A stretch of DNA of 38,013 nucleotides, taken from contig JAKOZI010000249.1 of the NCBI GenBank assembly GCA_029780075.1, positions 1 through 38,013 on the forward strand, written 5' to 3'. Position numbers and translations under genes: made by a program. Origin of the DNA: Pseudomonadota bacterium (GTDB lineage: Bacteria > Pseudomonadota > Gammaproteobacteria > Burkholderiales > Rhodocyclaceae). Under the pieces are notes generated by a model. It did not search any database and was not told the origin of the DNA. It was given only the letters and a program-made list of their open reading frames with translations. Numbering within the stretch: position 1 is the stretch's first letter; every line of letters starts with the position of its first letter. Shown here in pieces: positions 1-38,013 of this stretch.

Positions 1-1
1 C

Positions 2-160
2 GCTCGCTGGAGTCTGGACGGTGCCGAAGCGGTGCTCCGCCTACGCTCCCTTCGTGCCAGCGGCGACTTCGAGCAGTACATGGCCTTTCACTATCGCCAA
101 GAGCGCCAGCGCAACTATGCGCCGGCACCCCAGAACGATGACGTCAAGTGGGCTGCGTGA
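2..160 (+). CDS. Transposase, C-terminal fragment (ISKra4-like)
   Basis: Only the last 52 codons are inside the window; the gene continues past the left edge. The visible peptide begins [20 protein letters not shown] and continues [19 protein letters not shown], a pattern I recognise from the C-terminus of ISKra4-type DDE transposases (RW[12 protein letters not shown], then GDFD-x-YW-x-FH). The stop is TGA at 158-160. Directly after it, one frame back, the codons from 157 to 204 read [15 protein letters not shown] and stop. That resembles the WLKRA-type tail of such transposases, so the last codons may have been frameshifted. The family call is from memory of the motif; the identity of the element and its left end cannot be judged here. 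Confidence 0.6.
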
Positions 161-173
161 TCGCCGAGAAACC

Positions 174-191
174 GTGGCTCAAAAGAGCCAC
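174..191. repeat. Perfect inverted repeat after the transposase end
   Basis: GTGGCTC (174-180) and GAGCCAC (185-191) form a 7-bp stem with an AAAA loop. It lies 14 bases after the transposase stop. It could be a transcript-end hairpin of the element or part of its right end; no U-run follows, so the role is open. Confidence 0.4.
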
Positions 192-349
192 ACCCAAAGG
201 ATAATCGATATGATGTGCGCTGTATGCGGAAAGCCATTCCGGAGGCGAGTTGCGATTCAACAAGCTTCCGGTCGTGCCGTTGCCGCCATCGTCGTCCGCG
301 GTGTTCCACCGACGTGACGCCGAAGCCGGCGAGTAAACGTGGGGGGACC

Positions 350-1414
350 ATGAGCAAGGGCGAGAGACGGGCAATGGCGACCGATTTGGCCGGGTCGGGC
401 GGCAAGATTCTCGCGGGCGGGTTTTCGCAGCGGCTTTGCCGGCGACTGACGGAGTGTATCGCCGCACTGGCCGCCCTGGAGCAGATTTCCTCTCCGATCG
501 TCCCCTATATCGCTGCCTGGCGCGAGCACGAGAAGATCATCTGGTATGAATACGTCGGCGCGCGGTTTCTCGCCCTTCTCGGTTGCGAGCGGCGGGAAGT
601 CGACGAGGTTTTTCGGCAAAGTATCGTCGATCGACGGCTTTACCGTTACGCGGATCGGGAGAGCAAGGTCGAGGAGGACATCGTGACGCGGGCTGAGTTG
701 CGTGGCGAGCAGGCCAGTTTGCGCGAGGAAGTGAAAAAGGCAGGGGCGGTGGAGTGCGTCTACCAACTGGCCTTGCCGGGAGGGAAGAAGATCTGGCTGA
801 AGGACCAGGCCAATATCGAGGTCTTTGTCGAGGACCAGATCTGTCTCTCCATGGGCTGCCTGACCGAGGTCACCAAGGAGATGGAACAGAAGCATCTGCT
901 GGAAAAAATCGGCTATTTCGACGAACTGACCAAGTTGCCGAAACGAACCATCCTGCAGCGGATTATCGAGATGAATATCGGTAATCTCGACCGCGGCCAT
1001 ATCAACGATTTTGTCTTTCTGTTGCTGGACCTCGACTACTTCAAGACGGTGAACGACATCCATGGCCATCAGGCCGGGGACCAGGTATTGGTCAGCCTGG
1101 CGAATGTGATGCGCGCTACCAAGCGGCATGAGGATGAGATCGGCCGCTATGGCGGCGAGGAGTTTTACGGGATTTCAGTCGGTGGCTTGAAGAACGGTGT
1201 CCAGTTTGCCGAGCGCTTGCGTCTGGCGGTGGCCAAAACCGATTTCATTTTCGACCGTGAGCGGATCCCGGTCACCGTATCCGTCGGCCTGGTCGCGGCG
1301 AGCCAACTGGCGGGAGTAGGGAAAATCAGTGTCGAGGAGCTGGTGCGGGTTGCCGACAGGCGCTTGTATGTGGCCAAGGAGGCGGGGCGGAATCGGGTGG
1401 TATTTCGAGGCTGA
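350..1414 (+). CDS. Diguanylate cyclase, PAS-like sensor plus GGDEF domain
   Basis: Makes the second messenger c-di-GMP from two GTP. The ATG at 350 is chosen because a GGGGGGA ribosome site lies just before it; the frame stays open upstream to 215, but that part does not look like protein. The product is 354 residues. Residues about 50-175 look like a PAS-type sensor ending in a W-x-KD strand. The GGDEF domain covers about 185-350: YFDELTKLPKR near 189, LDLDYFKTVND near 227, GGEEF at 268-272 and a terminal ADRRLYVAKEAGRNRV segment. The inhibitory site RHED (259-262) sits exactly five residues before GGEEF, so product feedback inhibition is expected. There are no membrane segments, so it should be cytoplasmic. 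The overall shape recalls SiaD-type cyclases, but no siaA, siaB or siaC neighbour is visible, so no gene name is given. Confidence 0.9.
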   Translation: MSKGERRAMATDLAGSGGKILAGGFSQRLCRRLTECIAALAALEQISSPIVPYIAAWREHEKIIWYEYVGARFLALLGCERREVDEVFRQSIVDRRLYRYADRESKVEEDIVTRAELRGEQASLREEVKKAGAVECVYQLALPGGKKIWLKDQANIEVFVEDQICLSMGCLTEVTKEMEQKHLLEKIGYFDELTKLPKRTILQRIIEMNIGNLDRGHINDFVFLLLDLDYFKTVNDIHGHQAGDQVLVSLANVMRATKRHEDEIGRYGGEEFYGISVGGLKNGVQFAERLRLAVAKTDFIFDRERIPVTVSVGLVAASQLAGVGKISVEELVRVADRRLYVAKEAGRNRVVFRG

Positions 1415-1567
1415 CACCGCAGGAATTGCCGGGTTGCACGAAAGCGCTGCCCTCGACCATCCCATCCAGCAGCCTGGGAAAGACTTTGTTCTGGCTGCCG
1501 AAGCGAGTGGATTTCGCCTACAGCAACCGCGCAGACCCGATCACGCGGTTGCCGCTCTGCCCGCCTC

Positions 1568-2197
1568 CTACGCCTTGAGCAGGGGGTTGAGCGTGTAGGT
1601 GCCGGTCAGCCTGGCCTCGGCGAGAATGTGACCGTGCATCGCCGCACGGACCTGCTGGCCAGTCAGTTTGCCCTCGACCGGCAGCGTCGGACTATCGAGA
1701 GCGAAAAGGGTAAACACGTAGTGGTGGATGATCTCGTCGTTCCATGGCGGGCAAGGGCCATCGTAGCCGTAGTAGTCGCCACGCATGTCATTGTCGCCGG
1801 CAAACCAGGCAGTGTAGTCGTTGATTCCCTGGCGTGCGTTGTGGGGCGCGTGTGGTCCGGACTTGCCGCGTGGCGTGACATCGTTGGAAAACTCGCCTTC
1901 CCTGATCTCGCGCAGATCGGCTGGCAGATCGACCAGCACCCAGTGAAAGAAATCAATGCGCGGCAGCGAGGCCGGCACTGTCCGGTTTTCCTGATTGACG
2001 TCGTCGCCCCGGCTCGGCACATCCGGATCGTGACAGATGAGAACGAACGACCGGGTTTCGGCGGGTACATCGCTCCACGCCAGGCGCGGGTTGCGATTGC
2101 TGCCGAGACAGACATGGTGTTCCGGGTCAGGGGTACAAAAGGCAAACTCACCCGGGATCGGCTGCCCATCACTGAAACTGCTGCTGGTCAATATCAT
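1568..2197 (-). CDS. YbhB/YbcL-family phosphatidylethanolamine-binding-like protein
   Basis: A 209-residue member of the PEBP/Raf-kinase-inhibitor-like family. Visible family features are the early F-x-DG-x-PIPGEFAF segment, NPRLAWSDVPAETRSFVLICHDPD (the DPDxP ligand-pocket motif, about residues 36-61), FFHWVLVDLPAD near 85-96, and YGYDGPCPPWNDEIIHHYVFTLFALD near 143-168, which matches the GPxPP-x-x-x-HxY motif. The bacterial proteins bind small anionic or phospho-ligands in a conserved pocket; the physiological role is unknown. The ATG at 2197 has a strong GGAGGATGAGCG ribosome site. It starts 20 bases after the murJ stop on the same strand, so it may be read through from murJ. No signal peptide is seen, so it should be cytoplasmic. 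Confidence 0.88.
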   Translation of the reverse strand: MILTSSSFSDGQPIPGEFAFCTPDPEHHVCLGSNRNPRLAWSDVPAETRSFVLICHDPDVPSRGDDVNQENRTVPASLPRIDFFHWVLVDLPADLREIREGEFSNDVTPRGKSGPHAPHNARQGINDYTAWFAGDNDMRGDYYGYDGPCPPWNDEIIHHYVFTLFALDSPTLPVEGKLTGQQVRAAMHGHILAEARLTGTYTLNPLLKA

Positions 2198-2217
2198 CGC
2201 TCATCCTCCAGATTGAT

Positions 2218-3756
2218 TTAATCCACGGCGCTGCGTTTGAAGTCGCGCAGGCGAAAGCCTGCAACCCATAGTGTAGCGAAATAGACGCTCGCCCCGAAGC
2301 AGACGAGCAAGGAAAGATGCAACAGCCGGGTGGCGAGCGGCCAGATCAGCCAGTCGGCCGTGGCGCCAACGGCAAACCACAGCGAAACACCCATGCTCGA
2401 CAGGGCGCAGGCCAGCTTGCCGTAGAACACCAGCCAGCCCGGCTGCGGCGTATAGATGCCGAGCTGACGCAGGCCGCGATAGAGCAGGCCGGCGTTGAGG
2501 CTCGCGGCGAGGCCGATGGACAGGGCCAGCCCGGCGTGTTCGAGCCAGCCGATCAGCAGCAGGTTCAGCACCTGTGTGACAAAGAGCGTCAATAGGGCGA
2601 TCCTGACCGGGGTGCGGATGTTCTGGCGGGCGTAGAAGCCGGGTGCCAGCACCTTCACCAGGATCAGCCCGAGCAGGCCGATGCTGTAGGCGGCCAGCGC
2701 GTCGCGGGTCCTGAACACATCGGTGGCGGTGAAGGCTCCGTGGTGGAAGAGCGTGGTGATTAGCGGCACGGCGAGAATGGCGAGCGCCAGCGCTGCCGGT
2801 GCGGCGAGCAGGAAGGTCAGGCGCAGGCCCCAGTCGAGCAGACGGGAGTATTCCTCCGGTCGCTCGGCGGCGTGGCACTTGGCCAGCGAGGGGAGGAGCA
2901 CGGTGCCCAGGGCGGCGCCGAGCATTCCGGCCGGGAACTCCATCAGGCGGTCGGCGTAGTACAGCCAGGAGACGCTTCCGGTATTGAGGAAGGAGGCGAA
3001 TACGGTGTTCAACAGCAGGCTGACCTGCGCTACCGAAACCCCGAGTACCGCCGGCGCCATCAGCCGAAAGATACGCCGTACGCCCTCGTCCTGCAGGTTG
3101 ATCGAGAATCGCGGCAGCATGCCGATGCGCCGCAGGCTGGGGATCTGGAAGGCAAGTTGCAGGGCGCCGCCGATAAACACCGCCCAGCCGAGGGCCATCA
3201 CCGGCGGTTCGAATTGCGGTGCGGCGAAGAGCGCCATCAGGATGAACGAGACGTTGAGTAATACCGGCGTGAATGCCGGCACGGCGAATCGGTTCCAGGT
3301 GTTGAGAATGCCGCCGGCAAGTGCCACCAGCGACATGAACAGGATATACGGGAAAGTGAGGCGGGTGAGACTGACCGTCAGGGCGAACTTGTCCGGATCG
3401 TCGGTAAAGCCGGGTGCCGAGAGATAGACCAGTAGCGGCGCGCCGGCCATGCCGAGCAGGGTGACGGCGAAAACCACCAGCAACAGCAGGCTGGCCACAC
3501 GGTCGACGAGCTGCCGGGTTTCCTCGACCGGACGCGTGTTGCGATACTGGCCGAGCACGGGTACGAAAGCCTGCGAGAAGGCGCCTTCGGCAAACAGGCG
3601 GCGCAACAGGTTGGGAAGCTTGAAGGCCACAAAGAAGGCGTCGGTGAGCAGGCCGGCCCCGAAGGCGCGCGCAATCACGAAGTCTCGGACAAAACCGAGG
3701 ATGCGCGACAGCAGGGTCATGCTGCTGACGGTAGCGAGAGTCTTCAGGAGGTTCAT
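2218..3756 (-). CDS. murJ: Lipid II flippase MurJ
   Basis: A 512-residue polytopic inner-membrane protein of the MOP superfamily that flips the peptidoglycan precursor lipid II to the periplasmic face. The N-terminus MNLLKTLATVSSMTLLSRIL followed by GFVRDFVIARAFGAG is the typical MurJ start. Further family signatures are FFVAFKLPNLLRRLFAEGAFSQAFVPVL (about 42-69) and, near the middle, NTVFASFLNTGSVSWLYYADRLMEFPAGMLGAALGTVLLPSLA. About 14 hydrophobic helices can be counted, the usual number and length. A GGAG site precedes the ATG at 3756. Its start lies 16 bases after the stop of the exonuclease fusion gene, so the two are probably co-transcribed. The 30S protein S20 gene (rpsT), often found near murJ in betaproteobacteria, is not adjacent here. 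Confidence 0.97.
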   Translation of the reverse strand: MNLLKTLATVSSMTLLSRILGFVRDFVIARAFGAGLLTDAFFVAFKLPNLLRRLFAEGAFSQAFVPVLGQYRNTRPVEETRQLVDRVASLLLLVVFAVTLLGMAGAPLLVYLSAPGFTDDPDKFALTVSLTRLTFPYILFMSLVALAGGILNTWNRFAVPAFTPVLLNVSFILMALFAAPQFEPPVMALGWAVFIGGALQLAFQIPSLRRIGMLPRFSINLQDEGVRRIFRLMAPAVLGVSVAQVSLLLNTVFASFLNTGSVSWLYYADRLMEFPAGMLGAALGTVLLPSLAKCHAAERPEEYSRLLDWGLRLTFLLAAPAALALAILAVPLITTLFHHGAFTATDVFRTRDALAAYSIGLLGLILVKVLAPGFYARQNIRTPVRIALLTLFVTQVLNLLLIGWLEHAGLALSIGLAASLNAGLLYRGLRQLGIYTPQPGWLVFYGKLACALSSMGVSLWFAVGATADWLIWPLATRLLHLSLLVCFGASVYFATLWVAGFRLRDFKRSAVD

Positions 3757-3772
3757 GCGGGCTCCGGAGGGT

Positions 3773-5938
3773 TCAGTACTTCACGCGCGCAAAGTAGGTC
3801 TTTTCGGAAGCCTCCAGTGCCTGCCGCAGCGTGACGATTCCGATCTGAGCCAGCAGTGGCAGCATTTTCAGGAACACCTCTCCAGTGGTGCAGGCATCGC
3901 CCAGCGCACTGTGGCGGCCGGTAACCGAAACGCCCAGCCGTTCGGCGATGCTGTCGAGCTGGTGAGAGTCCTGGTTGGCATGCAACACACCAGACAGCAA
4001 CAGGGTATCGAGTACCGGCTGGCTGAAGACTACACCGGTACGTTCTTCCTTCATCTGCAGGAAGCGCATGTCGAACGCCGCGTTGTGCGCGACGAGCACA
4101 GTGTCGCTACAGAAATCATGGAAGGCCGGCAGCACCACGTCGATGTGCGGCTGACCACGCACCATGTCGTCCGTGATGCCGTGGATGCGGGTTCCTTCGG
4201 GGCGCAGAAAGCGCTCTGGATCGACCAGCTGATTGAAGTTTTCGTTGCGCAGGAGGCGGCCGTTGACGATGCGCAGCGCGCCAATCTGGATGATTTCGTC
4301 GCCAGCTGCGGGTTCGAGGCCGGTGGTCTCGGTATCGAAGACCGTGTAGACGAGGTCCGAGAGTGGTCGATCCAGGTCGGCGCTCTGATCCCGAAAATGG
4401 AACAGGTCGAAGTCGTAATACTCCGGGCGCACGTCATCGACGTCAACGCTTTCTCCTGTGGCCATGTTCTCCGGAGGCACGACGGGCAGGACAAAGCGGA
4501 AGAACGCACGATGTGCAGCCTTTTCGCGGTCGTACCAGATTTCACCGCCGTGGCGGTCAATGACGTCGCGCAACGACAAGGGTGAGCTCTCGTTTCCCAC
4601 TTGCATGGCATCCGTTTCCCAGGTGTAGAAGGTCTCCGATGACATGGCGTGCCCGGCCCAGATGATGTCGAGATAGGCCAGCTTGCCGAAGGGCAGCAGC
4701 CGGAAGCGCAATTCCTTGATTTGATAATGATCGATCAGACGGGAGGCAAGGAAGCAGATCGAGAATACCAGGGAGAAGCTCTCCGCTCTCAGCCACAGCC
4801 CTTCGTCGATCTCTTCCATCTTGCTCGGCAGTTTCAGCCGTGCTTCGATGCGGCGCTGGGCGGCGGCGATGAGGTCGATTCCGAGGACGTCTTCGAGTGG
4901 CCAGCGGGTCTTCAGCGAATCGGCAAACTCGGTCATCGTCTGGTCGAGACGTTGACTCATGCGCACGACTTCATCACTGATGATGCTGACGAAGCGCTCG
5001 CGAATCTCCATTTCCATGTCCGGGTAGTCCATCAGGTTGCCGACGGCCACCCGGATGTTGGCCAGGCAACCCCGGCTGCCGTCGGTCAGCGACTGTAGCA
5101 CCTGATCACGGCGCGATTCCTGTTCCAGGCTGCGGGTGATGTTTTCCACGGTGAGCACGTAACCGCTCATCTCGCGCTGCTGGGATTCGTCGCGGGACGA
5201 CAGTACCGGTACCAGTTGAACACGCAAAAGCTGCCCGCCGCGGGCAGTCGTAATGAAATTGGCGATCGCTGCTGCTGCGCCTTTATGCAATCGCTGGCGC
5301 ACGACCTCCAGCGCGTGGTCGATCTGATTGCGTTCGAGAATCGAGAAGATCGAACGTCCGAGGCCGATCAGCGCGCCGCTGGCCAGGGCTGCGCCAGCTT
5401 GTGCCAGACCGCTGAATTGCAGGCGCGCGCGGCTGTTGTAGAGCAGGATGCGACCATCACGATTGCAGACCACTACCGCTTGCGCCAGTTCGGACATCAG
5501 CGCGGCCAGGCGGTTCTTCTCTTCCTCGACCGACGACTTGGCAGCGGCGATCTGGGCATCGACATCGTCCATCAGACCATCGCGCTGCTGCGCCAGATCA
5601 TTCGTCGCCTGGGCCAGCAACTGGACCTCCGGTGGACCCTCCGGCGTCACTCTGAAATTGCGGTTGGCCGACAGCATCAGGCGCAGGCTCTCGGCCATCT
5701 TGAGCAATCCCTGTACGTACTGGCGGAACAGGTAACGGATGACGAGCAAACCGACGACGAACCCGAAGGTAGTCATCAATGCGCCTAGTGACAGGTGTGG
5801 CGCGATCAACTGGATGAGCAGCGTCTGCTCTGCCGGCTGCGCATCGGCCCAGATCAGGACTGCCGTAATCAGGAAGGGCCCAGTCATCAGCATGCCAAGC
5901 ACGATGACGGAAACGATGAAACGTATGCGCGCGTTCAT
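3773..5938 (-). CDS. Membrane sensor, degenerate kinase and DEDDh 3'-5' exonuclease fusion
   Basis: A 721-residue multidomain protein. Two membrane helices (about 5-30 and 48-71) are followed by a HAMP-like linker and coiled coil (about 72-150), a PAS-like domain (about 150-265; VVVCNRDGRILLYNSRARLQ near its start), and a helical dimerisation-like segment (about 275-345). Residues 350-495 resemble a GHKL ATPase, ending in a segment like the G2 end of histidine kinases (DRHGGEIWYD, then FFRFVLP). The expected phospho-acceptor histidine is absent: the equivalent helix reads DGSRGCLANIRVAVGNL. A clear N-box is also missing. The C-terminus (about 530-700) is a DnaQ/PolC-type exonuclease with all five catalytic residues: D535 and E537 (VFDTETTG), D623 (HNAAFD), H676 and D681 (HSALGD). 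I infer a membrane-anchored nuclease controlled by a sensor pseudokinase. The substrate is unknown. It probably shares a transcript with murJ. Confidence 0.85.
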   Translation of the reverse strand: MNARIRFIVSVIVLGMLMTGPFLITAVLIWADAQPAEQTLLIQLIAPHLSLGALMTTFGFVVGLLVIRYLFRQYVQGLLKMAESLRLMLSANRNFRVTPEGPPEVQLLAQATNDLAQQRDGLMDDVDAQIAAAKSSVEEEKNRLAALMSELAQAVVVCNRDGRILLYNSRARLQFSGLAQAGAALASGALIGLGRSIFSILERNQIDHALEVVRQRLHKGAAAAIANFITTARGGQLLRVQLVPVLSSRDESQQREMSGYVLTVENITRSLEQESRRDQVLQSLTDGSRGCLANIRVAVGNLMDYPDMEMEIRERFVSIISDEVVRMSQRLDQTMTEFADSLKTRWPLEDVLGIDLIAAAQRRIEARLKLPSKMEEIDEGLWLRAESFSLVFSICFLASRLIDHYQIKELRFRLLPFGKLAYLDIIWAGHAMSSETFYTWETDAMQVGNESSPLSLRDVIDRHGGEIWYDREKAAHRAFFRFVLPVVPPENMATGESVDVDDVRPEYYDFDLFHFRDQSADLDRPLSDLVYTVFDTETTGLEPAAGDEIIQIGALRIVNGRLLRNENFNQLVDPERFLRPEGTRIHGITDDMVRGQPHIDVVLPAFHDFCSDTVLVAHNAAFDMRFLQMKEERTGVVFSQPVLDTLLLSGVLHANQDSHQLDSIAERLGVSVTGRHSALGDACTTGEVFLKMLPLLAQIGIVTLRQALEASEKTYFARVKY

Positions 5939-6043
5939 TTGTCAGACCTGTTCAACCTGCAGTCCAGCCATTCTACCGGCGATCTTCCGAAAGCGCCCGT
6001 GCAGCACTGTGTCGGTGATTCCGACGGCGTCGCTGTCACAGAA

Positions 6044-6805
6044 CTAGTTCTTGAGCCGATAACCGGTCTTGAAGATCCATGCCACGATCGCCAGAAACAG
6101 GGCCAGGAAGACCAGGGTCATGGCCAGGCTGATGCCGACAGCAACGTCGGCGATTCCGTAGAAGCTCCAGCGGAACCCACTGACCAGATAGACCACGGGG
6201 TTGAACAGGGTGATCGTCTGCCAGACGGGAGGCAGGACATCAATCGAGTAAAAGCTGCCGCCAAGGAAGGTCAAGGGGGTGATGATCAGCAGCGGCACCA
6301 GTTGCAGCTTCTCGAAGTTGTCGGCCCAAATGCCGATGATGAACCCGAAAAGACTGAAAGTGACGGCAGTAAGAACGAGGAAAAGGATCATCCACCAGGG
6401 ATGCGCGACCTGCAGTGGCACGAACAGGCCGGCCGTCGCCAGGATGATCAGGCCGAGGACGATCGACTTGGTCGCGGCCGCGCCGACATAACTGGCAGCG
6501 ATCTCGAGGTACGACACCGGGGCGGACAGCAGCTCATAGATGGTTCCGGTGAATTTCGGAAAGTAGATCCCGAATGAGGCGTTGGAGACGCTTTGAGTCA
6601 GCAGTGACAACATGATCAGCCCGGGCACGATGAAGGCTCCGTAGCTGATGCCGTCGACCTCGGCGATGCGTGCGCCGATGGCCGCCCCGAAAACGACAAA
6701 ATACAGGGACGTTGAAATCACCGGTGAGACGATGCTTTGCAGCAGAGTGCGTCGGGTGCGTGCCATCTCGAAGAGGTAAATGGCGCGCATGGCATGCAGG
6801 TTCAT
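6044..6805 (-). CDS. ABC-2 type transporter permease (YadH-like)
   Basis: A 253-residue integral membrane subunit with six predicted helices, matching the ABC-2 permease family. Visible features are an N-terminal cytoplasmic helix, [15 protein letters not shown] near 77, and the family-typical [19 protein letters not shown] followed by [12 protein letters not shown] at about 176-210. It resembles E. coli YadH, the partner of the ATPase YadG. The substrate is not known; related exporters handle drugs, polysaccharide or lipid-linked molecules. Its start codon overlaps the stop of the upstream ATPase gene (ATGA at 6802-6805), which implies translational coupling and a 1:1 partnership. Confidence 0.92.
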
Positions 6806-7740
6806 CTGGTGTCCTTTACCAGGCTGACAAAGATGTCTTCCAGGGAACTCTGCGTGGTGTGCAAATCCTTGAACGCGATGGACGCGTCATGGAGATCCTT
6901 GAGCAGCGCGATGATGCCGGTGCGTTCCCTGCTGGTGTCATAGGTATAGGTCAACTCGCTGCCGTCGCTGGACAGTTCCATCTGGTAGGGCGCGAGTGTG
7001 GGCGGAATAAGCGCGAGCGGCGTCTGCAACTGCAGCGTCATGCGCTTTTTGCCCAGCTTGCGCATCAACTCGGCCTTGTCTTCGACGAGAATGATCTCAC
7101 CCTTGCGGATTACCCCGATCCGGTCGGCCATCTCTTCGGCTTCGTCGATGTAATGCGTGGTCAGGATGATGGTCACTCCGGTGGCCTGCAATGAGCGCAC
7201 CAGTTGCCACATGTCGCGCCTCAGGTTGACGTCGACTCCTGCGGTCGGTTCGTCGAGAAACAGGATCTGCGGCTCGTGGGAGAGTGCTTTGGCGATCAGC
7301 AGGCGACGCTTCATACCGCCGGACAAGGTGATGATCTTGTTGTCTTTCTTGTCCCATAGGGAGAGTTCGCGCAGGACCTTTTCAAGGTAGGCGGGATTCT
7401 TTGGCCGGCCGAACAGACCACGGCTGAAGGATACGGTCGCCCATACCGATTCGAAAGCATCGGTGGTAAGTTCCTGTGGTACGAGGCCGATCGTGGCGCG
7501 CGCGGCACGGTAGTCCTTGATGATGTCGTGACCGTCTACCCGCACACTCCCTTCGCTGGCATTGACAATTCCGCAGATGATGCTGATCAGTGTCGTTTTT
7601 CCTGCGCCGTTTGGACCAAGCAAGGCGAAAATTTCGCCGCGGCGAATGTCCAGACTGACCCGCTTGAGCGCCTGGAACCCGGAAGCATAGGTCTTGGAGA
7701 TACCGGATACGGAGAGGATTGCCTGCATGTCCGCGACCAT
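6802..7740 (-). CDS. ABC transporter ATP-binding protein (YadG-like)
   Basis: The ATPase subunit of the exporter formed with the gene that follows. It has a Walker A motif (GPNGAGKTT, about residues 43-51), a Q-loop (LVPQE), the ABC signature LSGGMKRR, Walker B ([12 protein letters not shown]) and the switch histidine (TTHY). A C-terminal extension of about 90 residues follows the nucleotide-binding domain and ends [14 protein letters not shown], as in YadG. The start is uncertain: ATG at 7740 (MVADMQAIL) or ATG at 7728 (MQAIL). Neither has a convincing ribosome site; family alignment slightly favours 7728. The dehydrogenase gene upstream ends 110 bases away, so the pair may form its own unit. 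Confidence 0.93.
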
Positions 7741-7850
7741 AGCATAGATGCGTCAGGAGGCGCTTGCCGACCACGCCGACTGTACTCATCGACTTGGCGC
7801 GCGCAGGCCGAAAGTGCCGGGGGTGCGGAAGCGAACGGCTGTGACCTGTC

Positions 7851-8945
7851 TCAGGCCTTGCGAATCTGGGTAATGACCGCTCTGGTAATCGCCGCGGTGC
7901 CGTCCTGGCCACCGAATTCGATCGGGCAAATGCCAGTCAGCGCCTTTTCCACCGCGTGTTCCAGAATGCGTGCGCCATGCGCCAGCCGGGGCTCGCTGTG
8001 CTGATCGGCCAGCCAGTCGAGCATCAGGGCAGCCGAAAGAATCTGTGCCACCGGGTTGGCGATTCCCTGACCGGCAATGTCTGGCGCACTGCCGTGCGCC
8101 GGCTGGAAGACCGCATGTTTATCACCGATGTCGGCGGAAGGGGCCAGACCGAGGCTGCCGACAACTCCTGCCGAAAGTTCGGAAAGGATGCCGCCAAAGG
8201 CATTCTCGGTAACCAGTACATCAAAGTCCCACGGCGACTTGACCAGATTCATGGCGGTGGCATCGACGTAGGCATACTCGGTCCTGACATCCGGGTACGT
8301 GGACGCGACCTCGCCAAATACCTTGCGGAAGAAGGCCATCGAAGACAGTACGTTGGCCTTGTCAACGCAGGTGACCTTGCCCGGCCGCCGTCGGCTCTTG
8401 GCGCGCCGTTCGGCGATCCGGAAGGCAAACTCGGAAACTCGGCGGCTGCCGTTACGCGAGATCATCATCGTCTCCCAGGCGACCCGATCCTCTTCCACAG
8501 TACCTCGCCCACGCGAGTACAGCAGACCTTCGGTCTGCTCGCGAACCAGGACAAGATCAACAAGGACCGCACGCTTGTCGGCCAGTATTCGCGGCAGGTT
8601 CGGATAGCTACGGATCGGGCGCAGACCGGCGTACAGGTCCATTTCAACGCGCAAGTCAAACTGGGTGGCGATTTCAGTTCCGTCCGGGTAACGGACATCG
8701 GGCAACCCGATCGCACCAAGCAGCACCGCATCGGCACGCTTGCACATGGCCATGCTTTCGTCGGCAAAAGCGGTTCCTGTTTTCTGGTAATGCGCGGCGC
8801 CACCCTCGATCTGCCGGAAGTCGAAACCCATTCCGCCCAAGCGTTCTTGAAGCACTTCCAGGACCTGCAGACATGAAGCCATGATTTCCGGGCCGATGCC
8901 ATCGCCGGGAATGACCGCGATGCGAAAACGTAAATCTCTTTTCAT
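7851..8945 (-). CDS. Isocitrate/isopropylmalate dehydrogenase family protein, altered metal site
   Basis: A 364-residue decarboxylating-dehydrogenase homologue, nearest in feel to tartrate dehydrogenase/TtuC-type enzymes. The ATG at 8945 is preferred because the protein then begins MKRDLRFRIAVIPGDGIGPE, the family start. It keeps LRPIRSYP (108-115), the catalytic Tyr (Y143 in EGLLYSRG), the catalytic Lys (K196 in CVDKANVL), one metal-binding Asp (D228 in YVDATAM) and the cofactor-site segment VFQPAHGSAPDIAGQG. The segment that normally reads GDILSD reads GGILSE (251-256), so two Asp residues that bind the divalent metal are Gly and Glu. This could mean a changed substrate or metal, or lost activity. 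A possible decayed LysR fragment lies upstream, as expected for a tartrate-type locus. The substrate cannot be assigned from sequence alone. Confidence 0.85.
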   Translation of the reverse strand: MKRDLRFRIAVIPGDGIGPEIMASCLQVLEVLQERLGGMGFDFRQIEGGAAHYQKTGTAFADESMAMCKRADAVLLGAIGLPDVRYPDGTEIATQFDLRVEMDLYAGLRPIRSYPNLPRILADKRAVLVDLVLVREQTEGLLYSRGRGTVEEDRVAWETMMISRNGSRRVSEFAFRIAERRAKSRRRPGKVTCVDKANVLSSMAFFRKVFGEVASTYPDVRTEYAYVDATAMNLVKSPWDFDVLVTENAFGGILSELSAGVVGSLGLAPSADIGDKHAVFQPAHGSAPDIAGQGIANPVAQILSAALMLDWLADQHSEPRLAHGARILEHAVEKALTGICPIEFGGQDGTAAITRAVITQIRKA

Positions 8946-9029
8946 GGTGGTCTTTTCATTGACAGAGGTGCACTCATAAATAAAACACGCTGCTTGGTCA
9001 AGCGCTTTTCTCACAATTGTCGCCACCGT

Positions 9030-9417
9030 GGCACCTCGTCGTGCCGGTCCAAACCTTCACATCTTCGACAATGTCGTTGAACGCGCCGAGTGGTACGCCG
9101 TGCGCTGGGGATCGAGGTCTTTGAAGAGCGGCTGTTGGATCAAGGACCGCCTACTCGGCATCGCCGCGCGCTTGCAGGCGTGCCTGGGAATCGACATGGT
9201 GGCGACGGGGTTCAGTGAAGGCAAGGACCAACCAGCCCTCGGCCGCCTGCTCAGCGAGTTCGGCAAACGCCGGGATGAAGTGTGCCGACGCGTGCTGGAC
9301 GATCTCCCTCTGAGTCGCCACCGTCAACGGGATGGCCAGCGCCTTTTCGAGAAGTTGGATGCGGTGGACCGGCGATTGTGAAAGACGAACAGAACGCCGC
9401 AGCAGGTCTCTTGGTCA
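9030..9417 (-). pseudogene. Possible decayed LysR-type regulator fragment
   Basis: The 500 bases between the dehydrogenase start (8945) and the carbamoyltransferase stop (9446) hold no intact gene. On the minus strand a start-less open stretch from 9414 to a TAG at 9151-9153 reads RLSQSPVHRIQLLEKALAIP and then a segment ending FIPAFAELAEQA. This resembles the second half of a LysR helix-turn-helix and linker (LSQ-x-x-x-S-R-x-I-x-x-LE-x-x-L-x-x-PL). The first helix is missing, and the reading then breaks up, with a possible continuation in another frame (LIQQPLFKDLDPQRTAYH). LysR genes often sit beside tartrate dehydrogenase genes, which fits. The similarity is weak and by eye only; this could also be plain non-coding DNA. 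Confidence 0.3.
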
Positions 9418-9445
9418 TGACGGTCATCACTCTCGGATGTCAATA

Positions 9446-11206
9446 TTAACTTGCCGGGACTGCGCACATCTCCGTCGCCGCCTTGACGACCAGGATGTCT
9501 TCCATCACCAAGTACTGCAAATCCGACCCGAAAAACATGTCCAGTGCATCGGTCGGAGAGCAGATCATCGGTTCGCCGCGGCGATTGAGCGATGTGTTGA
9601 GGACCACGCCGTTACCGGTCAGCTTCTCGAGTGCGCTCATCAAGTCGTGATAACGCGGGTTGAACTCGTGTTTCAACACCTGCGCACGCGAGGTACCGTC
9701 TTCGTGTACGACTTCGGGGACACGTTCCTTCCAGCCTGGGGCAACTTCGAAGGTGAAGGTCATGAACGGTGCGGGATGTCCGCTGTTCAGCATCTGCGGC
9801 CCGACGCTGTCGAGCATGCTCGGGCAGAACGGTCGCCAGCGCTCGCGGAACTTGATCTGGGCGTTGATCCGGTCGGCGACCCCGGCAACGCTCGGGCAGC
9901 CCAGAATCGAGCGGCCGCCAAGGGCGCGCGGACCAAATTCCATCCGCCCCTGAAACCACGCCACGGGGTGTCCGTCCGCCAGCAACCTGGCGACGCGCTG
10001 CGGCACCTGCTCGATCCGTTGCCACGCAGGCTGCGCCGGATGGCGGGCGCAGGCGGCGATCACGTCTTCGTTGCTGTACGCAGGTCCAAGGTATACGTGC
10101 TCCATCTTCTCGACCGCCACGCCGCGCTGCACCGAGACATAAGCGGCTGCGCCGACCGCCGTCCCGGCATCGCCGGAAGCGGGCTGGACAAAGAGTTCCC
10201 TGACATCGGGACGGGCAATGATTTTCTGGTTAAGCTTCACGTTCAACGCACCGCCGCCTGAAAAGGCGAGGCGTCCGGTGTCGCGCAGAATGTCGGCAAG
10301 GTAATAGTCGATCATCTGCAACGACAGATCCTCGAACAGCTTCTGCATGCTTGCCGCGTAGTGGATGTAGGGGTCGTCGGCGACGTCTCCCGAACGCCGC
10401 GGACCTAGCCAGTCGACCAGTTTCGGCGAAAAATAATAGCCTTTCCCGCTTTCCTTGTAGCGACGCAGGCCGATTACGTTGGCATAGTCGGTATTGATGG
10501 TCAATTCACCGTTCTCGAATTTGGCCAGGCGCGAGAAGTCGTATTTACCGGGGTCACCATAGGGGGCCATGCCCATCACCTTGTACTCGCCGTCCAGCAT
10601 CTCGAAACCCAGATACTCGGTCAAGGCGCCGTACAAACCGCCCAGGGAATCGGGATCGTAGAACTCCTTGAGCTTGTGAATCCGGCCATTCTCGCCGTAG
10701 CCAAAAAAGGTGGTGGCGTACTCGCCCTTGCCATCGATGCCGAGAATCGCCGTCTTCTCACGGAATCCCGAGCAATGGTAGGCACTGGCCGCGTGCGCCA
10801 GATGATGCTCGACCGGCACGATTTCCGTATTTTTCAAATCGAAACCGAGTTGCTGCAGGCACCATTCGATACGCTTCCGGTAACGGTAATAGCGCCGGTT
10901 ACCGCTCAGAATGGCATCCATGGCACGCTCCGGCGCGTACCAGTAGCGTTTGGCATAGTGCCAGCGCGCGGGCTCGGAAAGGCTGATCGGGGCAAAGGGG
11001 ATGGCAACGGCGTCGACATCGGCGGGCTTGATGCCGGCAAAGTCGAGGCAGAACTTCGCGGCTTCGTAGGGCATGCGGTTCTTGGCGTGCTTGTCGCGGA
11101 CGAAGCGTTCCTCTTCTGCGGCTGCGACGAGCCTGCCGTCGATGTAAAGCGCCGCCGAAGGGTCGTGGGTCAGCGCGCCGGACAATCCAAGTAGGGTCAG
11201 TGCCAA
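9446..11206 (-). CDS. NodU/CmcH-family O-carbamoyltransferase
   Basis: A 586-residue carbamoyltransferase that should move the carbamoyl group of carbamoyl phosphate, through carbamoyl-AMP, onto a hydroxyl of a sugar or other small molecule. The N-terminal Kae1-like domain carries GALTHDPSAAL (10-20), AAAEEERFVRDKHAKNRMP (28-46), the metal-binding HHLAHA (134-139), DGEYKVMGMAPYG near 204-216 and SGGGALNVKLNQKI near 318. The C-terminal YrdC-like domain carries WFQGRMEFGPRALGGRSIL near 418-436 and VLNTSLNRRGEP near 545. All recognised signatures are present and length is normal. It starts with TTG (GCACTG follows); an in-frame TGA lies eight codons upstream and there is no clear ribosome site. 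An LpxL-type gene lies 146 bases upstream on the same strand, so the target may be a cell-surface glycan or lipid; that is inference. Confidence 0.93.
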   Translation of the reverse strand: MALTLLGLSGALTHDPSAALYIDGRLVAAAEEERFVRDKHAKNRMPYEAAKFCLDFAGIKPADVDAVAIPFAPISLSEPARWHYAKRYWYAPERAMDAILSGNRRYYRYRKRIEWCLQQLGFDLKNTEIVPVEHHLAHAASAYHCSGFREKTAILGIDGKGEYATTFFGYGENGRIHKLKEFYDPDSLGGLYGALTEYLGFEMLDGEYKVMGMAPYGDPGKYDFSRLAKFENGELTINTDYANVIGLRRYKESGKGYYFSPKLVDWLGPRRSGDVADDPYIHYAASMQKLFEDLSLQMIDYYLADILRDTGRLAFSGGGALNVKLNQKIIARPDVRELFVQPASGDAGTAVGAAAYVSVQRGVAVEKMEHVYLGPAYSNEDVIAACARHPAQPAWQRIEQVPQRVARLLADGHPVAWFQGRMEFGPRALGGRSILGCPSVAGVADRINAQIKFRERWRPFCPSMLDSVGPQMLNSGHPAPFMTFTFEVAPGWKERVPEVVHEDGTSRAQVLKHEFNPRYHDLMSALEKLTGNGVVLNTSLNRRGEPMICSPTDALDMFFGSDLQYLVMEDILVVKAATEMCAVPAS

Positions 11207-11352
11207 GGTCGAGGTCTCAGAGGATCACACCTTCGACCCAGAACGTGCATCAGCGGTCCCGGGTCGACGAAATCGGCAAGTATACCTGCCCCGGCCCATC
11301 TGCTGTTCGCTCGTCGGAACAAGCCGGTCCGGCCGGCGAAACGCCGCAAGGA

Positions 11353-12228
11353 TCAATAGGGGCGAGGTTCACCGGGCGGCCGGGTCTTGAAACGACGGTG
11401 CACCCAGTAATACTGCTCCGGCATCGTACGTACCGCCGTCTCGATCCAGGCATTCATGCGCCTGGTATCGGCTTCGACGTCCTCGGAGGGAAAGTCCTGC
11501 CATGGCTCCCCGACAGTAACGATGTAGCCCTCGGCGCCGGGCAGGATACGCGTCACGCAGGGGACGACGGCGGCGCCTGCAAGCCGCGCCAAACGCGACA
11601 AACCGGTGATGGTGGCCGCCTGCACGCCAAAAAACGGGACAAAGATGGAATCCCGGCTACGGAAGTCCATGTCCGGAAGGTAGTAGAGCGGACGTCCGGC
11701 CTTCATCGCCCTGACGCTGGTTCGCACACTTTCCTGGCGCGAGAGCAGAAGCTGATCGCCAAAGCGCCTGCGCCCGCGTAGCAGGAGGCGATCGAAAACG
11801 GCATTGGACTGCACCGCGTAGATGCTGACACTGTCGAAACGCATGGCGATCCCGACGCCGCCGGCATCAAGCCCGACAAAGTGCGGCGCCAGCAGCAAGA
11901 CCGGACGACCGGCATCAAGGAGAGTCCGTATCCTCTCTTCGCCAGCAACGCGGATCAATTTCGACAGCCTGTCCGGACTTGCCCACCAGAGCAGGCTGCG
12001 CTCGAGCATGCTGCGGCCGAGCACACAAAAATGCGCCTTTGCCAACCGTAGACGCTGGCGTGAATCGAACTCGGGAAAGCACAGACCAAGATTCACCATC
12101 ACGATGTGCCGCCGCCTGCGGCCAATACGGAAGAGGATGATTCCGAGCGTTTTGCCGATGCGCGCCAGGATCGACAGCGGCAGAAAATGCAGCATCCATA
12201 GTACCGCCACGAGTAGCCGACTCAGCAT
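11353..12228 (-). CDS. lpxL: Lipid A biosynthesis acyltransferase, LpxL/HtrB family
   Basis: A 291-residue inner-membrane late acyltransferase that adds a secondary fatty acid to the Kdo2-lipid A precursor. The ATG at 12228 gives MLSRLLVAVLWMLHFLPLSI, one membrane anchor, followed by a basic stretch (RIGRRRRHIVMVNLGLCFPE, about 34-53) typical of the family. The catalytic HX4D motif is H116-D121 in LLLAPHFVGLDAGG. Other family features are YAVQSNAVFDRLLLRGRRRFG (about 140-160) and YYLPDMDFRSRDSIFVPFFG (about 180-200). The C-terminus ends in WIETAVRTMPEQYYWVHRRFKTRPPGE, the standard LpxL ending. It is divergent from the IclR gene. Which acyl chain it adds cannot be told. Confidence 0.93.
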   Translation of the reverse strand: MLSRLLVAVLWMLHFLPLSILARIGKTLGIILFRIGRRRRHIVMVNLGLCFPEFDSRQRLRLAKAHFCVLGRSMLERSLLWWASPDRLSKLIRVAGEERIRTLLDAGRPVLLLAPHFVGLDAGGVGIAMRFDSVSIYAVQSNAVFDRLLLRGRRRFGDQLLLSRQESVRTSVRAMKAGRPLYYLPDMDFRSRDSIFVPFFGVQAATITGLSRLARLAGAAVVPCVTRILPGAEGYIVTVGEPWQDFPSEDVEADTRRMNAWIETAVRTMPEQYYWVHRRFKTRPPGEPRPY

Positions 12229-12366
12229 CGTCTCAGCAGTGCTCCGGACAGGATGCCATGGTTGAGAATTCGCTGCGGCAAGGGTTCCTCGGACGATGAA
12301 ATGTTGGATCACTGTTTTGACTGCGCCATGTACACACGCAGCACCGGCCCATCATTGTACTTGCAT

Positions 12367-12388
12367 CGGGGCACGCCCCGTTTCTTTT
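12367..12388 (+). terminator. Terminator-like hairpin in the lpxL-iclR intergenic space
   Basis: CGGGGCACGCCCCG (12367-12380) is a perfect hairpin followed by TTTCTTTT, read on the plus strand. No plus-strand gene ends just before it; it could stop antisense or readthrough transcription out of the 302-base divergent region (12229-12530), or act as a leader hairpin before iclR. No other gene or site was seen in this intergenic region. Confidence 0.45.
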
Positions 12389-12530
12389 GCTCGGCGCAAA
12401 CCTGGCACATGTCAACCGGGCGGCGCGCATGATGGTAAGATATTGCGCCGCACAAGCTGCGGTGGGTGATTGGCGGAGCACCCGCGAGTATTCTCCGTTG
12501 GCGACAGATGGAAGGTTGGACACCAAGGCG

Positions 12531-13310
12531 ATGGCCGAACAACAGGCAGAGAAGGGTTCGATTCAGGTCATCGAGCGGATGATGTCGCTGCTCGACGTGC
12601 TGGCCGACATGCCGGACCCGGTGAGTCTCAAGATCCTGTCGCAGAACACCGGCTTGCACCCGTCCACAGCGCATCGAATCCTGGCGGTGATGACCAGCGC
12701 CGCGATCGTCGAACGGCACGATGTCGGAACCTATACTCTCGGCATCCGACTGCTCGAATTGGGTAACATCGTCAAATCGCGGATCAACATTCGCCAGGTC
12801 GCCTTGCCCCTCATGCAGCAGTTGCATGAATTGATCGGCGAAGCGGTGAATCTCGGCATTCGCCACGACGATGAAATCATCTATGTCGAAAGGACATCGA
12901 GCGGCCGCTCGCTGGTGCGTGTGGTCTACCTGGTTGGTGGGCGTGCACCACTGCATCTGACTTCGGTTGGTAAGCTGTTTCTGGCCGCCGACGGGCTGGC
13001 CGATGTGCGTGCCTACGCCAGACGTACCGGTCTGCCCGGGAAGACGCCGCATTCCCTGACGCGCCTCGACGCGTTGGAAAAGGAACTCGACAAGATACGC
13101 CGCCACGATTTTGCCTACGACAACGAAGAAGCCGAAATCGGTCTGCGCTGTCTCGCCGCACCAATCCGCAACGACGAAGACCGGTTGGTCGCCGGCCTCT
13201 CGATCTCGGCGCCCAGTGACCGCCACAACCCGGACTGGATCACACCGATCAAGGCGACGGCCAACGAGATATCAAAGGCCCTGGGTTATCGCAAACCCCT
13301 GCGCAAGTAG
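12531..13310 (+). CDS. IclR-family transcriptional regulator
   Basis: A 259-residue regulator. An N-terminal winged helix-turn-helix (about residues 9-70: SIQVIERMMSLLDVLADMPD, then LKILSQNTGLHPSTAHRIL) is followed by an IclR effector-binding domain (about 80-250) with GEAVNLGIRHDDEIIYVERT, PLHLTSVGKLFLA, and GLRCLAAPIRN near 205. The ATG at 12531 is used; in-frame TTG codons at 12516 and 12498 are alternatives, since GGAAGG lies at 12510-12515. The ligand is unknown; IclR proteins usually bind a small metabolite and control a nearby catabolic gene set. It diverges from lpxL, and no obvious catabolic target sits next to it on the plus strand. Confidence 0.92.
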   Translation: MAEQQAEKGSIQVIERMMSLLDVLADMPDPVSLKILSQNTGLHPSTAHRILAVMTSAAIVERHDVGTYTLGIRLLELGNIVKSRINIRQVALPLMQQLHELIGEAVNLGIRHDDEIIYVERTSSGRSLVRVVYLVGGRAPLHLTSVGKLFLAADGLADVRAYARRTGLPGKTPHSLTRLDALEKELDKIRRHDFAYDNEEAEIGLRCLAAPIRNDEDRLVAGLSISAPSDRHNPDWITPIKATANEISKALGYRKPLRK

Positions 13311-13559
13311 TTTCCCCCGGCGAACACGCGGCCGCCTGCCATGGAATACGAGAGCAGGTTCGACCGGTCCGAATGCAGTTTACGCGCACCTTCCAACCGG
13401 CCGGCATGCTTCGCGAGATTTCCGGCGCAAGCGCCCACGGAGTGGAATTCCACCGTTGGGTCAACGCAAACGCTTTCTGCACCGTTAATCACGGTTGCAC
13501 GACCCCATGGCGCGAGACGCATGGTGACCTGCAAATCCAATCTCACCCGGAGGAATTCC

Positions 13560-14213
13560 ATGCACAAGCTGATTACCCTGTTGGTCGCTCTGCTGATGAT
13601 TACGGCTAATGCCTTGGCCGCGGTCAACGTGAATACCGCCAATGAGGCAGAACTGCAAATGCTCACCGGCATCGGTCCGGCGAAGGCCAAGGCGATCATC
13701 GACTACCGTACCAAGAACGGCGCCTTCAAATCGGTGGACGACCTTACCAAGGTTCCGGGTATCGGCCCGGCGGTATTGGGCAAGATGAAGAATGATGTGA
13801 CGCTGAGCGGTTTGACGACGGCCAAGACGCCGGCCCAGGCCCCTGCACCGGCCAACGAGACGGCCAAACCGAGCCCGGCAGCGAGTTCCACTCCGGCGCC
13901 TGTGCCGACTGCCACCGCGGCAACACCCGCGCCGGCGAGCGCTACGAAAGCACCAGCCGCGCCAGCAACCGTGCCGGTTCCAGCGGCCAAGGCTGAACCC
14001 GGCAAAGCAACGCCATTGGCAAGCCCGACAGCAGCACCTGCCAAGGCGGTGACGGCCAGTCAGGCCGAGCCGGCAGCTGCGGCAGCCACTACAGCCAAAG
14101 GCGGGCCGACCAAAGCAGAGACCTCGATGAGCAAGGACGACGCCAAGAAGGCAGGCAAGAAGGAGAAGAAGGACGCGGCAAAAAATGCCGAGCCGGGCAC
14201 ACCGAAGAAATGA
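13560..14213 (+). CDS. Secreted ComEA-like helix-hairpin-helix protein with low-complexity tail
   Basis: A 217-residue protein with a strong ribosome site (CGGAGG) before the ATG at 13560. Residues 1-20 are a signal peptide (MHKLITLLVALLMITANALA). Residues 21-83 form the ComEA double helix-hairpin-helix: VNVNTANEAELQMLTGIG, PAKAKAIIDYR, FKSVDDLTKVPGIGPAVLGKM. This fold binds double-stranded DNA without sequence preference. The rest, about 130 residues, is Ala/Pro/Thr/Lys low-complexity sequence ending in a lysine-rich run (KKAGKKEKKDAAK). Typical ComEA-like proteins of Gram-negatives end soon after the HhH domain. I infer a periplasmic DNA-binding protein, possibly in DNA uptake; no other competence gene is adjacent. 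The 249 bases before it (13311-13559) hold no recognisable gene. Confidence 0.85.
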   Translation: MHKLITLLVALLMITANALAAVNVNTANEAELQMLTGIGPAKAKAIIDYRTKNGAFKSVDDLTKVPGIGPAVLGKMKNDVTLSGLTTAKTPAQAPAPANETAKPSPAASSTPAPVPTATAATPAPASATKAPAAPATVPVPAAKAEPGKATPLASPTAAPAKAVTASQAEPAAAAATTAKGGPTKAETSMSKDDAKKAGKKEKKDAAKNAEPGTPKK

Positions 14214-14245
14214 TTCGGAACAGCCGGCATCGCCATCCACCACAG

Positions 14246-14271
14246 ACGAACCCCGCTCCGGCGGGGTTCGT
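14246..14271 (+). terminator. Hairpin after the helix-hairpin-helix gene
   Basis: ACGAACCCCGC (14246-14256) pairs perfectly with GCGGGGTTCGT (14261-14271) around a TCCG loop, 32 bases after the upstream stop. The 11-bp stem is strong, but there is no U-run on this strand, so termination may be weak or Rho-assisted. Confidence 0.55.
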
Positions 14272-14384
14272 CACTCCGGGTAGCGATGTCCGCGAGGCGT
14301 GCAATTCCAACGCCAGGACCTGTTTGCTGCCACCGCTGCTACGATGCTTGCTACACTCCGGGCCTGCGTCAATAAGCCGACCCC

Positions 14385-15248
14385 ATGCGCCCCCTGCCAT
14401 CACTGCTGCCTTTCCTGTTTGTTTTCCTGTGGAGTACGGGTTTCGTCGGCGCCAAATTCGGCCTGCCGTACGCCGAACCCCTGACTTTTCTGCTCGCCCG
14501 CTACCTGCTGGTGCTCGCGCTGATGACCACCTTTGCTCTGGCCACCCGCGCGCCGTGGCCTGCCGATGCGCGCCAGGTTGTCCACATCGGCGTGTCCGGC
14601 CTGCTGGTGCATGCCATCTATCTCGGCGGGGTGTTCATGGCCATCAAGCATGGTCTGCCGGCCGGCGTCACGGCACTGGTAGTCGGCATGCAACCGCTGC
14701 TCACGGCATGTGGTGCAGGCTTCCTGCTCGGGGAACGGGTCTCGCCGCGGCAATGGCTGGGCCTGGTGCTCGGCTTTGCCGGCGTGGCACTGGTCGTGGC
14801 CAACAAACTCGGCAACGTGATGCTGGCCGCGATGCTGCTCCCGGCGGCCGTCGCGCTGCTCGGTATCACCCTCGGCACGCTTTATCAGAAGCGCTTCTGT
14901 CCGCATTTCGACCTGCGAACCGGTTCGGTGATTCAGTTCCTGCCGACAGCGGTGGTGACCGCACTGGCCGCGTGGACCAGTGAAAGCATGCACATCGAAT
15001 GGACGCCACAATTCACCTTCGCCCTGCTGTGGTTGGTGCTGGTGCTCTCGTTCGGCGCGATCAGCCTGCTCAACGTCCTGATTCGCAGCGGCAGTGCGGT
15101 CAATGTCGCCAGCCTCTTCTATCTGACGCCTCCGAGCACAGCGATCATCGCCTGGCTGGTGTTCGGCGAAACGCTCGGCGGCGTGGCCCTGGCCGGGATG
15201 GTGTTGGCGGTAGGCGGTGTCTATCTGGCGCGGGCACCCGTCCGATGA
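14385..15248 (+). CDS. EamA/DMT-family transporter
   Basis: A 287-residue inner-membrane protein with ten predicted helices in two EamA repeats, the drug/metabolite transporter architecture. Repeat 1 starts with [19 protein letters not shown] and includes [10 protein letters not shown] and [15 protein letters not shown] followed by [21 protein letters not shown]; repeat 2 ends with [20 protein letters not shown] and GVYLARAP. Substrates in this family range from amino acids to nucleotide sugars and cannot be predicted here. Its stop overlaps the ruvC start (ATGA at 15245-15248), so it is the first gene of the ruv transcription unit as seen in this window. No clear ribosome site precedes the ATG. 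Confidence 0.9.
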
Positions 15249-15808
15249 GCGACACAGCCAAACCGGTGCGCATCCTCGGCATCGACCCCGGCTTGCGCAT
15301 CACCGGCTTCGGTCTGATCGAGAAGACCGGAAACCGGCTGGCCTACCTGGCCAGCGGCTGTATCCGGACCAACATCAGGGACTCCCTGCCCGGCCGCCTG
15401 GGGACGATCTACTCCGGCCTGTGCGACCTGGTGGCGCAATACCGACCCGACCAGGCAGCAGCCGAGATCGTCTTCGTCAATGTCAATCCGCAATCCACGC
15501 TGTTGCTCGGTCAGGCGCGTGGCGCGGCGATCACCGCGCTGGTTTCCCGCGGACTCGACGTTGCCGAGTACACTGCACTGCAGGTCAAACAGGCCGTTGT
15601 CGGCAACGGTCATGCCGACAAGGTGCAGGTTCAGCACATGGTGCGCCGACTGCTGTGCCTGTCGGCGGACCCCAGCGCGGACGCCGCCGATGCGCTCGCC
15701 TGTGCGATTACGCACGCGCATGGCGGACAGGGGCTCGGACGGCTGGCAGACGTTGCTTTGCGCGTACGCAACGGCCGACTGATTGCCGTAAAAGCCCTGC
15801 GACAGTGA
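15245..15808 (+). CDS. ruvC: Crossover junction endodeoxyribonuclease RuvC
   Basis: A 187-residue Holliday junction resolvase. It dimerises on the four-way junction held by RuvAB and cuts two strands symmetrically. The catalytic carboxylates are all visible: D14 (GIDPG), E74 (AAEIVF), D146 and D149 ([12 protein letters not shown]). [11 protein letters not shown] (about 87-97) is the conserved DNA-binding segment. The start overlaps the stop of the EamA gene (ATGA), so translation is probably coupled. The ATG at 15245 fits the family start. ruvA follows after 13 bases. Confidence 0.97.
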
Positions 15809-15821
15809 GCGAGAACAAACG

Positions 15822-16397
15822 ATGATCTGCCGACTGACTGGAATCCTCCTCGAAAAAACCCCGCCACAAGTGGTGCTCGACGTACACGGCGTCGGCTATG
15901 AACTCGACGTGCCGATGAGCACGTTCTACAACCTGCCGGCGAACGGCGAAAAGCTCAGCTTGCTGACCCACTTCCTGGTCCGCGAAGACGGGCACTTCCT
16001 CTACGGTTTTGCCAGCGAGGCCGAGCGCTTCGCCTTTCGCCAGTTGCTGAAGATTTCGGGTGTCGGCGCGCGCATGGCGCTGTCGGTGCTCTCGGGGCTC
16101 TCGGTCAGCGATCTGGCCCAGGTGGTGGCCCGTCAGGAGGTCGGACGCCTGACCAGGGTGCCAGGCATTGGCATCAAGACCGCCGAACGCCTGCTGCTCG
16201 AACTCAAGGGAAAACTCGCCGACGCGCTGCCAACCACCAGCGTGTCTGCCGACGACGCGCACAATGACATCCTCAATGCGCTGCTGGCGCTAGGTTACAA
16301 TGAGCGCGAAGCCGCTGCGGCGATGAAGCAATTGCCCGCCGACATCACCATCTCCGATGGCATCCGCCAGGCGCTCAAGCTGCTGTCAAGAGTCTGA
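15822..16397 (+). CDS. ruvA: Holliday junction helicase subunit RuvA
   Basis: A 191-residue junction-binding subunit; tetramers sandwich the Holliday junction and load RuvB rings for branch migration. Domain I (OB fold) begins [20 protein letters not shown], where most RuvA proteins have MIGRLTG. Domain II has the paired helix-hairpin-helix motifs [18 protein letters not shown] (about 74-91) and [21 protein letters not shown] (about 106-126). Domain III (about 142-191), which contacts RuvB, carries [19 protein letters not shown]. Length is slightly short of the usual 200 or so. It lies 13 bases after ruvC and 7 before the AI-2E family gene. Confidence 0.97.
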
Positions 16398-16404
16398 GAC
16401 GACA

Positions 16405-17496
16405 ATGAACCCCGGCCACAAACAACTCATCCAGATCGCCCTGGTCGCGCTGCTGCTGATCGGCTGCATTGCCGTATTGCTGCCGTTCACCGGCACCCTG
16501 CTGTTCGCCATCGTCATCTGTGTCACCACCTTGCCGATCCGCAATCGCCTGCTGACCCTCTGCGGTGGCCGCAGCAACCTGGCCGCCCTGCTGGTGTCGA
16601 TCCTGCTTCTGATGCTGCTGGTGGCGCCGATGGCCTTGCTGTCAGGGTCACTCGCCGACGGTGTCGAGATGGCGATACGCTATTTCAAGCCGCTGATGGA
16701 GGGTGGTTTGCCTGCCGACCCGCCGGCCTGGCTGGTGAGGCTGCCGATCATCGGCCGTGATGCCGCCGCCTATTGGCACGAGCTGATCGAGAGCCGGGAA
16801 GAGATGAATAATCTGCTGCACCAGTTTGTTGACCCGACCCGCAGGTTGGCGCTGAGTGCCGCCTCACTGCTGGCACAGGGCCTGATGCAACTGGTGCTGG
16901 TGATCTTCTTCGTCTTCTTCATCTTCCGCGACGCGCACATCTATGCCGAGGCACTGCACACCAGCAGCCGCGCACTCGCCGGCGACCTGGGCGAGCGCAT
17001 GCTGGCGCTGGCCGAGGGAACGGTCACCGGGGTCATGGTCGGGATCGTCGGGACGGCGGCGGCACAGGCGATAGTGGCGATGATCGGGTTCATCATCGCC
17101 GGCGTTCCGGGGATCGTCATCCTGACCGTCGCGACGTTCTTCTTTTCGATGGTGCCGGTGGTCGGAGCGACGCTGATCTGGCTCGGTGCGGCTGTCTGGC
17201 TCTACCACGAAGGTCAGACCGGCTGGGCCCTGTTCATGGTGCTGTGGGGCATGTTCGGCATCAGCAGCGTCGATAACTTCATCAAACCGATCCTGATTTC
17301 GCGCACCGCCAGCCTGCCACTGCTGCTGATCGTGGTCGGTGTCTTTGGCGGCGTGCTGGTTTTTGGCTTCATTGGCCTGTTCCTCGGGCCAACGCTACTG
17401 GCCCTCGGTCAGGTCCTGATCCGCGAGTGGTTGGCGCATGCCCATTCGGATCCGTCGGCATCGCGAGCCACGGCCGGAAAGCACGCGTCACCATGA
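16405..17496 (+). CDS. AI-2E/PerM family membrane protein
   Basis: A 363-residue polytopic membrane protein with about seven to eight helices, of the PF01594 family (AI-2E transporter / PerM / YdiK). The first two helices occupy about residues 9-46, a soluble loop follows, and the C-terminal half has the typical [20 protein letters not shown], then [18 protein letters not shown] near 313-330. Members include exporters and Na+/H+ antiporters, so the function is open despite the family name. It sits between ruvA and ruvB; its stop overlaps the ruvB start (ATGA at 17493-17496), which ties its expression to DNA repair genes. No functional link is known to me. Confidence 0.9.
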
Positions 17497-18557
17497 TCGA
17501 GAACGACCGCCTAGCGACTGTTCCGGGGGAGCGGCTGATTTCGGCCGAAGCGAAATCCACGCAGGAAGAAGCGATTGAGCGCGCCCTGCGGCCTCGGCAC
17601 CTGGCCGAATACGTCGGGCAGGCCAAGATTCGCGAGCAACTCGCGATCTTCATCGAGGCCGCCAGGAAGCGCAACGACACGCTCGATCACGTGCTCCTGT
17701 TCGGCCCGCCAGGGCTGGGGAAAACCACACTGGCGCACATCATCGCGACCGAAATGGGGGTCAACCTGCGTTCGACTTCAGGCCCGGTACTCGAACGCGC
17801 GGGCGACCTCGCCGCCATCCTGACCAACCTCGAACCCCGCGACGTACTGTTCATCGACGAGATCCACCGTCTCTCGCCGGTTGTCGAAGAGATTCTTTAT
17901 CCGGCGCTCGAGGACTTTCAGATCGACATCATGATCGGTGAGGGTCCCGCGGCGCGCTCTGTCAAACTCGACCTGCCGCCCTTCACACTGGTCGGGGCGA
18001 CGACCCGTGCCGGCATGTTGACCAATCCGCTGCGCGACCGCTTCGGGATCGTCTCGCGACTCGAGTTCTACACGCCCGAGGAACTGACACTGATCGTCAC
18101 CCGCTCTTCGCAACTGCTCAAGGTGCCCACCGATGCCGGCGGCGCGCTGGAAATCGCCCGCCGTTCGCGCGGCACGCCACGCATCGCCAATCGCCTGCTG
18201 CGGCGAGTTCGCGATTTTGCCGAGGTACGGGCCGGCGGCTGCATCACGCCGGAGGTCGCGGATGCGGCGCTGTTGATGCTCGACGTCGATCACGGCGGAC
18301 TCGACGTCATGGACCGCAAACTGTTGTTCGCCATCATCGACAAGTTCGGCGGTGGCCCGGTAGGCGTCGATAACCTCGCCGCCGCCATCGGCGAGGCGCG
18401 CGATACGATCGAGGATGTGCTCGAACCCTATCTGATCCAGCAGGGCTTCCTGCAACGTACGCCGCGCGGGCGCGTGGCGACGGCTGCCGTTTACCGCCAC
18501 CTCGGCCTGGAGACGTCGACTGGCGAACCTCAGTCTGAGTTGTGGCGGACGCCCTGA
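17493..18557 (+). CDS. ruvB: Holliday junction helicase motor RuvB
   Basis: A 354-residue AAA+ ATPase that drives branch migration as hexameric rings on both sides of RuvA. Walker A is GPPGLGKTT at 71-79, Walker B is FIDEIH with D122 and E123, sensor 1 is GATTRAG, and the arginine finger lies in NPLRDRFG. The C-terminal winged helix (about 270-345) ends in the family signature [17 protein letters not shown]. The ATG at 17493 overlaps the preceding stop, so it needs no strong ribosome site of its own. All elements and the length are normal. Confidence 0.98.
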
Positions 18558-18627
18558 GCCCCTGCACCAGACGGTCACAAACCCTTACATTTGCCACCAG
18601 ATTGCTGCCTTAGAATCGGCCCCGGCC

Positions 18628-19071
18628 ATGAAATACCCGCAGAAGCCCAGCGCGTTCACCCTTCCGGTGCGCATCTACTACGAAGACACCGATGCCGGGG
18701 GCGTCGTCTATTACGCCAATTACCTGAAATTTTTCGAGCGCTGCCGTACCGAATGGCTGCGCGAGATCGGCTATCGGCAGGCCGACCTGCTGCGCGATCC
18801 CGGAATCGCTTTCGTCGTTCGCAGCGTCCGGGTCGACTTTCTGAAACCGGCACGGCTCGACGATGAACTCGTCGTCGGTCTGGAAGTGGAGAAGATCAGC
18901 CGCGCGCAGTTATTTTTTCGGCAGCACATCCGGCGCGCCGATGTGCACAGCGAAGGCGGCTGGCAAGAACTGGTCAGCGGCAGCATCCACATCGTTTGCG
19001 TCAACTCGACGCTGATGAAAGCCACCTCGATTCCCGCATTTCTGCGTACCAAACTGGAAGCCCTGCAATGA
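18628..19071 (+). CDS. ybgC: Tol-Pal-associated acyl-CoA thioesterase YbgC
   Basis: A 147-residue hotdog-fold 4HBT thioesterase that hydrolyses acyl-CoA or acyl-ACP. The catalytic Asp is in YYEDTDAGGVVYYANYLKFF (about 18-37), the family hallmark, followed by ERCRTEWLREIGY. It starts the tol-pal cluster, 70 bases after ruvB; a TAGAAT -10-like sequence at 18611-18616 lies in that gap, but no good -35 was found. Its last codons overlap the tolQ start (ATGA at 19068-19071). Its place in Tol-Pal function is not settled in the literature. Confidence 0.96.
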   Translation: MKYPQKPSAFTLPVRIYYEDTDAGGVVYYANYLKFFERCRTEWLREIGYRQADLLRDPGIAFVVRSVRVDFLKPARLDDELVVGLEVEKISRAQLFFRQHIRRADVHSEGGWQELVSGSIHIVCVNSTLMKATSIPAFLRTKLEALQ

Positions 19072-19745
19072 ATGTCTCGCAAGACCTTTCGATTCTGCAC
19101 CTGATCCTCAACGCCAGTGCCGTGGTCCAGGCGGTCATGCTGTTGCTGGCCGGTGTCTCGTTCATGTCCTGGTACTACATCTTTCGCAAGTGGTTCACCG
19201 TCAAGGCGGCGCGCGCGCAGACCGAGCAGTTCGAGCGCGACTTCTGGAGCGGTGGCGACTTGAACAGCCTCTACCAGAGCGCGATCAACGACCGCCACAG
19301 CACCGGCAGCATGGAGCGCATCTTCGAGGCGGGCTTCCGTGAATTCACCAAGTTGCGCAGCCAGAAGAACCTCGACCCGAAAGATGTCATCGACGGCTCG
19401 CGACGCGCCATGCGCGCCACCTACCAGCGCGAGATGGACAGTATCGACTCGCATCTCGCCTTCCTCGCTTCGGTCGGCTCGGTGAGCCCCTACGTCGGCC
19501 TGTTCGGAACCGTCTGGGGAATCATGCATTCTTTCCGTGGCCTCTCGAACGTCGGGCAGGCGACGCTCGCCGCGGTTGCCCCCGGCATTGCCGAGGCCCT
19601 GGTCGCCACTGCCATCGGCCTGTTCGCGGCAATTCCGGCGGTAGTCGCCTACAACCGTTTTGCACACGAAATCGATCGGCTCTCGTCACGCTTCGAGTCG
19701 TTCATGGAGGAGTTTTCGAACATCCTTCAGCGGCAGATGAGGTAA
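19068..19745 (+). CDS. tolQ: Tol-Pal system proton channel subunit TolQ
   Basis: A 225-residue MotA/TolQ/ExbB-family inner-membrane protein with three helices. With TolR it forms the proton-driven motor that energises TolA for outer-membrane constriction at division. Helix 1 is about 13-37 (VQAVMLLLAGVSFMSWYYIF); helices 2 and 3 lie around 135-200 with SVGSVSPYVGLFGTVWGIMH and GIAEALVATAIGLFAAIPAV, the conserved pore-lining segments. The ATG at 19068 overlaps the ybgC stop. tolR starts five bases after its stop. Confidence 0.97.
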   Translation: MNVSQDLSILHLILNASAVVQAVMLLLAGVSFMSWYYIFRKWFTVKAARAQTEQFERDFWSGGDLNSLYQSAINDRHSTGSMERIFEAGFREFTKLRSQKNLDPKDVIDGSRRAMRATYQREMDSIDSHLAFLASVGSVSPYVGLFGTVWGIMHSFRGLSNVGQATLAAVAPGIAEALVATAIGLFAAIPAVVAYNRFAHEIDRLSSRFESFMEEFSNILQRQMR

Positions 19746-19749
19746 GGCC

Positions 19750-20154
19750 ATGCGTCCGCGTCGTCTGAAGAACGAAATCAATGTCGTTCCCTATATCGAT
19801 GTCATGCTCGTGCTGCTGGTCATCTTCATGGTGACGGCACCGATGATGACCACCGGCACGATCGATGTGCCTTCGGTGGGCAAGGCTGCGCAGACACCTG
19901 CGGAAGCCCTGCGAGTTGACGTCGCCGCCGACGGCAAGCTGAGTCTGGTTCTCCCGGGGAAGTCCGAGGGCCGGCGCGTGCATCTCGGTGATCTGGGAGA
20001 AGCGGTCGTGGCGGCGCAGAAGACCCCCGAACAAGCGGTGCTCGTGGCCGGCGACAAGAAGGTCAACTATCAAGCGGTGATGGATGTGATGGCCGCGCTG
20101 CAAAAGGCGCAGGTCAAACGCATCGGCCTTCTCGTCGAGCAAAGCGGCCGGTGA
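19750..20154 (+). CDS. tolR: Tol-Pal system proton channel subunit TolR
   Basis: A 134-residue ExbD/TolR protein with one N-terminal membrane helix. The key motif [20 protein letters not shown] (about 8-27) includes the proton-carrying Asp (D17) and is followed by VTAPMM. The periplasmic domain (about 55-134) is a small alpha/beta fold involved in peptidoglycan binding and TolA activation. An AAGG-type ribosome site lies just before the ATG within the tolQ-tolR junction. Length and motifs are normal. Confidence 0.97.
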
Positions 20155-20165
20155 GTTCCTGAACT

Positions 20166-21320
20166 GTGGAAGCTGTCGAACCCATCCTTCGGCCGCCGCA
20201 GGACGACCCGGCGAAGTGGCCTTCGCTGGCCCTCTCGGCGACCGTCCACTTGCTGCTCATTGCTGCGCTGTTCCTCGGTGTGCAGTGGAAGAGCACGCCG
20301 CCTAGCGCAGTCGAAGTCGAAGTCTGGCGTGCCGTCCCGGCTCCCACACCAGCGAGCCAACCCGAACCAAGACCGGAACCCCGGCCGGAGCCCAAAGCAG
20401 AACCAAAGTCCGCACCCAAAGCGGAGCCGAAACCCGAACCCAAGCCCGAACCCAAGCCCGAACCCAGACCGATTCCGAAACCGGCTCCCATTCCGGAGCC
20501 GAAGCCTGAACCCAGGCCGGTTGCCAAAGCGATGCCGAAACCCGAGCCGAAAGCGGAACCCAGGCCACCCATCAAGCCGGATATTCCCCTGAAGGAAGAG
20601 AAAAAGCCCAAGGAACCGCCGAAGAAGGAAGAACCCAGGGTCAAGGAGCCGCCGAAGAAAGACGAGCCTAAGCCGAAGGAAGCACCGCCAAAGAAGGAAA
20701 CGCCGAAAAAGGAAGAACCCAAACCGAAGGAAACTCCGCGCAAGGAAGAACCGAAGACAAAGGAACCCGTGCGCAAGGAAGAACCCAAACCCCGGGAACC
20801 TGAACGAAAAGACGAGCCGAAGGCAAAGGAAGCGTCCCGGAAGGAAGATCCGCGTAAACCGGAAACGGATCCAAGGCCAAACCCGCGTGATGCCCTGGAT
20901 CGTGAACTGAAGGAACTCAAACAGCAGAAGGCTGAGCAGAAAGCCGCAGAGGATAGGCGCGCGCGCGATGAAGCTCAGGAGCGTCTACGCAAGCAGTTGC
21001 AGACCGAGCAGGCGTCGGCCGAGAAAGCACGTGCGCAGTCGCTCGACGAGGAGGCGTACAAGCACAGAATTCGCCTCAAGGTTCGCAATAACGTGTCGTT
21101 GCCACCCGGCATCCAGGGTAACCCGAAGGCGGAGTTCGAAGTGACGCAGCTTCCCACCGGCGATGTGCTCGATGTCAGGCTACTCCGGTCGAGCGGGAAC
21201 CCGGCGCTCGATGCTGCGGTCGAGCGAGCGATCCGCAAGTCGTCGCCGTTGCCCAAGCCGGCCCAACCCGAACTCTTCAAGCGTGTTCTCAACCTGTCGT
21301 ATCGACCCCAGGACGACTAG
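20166..21320 (+). CDS. tolA: Tol-Pal system protein TolA
   Basis: A 384-residue inner-membrane protein that spans the periplasm and links the TolQR motor to TolB/Pal. It starts with GTG at 20166, 11 bases after tolR, without a clear ribosome site, so coupling to tolR is likely. Residues about 18-39 are the membrane anchor ([20 protein letters not shown]). Residues about 58-155 are built of Pro-Glu-Pro-Lys units; about 155-240 are Lys/Glu/Pro repeats; about 240-295 are a charged helical stretch. The C-terminal domain (about 297-384) has [37 protein letters not shown] and [13 protein letters not shown], the TonB-like TolA domain. The rigid proline-rich linker differs from the alanine-rich helical linker of enterobacterial TolA. 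Confidence 0.95.
20433..20466 (+). repeat. 12-bp tandem repeat inside tolA
   Basis: Almost three direct copies of the 12-bp unit CCCGAACCCAAG, encoding PEPK. They sit in a longer imperfect Pro-Glu-Lys repeat region (about 20361-20880). Such near-exact units can change in number by slippage, which would alter the length of the TolA linker. Confidence 0.8.
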
Positions 21321-21500
21321 CAAGGCACCACGGTTGTGCAACCATGGCCTCTGCTCACCACCGTGAACGCCCATCAAGTCGGCCTCTTTGCCGATTCCCG
21401 CGAACTCGTCGTCGGGATCTTCAAGAGCCAGGTCATGCCTGCAGCGTTCGGCATTCGGCAAGATCACGTTTCGTTACAAATCAAGCGCATTCAGAGACGA

Positions 21501-21506
21501 TATAAT
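21501..21506 (+). promoter_or_regulatory. Candidate -10 element upstream of tolB
   Basis: A perfect TATAAT lies 25 bases before the tolB ATG, in the 211-base gap after tolA. No convincing -35 sits at 16-18 bases; TTACAA at 21474-21479 is 21 bases away. It suggests tolB-pal-cpoB-queE can be transcribed separately from the upstream tol genes. The remainder of the gap shows no other feature. Confidence 0.45.
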
Positions 21507-21531
21507 CGCGCATTCTGTACTGGACTGCCCC

Positions 21532-22824
21532 ATGCTTGGAATTGTGATCAAACTTCGTCGTTTCGGCCTCCTGGCCATCGGCGCGCTGGCCCTGCTGCAG
21601 GCTTCGGCGCACGCCCAACTGACCATTGAAATCACCGGTGCCGGCGCCAACCGAATCCCGGTGGCGATCGCCGATTTTGGCGGCGAGGCCAGCGCAGCAC
21701 GCGTCGTTACGTCCGTCGTACGTGGCGACCTGGAACGTAGCGGCCTGTTCAGGATGATCGACCCTGGCGCAGCGGTCATGACCGAGGCGTCCGCCCCGGT
21801 CTACGAGGAGTGGAAGAGCCGGGGTGCCGACGCGCTGGCTGCCGGCAGCATCGGCGAAAGCACCGACGGTCGACGTGAGGCCCGTTTCCGGCTCTACGAC
21901 GTCACCAAGCAGAGCGTGCTCGGCGGCTCCGCTTTCGTGACCTCGAAGCCGATGTTGCGTGCCGCCGGCCATCGCATTGCCGACATGATCTACGAAAAGC
22001 TGACCGGTGAACCCGGCATCTTTTCCACACGAGTCGCTTATGTGATCAGGGCCGGCGCCGCGCGTTACGAGTTGCACATCTCCGACGCCGACGGCCAGAA
22101 CGCACAGGTGGCACTGATCTCGAAGGAGCCCATCATCTCGCCCTCCTGGTCACCCGAGGGCGGCCGTCTGGCCTATGTGTCTTTCGAAAACAAGAAGCCG
22201 GTGGTGTATGTGCATTCACTGGCCTCGGGAAAACGTATTGTCGTGGCCAACTTCAAGGGCTCTAATTCGGCGCCGGCGTGGTCGCCTGACGGGCGTAAGC
22301 TGGCGGTGGTGCTGAGCAAGGACGGCGGCTCGCAGATCTTCACGGTCAACGCCGATGGATCCGGCGTGCTACGCCTGACCACAGCCAATGCGATCAATAC
22401 CGAACCCAACTTTTCTCCTGACGGACAATTCGTCTATTTCACGTCCGACCGTGGCGGCAGCCCGCAGATCTACCGAATTGCCGCCGGTGGCGGCGACGCG
22501 CAGCGAGTCAGCTTCGAGGGCAGCTATAACGTGACGCCGCGCCTTTCCCCGGACGGCAGGTCGATGGCCTTCATCAGCCGACGTGACGGCAGCTTCCGTC
22601 TTGCGGTGATGGACCTTGCCAGCCGGCAGGTACAGATCCTCACGGACTCGCACAAGGACGAATCACCGACTTTCTCACCGAACGGTCGAATGATCCTGAT
22701 TGCCACCGAGGTCGGCGGCCGTGGCGTCCTGTCCGCAGTTTCGATCGATGGACGGATCAAGCAGCGCCTTTCGATTGCGGCGGGCGATGTTCGTGAACCG
22801 GCGTGGGGACCCCTCAACAAATGA
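21532..22824 (+). CDS. tolB: Tol-Pal system periplasmic protein TolB
   Basis: A 430-residue periplasmic protein that bridges TolA and the outer-membrane lipoprotein Pal. Signal peptide at about 1-28 (LLAIGALALLQASAHA). The N-terminal TolB domain (about 29-160) begins QLTIEITGAGANRIPVAIAD. The C-terminal beta-propeller (about 170-430) shows the repeated WSPDG/FSPDG motif: SPSWSPEGG, APAWSPDGRKLA, EPNFSPDGQFVYFTSDR, TPRLSPDGRSMAF, SPTFSPNGRMIL. The ATG at 21532 gives a proper signal peptide; there is no Shine-Dalgarno sequence in front of it. pal follows after 40 bases. Confidence 0.97.
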   Translation: MLGIVIKLRRFGLLAIGALALLQASAHAQLTIEITGAGANRIPVAIADFGGEASAARVVTSVVRGDLERSGLFRMIDPGAAVMTEASAPVYEEWKSRGADALAAGSIGESTDGRREARFRLYDVTKQSVLGGSAFVTSKPMLRAAGHRIADMIYEKLTGEPGIFSTRVAYVIRAGAARYELHISDADGQNAQVALISKEPIISPSWSPEGGRLAYVSFENKKPVVYVHSLASGKRIVVANFKGSNSAPAWSPDGRKLAVVLSKDGGSQIFTVNADGSGVLRLTTANAINTEPNFSPDGQFVYFTSDRGGSPQIYRIAAGGGDAQRVSFEGSYNVTPRLSPDGRSMAFISRRDGSFRLAVMDLASRQVQILTDSHKDESPTFSPNGRMILIATEVGGRGVLSAVSIDGRIKQRLSIAAGDVREPAWGPLNK

Positions 22825-22864
22825 AGAATCATTCCCATCACGAATCTTGTGCAGGAGAAACACC

Positions 22865-23395
22865 ATGAAGCAACTCCTTATCCCGGCCGCCCTGGCTCTC
22901 ATCATGGCCGCGTGCAGTTCGACGCCCGAGGGCAGCGACCCAGCCGCAGGCGCACCCGTCGAGAGCCGCGGCGGCGGGTCGTCGGTGACGACGGTGACCA
23001 CGGGTGGAGTCGAGACCGGCCGGTTGCCGGCGGTGCTCACCGATCCGAAGAGCATCCTGTCCAGACGCAGCGTCTATTTTGACTACGACAGCTATGAGGT
23101 CAAAGCCGAGTACAAGGATCTGGTGACTGCGCATGCCAAGTTCCTGACTGAGAATCGCCAGTTCAAGGTGTTGATCCAGGGCAATACCGACGAGCGCGGC
23201 AGTCGCGAGTACAACCTGGCTCTGGGTCAGAAGCGCGCCGACGCCATCCGCAAGATGTTGGCTTTGCTCGGTGCCCGCGAGGAGCAACTCGAGTCGGTCA
23301 GCCTGGGCGAAGAGAAGCCGAAGAATGAAGGCCATAACGACGCTGCCTGGGCCGAGAACCGTCGCGGCGACATGCTCTACAACGGCGAGTTCTAG
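22865..23395 (+). CDS. pal: Peptidoglycan-associated lipoprotein Pal
   Basis: A 176-residue outer-membrane lipoprotein that anchors the outer membrane to peptidoglycan. The signal peptide ends in MAAC, with C17 as the lipidated residue. A Gly/Thr-rich linker (about 18-60) leads to the OmpA-like domain (about 70-176): SVYFDYDSYEVK, VLIQGNTDERGSREYNLALG, with the conserved Asp and Arg that bind diaminopimelate in NTDERGSREYN. A good ribosome site (AGGAG) precedes the ATG at 22865. Confidence 0.97.
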   Translation: MKQLLIPAALALIMAACSSTPEGSDPAAGAPVESRGGGSSVTTVTTGGVETGRLPAVLTDPKSILSRRSVYFDYDSYEVKAEYKDLVTAHAKFLTENRQFKVLIQGNTDERGSREYNLALGQKRADAIRKMLALLGAREEQLESVSLGEEKPKNEGHNDAAWAENRRGDMLYNGEF

Positions 23396-23411
23396 GGTGG
23401 CGGCAACGCCC

Positions 23412-24188
23412 ATGGTATGCCGGTGGGGCATTGCGCGCGCTCTGGCGATCGCCTTTTCGCTTGCCGTACTGGCCGCGCATCAGGCACAGGCCGGCCTCTT
23501 CGATGACGAAGAAGCACGACGCCAGGTCAAGGATCTGTCGGTCAAGACCAACGAACGCCTCGACACTTTCGCCAAAGGACAAATCGAGCTGGCGAACCAG
23601 ATACAGGCCCTGCGTGAAGAGAACTCGCGCCTGCGTGGTCAGGTCGAGACGCTGACCTACGAGCTGGAATCGACCAAGAAACGGCAGCAGGATTTCTACG
23701 TCGATCTCGACGGTCGCCTGCGCAAACTCGAGCCACAGGCCGCGGCGAACATTGAGGCAAGACCGGCGGAAGAGAGCAAGCCGGTGGTCGAGGCACCCAG
23801 AAAGGTCGTCAGCGATCCGGCGGCCGAGACCCGCGAATACGAAGCAGCGCTCAATCTGTTCAGGGCGAACAAGCTCAAGGAAGCGGCGGCGGCTTTCGAG
23901 ACCTTTGCCAAAGCCCATCCGGAGAGCACGCTGACCCCAAGCGCACAATACTGGCTCGGCAACGCCCACTACGCGCTGCACGACTGCAAGAAGGCGATCG
24001 ATGCACAGCGGGTAGTGGCCAACAAGTGGCCGGCGCACGCCAAGGCCCCTGATGCTCTGCTCAACATCGCCACCTGCCAGCAGGAACTCGCCGATGCGAA
24101 GGGAGCGAAGAGTACGCTCGAAGCCTTGCTGGCCAAGTACCCGGAAAGTGCCGCGGCTACCACCGCCAGGCAGAGACTGAAAAAGTAG
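23412..24188 (+). CDS. cpoB: Cell division coordinator CpoB (YbgF)
   Basis: A 258-residue periplasmic protein that couples the Tol-Pal machine to septal peptidoglycan synthesis in E. coli. Signal peptide at about 1-27 (ALAIAFSLAVLAAHQAQA). A trimerising coiled coil follows (about 28-100: DEEARRQVKDLSVKTNERLD and on), then a linker and TPR repeats (about 135-258) with AALNLFRANKLKEAAAAFET, SAQYWLGNAHYAL and ALLAKYPESAAATTARQRLK. The ATG at 23412 lies 16 bases after the pal stop; a GTG at 23397 in the same frame is an alternative. It ends four bases before queE. Confidence 0.95.
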   Translation: MVCRWGIARALAIAFSLAVLAAHQAQAGLFDDEEARRQVKDLSVKTNERLDTFAKGQIELANQIQALREENSRLRGQVETLTYELESTKKRQQDFYVDLDGRLRKLEPQAAANIEARPAEESKPVVEAPRKVVSDPAAETREYEAALNLFRANKLKEAAAAFETFAKAHPESTLTPSAQYWLGNAHYALHDCKKAIDAQRVVANKWPAHAKAPDALLNIATCQQELADAKGAKSTLEALLAKYPESAAATTARQRLKK

Positions 24189-24192
24189 GCGT

Positions 24193-24852
24193 TTGAAGGC
24201 CGCAGTCAGCACACCGTCGCTGAAGATCAGCGAGATATTTCTGTCCCTACAGGGCGAGAGTTCGCGGGTCGGCTTGCCGACGGTGTTTGTACGACTGACC
24301 GGCTGCCCGTTGCGCTGTGTCTGGTGTGACACCAGCTACGCCTTCAGCGGAGGCCGGATGATGTCGCTGCCCGAGATTCTCGCCGAAGTTGCGCAGCACG
24401 GCGTGCGTCATGTTTGCGTGACCGGCGGCGAGCCGCTAGCGCAGCCGTCGTGTCTGCCGTTGTTGAGCGAACTGAGTGATGCCGGCTATTCCGTATCCCT
24501 GGAAACTTCCGGTGCGCTCGACATCAGCGGCGTTGATGCCCGCGTTTCGCGGATCGTCGATCTCAAGGCTCCAGGCTCCGGAGAACTGGATCGCAATCGC
24601 TGGCCGAACCTGGCCCTGTTGAATGCCGATGATGAGCTCAAGTTCGTCCTCAAGGACCGCACCGACTACGAGTGGGCACGCCGGATGATCGTCGAGAAGC
24701 GTCTCGCTGATCTCTGCCGCGTGCTCTTTTCGCCGGTTGCCGGTGAGCTGTCGGCGACAACCCTGGCTGAGTGGATACTCGCCGATCACCTGCCGGTGCG
24801 TTTTCAGTTGCAACTCCACAAAGTGCTTTGGGGTAACATGCGCAGCAAGTAG
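24193..24852 (+). CDS. queE: 7-carboxy-7-deazaguanine synthase QueE
   Basis: A 219-residue radical SAM enzyme that converts 6-carboxy-tetrahydropterin to 7-carboxy-7-deazaguanine in queuosine biosynthesis. The iron-sulfur cluster motif is C38-x3-C42-x2-C45 (GCPLRCVWCDT), slightly shorter than in classical radical SAM enzymes with a CX3CX2C core but normal for this family. SLQGESSRVGLPTVFVRLTG (about 18-37) and CVTGGEPLAQP near 75-85 are family signatures. It begins with TTG at 24193, four bases after cpoB, so coupling is likely. Its partner queC lies almost 4 kb downstream instead of next to it. Confidence 0.95.
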   Translation: MKAAVSTPSLKISEIFLSLQGESSRVGLPTVFVRLTGCPLRCVWCDTSYAFSGGRMMSLPEILAEVAQHGVRHVCVTGGEPLAQPSCLPLLSELSDAGYSVSLETSGALDISGVDARVSRIVDLKAPGSGELDRNRWPNLALLNADDELKFVLKDRTDYEWARRMIVEKRLADLCRVLFSPVAGELSATTLAEWILADHLPVRFQLQLHKVLWGNMRSK

Positions 24853-24878
24853 AACTCCAACTCACCGAGGCAACTCCA

Positions 24879-25241
24879 GTGAACGACGAACGACGCCACT
24901 ATTCCCGCATCGCCTTTGCTTCGCCAGCGCAACTGATTCTCGGTACCCAGGCGCTTGCGGTACAAGTGATGGACCTGTCCCTGAAGGGCGCGCTGCTGCG
25001 TCTCCCCGGTGACGCAGAGCTGCCGCTGGGAGTTGCGGCTGTCCTCTGCGTGCCACTGGACGAAATCGCCAATGAGATTCGCATGGAGGCTAAGGTCGCG
25101 CATGTCGAAGGGGCACGGGCAGGCCTGCTCTGCCACAGCATCGACATCGACAGCGTGACTCATCTGCGTCGGCTGGTTGAACTGAACCTCGGCAACGCCG
25201 ATCTGCTGCAGCGAGAACTCTCGGCGCTGCTTTCCTCATAG
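24879..25241 (+). CDS. PilZ-domain protein
   Basis: A 120-residue single-domain protein. The c-di-GMP-binding signature is present: RRHYSR (RxxxR, residues 5-10) at the N-terminus and DLSLKG ((D/N)xSxxG, near 32-37) after the first strand, so it should bind c-di-GMP. A beta-barrel occupies most of the protein, with a short C-terminal helix. The GTG start at 24879 has GAGG about nine bases upstream. It starts 26 bases after queE and may share its transcript. The output partner is unknown; the only other c-di-GMP gene here is the cyclase at 350-1414, far away. Confidence 0.88.
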   Translation: MNDERRHYSRIAFASPAQLILGTQALAVQVMDLSLKGALLRLPGDAELPLGVAAVLCVPLDEIANEIRMEAKVAHVEGARAGLLCHSIDIDSVTHLRRLVELNLGNADLLQRELSALLSS

Positions 25242-25286
25242 AGGGCGGTCTGCCGGCTGTGGTGTCTGCGGGCATCCGCACCAGTC

Positions 25287-25314
25287 TTGACTTGTGCGCA
25301 TCCTGCGCTATGCT
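25287..25314 (+). promoter_or_regulatory. Sigma-70 type promoter for the PHA depolymerase gene
   Basis: TTGACT (25287-25292), a 16-base spacer, and TATGCT (25309-25314), about 100 bases before the ATG at 25413. It indicates that the depolymerase is transcribed independently of queE and pilZ. Confidence 0.6.
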
Positions 25315-25412
25315 GGGCGCTACTCCGCAGCATGTCATGCGTTAAATGAATGACTTCCGGCTTGCTTGGAAGACTCTGTGGCGTGCATGCCCGTCATCTT
25401 GAGGGGAGAAGG

Positions 25413-26798
25413 ATGCTCGCAAGGCAAATCATCAGGCGATGCCTGTCGCTGCTGCCGGTGCTCTGGATGCTTGCGTATGCCGGCGCGGCAGGCAGTGCCC
25501 CGGCACTTGAGCAAGTCGCCGCCGGAGTCAACATAGACCCTGACCAGATCTCCGTTTCCGGTATCTCCTCGGGCGGATTCATGGCCCATCAGTTTCATGT
25601 CGCGCATTCCGATCACATCATGGGTGCCGGTATCGTTGCCGGCGGTCCTTATTACTGTGCGCACGGGACGATTCTGGATGCCGTCACCCGCTGCAGCCAG
25701 TTCGTCATGCTCGAATGCTCGGCGCTTGGGCTGGATGCACGGTGGTGCGGGAACTCCGACCTGACTCCAGGGAACAAGACCGAAATCGAACACGTAGCCC
25801 GCACCTCGTTTGCAGAAGCGAAGAAGCAGGAGGTTGAAGGGACGATCAGCAAGCTTGCCAACCTCAGGAACGGCAAGGTGTACCTGTTCAGCGGCGCGCA
25901 CGACCATATCGTTCCACTGGGCGTGATGGACGCGCTCTTCCATTTCTACGCCGACACCGACAAGGGTGGCGTGGCTGCGGAAAACATGGCCTATCGCCGC
26001 ACTTTTCCTGCCCGCCACACGATGGTCAGAGACAGTTTCGACAAGCCTGCAGGTGATGTGGTGGGGCCGTGCCCATTGCCGCCAGCCGATCCCCCTGCCA
26101 ACGACAAGGACGCCTATATCGACGATTGCGAGGCGGTGGCCAAGGCGAGTGCGCTGAAAAATCACTGCCTCTGCCAGCCAGCTGCCGCAAGCGCGGCGGG
26201 AGCGCCCTGCCCACCGCGAGGCAAGGAAGCGATCTGCCGGGATCTCGCCGACGTGGACCTGGCGGGTGCAATCCTCAAGCGTATCTACGGCGTGCAAGCG
26301 CTCAAAGACGCGCGCGTGCCTGTAGCAGAGAGCGAGGTTCTGGCCTTCGACCAGCGACAGGTTTTCGGCAAGTTCTCCGATACGCCTTACAATGCCTTGC
26401 AGAACGCCTCGATGGCCAGAGAGGGCTACGTCTTCATCCCGAAGGCATGCAAGGACGGCCGGACGTGCAAGTTGCATGTCGCGTTCCACGGCTGCCGCCA
26501 GGGCGGGACGACCGATGGCAGAATCGGTCACTCCGGCAATCTTTTCGCGAAGTTTGCAGGTTACAACGAATGGGCCCAAGCCAATCAGATCATCGTGCTC
26601 TACCCCCAGATTCAGGCGCGTGGCGGTGCTTCCCCACTGACGCCACCGCTTAATCCTCGGGGATGCTGGGACTGGTGGGGGCAGAACTACACCCATACCG
26701 CGTACCACACACAGCACGGCTCTCAGATCAAGGCGGTGGCCCAGATGATCAACATTCTCGCCGGAGGAAAGAATCTGCTCGAGATCCCGGCCGAGTGA
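25413..26798 (+). CDS. Secreted polyhydroxyalkanoate depolymerase-like esterase
   Basis: A 461-residue alpha/beta hydrolase related to short-chain-length PHA depolymerases. The ATG at 25413 has a strong GGGGAGAAGG site and opens a signal peptide (about 1-28; LSLLPVLWMLAYAGAAGSA). The lipase box is G50-I-S52-S-G54 (VSGISSGGFMAHQF) with S52 as the expected nucleophile. YLFSGAHDHIVPLGVMDALF includes a likely catalytic Asp. The oxyanion-type HVAFHGCRQGGTTDGRIGHS lies after the lipase box, the order typical of type 2 catalytic domains. NPRGCWDWWG near 420 is a family signature. There are many cysteines, consistent with export and disulfides. It has its own promoter and is followed by a phasin gene, which supports a role in PHA metabolism; polymer degradation outside or in the periplasm is inferred. 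Confidence 0.87.
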   Translation: MLARQIIRRCLSLLPVLWMLAYAGAAGSAPALEQVAAGVNIDPDQISVSGISSGGFMAHQFHVAHSDHIMGAGIVAGGPYYCAHGTILDAVTRCSQFVMLECSALGLDARWCGNSDLTPGNKTEIEHVARTSFAEAKKQEVEGTISKLANLRNGKVYLFSGAHDHIVPLGVMDALFHFYADTDKGGVAAENMAYRRTFPARHTMVRDSFDKPAGDVVGPCPLPPADPPANDKDAYIDDCEAVAKASALKNHCLCQPAAASAAGAPCPPRGKEAICRDLADVDLAGAILKRIYGVQALKDARVPVAESEVLAFDQRQVFGKFSDTPYNALQNASMAREGYVFIPKACKDGRTCKLHVAFHGCRQGGTTDGRIGHSGNLFAKFAGYNEWAQANQIIVLYPQIQARGGASPLTPPLNPRGCWDWWGQNYTHTAYHTQHGSQIKAVAQMINILAGGKNLLEIPAE

Positions 26799-26886
26799 GG
26801 TGCCCAAGCAGGCTGACGACAATGACCTGGTGGACATAGGCGTCACGCCGTCTGCCTGGACCTGAAAGCTAATGGAGGACTGGAAA

Positions 26887-27354
26887 ATGGCGGATGTTTC
26901 CCAACTACTCAGCGACTGGGGCAAGGCTGTCGCCAGCATGGACGTGACCAAGGGTACGGAGGGGCTACTTAAAGTCCTGGCAGGGCTGAAGGTACCCGGC
27001 GTCAACATGGACGCACTGGTGGCCATGCAACGGGACAACCTGGAAGCGTTGAGCGCCTCCAATCGCGCGGCGCTCGAAGGGATGAAAGCGATCGGCGAGT
27101 GGCAGGTGAAGATCCTGCACGCCACGCTGCAACAGCTCAATACCGCGATCGAAGGGTTGTCCCGCAGTGGTTCGCCGCAGGAACTCATCGCCGCTGAAAC
27201 CGAACTCGCCAGAAAAGCTTTCGAGACGGCAGTCGGCGAAATGCGCGGGCTGGCCGAAATCGTGATCAGGGCAAATCAACAGGCCACTGACGCCATCGTC
27301 AAGCGCATCCCCGAGAGCCTGGAGGAAATCAAGGACGTGCTGAAGATTCCGTAG
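26887..27354 (+). CDS. Phasin-family protein (PHA granule-associated)
   Basis: A 155-residue, almost fully helical protein of the phasin family, which coats PHA granules and controls their size. The ATG at 26887 is chosen over the one at 26872 because GGAGG sits eight bases before it. Family-like segments are LQQLNTAIEGLSRSGSPQEL (about 81-100), LARKAFETAVGEMRGLAEIV and the end VKRIPESLEEIKDVLKI. No signal peptide; cytoplasmic. It follows the depolymerase by 88 bases on the same strand. Confidence 0.88.
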   Translation: MADVSQLLSDWGKAVASMDVTKGTEGLLKVLAGLKVPGVNMDALVAMQRDNLEALSASNRAALEGMKAIGEWQVKILHATLQQLNTAIEGLSRSGSPQELIAAETELARKAFETAVGEMRGLAEIVIRANQQATDAIVKRIPESLEEIKDVLKIP

Positions 27355-27394
27355 CTGCGGCCACGCCAAGGCGGCGTTTCCGGCGCTCGGTCTG

Positions 27395-28450
27395 TTATCT
27401 GGGGGCCGCCTGCAACCAATCGCGCCAGGGGTCGTCCGGCTTGAACAGCAGGACCCCCCCGACGCCCTTGTCGACGATCAGCACATCACCCGCCGCGAAC
27501 AACGCACCGCTTGCTTTTGCTACTGCCACCGCGCACGGTTTATCGATCTCCTGGCGCTTGAGCACCGCCAGTTCCCTTCCACCCATCGATACGATGCGCA
27601 GGGAACCGGTGCTGGCACCCATGTAGTCGTTACTGAACTGGGTAATGACGAAACCCTCCTTGACCGTCTCGAAATCGTCAAAGAGGTGAAACGGGCCCGT
27701 ATAGATCACCCGTGGCTCGCCGGCACTGCCGTCGTCGTTGATCGGCACGCTACCGAGCACGGCGGCCGGCGTGGTGTTACCCGAGTAATATAGCGTCTGA
27801 CCCTTGACCTTCAATCCATTGGGTTTGCAGCCGGGTGGACGGCACCACAGTCCCGCTTTGGAACCGTCGCCGTCAGCGTCGGTAGGTACCCTGTAGATGC
27901 CGGTTGAGATGCTCGGCCCGCTGTTGGCGACAAAGAGTGACTCGCCGTCAGTACTGATGGCGATGCCGTTGGCCAGTATGTTTCCGGGAAGCCCGGCGAC
28001 GAGTTCCGTAAAGGCCAGCGGCATCTGCCTGAGATCGCACCGGACGATCCAGGATTCGACGGGATAGGTCATTGCCGCGAGCGACAGGCGCAGCAAACCG
28101 GTCAGCGTTTGCTGCAGTTCATTGACATCGTCCATCAGGGCATTGAGCAGGGGATTGTTTCCCTGCATGACATGCGCACATGCCAGGTACAGATAATCGC
28201 CATGCGCCGCGATCCCGTTCTTCATGCAGCGCTTCGGCACCCCCTTGACGCGCACCGGAATACGCTTTTTGTCGCAGTCATCGTCGGAAGGCCCGAGCAG
28301 TTCATACACCCCCTCACGGCCAGTCACGAACAGTCGTTGCGTGCCCGAAAAAACGATGCTTTCGGCATTCGAAACATCACGGCACAAGGTTACGACAGGG
28401 CCGCTCAATGGCGGGGCTTGGGATACCAGGGCAGCGTACAGGGATATCAT
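27395..28450 (-). CDS. SMP-30/gluconolactonase-like beta-propeller protein, function unknown
   Basis: A 351-residue protein without a confident family. The ATG at 28450 is preferred to an upstream in-frame one because GGAGG lies seven bases before it. Propeller-like blade segments repeat: SIVFSGTQRLFVTGREGVYE, GIAAHGDYLYLACA, GIAISTDGESLFVANSGPSI, GLKVKGQTLYYSGNTTP, FVITQFSNDYMGAS. This fits an SMP-30/YncE-type six-blade fold. Several cysteines occur, but no clear signal peptide is seen, and catalytic metal ligands could not be placed. It is convergent with the phasin gene, 40 bases apart. A link to PHA metabolism is only suggested by position. Confidence 0.6.
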   Translation of the reverse strand: MISLYAALVSQAPPLSGPVVTLCRDVSNAESIVFSGTQRLFVTGREGVYELLGPSDDDCDKKRIPVRVKGVPKRCMKNGIAAHGDYLYLACAHVMQGNNPLLNALMDDVNELQQTLTGLLRLSLAAMTYPVESWIVRCDLRQMPLAFTELVAGLPGNILANGIAISTDGESLFVANSGPSISTGIYRVPTDADGDGSKAGLWCRPPGCKPNGLKVKGQTLYYSGNTTPAAVLGSVPINDDGSAGEPRVIYTGPFHLFDDFETVKEGFVITQFSNDYMGASTGSLRIVSMGGRELAVLKRQEIDKPCAVAVAKASGALFAAGDVLIVDKGVGGVLLFKPDDPWRDWLQAAPR

Positions 28451-28807
28451 CACGGGTCCTCCGCATCGGTAACTGAACGCCACTGATCAGACCCGTGGCG
28501 GCGATTTGCCCAACTCCCGGCGGCCTTGCTTCCGGGTAGCCTGCCGCGCGTTTAGCAACGACCGCCACTCGCTCCTGTTGCCGTCAGGACGGAGTGTGTC
28601 CTGAAAGAGAGCTGCGCACTTGCAGCGTACGTCACACCGATTGCATTACTTGCCCACCTGCCAGCGGTGTCTGATGACCAAAGCACACGCTCGGCGCGTC
28701 ACCAGCGCTCATGCAAACCAGCAATTGCATGTGGCGCCAGCCAGTGACACAACTTTTACGCCAAGAACAACCCATCACGCGTCGTAAAGCAGTATATTCG
28801 CCACCCC
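28451..28807. other. Intergenic region between the propeller gene and queC
   Basis: 357 bases between divergent genes. No protein-like frame, tRNA or clear riboswitch was found. A TATATT at 28793-28798 could be a -10 for queC but has no -35 partner; transcription from it would begin only a few bases before the ATG, and no Shine-Dalgarno sequence precedes that ATG. Confidence 0.5.
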
Positions 28808-29506
28808 ATGAGCACGCAACTTTCATCTCCGGCAAAGCCGGCCGTCGTCCTCCTCTCCGGTGGGCTCGACTCCGCAACCACGCTGGCGATCGCCCGCTCC
28901 GGCGGTTTCGCCTGTCATTGTCTGTCGATCGATTACGGACAGCGTCATCGCGTCGAACTCCGGGCCGCGGCGGCTGTTGCCGCAGCGCTCGGAGCCTGCG
29001 AGCACCGGACACTGTCGCTGCGGCTCGACGCCTTCGGTGGTTCGGCGCTGACCGACAGCCGCATCGCCGTCCCCGTCGACGGCGTGCAGCCGGGCATTCC
29101 GGTCACCTACGTGCCGGCACGCAATACCATCATGCTGTCTCTGGCTCTGGCCTGGGCCGAGGTGCTCGGGAGTGGAGACATCTTTGTCGGGGTCAATGCC
29201 ATCGACTACTCGGGTTATCCCGACTGCCGCCCGGAGTACATCGCAGCCTTCGAGCAGATGGCCAACCTCGCCACCAAGGCTGCCGTCGAAGGCACCAGGC
29301 TGCACATTCACGCACCATTGAGCGCGCTCGACAAGGCCGGCATCATCCGGCGCGGCAGCGAACTCGGAGTGGACTACGGGCTGACGGTTTCGTGTTATCA
29401 GGCCGACGAGGACGGCCGCGCCTGCGGGGTCTGTGATTCGTGCCGACTGCGATGCGCCGGCTTCGTCGCCGCCGGCTTGACCGACCCGACACGCTACGCC
29501 TTCTGA
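28808..29506 (+). CDS. queC: 7-cyano-7-deazaguanine synthase QueC
   Basis: A 232-residue ATP-dependent enzyme that turns 7-carboxy-7-deazaguanine into preQ0 for queuosine. The PP-loop SGGLDS (17-22) binds [13 protein letters not shown] near 43-52, [15 protein letters not shown] near 100-114 and [18 protein letters not shown] near 126-143 are family signatures. The zinc site is formed by the C-terminal [11 protein letters not shown] cluster and the upstream SCYQ cysteine. No Shine-Dalgarno sequence precedes the ATG. It works directly after QueE, whose gene is about 4 kb upstream on the same strand. Confidence 0.97.
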
Positions 29507-29578
29507 ACCAACGCTGTGGCGATGACTGACCGGTGTATGCCCGTACCGACAAGGGGGTTACAGTACGCCTCGCAGAGT

Positions 29579-29602
29579 GCGCGAAGGGTATGGCGTTCGC
29601 GC
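29579..29602 (+). terminator. Candidate hairpin terminator between queC and hom
   Basis: GCGCGAA (29579-29585) pairs with TTCGCGC (29596-29602) around a 10-base loop, followed by TTCTTCT. It lies in the 125-base gap between convergent genes, about 70 bases after the queC stop. The loop is long and the T-run interrupted, so strength is uncertain. Confidence 0.4.
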
Positions 29603-29631
29603 TTCTTCTGATCCGCCGCCGACTGCCTCCC

Positions 29632-30942
29632 TTACAGCAATTCTTCCAGCCGCAAGCGAATGATCGTGCCCCTGACCGCCGGCAGGGCCTCGATACCGGC
29701 AATAGCCGCGTCGATGTTTCGTTCGCGCGTCTTGTGGGTGAGCATGATGATGTCGGTTTGCTCCTCGCCTTCACCGGGCTCGCGCTGGATCATGGCGACG
29801 ATCGAGATGCCGTCGTCGGCGAGAATGCGTGTCACGTCAGCGAGCACACCCGGGCGGTCTTCGACGCGCAGGCGCAGGTAGTAGCTGCTGACCACGTCGG
29901 CAATCGGCAGAATCGCCAGATCGACCATCGCGTCGGGCTGGAAGGCAAGATGCGGGACGCGGTGCTCGGGGTCGGCGGTATGCATGCGCGTTACATCGAC
30001 GAGATCGGCGATGACCGCCGAGGCGGTGGGCTCGGCGCCGGCGCCCTTGCCGTAGTAGAGCGTTGCGCCGACGGCGTCGCCCTTGACCAGCACCGCGTTC
30101 ATTGCACCCTCGACGTTGGCGATCAGGCGTTTGGCCGGGATCAGCGTCGGATGCACGCGCAGTTCGACGCCTTCGGCGGTCCGCTTGGTGATGCCGAGCA
30201 GCTTGATGCGGTAGCCGAGTTGTTCGGCATACTTGATGTCGGCGGCGTCAAGCTTGCTGATGCCTTCAATATGCGCCTTGTCGAAGCTCATCGAGTTCCC
30301 GAAGGCGATCGCCGACATGATCGACAGTTTGTGCGCGGCGTCAACGCCTTCGACGTCGAAAGTCGGGTCGGCTTCGGCATAGCCCAAACGCTGCGCTTCC
30401 TTGAGCACGGAGTCGAAAGACAGCCCCTGGTCGCGCATCTCGGAGAGGATGAAGTTTGTCGTACCGTTGATGATGCCGGCGATCCACTCGATGCGATTGG
30501 CGGTCAGGCCTTCGCGCAGCGCCTTGATGATCGGGATGCCGCCGGCGACGGCGGCTTCGAAGGCGACCATGACCCCCTTCTGTTGCGCAGCCGCAAAAAT
30601 CTCGTTGCCGTGCTTCGCCAGCAAAGCCTTGTTGGCGGTCACCACGTGCTTGCCGTTGTCGATCGCCTGCAGCACGAGCTCCCTCGCGACACCGTAGCCA
30701 CCGATCAGCTCGACGACGATGTCTACCTCCGGGTCGCTGACTACGGCAAAAGCGTCATCGCTCATTCTGCAGGCGCCACCCGTGAGCTGCCGAATCCGTT
30801 CGAGGTCCTTGTCGGCAACGATACTGATCCGAATCGGACGACCCGCGCGGCGGGTGATTTCCTCAGCGTTACGCATGAGTACCGAATAAGTACCGCCACC
30901 GACAGTGCCGATTCCGAGAAGTCCAACATTGATAGGTTTCAT
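29632..30942 (-). CDS. hom: Homoserine dehydrogenase
   Basis: A 436-residue NAD(P)-dependent enzyme that reduces aspartate semialdehyde to homoserine for threonine and methionine. The nucleotide-binding motif is GLLGIGTVGGGTY (about 8-20). Catalytic-domain signatures include VVTANKALLAKHG near 98-110, AVAGGIPIIKALREGL near 130, GIINGTTNFILSEM near 154, and YAEADPTFDVEGVDAAHKLS near 190. A C-terminal ACT domain (about 350-430; LRVEDRPGVLADVTRILADD) allows feedback control, usually by threonine. The ATG at 30942 fits the family start; the ribosome site is weak. thrC, which often follows hom in betaproteobacteria, is absent; queC follows on the opposite strand. Confidence 0.97.
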   Translation of the reverse strand: MKPINVGLLGIGTVGGGTYSVLMRNAEEITRRAGRPIRISIVADKDLERIRQLTGGACRMSDDAFAVVSDPEVDIVVELIGGYGVARELVLQAIDNGKHVVTANKALLAKHGNEIFAAAQQKGVMVAFEAAVAGGIPIIKALREGLTANRIEWIAGIINGTTNFILSEMRDQGLSFDSVLKEAQRLGYAEADPTFDVEGVDAAHKLSIMSAIAFGNSMSFDKAHIEGISKLDAADIKYAEQLGYRIKLLGITKRTAEGVELRVHPTLIPAKRLIANVEGAMNAVLVKGDAVGATLYYGKGAGAEPTASAVIADLVDVTRMHTADPEHRVPHLAFQPDAMVDLAILPIADVVSSYYLRLRVEDRPGVLADVTRILADDGISIVAMIQREPGEGEEQTDIIMLTHKTRERNIDAAIAGIEALPAVRGTIIRLRLEELL

Positions 30943-31016
30943 AGAGCAGTCACGAGTAAGGGTTGTGGAAAAGTAAACAGCGAGCACGGCCCAGCGCAGG
31001 GCGGATGCGTCGCGGC

Positions 31017-32255
31017 CTAGGTCGGCCGGGTTCCTGCTCGCTGGCGGTAGCCGGCGAGGAAACGTGCGATGCGCGCAATCGCGTCGCGAAGGTCGTCTTC
31101 ATGCGGCAGGAAGACAAGGCGGAAGTGATCGGGATCCGGCCAGTTGAAGCCGCTGCCCTGAACCAGCAGCACACGCTCTTCCTGCAAAAGTTCGGCGATG
31201 AAATCCTGATCGTTGTCGATCGGGTAAACCTGCGGGTCAAGGCGCGGAAACATGTACAGGGCCGCCTTGGGTTTGACGCAGCTGACGCCGGGGATGGCGG
31301 TGATGAGTGCGTGCGCCAGGTCGCGCTGGCGGCACATCCGTCCCCCCGGGGCTACCAGATCGTCAATGCTCTGGTAGCCACCCAGGGCGGTCTGGATCGC
31401 ATGTTGTGCCGGTACGTTGGCACACAGACGCATCGACGCGAGCATGTCCAGGCCCTCGATGTAGTCACGGGCCTCGCGCAGGTCGCCGGAGACGACCATC
31501 CAGCCGGCGCGGTAGCCACACGCGCGGTAGTTCTTCGACAGGCCGTTGAAGGTGATGGTCAGCACGTCCTGCGACAGCGAGGCAATCGCGGTGTGCGTGG
31601 CGCCATCGTAGAGCACCTTGTCGTACACCTCGTCGGCGTAGATGATCAGGTTGTGCGCGCGCGCGATGGCGACCATCTCGCGCAGCACGCTGTCCGGATA
31701 CAGGGCGCCGGTCGGGTTGTTCGGATTGATTACCACCAGCGCACGCGTTCTCGGCGTGATTCGGGCGCGCAGATCGTCAAGGTCGGGCAGCCAGTCGTTG
31801 GCTTCATCGCAGAGGTAGTGGCGCGGCGTGCCGCTCGACAGGCTCACTGCCGCAGTCCACAAGGGGTAGTCGGGTGCCGGCACCAGCACCTCGTCGCCCA
31901 CATTGAGCAGGGCGTTCATGGCCATCACGATCAGCTCCGAAACGCCATTGCCGATGTAGATGTCCTCGAGCGTGACGCCCTTGATGTGCTTCTGCTGCGT
32001 GTAATGCATCACTGCCTTGCGCGCGGAGAAGATTCCCTTCGAATCCGAGTAACCCGCCGCCGTCGGCAGATTGCGGATCATGTCGAGCTGGATTTCCTCC
32101 GGTGCCTCGAAGCCGAAGGCAGCAAGATTGCCGATATTGAGTTTGACGATGTGGTGGCCTTCATCCTCCATCTGTTTCGCCTTTTGCAGCACGGGGCCAC
32201 GAATGTCATAGCAGACGTTGTCGAGCTTGTTCGATTTGAGTACCGGTTTCATCAT
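31017..32255 (-). CDS. alaA: Alanine/pyruvate aminotransferase, AlaA-like
   Basis: A 412-residue class I/II PLP aminotransferase. Its start (VLKSNKLDNVCYDIRGPVLQ and on) and LNIGNLAAFGFEAPEEI match AlaA (YfbQ) of E. coli. The PLP lysine lies in FNGLSKNYRACGYRAGW, and the cofactor Asp/Tyr in IIYADEVYDKVLYDG. NPNNPTGALY is the substrate-site loop, and a conserved Arg is expected in FRLVFLP near the C-terminus. Two adjacent ATG codons (32255, 32252) are possible starts. It begins six bases after the stop of the alaC-like gene, so the two are co-transcribed, and hom follows. Confidence 0.93.
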   Translation of the reverse strand: MMKPVLKSNKLDNVCYDIRGPVLQKAKQMEDEGHHIVKLNIGNLAAFGFEAPEEIQLDMIRNLPTAAGYSDSKGIFSARKAVMHYTQQKHIKGVTLEDIYIGNGVSELIVMAMNALLNVGDEVLVPAPDYPLWTAAVSLSSGTPRHYLCDEANDWLPDLDDLRARITPRTRALVVINPNNPTGALYPDSVLREMVAIARAHNLIIYADEVYDKVLYDGATHTAIASLSQDVLTITFNGLSKNYRACGYRAGWMVVSGDLREARDYIEGLDMLASMRLCANVPAQHAIQTALGGYQSIDDLVAPGGRMCRQRDLAHALITAIPGVSCVKPKAALYMFPRLDPQVYPIDNDQDFIAELLQEERVLLVQGSGFNWPDPDHFRLVFLPHEDDLRDAIARIARFLAGYRQRAGTRPT

Positions 32256-32261
32256 CCTGGC

Positions 32262-33446
32262 CTAGAGCAGGCCGTCCTTCCTGAACATGTCCTTGATGCC
32301 GCGAATCGCCTGGCGCGTGCGCTCCTCGTTCTCGATCAGCGCGAAACGGACGTGGTCGTCGCCATACTCGCCGAAACCGACGCCGGGTGACACCGCAACT
32401 CTGGCTTCGTTGAGCAGCTTCTTGGCAAACTCCAGCGAGCCCATCTGTTGATAGGCAGTGGGGATTTTCGCCCAGATGTACATCGAGGCCTTCGGAATCT
32501 CGACCATCCAGCCGGCTTCGTGCAGCCCCTTGGCCAGTACGTTGCGACGACCCTGGTAGAGTTGTCGCACGTCCTCTACGCACTGCTGTGGGCCATCGAG
32601 CGCGATCACCGAGGCGACCTGGATCGGTGTGAAGGTGCCGTAGTCGTGATAGCTCTTGATGCGCACCAAGGCGTTGCACAGTTCCTGGTTGCCGACCATG
32701 TAGCCGACCCGCCAGCCGGCCATGTTGTAGCTCTTCGACATCGTAAAAAACTCGACGGCCACTTCGCGCGCACCCGCGACCTGCATGATCGACGGCGCCT
32801 GATAGCCATCGAAGGTGATGTCGGCGTAGGCCAGGTCGTGTACCACCAGAATGTCATGCTGCCTGGCCAGAGCCACGATGCGTTCGAAGAAGTCGAGGTC
32901 TACGCAGCGCGCCGTCGGATTGCTCGGAAACCCGAGAATCATCATTTTCGGCTTTGGAATCGACTCGCGGATGGCGCGTTGCACCTCGTCGAAGAAATCG
33001 ACGTCCGGTGTCATGCGCACCGAGCGGATGTCGGCGCCGGCGATGATCGCCCCGTAGATGTGAATCGGGTAGGACGGATTGGGAACCAGCACGGTATCGC
33101 CGCGGTCCAGTGTGGCGAGCATCAGATGCGCGAGGCCCTCTTTCGAGCCGATGGTTACCACGGCTTCGGTTTCCGGGTCGAAGCTGACATCGTAGCGCCG
33201 TTGATACCAGTCGCAGATGGACTTGCGCAGGCGCGGAATGCCCTTGGAGATCGAATAACCGTGCGTGTTCTCGCGCAGCGCCGCTTCGACCAGCTTGTCG
33301 GTGATGTGCTGCGGCGTTGGGCCGTCCGGGTTGCCCATGCTCATGTCGATGATGTCTTCGCCGCGCCGCCGGGCGGCCATTTTCAACTCCGCGGTAATGC
33401 TGAAAACGTAGGGCGGCAAACGCTTGATGCGGGAAAACTCTCTCAT
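32262..33446 (-). CDS. alaC: Alanine aminotransferase, AlaC-like
   Basis: A 394-residue class I/II PLP aminotransferase. The ATG at 33446 gives [20 protein letters not shown], the usual AlaC start; a longer in-frame start at 33515 is unlikely. It has MGNPDGPTP near 37, [10 protein letters not shown] near 98, [17 protein letters not shown] near 168, [15 protein letters not shown], and the PLP lysine in [17 protein letters not shown]. AlaC-type enzymes make alanine from pyruvate and glutamate. In many betaproteobacteria this gene directly precedes hom; here an AlaA-like gene lies between. It is divergent from the Mth938-like gene. Confidence 0.93.
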
Positions 33447-33531
33447 GATCCAGGCTCGGCTAGTGGTCAACGCAGTGGGCGACACATCGAACGCCGTGCG
33501 GCGCAACGCGGCCATCAGGCTCGGTCAGCGT

Positions 33532-33560
33532 CTGAACGCGGTCGACAAAAAAGCTATAAT
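33532..33560 (+). promoter_or_regulatory. Candidate promoter for the Mth938-like gene
   Basis: A perfect TATAAT at 33555-33560 has a weak -35 (CTGAAC, 33532-33537) at a 17-base spacing, in the 146-base divergent region before the ATG at 33593. The gene has no Shine-Dalgarno sequence, so the leader is short and plain. Confidence 0.5.
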
Positions 33561-33592
33561 CCTACTTTAACGTCCTGTGCACCGCAATTTTC

Positions 33593-33964
33593 ATGAAACT
33601 GCAGCTCGAAAACACCGATGGCCTGAACACCTTCACCGCCTACGGCGAGGGCTATGTCAGTGTCAATGGCATCCGCCACAACTGTAACCTGGCGGTGCTG
33701 CCTGATCGTCTGCTGCCGAACTGGACGCTGGCCACCTTCGAAACGCTGGGCGCCGCGGACCTAGAACTGCTCGCCTCTCTGGACGCTGAAATCATCCTGC
33801 TGGGGACCGGTAAACAGTTGCGCTTCCCGAGCCCGGAGTTGCTGCGACCGTTGGTCCAGGCACAGAAGGGGCTTGAAGTGATGGATCTGCCGGCAGCCTG
33901 TCGCACTTACAACATCCTGATCGGCGAAGGGCGTAAAGTCGCTGCCGGGTTGCTCCTTGTCTGA
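33593..33964 (+). CDS. Mth938-like domain protein (DUF498)
   Basis: A 123-residue protein of the Mth938/Xcc981 family (PF04430). Visible features are FTAYGEGYVSVNGIRHNCNL in the first part, the AEIILLGTGKQLRFPSPELL segment (about 65-84), and GLEVMDLPAACRTYNILIGE (about 92-112), where T and N of the TYN motif are strongly conserved. Bacterial members are small cytoplasmic proteins of unknown function; the human homologue NDUFAF3 helps assemble complex I, but no respiratory genes are nearby. The deacetylase gene follows after 37 bases. Confidence 0.92.
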   Translation: MKLQLENTDGLNTFTAYGEGYVSVNGIRHNCNLAVLPDRLLPNWTLATFETLGAADLELLASLDAEIILLGTGKQLRFPSPELLRPLVQAQKGLEVMDLPAACRTYNILIGEGRKVAAGLLLV

Positions 33965-34001
33965 GCGCTGTCGAGGGGCGCTGACGCGTCGCTTACGGTA
34001 A

Positions 34002-34877
34002 ATGAAGCGTATCGCCCTCAAGATCGACGTCGACACCTGTCGTGGCACGCAGTTCGGTGTCCCGGCACTGATCGATTTGTTGCAGCGAAACGATGCGTCG
34101 GGCAGCTTCTTTTTCTCCCTCGGTCCCGACACCAGTGGTCGCGAAGCCCGTTCCTTCTCGCCGAGCCGCCACTACGATTTCGTTACCCACCTCTATGGAC
34201 TGTTCTTGCCAGCCCCTGATATTGGCGCCCGCCACGCAGATAACATGCGCCAGGCACGAGATGCGGGTTTTGAAGTGGCAATTCACGCCTGGAATCGCGT
34301 CCGCTGGGAAAGCGCGGTGATGACCGCCGAGAACGCCTGGATTGAAGCCGAAATGGCGCAGGCGTATCGTCGTTACGAGGACATTTTCGCCAACCCCCCG
34401 CACGCGCACGCGGCTTCCGGGTGGCGGATGAATCGTCATGCGCTGCGTCTGACGCAACGGCTGGGCTTTTGTTACGCCAGCGATTGTCGCGGGAAGTTTC
34501 CTTTCATCCCGGTTATCGATGGGGAAATCGTGCTTTGCCCGCAACTTCCGACGACACTGCCGACGCTAGACGAACTGCTGGCCACCGGCACGCCCTCCGT
34601 TGACCAGGCCGTCGATCGACTCGTCGAAGAATCCACCAGGGTCGATGGTGACCACGTATTCACCCTGCGGGCTGAGCTTGAAGGGATGCAGTACAGCGCC
34701 ACGCTTGAACGCCTGCTCGTCGAGTGGCGGTGCCGCGGCTATCAACTGGTCGCCTTGCGCGACCTGCTGGCGTCGCGCAACATCACGACCTTGCCGCGCC
34801 ATACGCTTGGCTTCGCTGAAATCCCGGGCCGAACGGGATCACGCATGGTCCAGGGGCGCGCGTTCCTCCAGGACTGA
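34002..34877 (+). CDS. ArnD-like polysaccharide deacetylase family protein, altered metal motif
   Basis: A 291-residue NodB-fold protein closely resembling ArnD, which deformylates undecaprenyl-linked formamido-arabinose for lipid A modification. Shared segments: LKIDVDTCRGTQFGVPALID (6-25; metal-binding Asp in DVD), FFFSLGPDTSGR (36-47), ASGWRMNRHAL near 138, YASDCRGKFPFIPVID near 157-172 and LPTTLPTLDELL. The second metal motif, HAWDHHxWQ in E. coli ArnD as I recall it, reads HAWNRVRWES (95-104): the Asp and second His of the HxxxH site are Asn and Arg. Activity or metal use may therefore differ. No other arn gene is visible, so a polymyxin-resistance role is not supported. The downstream terminator is convergent with the next gene. 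Confidence 0.85.
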   Translation: MKRIALKIDVDTCRGTQFGVPALIDLLQRNDASGSFFFSLGPDTSGREARSFSPSRHYDFVTHLYGLFLPAPDIGARHADNMRQARDAGFEVAIHAWNRVRWESAVMTAENAWIEAEMAQAYRRYEDIFANPPHAHAASGWRMNRHALRLTQRLGFCYASDCRGKFPFIPVIDGEIVLCPQLPTTLPTLDELLATGTPSVDQAVDRLVEESTRVDGDHVFTLRAELEGMQYSATLERLLVEWRCRGYQLVALRDLLASRNITTLPRHTLGFAEIPGRTGSRMVQGRAFLQD

Positions 34878-34880
34878 ACG

Positions 34881-34910
34881 AAAAAAGAGGGCGGGTTCCG
34901 CACCGCCCTC
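34881..34910 (-). terminator. Rho-independent terminator of the Bax inhibitor-1 family gene
   Basis: On the minus strand GAGGGCGG pairs with CCGCCCTC (34887-34894 with 34903-34910) around an 8-base loop, and a six-base T-run follows (A-run at 34881-34886 on the plus strand). It lies 28 bases after the minus-strand stop and may also slow plus-strand transcription from the deacetylase gene. Confidence 0.85.
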
Positions 34911-34938
34911 GCTTGCAGACTGCGACCAGGAATCCCGG

Positions 34939-35631
34939 TCAGTCGCGATCGCCGCTGAAGAACATCAACAGGTTGAGCAGGCTGACGAAGACATTGTAGA
35001 TGTCGAGATAGACCGCCAGCGTTGCTGAAATGTAGTTATCCTCGCCACCGTTGACGATCCGGCTGATGTCATAAAGGATGTAGGCGGAGAAGACCATCAC
35101 GGCAATCGCCGAGATGGTCAGCGACAAGGCCGGAATCTGGAAGAAGGCATTGGCCAGCGCTGCCAGCAGGACGACGATCATGCCGATGAACAGGAACTTG
35201 CCCAGGAAGCTGAAATCCTTCCTGGTCACCGTGGCTACGCCGGCGAGTGAGAAGAAGATCAGCCCGGTACCACCTGCCGCCATGGCAATCAGCGAACCAC
35301 CGTTGCTGAAGCCGAGCGCCACCTGCAGAATGCGCGACAGCATCAGACCCATAAAGAAGGTAAAGCCGAGCAACAGGACCACGCCCATGCCACTGTTTTT
35401 GGTGCGCTCGATGCCCCACATGAAGCCGAATGCGATCGTAAGGAAGAGCAGGAAAGACATCAGCGGGCTGCCGGACAAGAAGGCAAACTGCATCTGTACA
35501 CCGACAAGTGCGCCAAGCACGGTTGGCAGCATGGTCAAGGCAAGCAGCATGAAGGTATTGCGCAGGACCTTGTTCTGCTGCAGTGCCAACTCGCCGCTGG
35601 CCTGGCCCGTCATCTGAAACTGGGGTTGCAT
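34939..35631 (-). CDS. Bax inhibitor-1 family inner-membrane protein (YccA-like)
   Basis: A 230-residue protein with seven membrane helices. The N-terminus carries LALQQNKVLRNTFMLLALTM, and the family-typical helices follow (GIERTKNSGMGVVLLLGFTF; FMGLMLSRIL). The conserved end AYILYDISRIVNGGEDNYIS (about 183-202), followed by ATLAVYLDIYNVFVSLLNLL, contains the family aspartates. E. coli YccA modulates the FtsH protease, and eukaryotic relatives conduct calcium; a similar role here is inference. The gene has GGAGA before its ATG, a sigma-70 promoter (35670-35698) and a terminator, so it is a single-gene unit. Confidence 0.94.
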   Translation of the reverse strand: MQPQFQMTGQASGELALQQNKVLRNTFMLLALTMLPTVLGALVGVQMQFAFLSGSPLMSFLLFLTIAFGFMWGIERTKNSGMGVVLLLGFTFFMGLMLSRILQVALGFSNGGSLIAMAAGGTGLIFFSLAGVATVTRKDFSFLGKFLFIGMIVVLLAALANAFFQIPALSLTISAIAVMVFSAYILYDISRIVNGGEDNYISATLAVYLDIYNVFVSLLNLLMFFSGDRD

Positions 35632-35669
35632 ACTGTTCTCCTGTATGTGAAATTACAATTACGGCGCTA

Positions 35670-35698
35670 AGACTAGCCAAATAAGGCGAAAGTTTCAA
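35670..35698 (-). promoter_or_regulatory. Sigma-70 promoter of the Bax inhibitor-1 family gene
   Basis: Read on the minus strand: TTGAAA (-35, 35698-35693), a 17-base spacer, and TAGTCT (-10, 35675-35670), about 38 bases before the ATG. The spacing is ideal and the -35 good; the -10 matches consensus at only three positions. Confidence 0.6.
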
Positions 35699-35830
35699 TG
35701 CTCAAGGTGTCACGGGACGTAACGCTGCGCTCTCGGCGATGGGGCGGCGACGGCAGCGTGCTATCATTCAGTTCACTCAAGATCCTGAGCCGCACTGGCG
35801 ACTGTAAGAACGGGCCTTGGTGAAGCTGCA

Positions 35831-35918
35831 GGAAGCGTGGCAGAGTGGTCGATTGCACCGGTCTTGAAAACCGGCGACGGGCAACCGTCCGTGAGTTCGA
35901 ATCTCACCGCTTCCGCCA
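35831..35918 (+). tRNA. tRNA-Ser (anticodon UGA)
   Basis: An 88-base tRNA. The acceptor arms GGAAGCG (35831-35837) and CGCTTCC (35908-35914) pair fully, and the CCA end (35916-35918) is encoded. The anticodon arm is CCGGT/ACCGG with loop CTTGAAA, giving anticodon TGA at 35865-35867. A long variable arm (GACGGGCAACCGTC) marks it as a class II serine tRNA. The T arm contains GTTCGAATC. Confidence 0.97.
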
Positions 35919-36222
35919 ATTGAAAACAAGCGCTTGCGCTAAGCGTGTGCAACTGGATCTGCGGATGTGTGCCGCAGGCACACAGAAAGATGTTCGTTAT
36001 GAACTGACGATCTGTGTCGAAGCTGCATGGAAGATGAGGGTAGGCCCCTCGGGGTCGGCTTTCAGGAGCGGGCCTCAAACCACCCCAAGCTGCTGCGGTC
36101 AAGAGTCGTGTCGAATGGTGTCGGTGAGTCCAGGTCAAGCGCGTTCCTGATCTTGTGGCTCATGTCGGCCTTGCCCTTGGGCCTCCCCACGCAACTCCAG
36201 TGAGCGTTTTCCGGGGTAAGAT
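35919..36222. other. Intergenic region after tRNA-Ser
   Basis: 304 bases without a supported gene. TGTGTGCC (35966-35973) and GGCACACA (35977-35984) form a perfect 8-bp stem with a 3-base loop, possibly a transcript-end hairpin for the tRNA, though no T-run follows. A 33-codon minus-strand frame (36062-36163, starting MSHKIRNALDLD) has AAGG seven bases upstream but nothing else to support it. No direct repeat of the tRNA end (attachment site) was noticed. Confidence 0.5.
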
Positions 36223-36915
36223 ATGCGCATGGTGGACATTCCTGTGCAATCCCCGCGACCCAGGCTGGTGCGCGTGCTCATGGCTCGGCCCCGGCTACTC
36301 ACCTGTGCACTGATCGGGGTGATGACGGCATTTCTACTTCCGCGTTCGCTGGCGCTGCACGGCAACACGCGTGCGATCATCGGCTGGAACGTCGGGGCGT
36401 GTCTTTACATGCTGCTCGCGGTGTGGATGATGTTCCGATCGACCCACGAGAGAATCCGGGCACGGGCGCTGCAGCAGGACGAAGGGCGAATCGTGGTTCT
36501 CTCGTTGGTCGTCGCGGCGGCGATCGTGGGGCTTGCAGCGATCGTCGTCGAGCTCGGGATAGCGCAGAACACTCAGGAGGCGCTGCGTTTTGCCCATGTC
36601 GGCCTGGCAGCGCTGACCATCGTCTCCTGCTGGGCGTTTACGCAGGTAATGTTCGCGCTGCACTACGCGCACGATTATTACGCTGCGCAGGCGCGGGGCA
36701 ATCCCGGTGGCCTCGACTTTCCAGGCGGCCATGCGCCGGACTACGGAGACTTTCTCTATTTCGCCTGTGTGATCGGCACTTCCGGTCAAACCGCCGATGT
36801 CAGCCTGAGCAGCCGCTCAATGCGCCGAACCGGACTGGTGCACTGTGTCCTGGCTTTTTTCTTCAACACCACGATCCTGGCGTTGACGATCAACATCGCT
36901 TCCGGCCTGCTCTGA
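36223..36915 (+). CDS. DUF1345 family membrane protein
   Basis: A 230-residue inner-membrane protein with five to six helices, of the DUF1345 family of unknown function. Family signatures are the WNVGACLYMLLAVWMM helix near 54, HVGLAALTIVSCWAFTQVMF near 125, ALHYAHDYYA, and LDFPGGHAPDYGDFLYFACV followed by IGTSGQTADVSLSSRSMRR near 165-200. This polar DY-x-DF and GTSGQT region is strongly conserved in the family and may be functional. The ATG at 36223 follows GGGGTAAG. It stands alone between the tRNA gene and a secreted low-complexity protein. Confidence 0.92.
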   Translation: MRMVDIPVQSPRPRLVRVLMARPRLLTCALIGVMTAFLLPRSLALHGNTRAIIGWNVGACLYMLLAVWMMFRSTHERIRARALQQDEGRIVVLSLVVAAAIVGLAAIVVELGIAQNTQEALRFAHVGLAALTIVSCWAFTQVMFALHYAHDYYAAQARGNPGGLDFPGGHAPDYGDFLYFACVIGTSGQTADVSLSSRSMRRTGLVHCVLAFFFNTTILALTINIASGLL

Positions 36916-37083
36916 ACGTACGCCCCCTTGCTTTCGCGTTCAACGCGGCGGTCACAGAGCGATACATCGCCTTACACTTGTCTTGACATCCCTTGCGTAG
37001 ACGACGGCGTTATTCGGCACAAGGCGCTGCAATGACGCAGTGTCCGAAACCAAATCAAACAAGATTGCCCAAGGAGATTCAAA

Positions 37084-37491
37084 ATGACGAAGACTGTGAT
37101 CGCTCTGGTTGTTGCTGCTGGCTTTGCTTCCGCCGCTTTTGCCCAGGGTAATACGCCTGCTGCTCCGACGACATCCGTCGCCCCGGCGACCAAGGTGACG
37201 GCCCCGGCGGCTGCCGACAAGAAGGTGGAAGCGCCGAAGACCACCGAGACGGTGAAGGCCGAAGCCGCCCACCCGACGACCGCAGCTGTCGCCAAGACCG
37301 ACGTCAAGGCTGAAGCCAGGCCCGAAGTCAAGGGGGAAAAGCAGGCGCACCAGGCACATCCGGCGAAGCATGTTGCGAAGCCCGCGAAGACCGACAGCAA
37401 GCCTGAAGCCAAGGCTGAAACCAAGCCGGAGGTCAAGGCCGAGGTCAAGACGGAAGTCAAGCCCATCGCTGCGGTTGCCGCGGTCAAATAA
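37084..37491 (+). CDS. Secreted Ala/Lys/Glu/Pro-rich low-complexity protein
   Basis: A 135-residue protein with a strong AAGGAG ribosome site and a clear signal peptide (about 1-20; TVIALVVAAGFASAAFA). The mature part has no known domain. It is built of short Lys-x-Glu-Ala/Pro/Val units such as AKAETKPEVKAEVKTEVK, with a His-containing stretch (HQAHPAKH). The N-terminal half is Ala/Thr/Pro-rich. Such proteins are often annotated only as hypothetical; a spacer or polyanion-binding periplasmic role is possible but unproven. A terminator follows directly. A TTGACA at 36983-36988 upstream has no good -10 partner. Confidence 0.75.
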   Translation: MTKTVIALVVAAGFASAAFAQGNTPAAPTTSVAPATKVTAPAAADKKVEAPKTTETVKAEAAHPTTAAVAKTDVKAEARPEVKGEKQAHQAHPAKHVAKPAKTDSKPEAKAETKPEVKAEVKTEVKPIAAVAAVK

Positions 37492-37511
37492 TCCGCCTCT
37501 CAGGATGCCGG

Positions 37512-37543
37512 AAACCCTCAGGTTCGCCCCTGGGGTTTTTTTT
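37512..37543 (+). terminator. Rho-independent terminator
   Basis: AACCC and CAGG (with one bulged T) pair with CCTG and GGGTT, followed by a run of eight T (37536-37543). It starts 21 bases after the stop of the secreted low-complexity protein. Confidence 0.85.
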
Positions 37544-37612
37544 GTTGCAGGCCGGCTGCAGAGCACCATCGCCCGCTGCGCAGGCCCTGTTGGGCGACCG
37601 AAAGTCCTCGCG

Positions 37613-37780
37613 TCAGCGACCGCCACCGCTGCCACCCTTGTCCCAGCCATAGCGGGTGGTGCGCTGCCAGCGTGTTTGCGCCTGGCGCAGCGCATTGCCG
37701 ACCGCCGCCGGGCGCTGCGGGGCGACGGATTTCGGGGCGGGGGTGGATGTCTTGCCGGGGCGTGTCGGATTGCGGGTCAT
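37613..37780 (-). CDS. Possible small basic protein, 55 residues
   Basis: A minus-strand frame with ATG at 37780 and GAGG about 10 bases upstream. The product starts MTRNPTRPGKTSTPAPKSVA, is rich in Arg, Pro and Gln, and ends in a Gly-rich tail (DKGGSGGGR). It resembles no family I know. It is the only supported candidate in the 409 bases between the terminator and aroC; it could be a chance frame in GC-rich DNA. Confidence 0.35.
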   Translation of the reverse strand: MTRNPTRPGKTSTPAPKSVAPQRPAAVGNALRQAQTRWQRTTRYGWDKGGSGGGR

Positions 37781-37952
37781 CTGGCGAGCCTCGATCAACG
37801 AATGTTCTGCACCGCCAACGCACGGCCTGGTGCGCCCGCTGGTGTCCGGTCTACGGCCCTGGACGCGCCGATGTCCTGATCCGTGCCGTGCGCCGGGGGG
37901 CGCGCAGGGCTGTGGTAGACTTTGCGGCCATCTTAACATTCCAGAGGCGGCC

Positions 37953-38013
37953 ATGTCCGGCAACACCATCGGCACCCTGTTTGCCGTGACTTCGTTTGGT
38001 GAATCACACGGGC
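37953..38013 (+). CDS. aroC: Chorismate synthase, N-terminal fragment
   Basis: Only the first 20 codons are inside the window. MSGNTIGTLFAVTSFGESHG is the standard AroC start, including the GESHG motif that binds FMN and substrate. The enzyme makes chorismate from 5-enolpyruvylshikimate-3-phosphate, the last step of the shikimate pathway. A GAGG ribosome site lies nine bases before the ATG. The gene is cut by the window edge, not truncated. Confidence 0.95.
   Translation, partial: MSGNTIGTLFAVTSFGESHG

Follow-up and report, generated by a model that had tools for sequence, protein, structure and literature searches.

A membrane-anchored pseudo-histidine kinase fused to a DEDDh exonuclease in Candidatus Accumulibacter and its relatives

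Results

We identified, in the window (the whole 38,013-bp stretch of Rhodocyclaceae DNA analyzed here), a single open reading frame spanning exactly 3,773-5,938 on the minus strand, whose 721 residues join a membrane sensor with a degenerate histidine-kinase core to a DEDDh exonuclease; frame 1 of the plus strand of the same interval is interrupted by stops. The fusion is a new combination of known parts, and our searches of open-licence papers turned up no account of it. We tentatively propose, with a little less than even confidence, that it is a DivL-like pseudokinase that would read the phosphorylation of a lone response regulator and gate the membrane-anchored exonuclease in the control of acetate and pyruvate use. 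The features of the gene and its neighbor are as follows:

3773..5938, minus strand: whole gene, TM-TM-coil-PAS-pseudo-histidine-kinase-DEDDh exonuclease, 721 aa (stop codon included)
5852..5908, minus strand: first membrane helix, residues 11-29 (hydropathy; helix in the model)
5738..5794, minus strand: second membrane helix, residues 49-67 (hydropathy and model)
5489..5737, minus strand: juxtamembrane helix and coiled coil, residues 68-150 (model; HAMP-like by eye only)
5138..5488, minus strand: PAS domain, residues 151-267 (profile search, Foldseek, per-member Pfam scan)
4904..5137, minus strand: DHp-like two-helix region, residues 268-345 (D286 is the phospho-acceptor site; R289 is invariant, on the docking side)
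4478..4903, minus strand: CA-like (ATPase-like) domain, residues 346-487 (profile, model, Foldseek, column counts)
4400..4429, minus strand: conserved linker motif RPEYYDFDLF, residues 504-513
3776..4348, minus strand: DEDDh exonuclease domain, residues 531-721 (Pfam, PDB sequence and fold matches)
2218..3756, minus strand: murJ, neighbor in the window genome, outside the conserved unit

The sensor and the exonuclease are fused in one frame

The open reading frame bears out the original prediction, made from the sequence alone, that sensor and exonuclease share one frame, and both halves lie within one frame in 77 of 80 named relatives by a full-length test, so that the fusion is due neither to chance nor to an assembly artefact, and the latter is ruled out. 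The three loci failing the test are L121, L151, and L175 (the last two approach contig ends), and L170 was counted as full-length despite a frame split near residues 70-95. These 80 are the best of at least 574 relatives and were selected by the motif RPE[YF]YDF[DA], so the motif and nearness to the window are built into all counts on them; their taxonomy follows the record titles. A diverse set of 30 rows, which includes L075, was not motif-selected, and in it R504, D509, and F510 of the linker are kept in all 30. The prediction had named separate halves in homologues as a sign of an artefact: the fusion is kept as stated, yet one relative (in G186) consists of the exonuclease only, at 203 aa.

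Hydropathy places the two predicted membrane helices at about residues 11-29 and 49-67, and the loop of ~20 residues between them means that a sizeable periplasmic domain is absent. Pfam found nothing above cut-off in the window protein except RNase_T (residues 532-688, E = 1.1e-35, 124.1 bits against a cut-off of 24), which was also matched by all 23 members of our alignment A2. Among the same 23 members, PAS_4 was matched by 13 (E up to 0.05), though not by the window protein itself, HisKA by five (E up to 0.05), and HAMP by one (E = 0.017). A family profile built from 18 members over residues 110-530 matched VicK (4i5s, E = 1.2e-14), the WalK PAS domain (3.4e-08), and HK853 (about 2e-05) in the PDB, whereas the window sequence alone reached only E = 0.025. 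In an AlphaFold2 model from 36 sequences (mean pLDDT 72.2, pTM 0.35), two long helices at the N terminus are followed by a coil, a PAS-like fold, the two helices of a DHp region, a CA domain of alpha/beta type, and the exonuclease; Foldseek matched this model to WalK (1.7e-18), VicK (1.1e-14), the PolC-type exonuclease 2p1j (3.9e-09), and DivL (4q20, 2.5e-07); since the pTM is low, the relative placement of the domains in the model is untrustworthy. Thus, of the HAMP/PAS-like sensor that had been proposed, the PAS part stands (13 of the 23 members, and the WalK PAS structures), and HAMP is only hinted at by the single member.

The kinase motifs are lost and the nuclease motifs are kept

We set the register of the kinase motifs by eye against the histidine kinase encoded in the operons described below, and by an alignment with VicK. 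At position 286, the phospho-acceptor site, the 80 named loci have Glu in 41, Asp in 28, Gln in 11, and His in none; the 30 diverse rows have Glu in 20, Asp in seven, and Gln, Val, and Arg in one each, again with no His. A His is found four residues before the acceptor site, at 282, in 44 of the 80 named loci (the window protein has Gln there). The CA-like domain lacks the N-box Asn: position 400 is Arg in 62 and Lys in 18 of the 80 (in the neighboring register, 399, four loci have Asn), and the G1-box Asp is replaced by Trp427 in all 80 named and all 30 diverse sequences. Neither an acceptor His nor an N-box Asn together with a G1 Asp, as an active histidine kinase would have, was found among the 80 named loci, and the protein is instead a pseudo-histidine kinase, with PAS and a DHp/CA fold and no acceptor His. 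The kinase core is dead by sequence, and the original prediction was right that it has no phospho-acceptor His and no clear N-box; an intact H-box or N-box, which would have spoken against that prediction, was seen neither in the profile search nor in the columns.

The five catalytic residues of the exonuclease (D535, E537, D623, H676, and D681) are all found in the window protein, and are present in 80, 80, 79, 77, and 77 of the named loci, respectively, the remainder being gaps. All five are kept in 29 of the 30 diverse rows; the active site therefore reads as intact, and the domain is, as predicted, a complete DnaQ-type exonuclease. The exception, L075:509-2734 (+) in G111, is a full-length homologue that has lost the catalytic residues, a dead kinase joined to a dead nuclease, and was excluded from alignments A1 and A2 and from the tree. 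The solved structures nearest in sequence are PolC, DnaQ-type epsilon, and DinG exonucleases, the PolC-type 2p1j being closest. Among the 25 best NCBIfam models listed, the broad subfamily domain TIGR00573 alone passes (105.2 against 71.5 bits), and no equivalog passed.

Incoming or foreign DNA had been suggested as a target. PADLOC models matched the fusion protein in the exonuclease domain only (a CRISPR-associated DEDDh model and PDC-S48), and among four neighbors they matched the ABC ATPase alone, to ATPase models; this gives no support to the suggestion, and we rejected a role in foreign-DNA defence.

Operon context in relatives

A single-domain response regulator (REC) lies directly upstream of the fusion gene in 65 of the 66 named loci outside Accumulibacter, and a histidine kinase (HK) of the SLC5 type, about 900 aa long, precedes the REC in 63 (no HK match was obtained in L132, nor in L131 and L179, whose contigs begin too near the gene). 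A DUF294 gene is directly downstream in 47 of the 66 and anywhere in the locus in 49; several of the 19 with no match directly downstream do have sequence there. The REC also adjoins the distant fused relatives L070, L072, L073, and L074, and none of HK, REC, and DUF294 is beside the gene in the 14 named Accumulibacter loci. For example, the order in Dechloromonas hortensis (L126) is acs, HK, REC, the fusion gene, DUF294, cNMP-CBS-DUF294, a gene for a 233-aa protein, and actP. The Azoarcus locus (L173) has no DUF294 and runs acs, HK, REC, the fusion gene, and actP. The SLC5-STAC kinase and acs/actP accompany the gene in L126, L173, and L171, and the copy in the window is detached from such a set.

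Hydropathy gives about 13 membrane helices for the HK, and a profile of its N-terminal part matched the CbrA SLC5-STAC structure 10ED with E = 3.2e-91; two HKs were also scanned with Pfam SSF, which matched neither at E up to 0.5. The operon REC encoded elsewhere in the window genome is 124 aa long and consists of the receiver only, with no output domain, so that it is not a transcription-activating regulator of the CrbR kind. The residues expected for phosphorylation are in place: D11, D12, D55, and K107 are each conserved above 97% in 65 aligned rows (own sequence included). Together, the SLC5-STAC kinase, REC, acs, actP, and DUF294 point to carbon-source signaling.

A membrane-tethered enzyme of general nucleic-acid repair or proofreading, with no signaling role, would fit the nearest solved relatives of the exonuclease domain. 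The same domain is fused to a PAS-pseudokinase in 77 of 80 relatives and constantly placed after a REC and an SLC5-type HK, which makes housekeeping repair very improbable, and the statement that the protein is not a standard DNA polymerase proofreading subunit is upheld.

We also observed a small DnaQ-like protein encoded between DUF294 and actP (L126:12873-13574 (+) and L213:7668-8405 (-)). It lacks some of the catalytic residues, the five places reading, as aligned, D-V-V-R-N in Dechloromonas and D-E-V-H-D in the window genome, and is possibly a dead exonuclease beside the live one.

Pairing with DUF294

DUF294 genes were found in 32 of 114 genomes of the class, and we surveyed 30 loci (own included). 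A DEDDh frame lies within the 1.5-kb flanks of 22 of the 30 DUF294 loci, as compared with 1 of 30 murJ control loci. All 22 frames (from loci L184-L212) keep D, E, D or E, H, and D; the third place is Glu in 15 of them, which may mark a subfamily. L192 and L206 are fusions, and long open frames are also found, for example, in L185, L186, and L195. Given this linkage, the pair of exonuclease and nucleotidyltransferase seems to have come first, with the pseudokinase fusion as a later elaboration.

The pairing, and the kept catalytic residues of the 22, agree with a scheme in which DUF294 would add a nucleotide, either onto a protein or onto the end of an RNA, the DEDDh exonuclease would remove it, and the pseudokinase would set the balance according to the carbon signal. 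It is also in keeping with the operon formed by PP_0353 and PP_0354 in Pseudomonas putida (PMC9927547), and with the reported grouping of DUF294_C with GlnD/GlnE-type domains (PMC3710099). The 19 of 66 operons that lack DUF294 directly downstream weigh against it, and the linkage may mean shared regulation only; we consider such a writer and eraser improbable.

Copies, phylogeny, and selection

The nearest named loci among the best 80 are from Candidatus Accumulibacter (79-89% identity over the query stretch), and by these relatives we place the window in that genus. We compared 28 Accumulibacter genomes, the window's own among them: 27 have a copy of the window type at 80% or more, the one in G022 being partial, and all 28 contain a second copy, 48-52% identical to the window-type copy. 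In a sample of 185 genomes from the class, a cut-off of E = 1e-40 leaves ten with a match, the window genome being one; eight of the nine others match both halves, and G186 the exonuclease only.

In a tree of 52 chosen rows, the window copy falls in a single Accumulibacter clade (100/100), which joins L144 and the operon copies of Azonexaceae (18 rows, 100/96). The second copy groups elsewhere, with L039 (98/94), although the program warned of long branches meeting, including those of the second-copy clade and L039. In the window genome, the second copy is on contig 146, in the order aceE-aceF-lpd, HK, REC, second fusion gene, and CBS-DUF294, and contig 241 contains acs, a long DUF294 gene, a gene for a small protein, and actP, with none of HK, REC, and the fusion gene between them. 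No other HK of the SLC5 type was found in this genome at E up to 1e-60. On the simplest reading, the window-type copy of Accumulibacter is a detached member of the operon, and the second operon supplies the HK and the REC.

The detached clade is under purifying selection: pN/pS across 15 sequences is 0.179 overall, 0.130 in the exonuclease, 0.166 in the PAS domain, and 0.094 in the DHp region. By rate, the DHp region ranks 20 of 644 sequence windows in this clade, among the slowest, which suggests a kept partner; it ranks 639 of 644 in the Azonexaceae operon clade, among the fastest, and 367 of 644 in Thauera/Azoarcus, in the middle, which argue against a tightly conserved docking face.

These rates bear on a second possibility, that the protein senses through its PAS domain and membrane segments with no receiver involved, the dead kinase being a dimer scaffold that relays a redox, metabolite, or membrane signal to the exonuclease, and the neighboring HK and REC serving another target. 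The well conserved PAS domain of the detached clade (at the pN/pS just given), the persistence of Accumulibacter copies with no HK or REC alongside in the 14 named loci, and the freedom of the DHp region to vary in the Azonexaceae operon clade are what would be expected; a REC directly upstream in 65 of 66 loci and beside L070, L072, L073, and L074, and the slow DHp region of the detached clade, count against it. We regard it as unlikely.

We also observed a third copy in six Accumulibacter genomes (L050, L052, L054, L055, L056, and L077), one with an inner stop and one incomplete. Neither HK, REC, nor DUF294 was found by these where flanks were available, and the three included in the tree are offshoots of the second copy. 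The second copy of G022 also has one inner stop.

Discussion

A possible route from a carbon-source sensor to a nuclease

In our favored reading, the SLC5-STAC kinase, a sensor that resembles a transporter as CbrA and CrbS do, would phosphorylate the output-less REC. A receiver with no output domain needs a protein target, and the adjoining gene offers a docking fold together with an enzyme; because the dead kinase core keeps the receiver-docking DHp fold, it would most likely work like DivL and read the phosphorylation state of the REC through that fold. Binding of the REC, together with the PAS domain and the membrane segments, would then shift the dimer state and thereby activate or silence the exonuclease at the inner membrane. 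This enzyme, possibly in concert with the DUF294 nucleotidyltransferase where one is present, would act on a nucleotide substrate, most likely RNA 3′ ends, and the outcome would be tuned use of acetate and pyruvate. The detached Accumulibacter copy may respond to the REC encoded with the second copy. A more specific form, a transceptor route that runs non-transcriptionally from the SLC5-STAC kinase through the bare receiver and the dead kinase to the exonuclease, the latter and DUF294 opposing each other as eraser and writer of RNA 3′ ends or of some nucleotide mark, seems to us doubtful.

DivL, which has neither kinase nor phosphatase activity, uses the canonical docking face to bind DivK~P, and this binding requires R553, located three residues past the site of the lost His (PMC4211667). 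R289 of the fusion protein matches R553 in this position and is retained in 80 of 80 named and 30 of 30 diverse sequences, which, with the REC linkage in 65 of 66 loci, speaks for a possible binding of the phosphorylated REC; R289 is also part of the ordinary HisKA H-box (H-E-L-R), and its retention may reflect ancestry alone. Several observations run against the favored reading: the Accumulibacter copy has no adjacent REC, the DHp region evolves fast in the Azonexaceae operon clade and at a middling rate in Thauera/Azoarcus, 19 of 66 loci have no DUF294 directly downstream, L075 has lost its catalytic residues, and the domain arrangement is weakly modelled. Work on P. putida speaks on both sides: in favor of the reading, growth on pyruvate was delayed in a pp_0353 deletion mutant; against it, the mutant grew normally on 20 mM acetate. 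DNA use was likewise unaffected, and the authors suggest a role in mRNA decay (PMC9927547).

Relation to known systems

PP_0353 of P. putida KT2440 is an RNase_T protein in an operon with the CBS protein PP_0354, and belongs to the regulon of an SSS/STAC kinase (MxtR/ErdR = CrbS/CrbR) that also controls acs and actP; the sections of that report available to us mention no membrane part or pseudokinase, and describe a regulator acting on promoters, whereas the REC here is a bare receiver (PMC9927547). From the reported RNase_T hit and the neighbors, PP_0353 is presumed to be a stand-alone relative of the fused exonuclease, and the 203-aa protein of G186 to be of the same type.

Caulobacter DivL shares with the fusion protein the PAS-DHp-CA build, the missing acceptor His, and a single-domain receiver as partner (and the Foldseek match to 4q20), but it acts on the kinase CckA, and its acceptor site is Tyr rather than Asp, Glu, or Gln. 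To our knowledge, DivL carries no exonuclease-type enzyme, unlike the fusion protein. WalK and VicK, the best profile and fold matches, have the same PAS-DHp-CA build after membrane helices; as compared with them, the fusion protein has lost the catalytic His, the N-box Asn, and the G1 Asp, has gained an exonuclease, and has no sizeable periplasmic domain. PolC, DinG, and Cas2-DEDDh likewise fuse this DEDDh catalytic domain to another module, but their partners are a polymerase, a helicase, and Cas2, and here it is a sensor module.

If the gating is real, a two-component pathway would drive a nuclease directly, a dead kinase would have a function beyond the DivL case, and the DUF294-exonuclease pair, which recurs across the class (in 22 of 30 DUF294 loci) and is so far unexplained, would gain a concrete role. 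Accumulibacter grows on acetate and is a main agent of phosphorus removal in wastewater plants; if it controlled acetate and pyruvate use post-transcriptionally through such a switch, that would be of practical interest.

The murJ neighborhood

As had been noted from the sequence, murJ directly follows the fusion gene in the same direction; the gap is 16 bases. The adjacency was found in none of 18 other genomes of the same genus: in most of them, the fusion gene and murJ are on separate contigs (an adjacency across a contig break is possible where the gene is terminal, in L021 and L022), and only in G004 do they share a contig and lie close together, about 10 kb apart at most and in opposite directions. 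Nor was murJ beside the gene in the flanks of 26 other genus members (the downstream flank of L022, at 233 bases, is below the 90-aa cut for open reading frames). In the class, a DEDDh frame was found in the flanks of 1 of 30 murJ loci, the window's own, and in none from the 29 other genomes. The proposed linkage is therefore not conserved, and a murJ partnership was rejected on the adjacency counts of genus and class; the murJ neighborhood is incidental, as follows if an ancestral operon was broken up and the gene relocated to varied sites. As a whole, the original prediction stands for the membrane sensor, the kinase core with no acceptor His or clear N-box, and the intact nuclease site, and falls for murJ and foreign DNA.

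We also recorded other features around the gene and its relatives. In the window genome, an Iso_dh gene and an ABC-2 transporter pair precede the fusion gene, with a NodU-like carbamoyltransferase gene (window 9446-11206, minus strand) upstream of them, and a tol cluster (20166-24185, plus strand) encodes a TonB/TolA-like C terminus, TolB, and a protein with a TolA-binding trimerisation domain. In G020 (L094), matches to the 18-25 kb part of the window adjoin the fusion gene, indicating shuffling of the neighborhood within the genus. In the complete genome G009, mutL-miaA lies beside the gene, a link absent from the other genus loci examined, and L048:2477-6608 of the same genome encodes, by the fusion gene, a T6SS-type FHA protein, a ParA-like ATPase, and a caspase-domain (Peptidase_C14) protein. 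The mutL match of the window genome itself (L099, G000:C200:1437-3332) carries one in-frame TAG.
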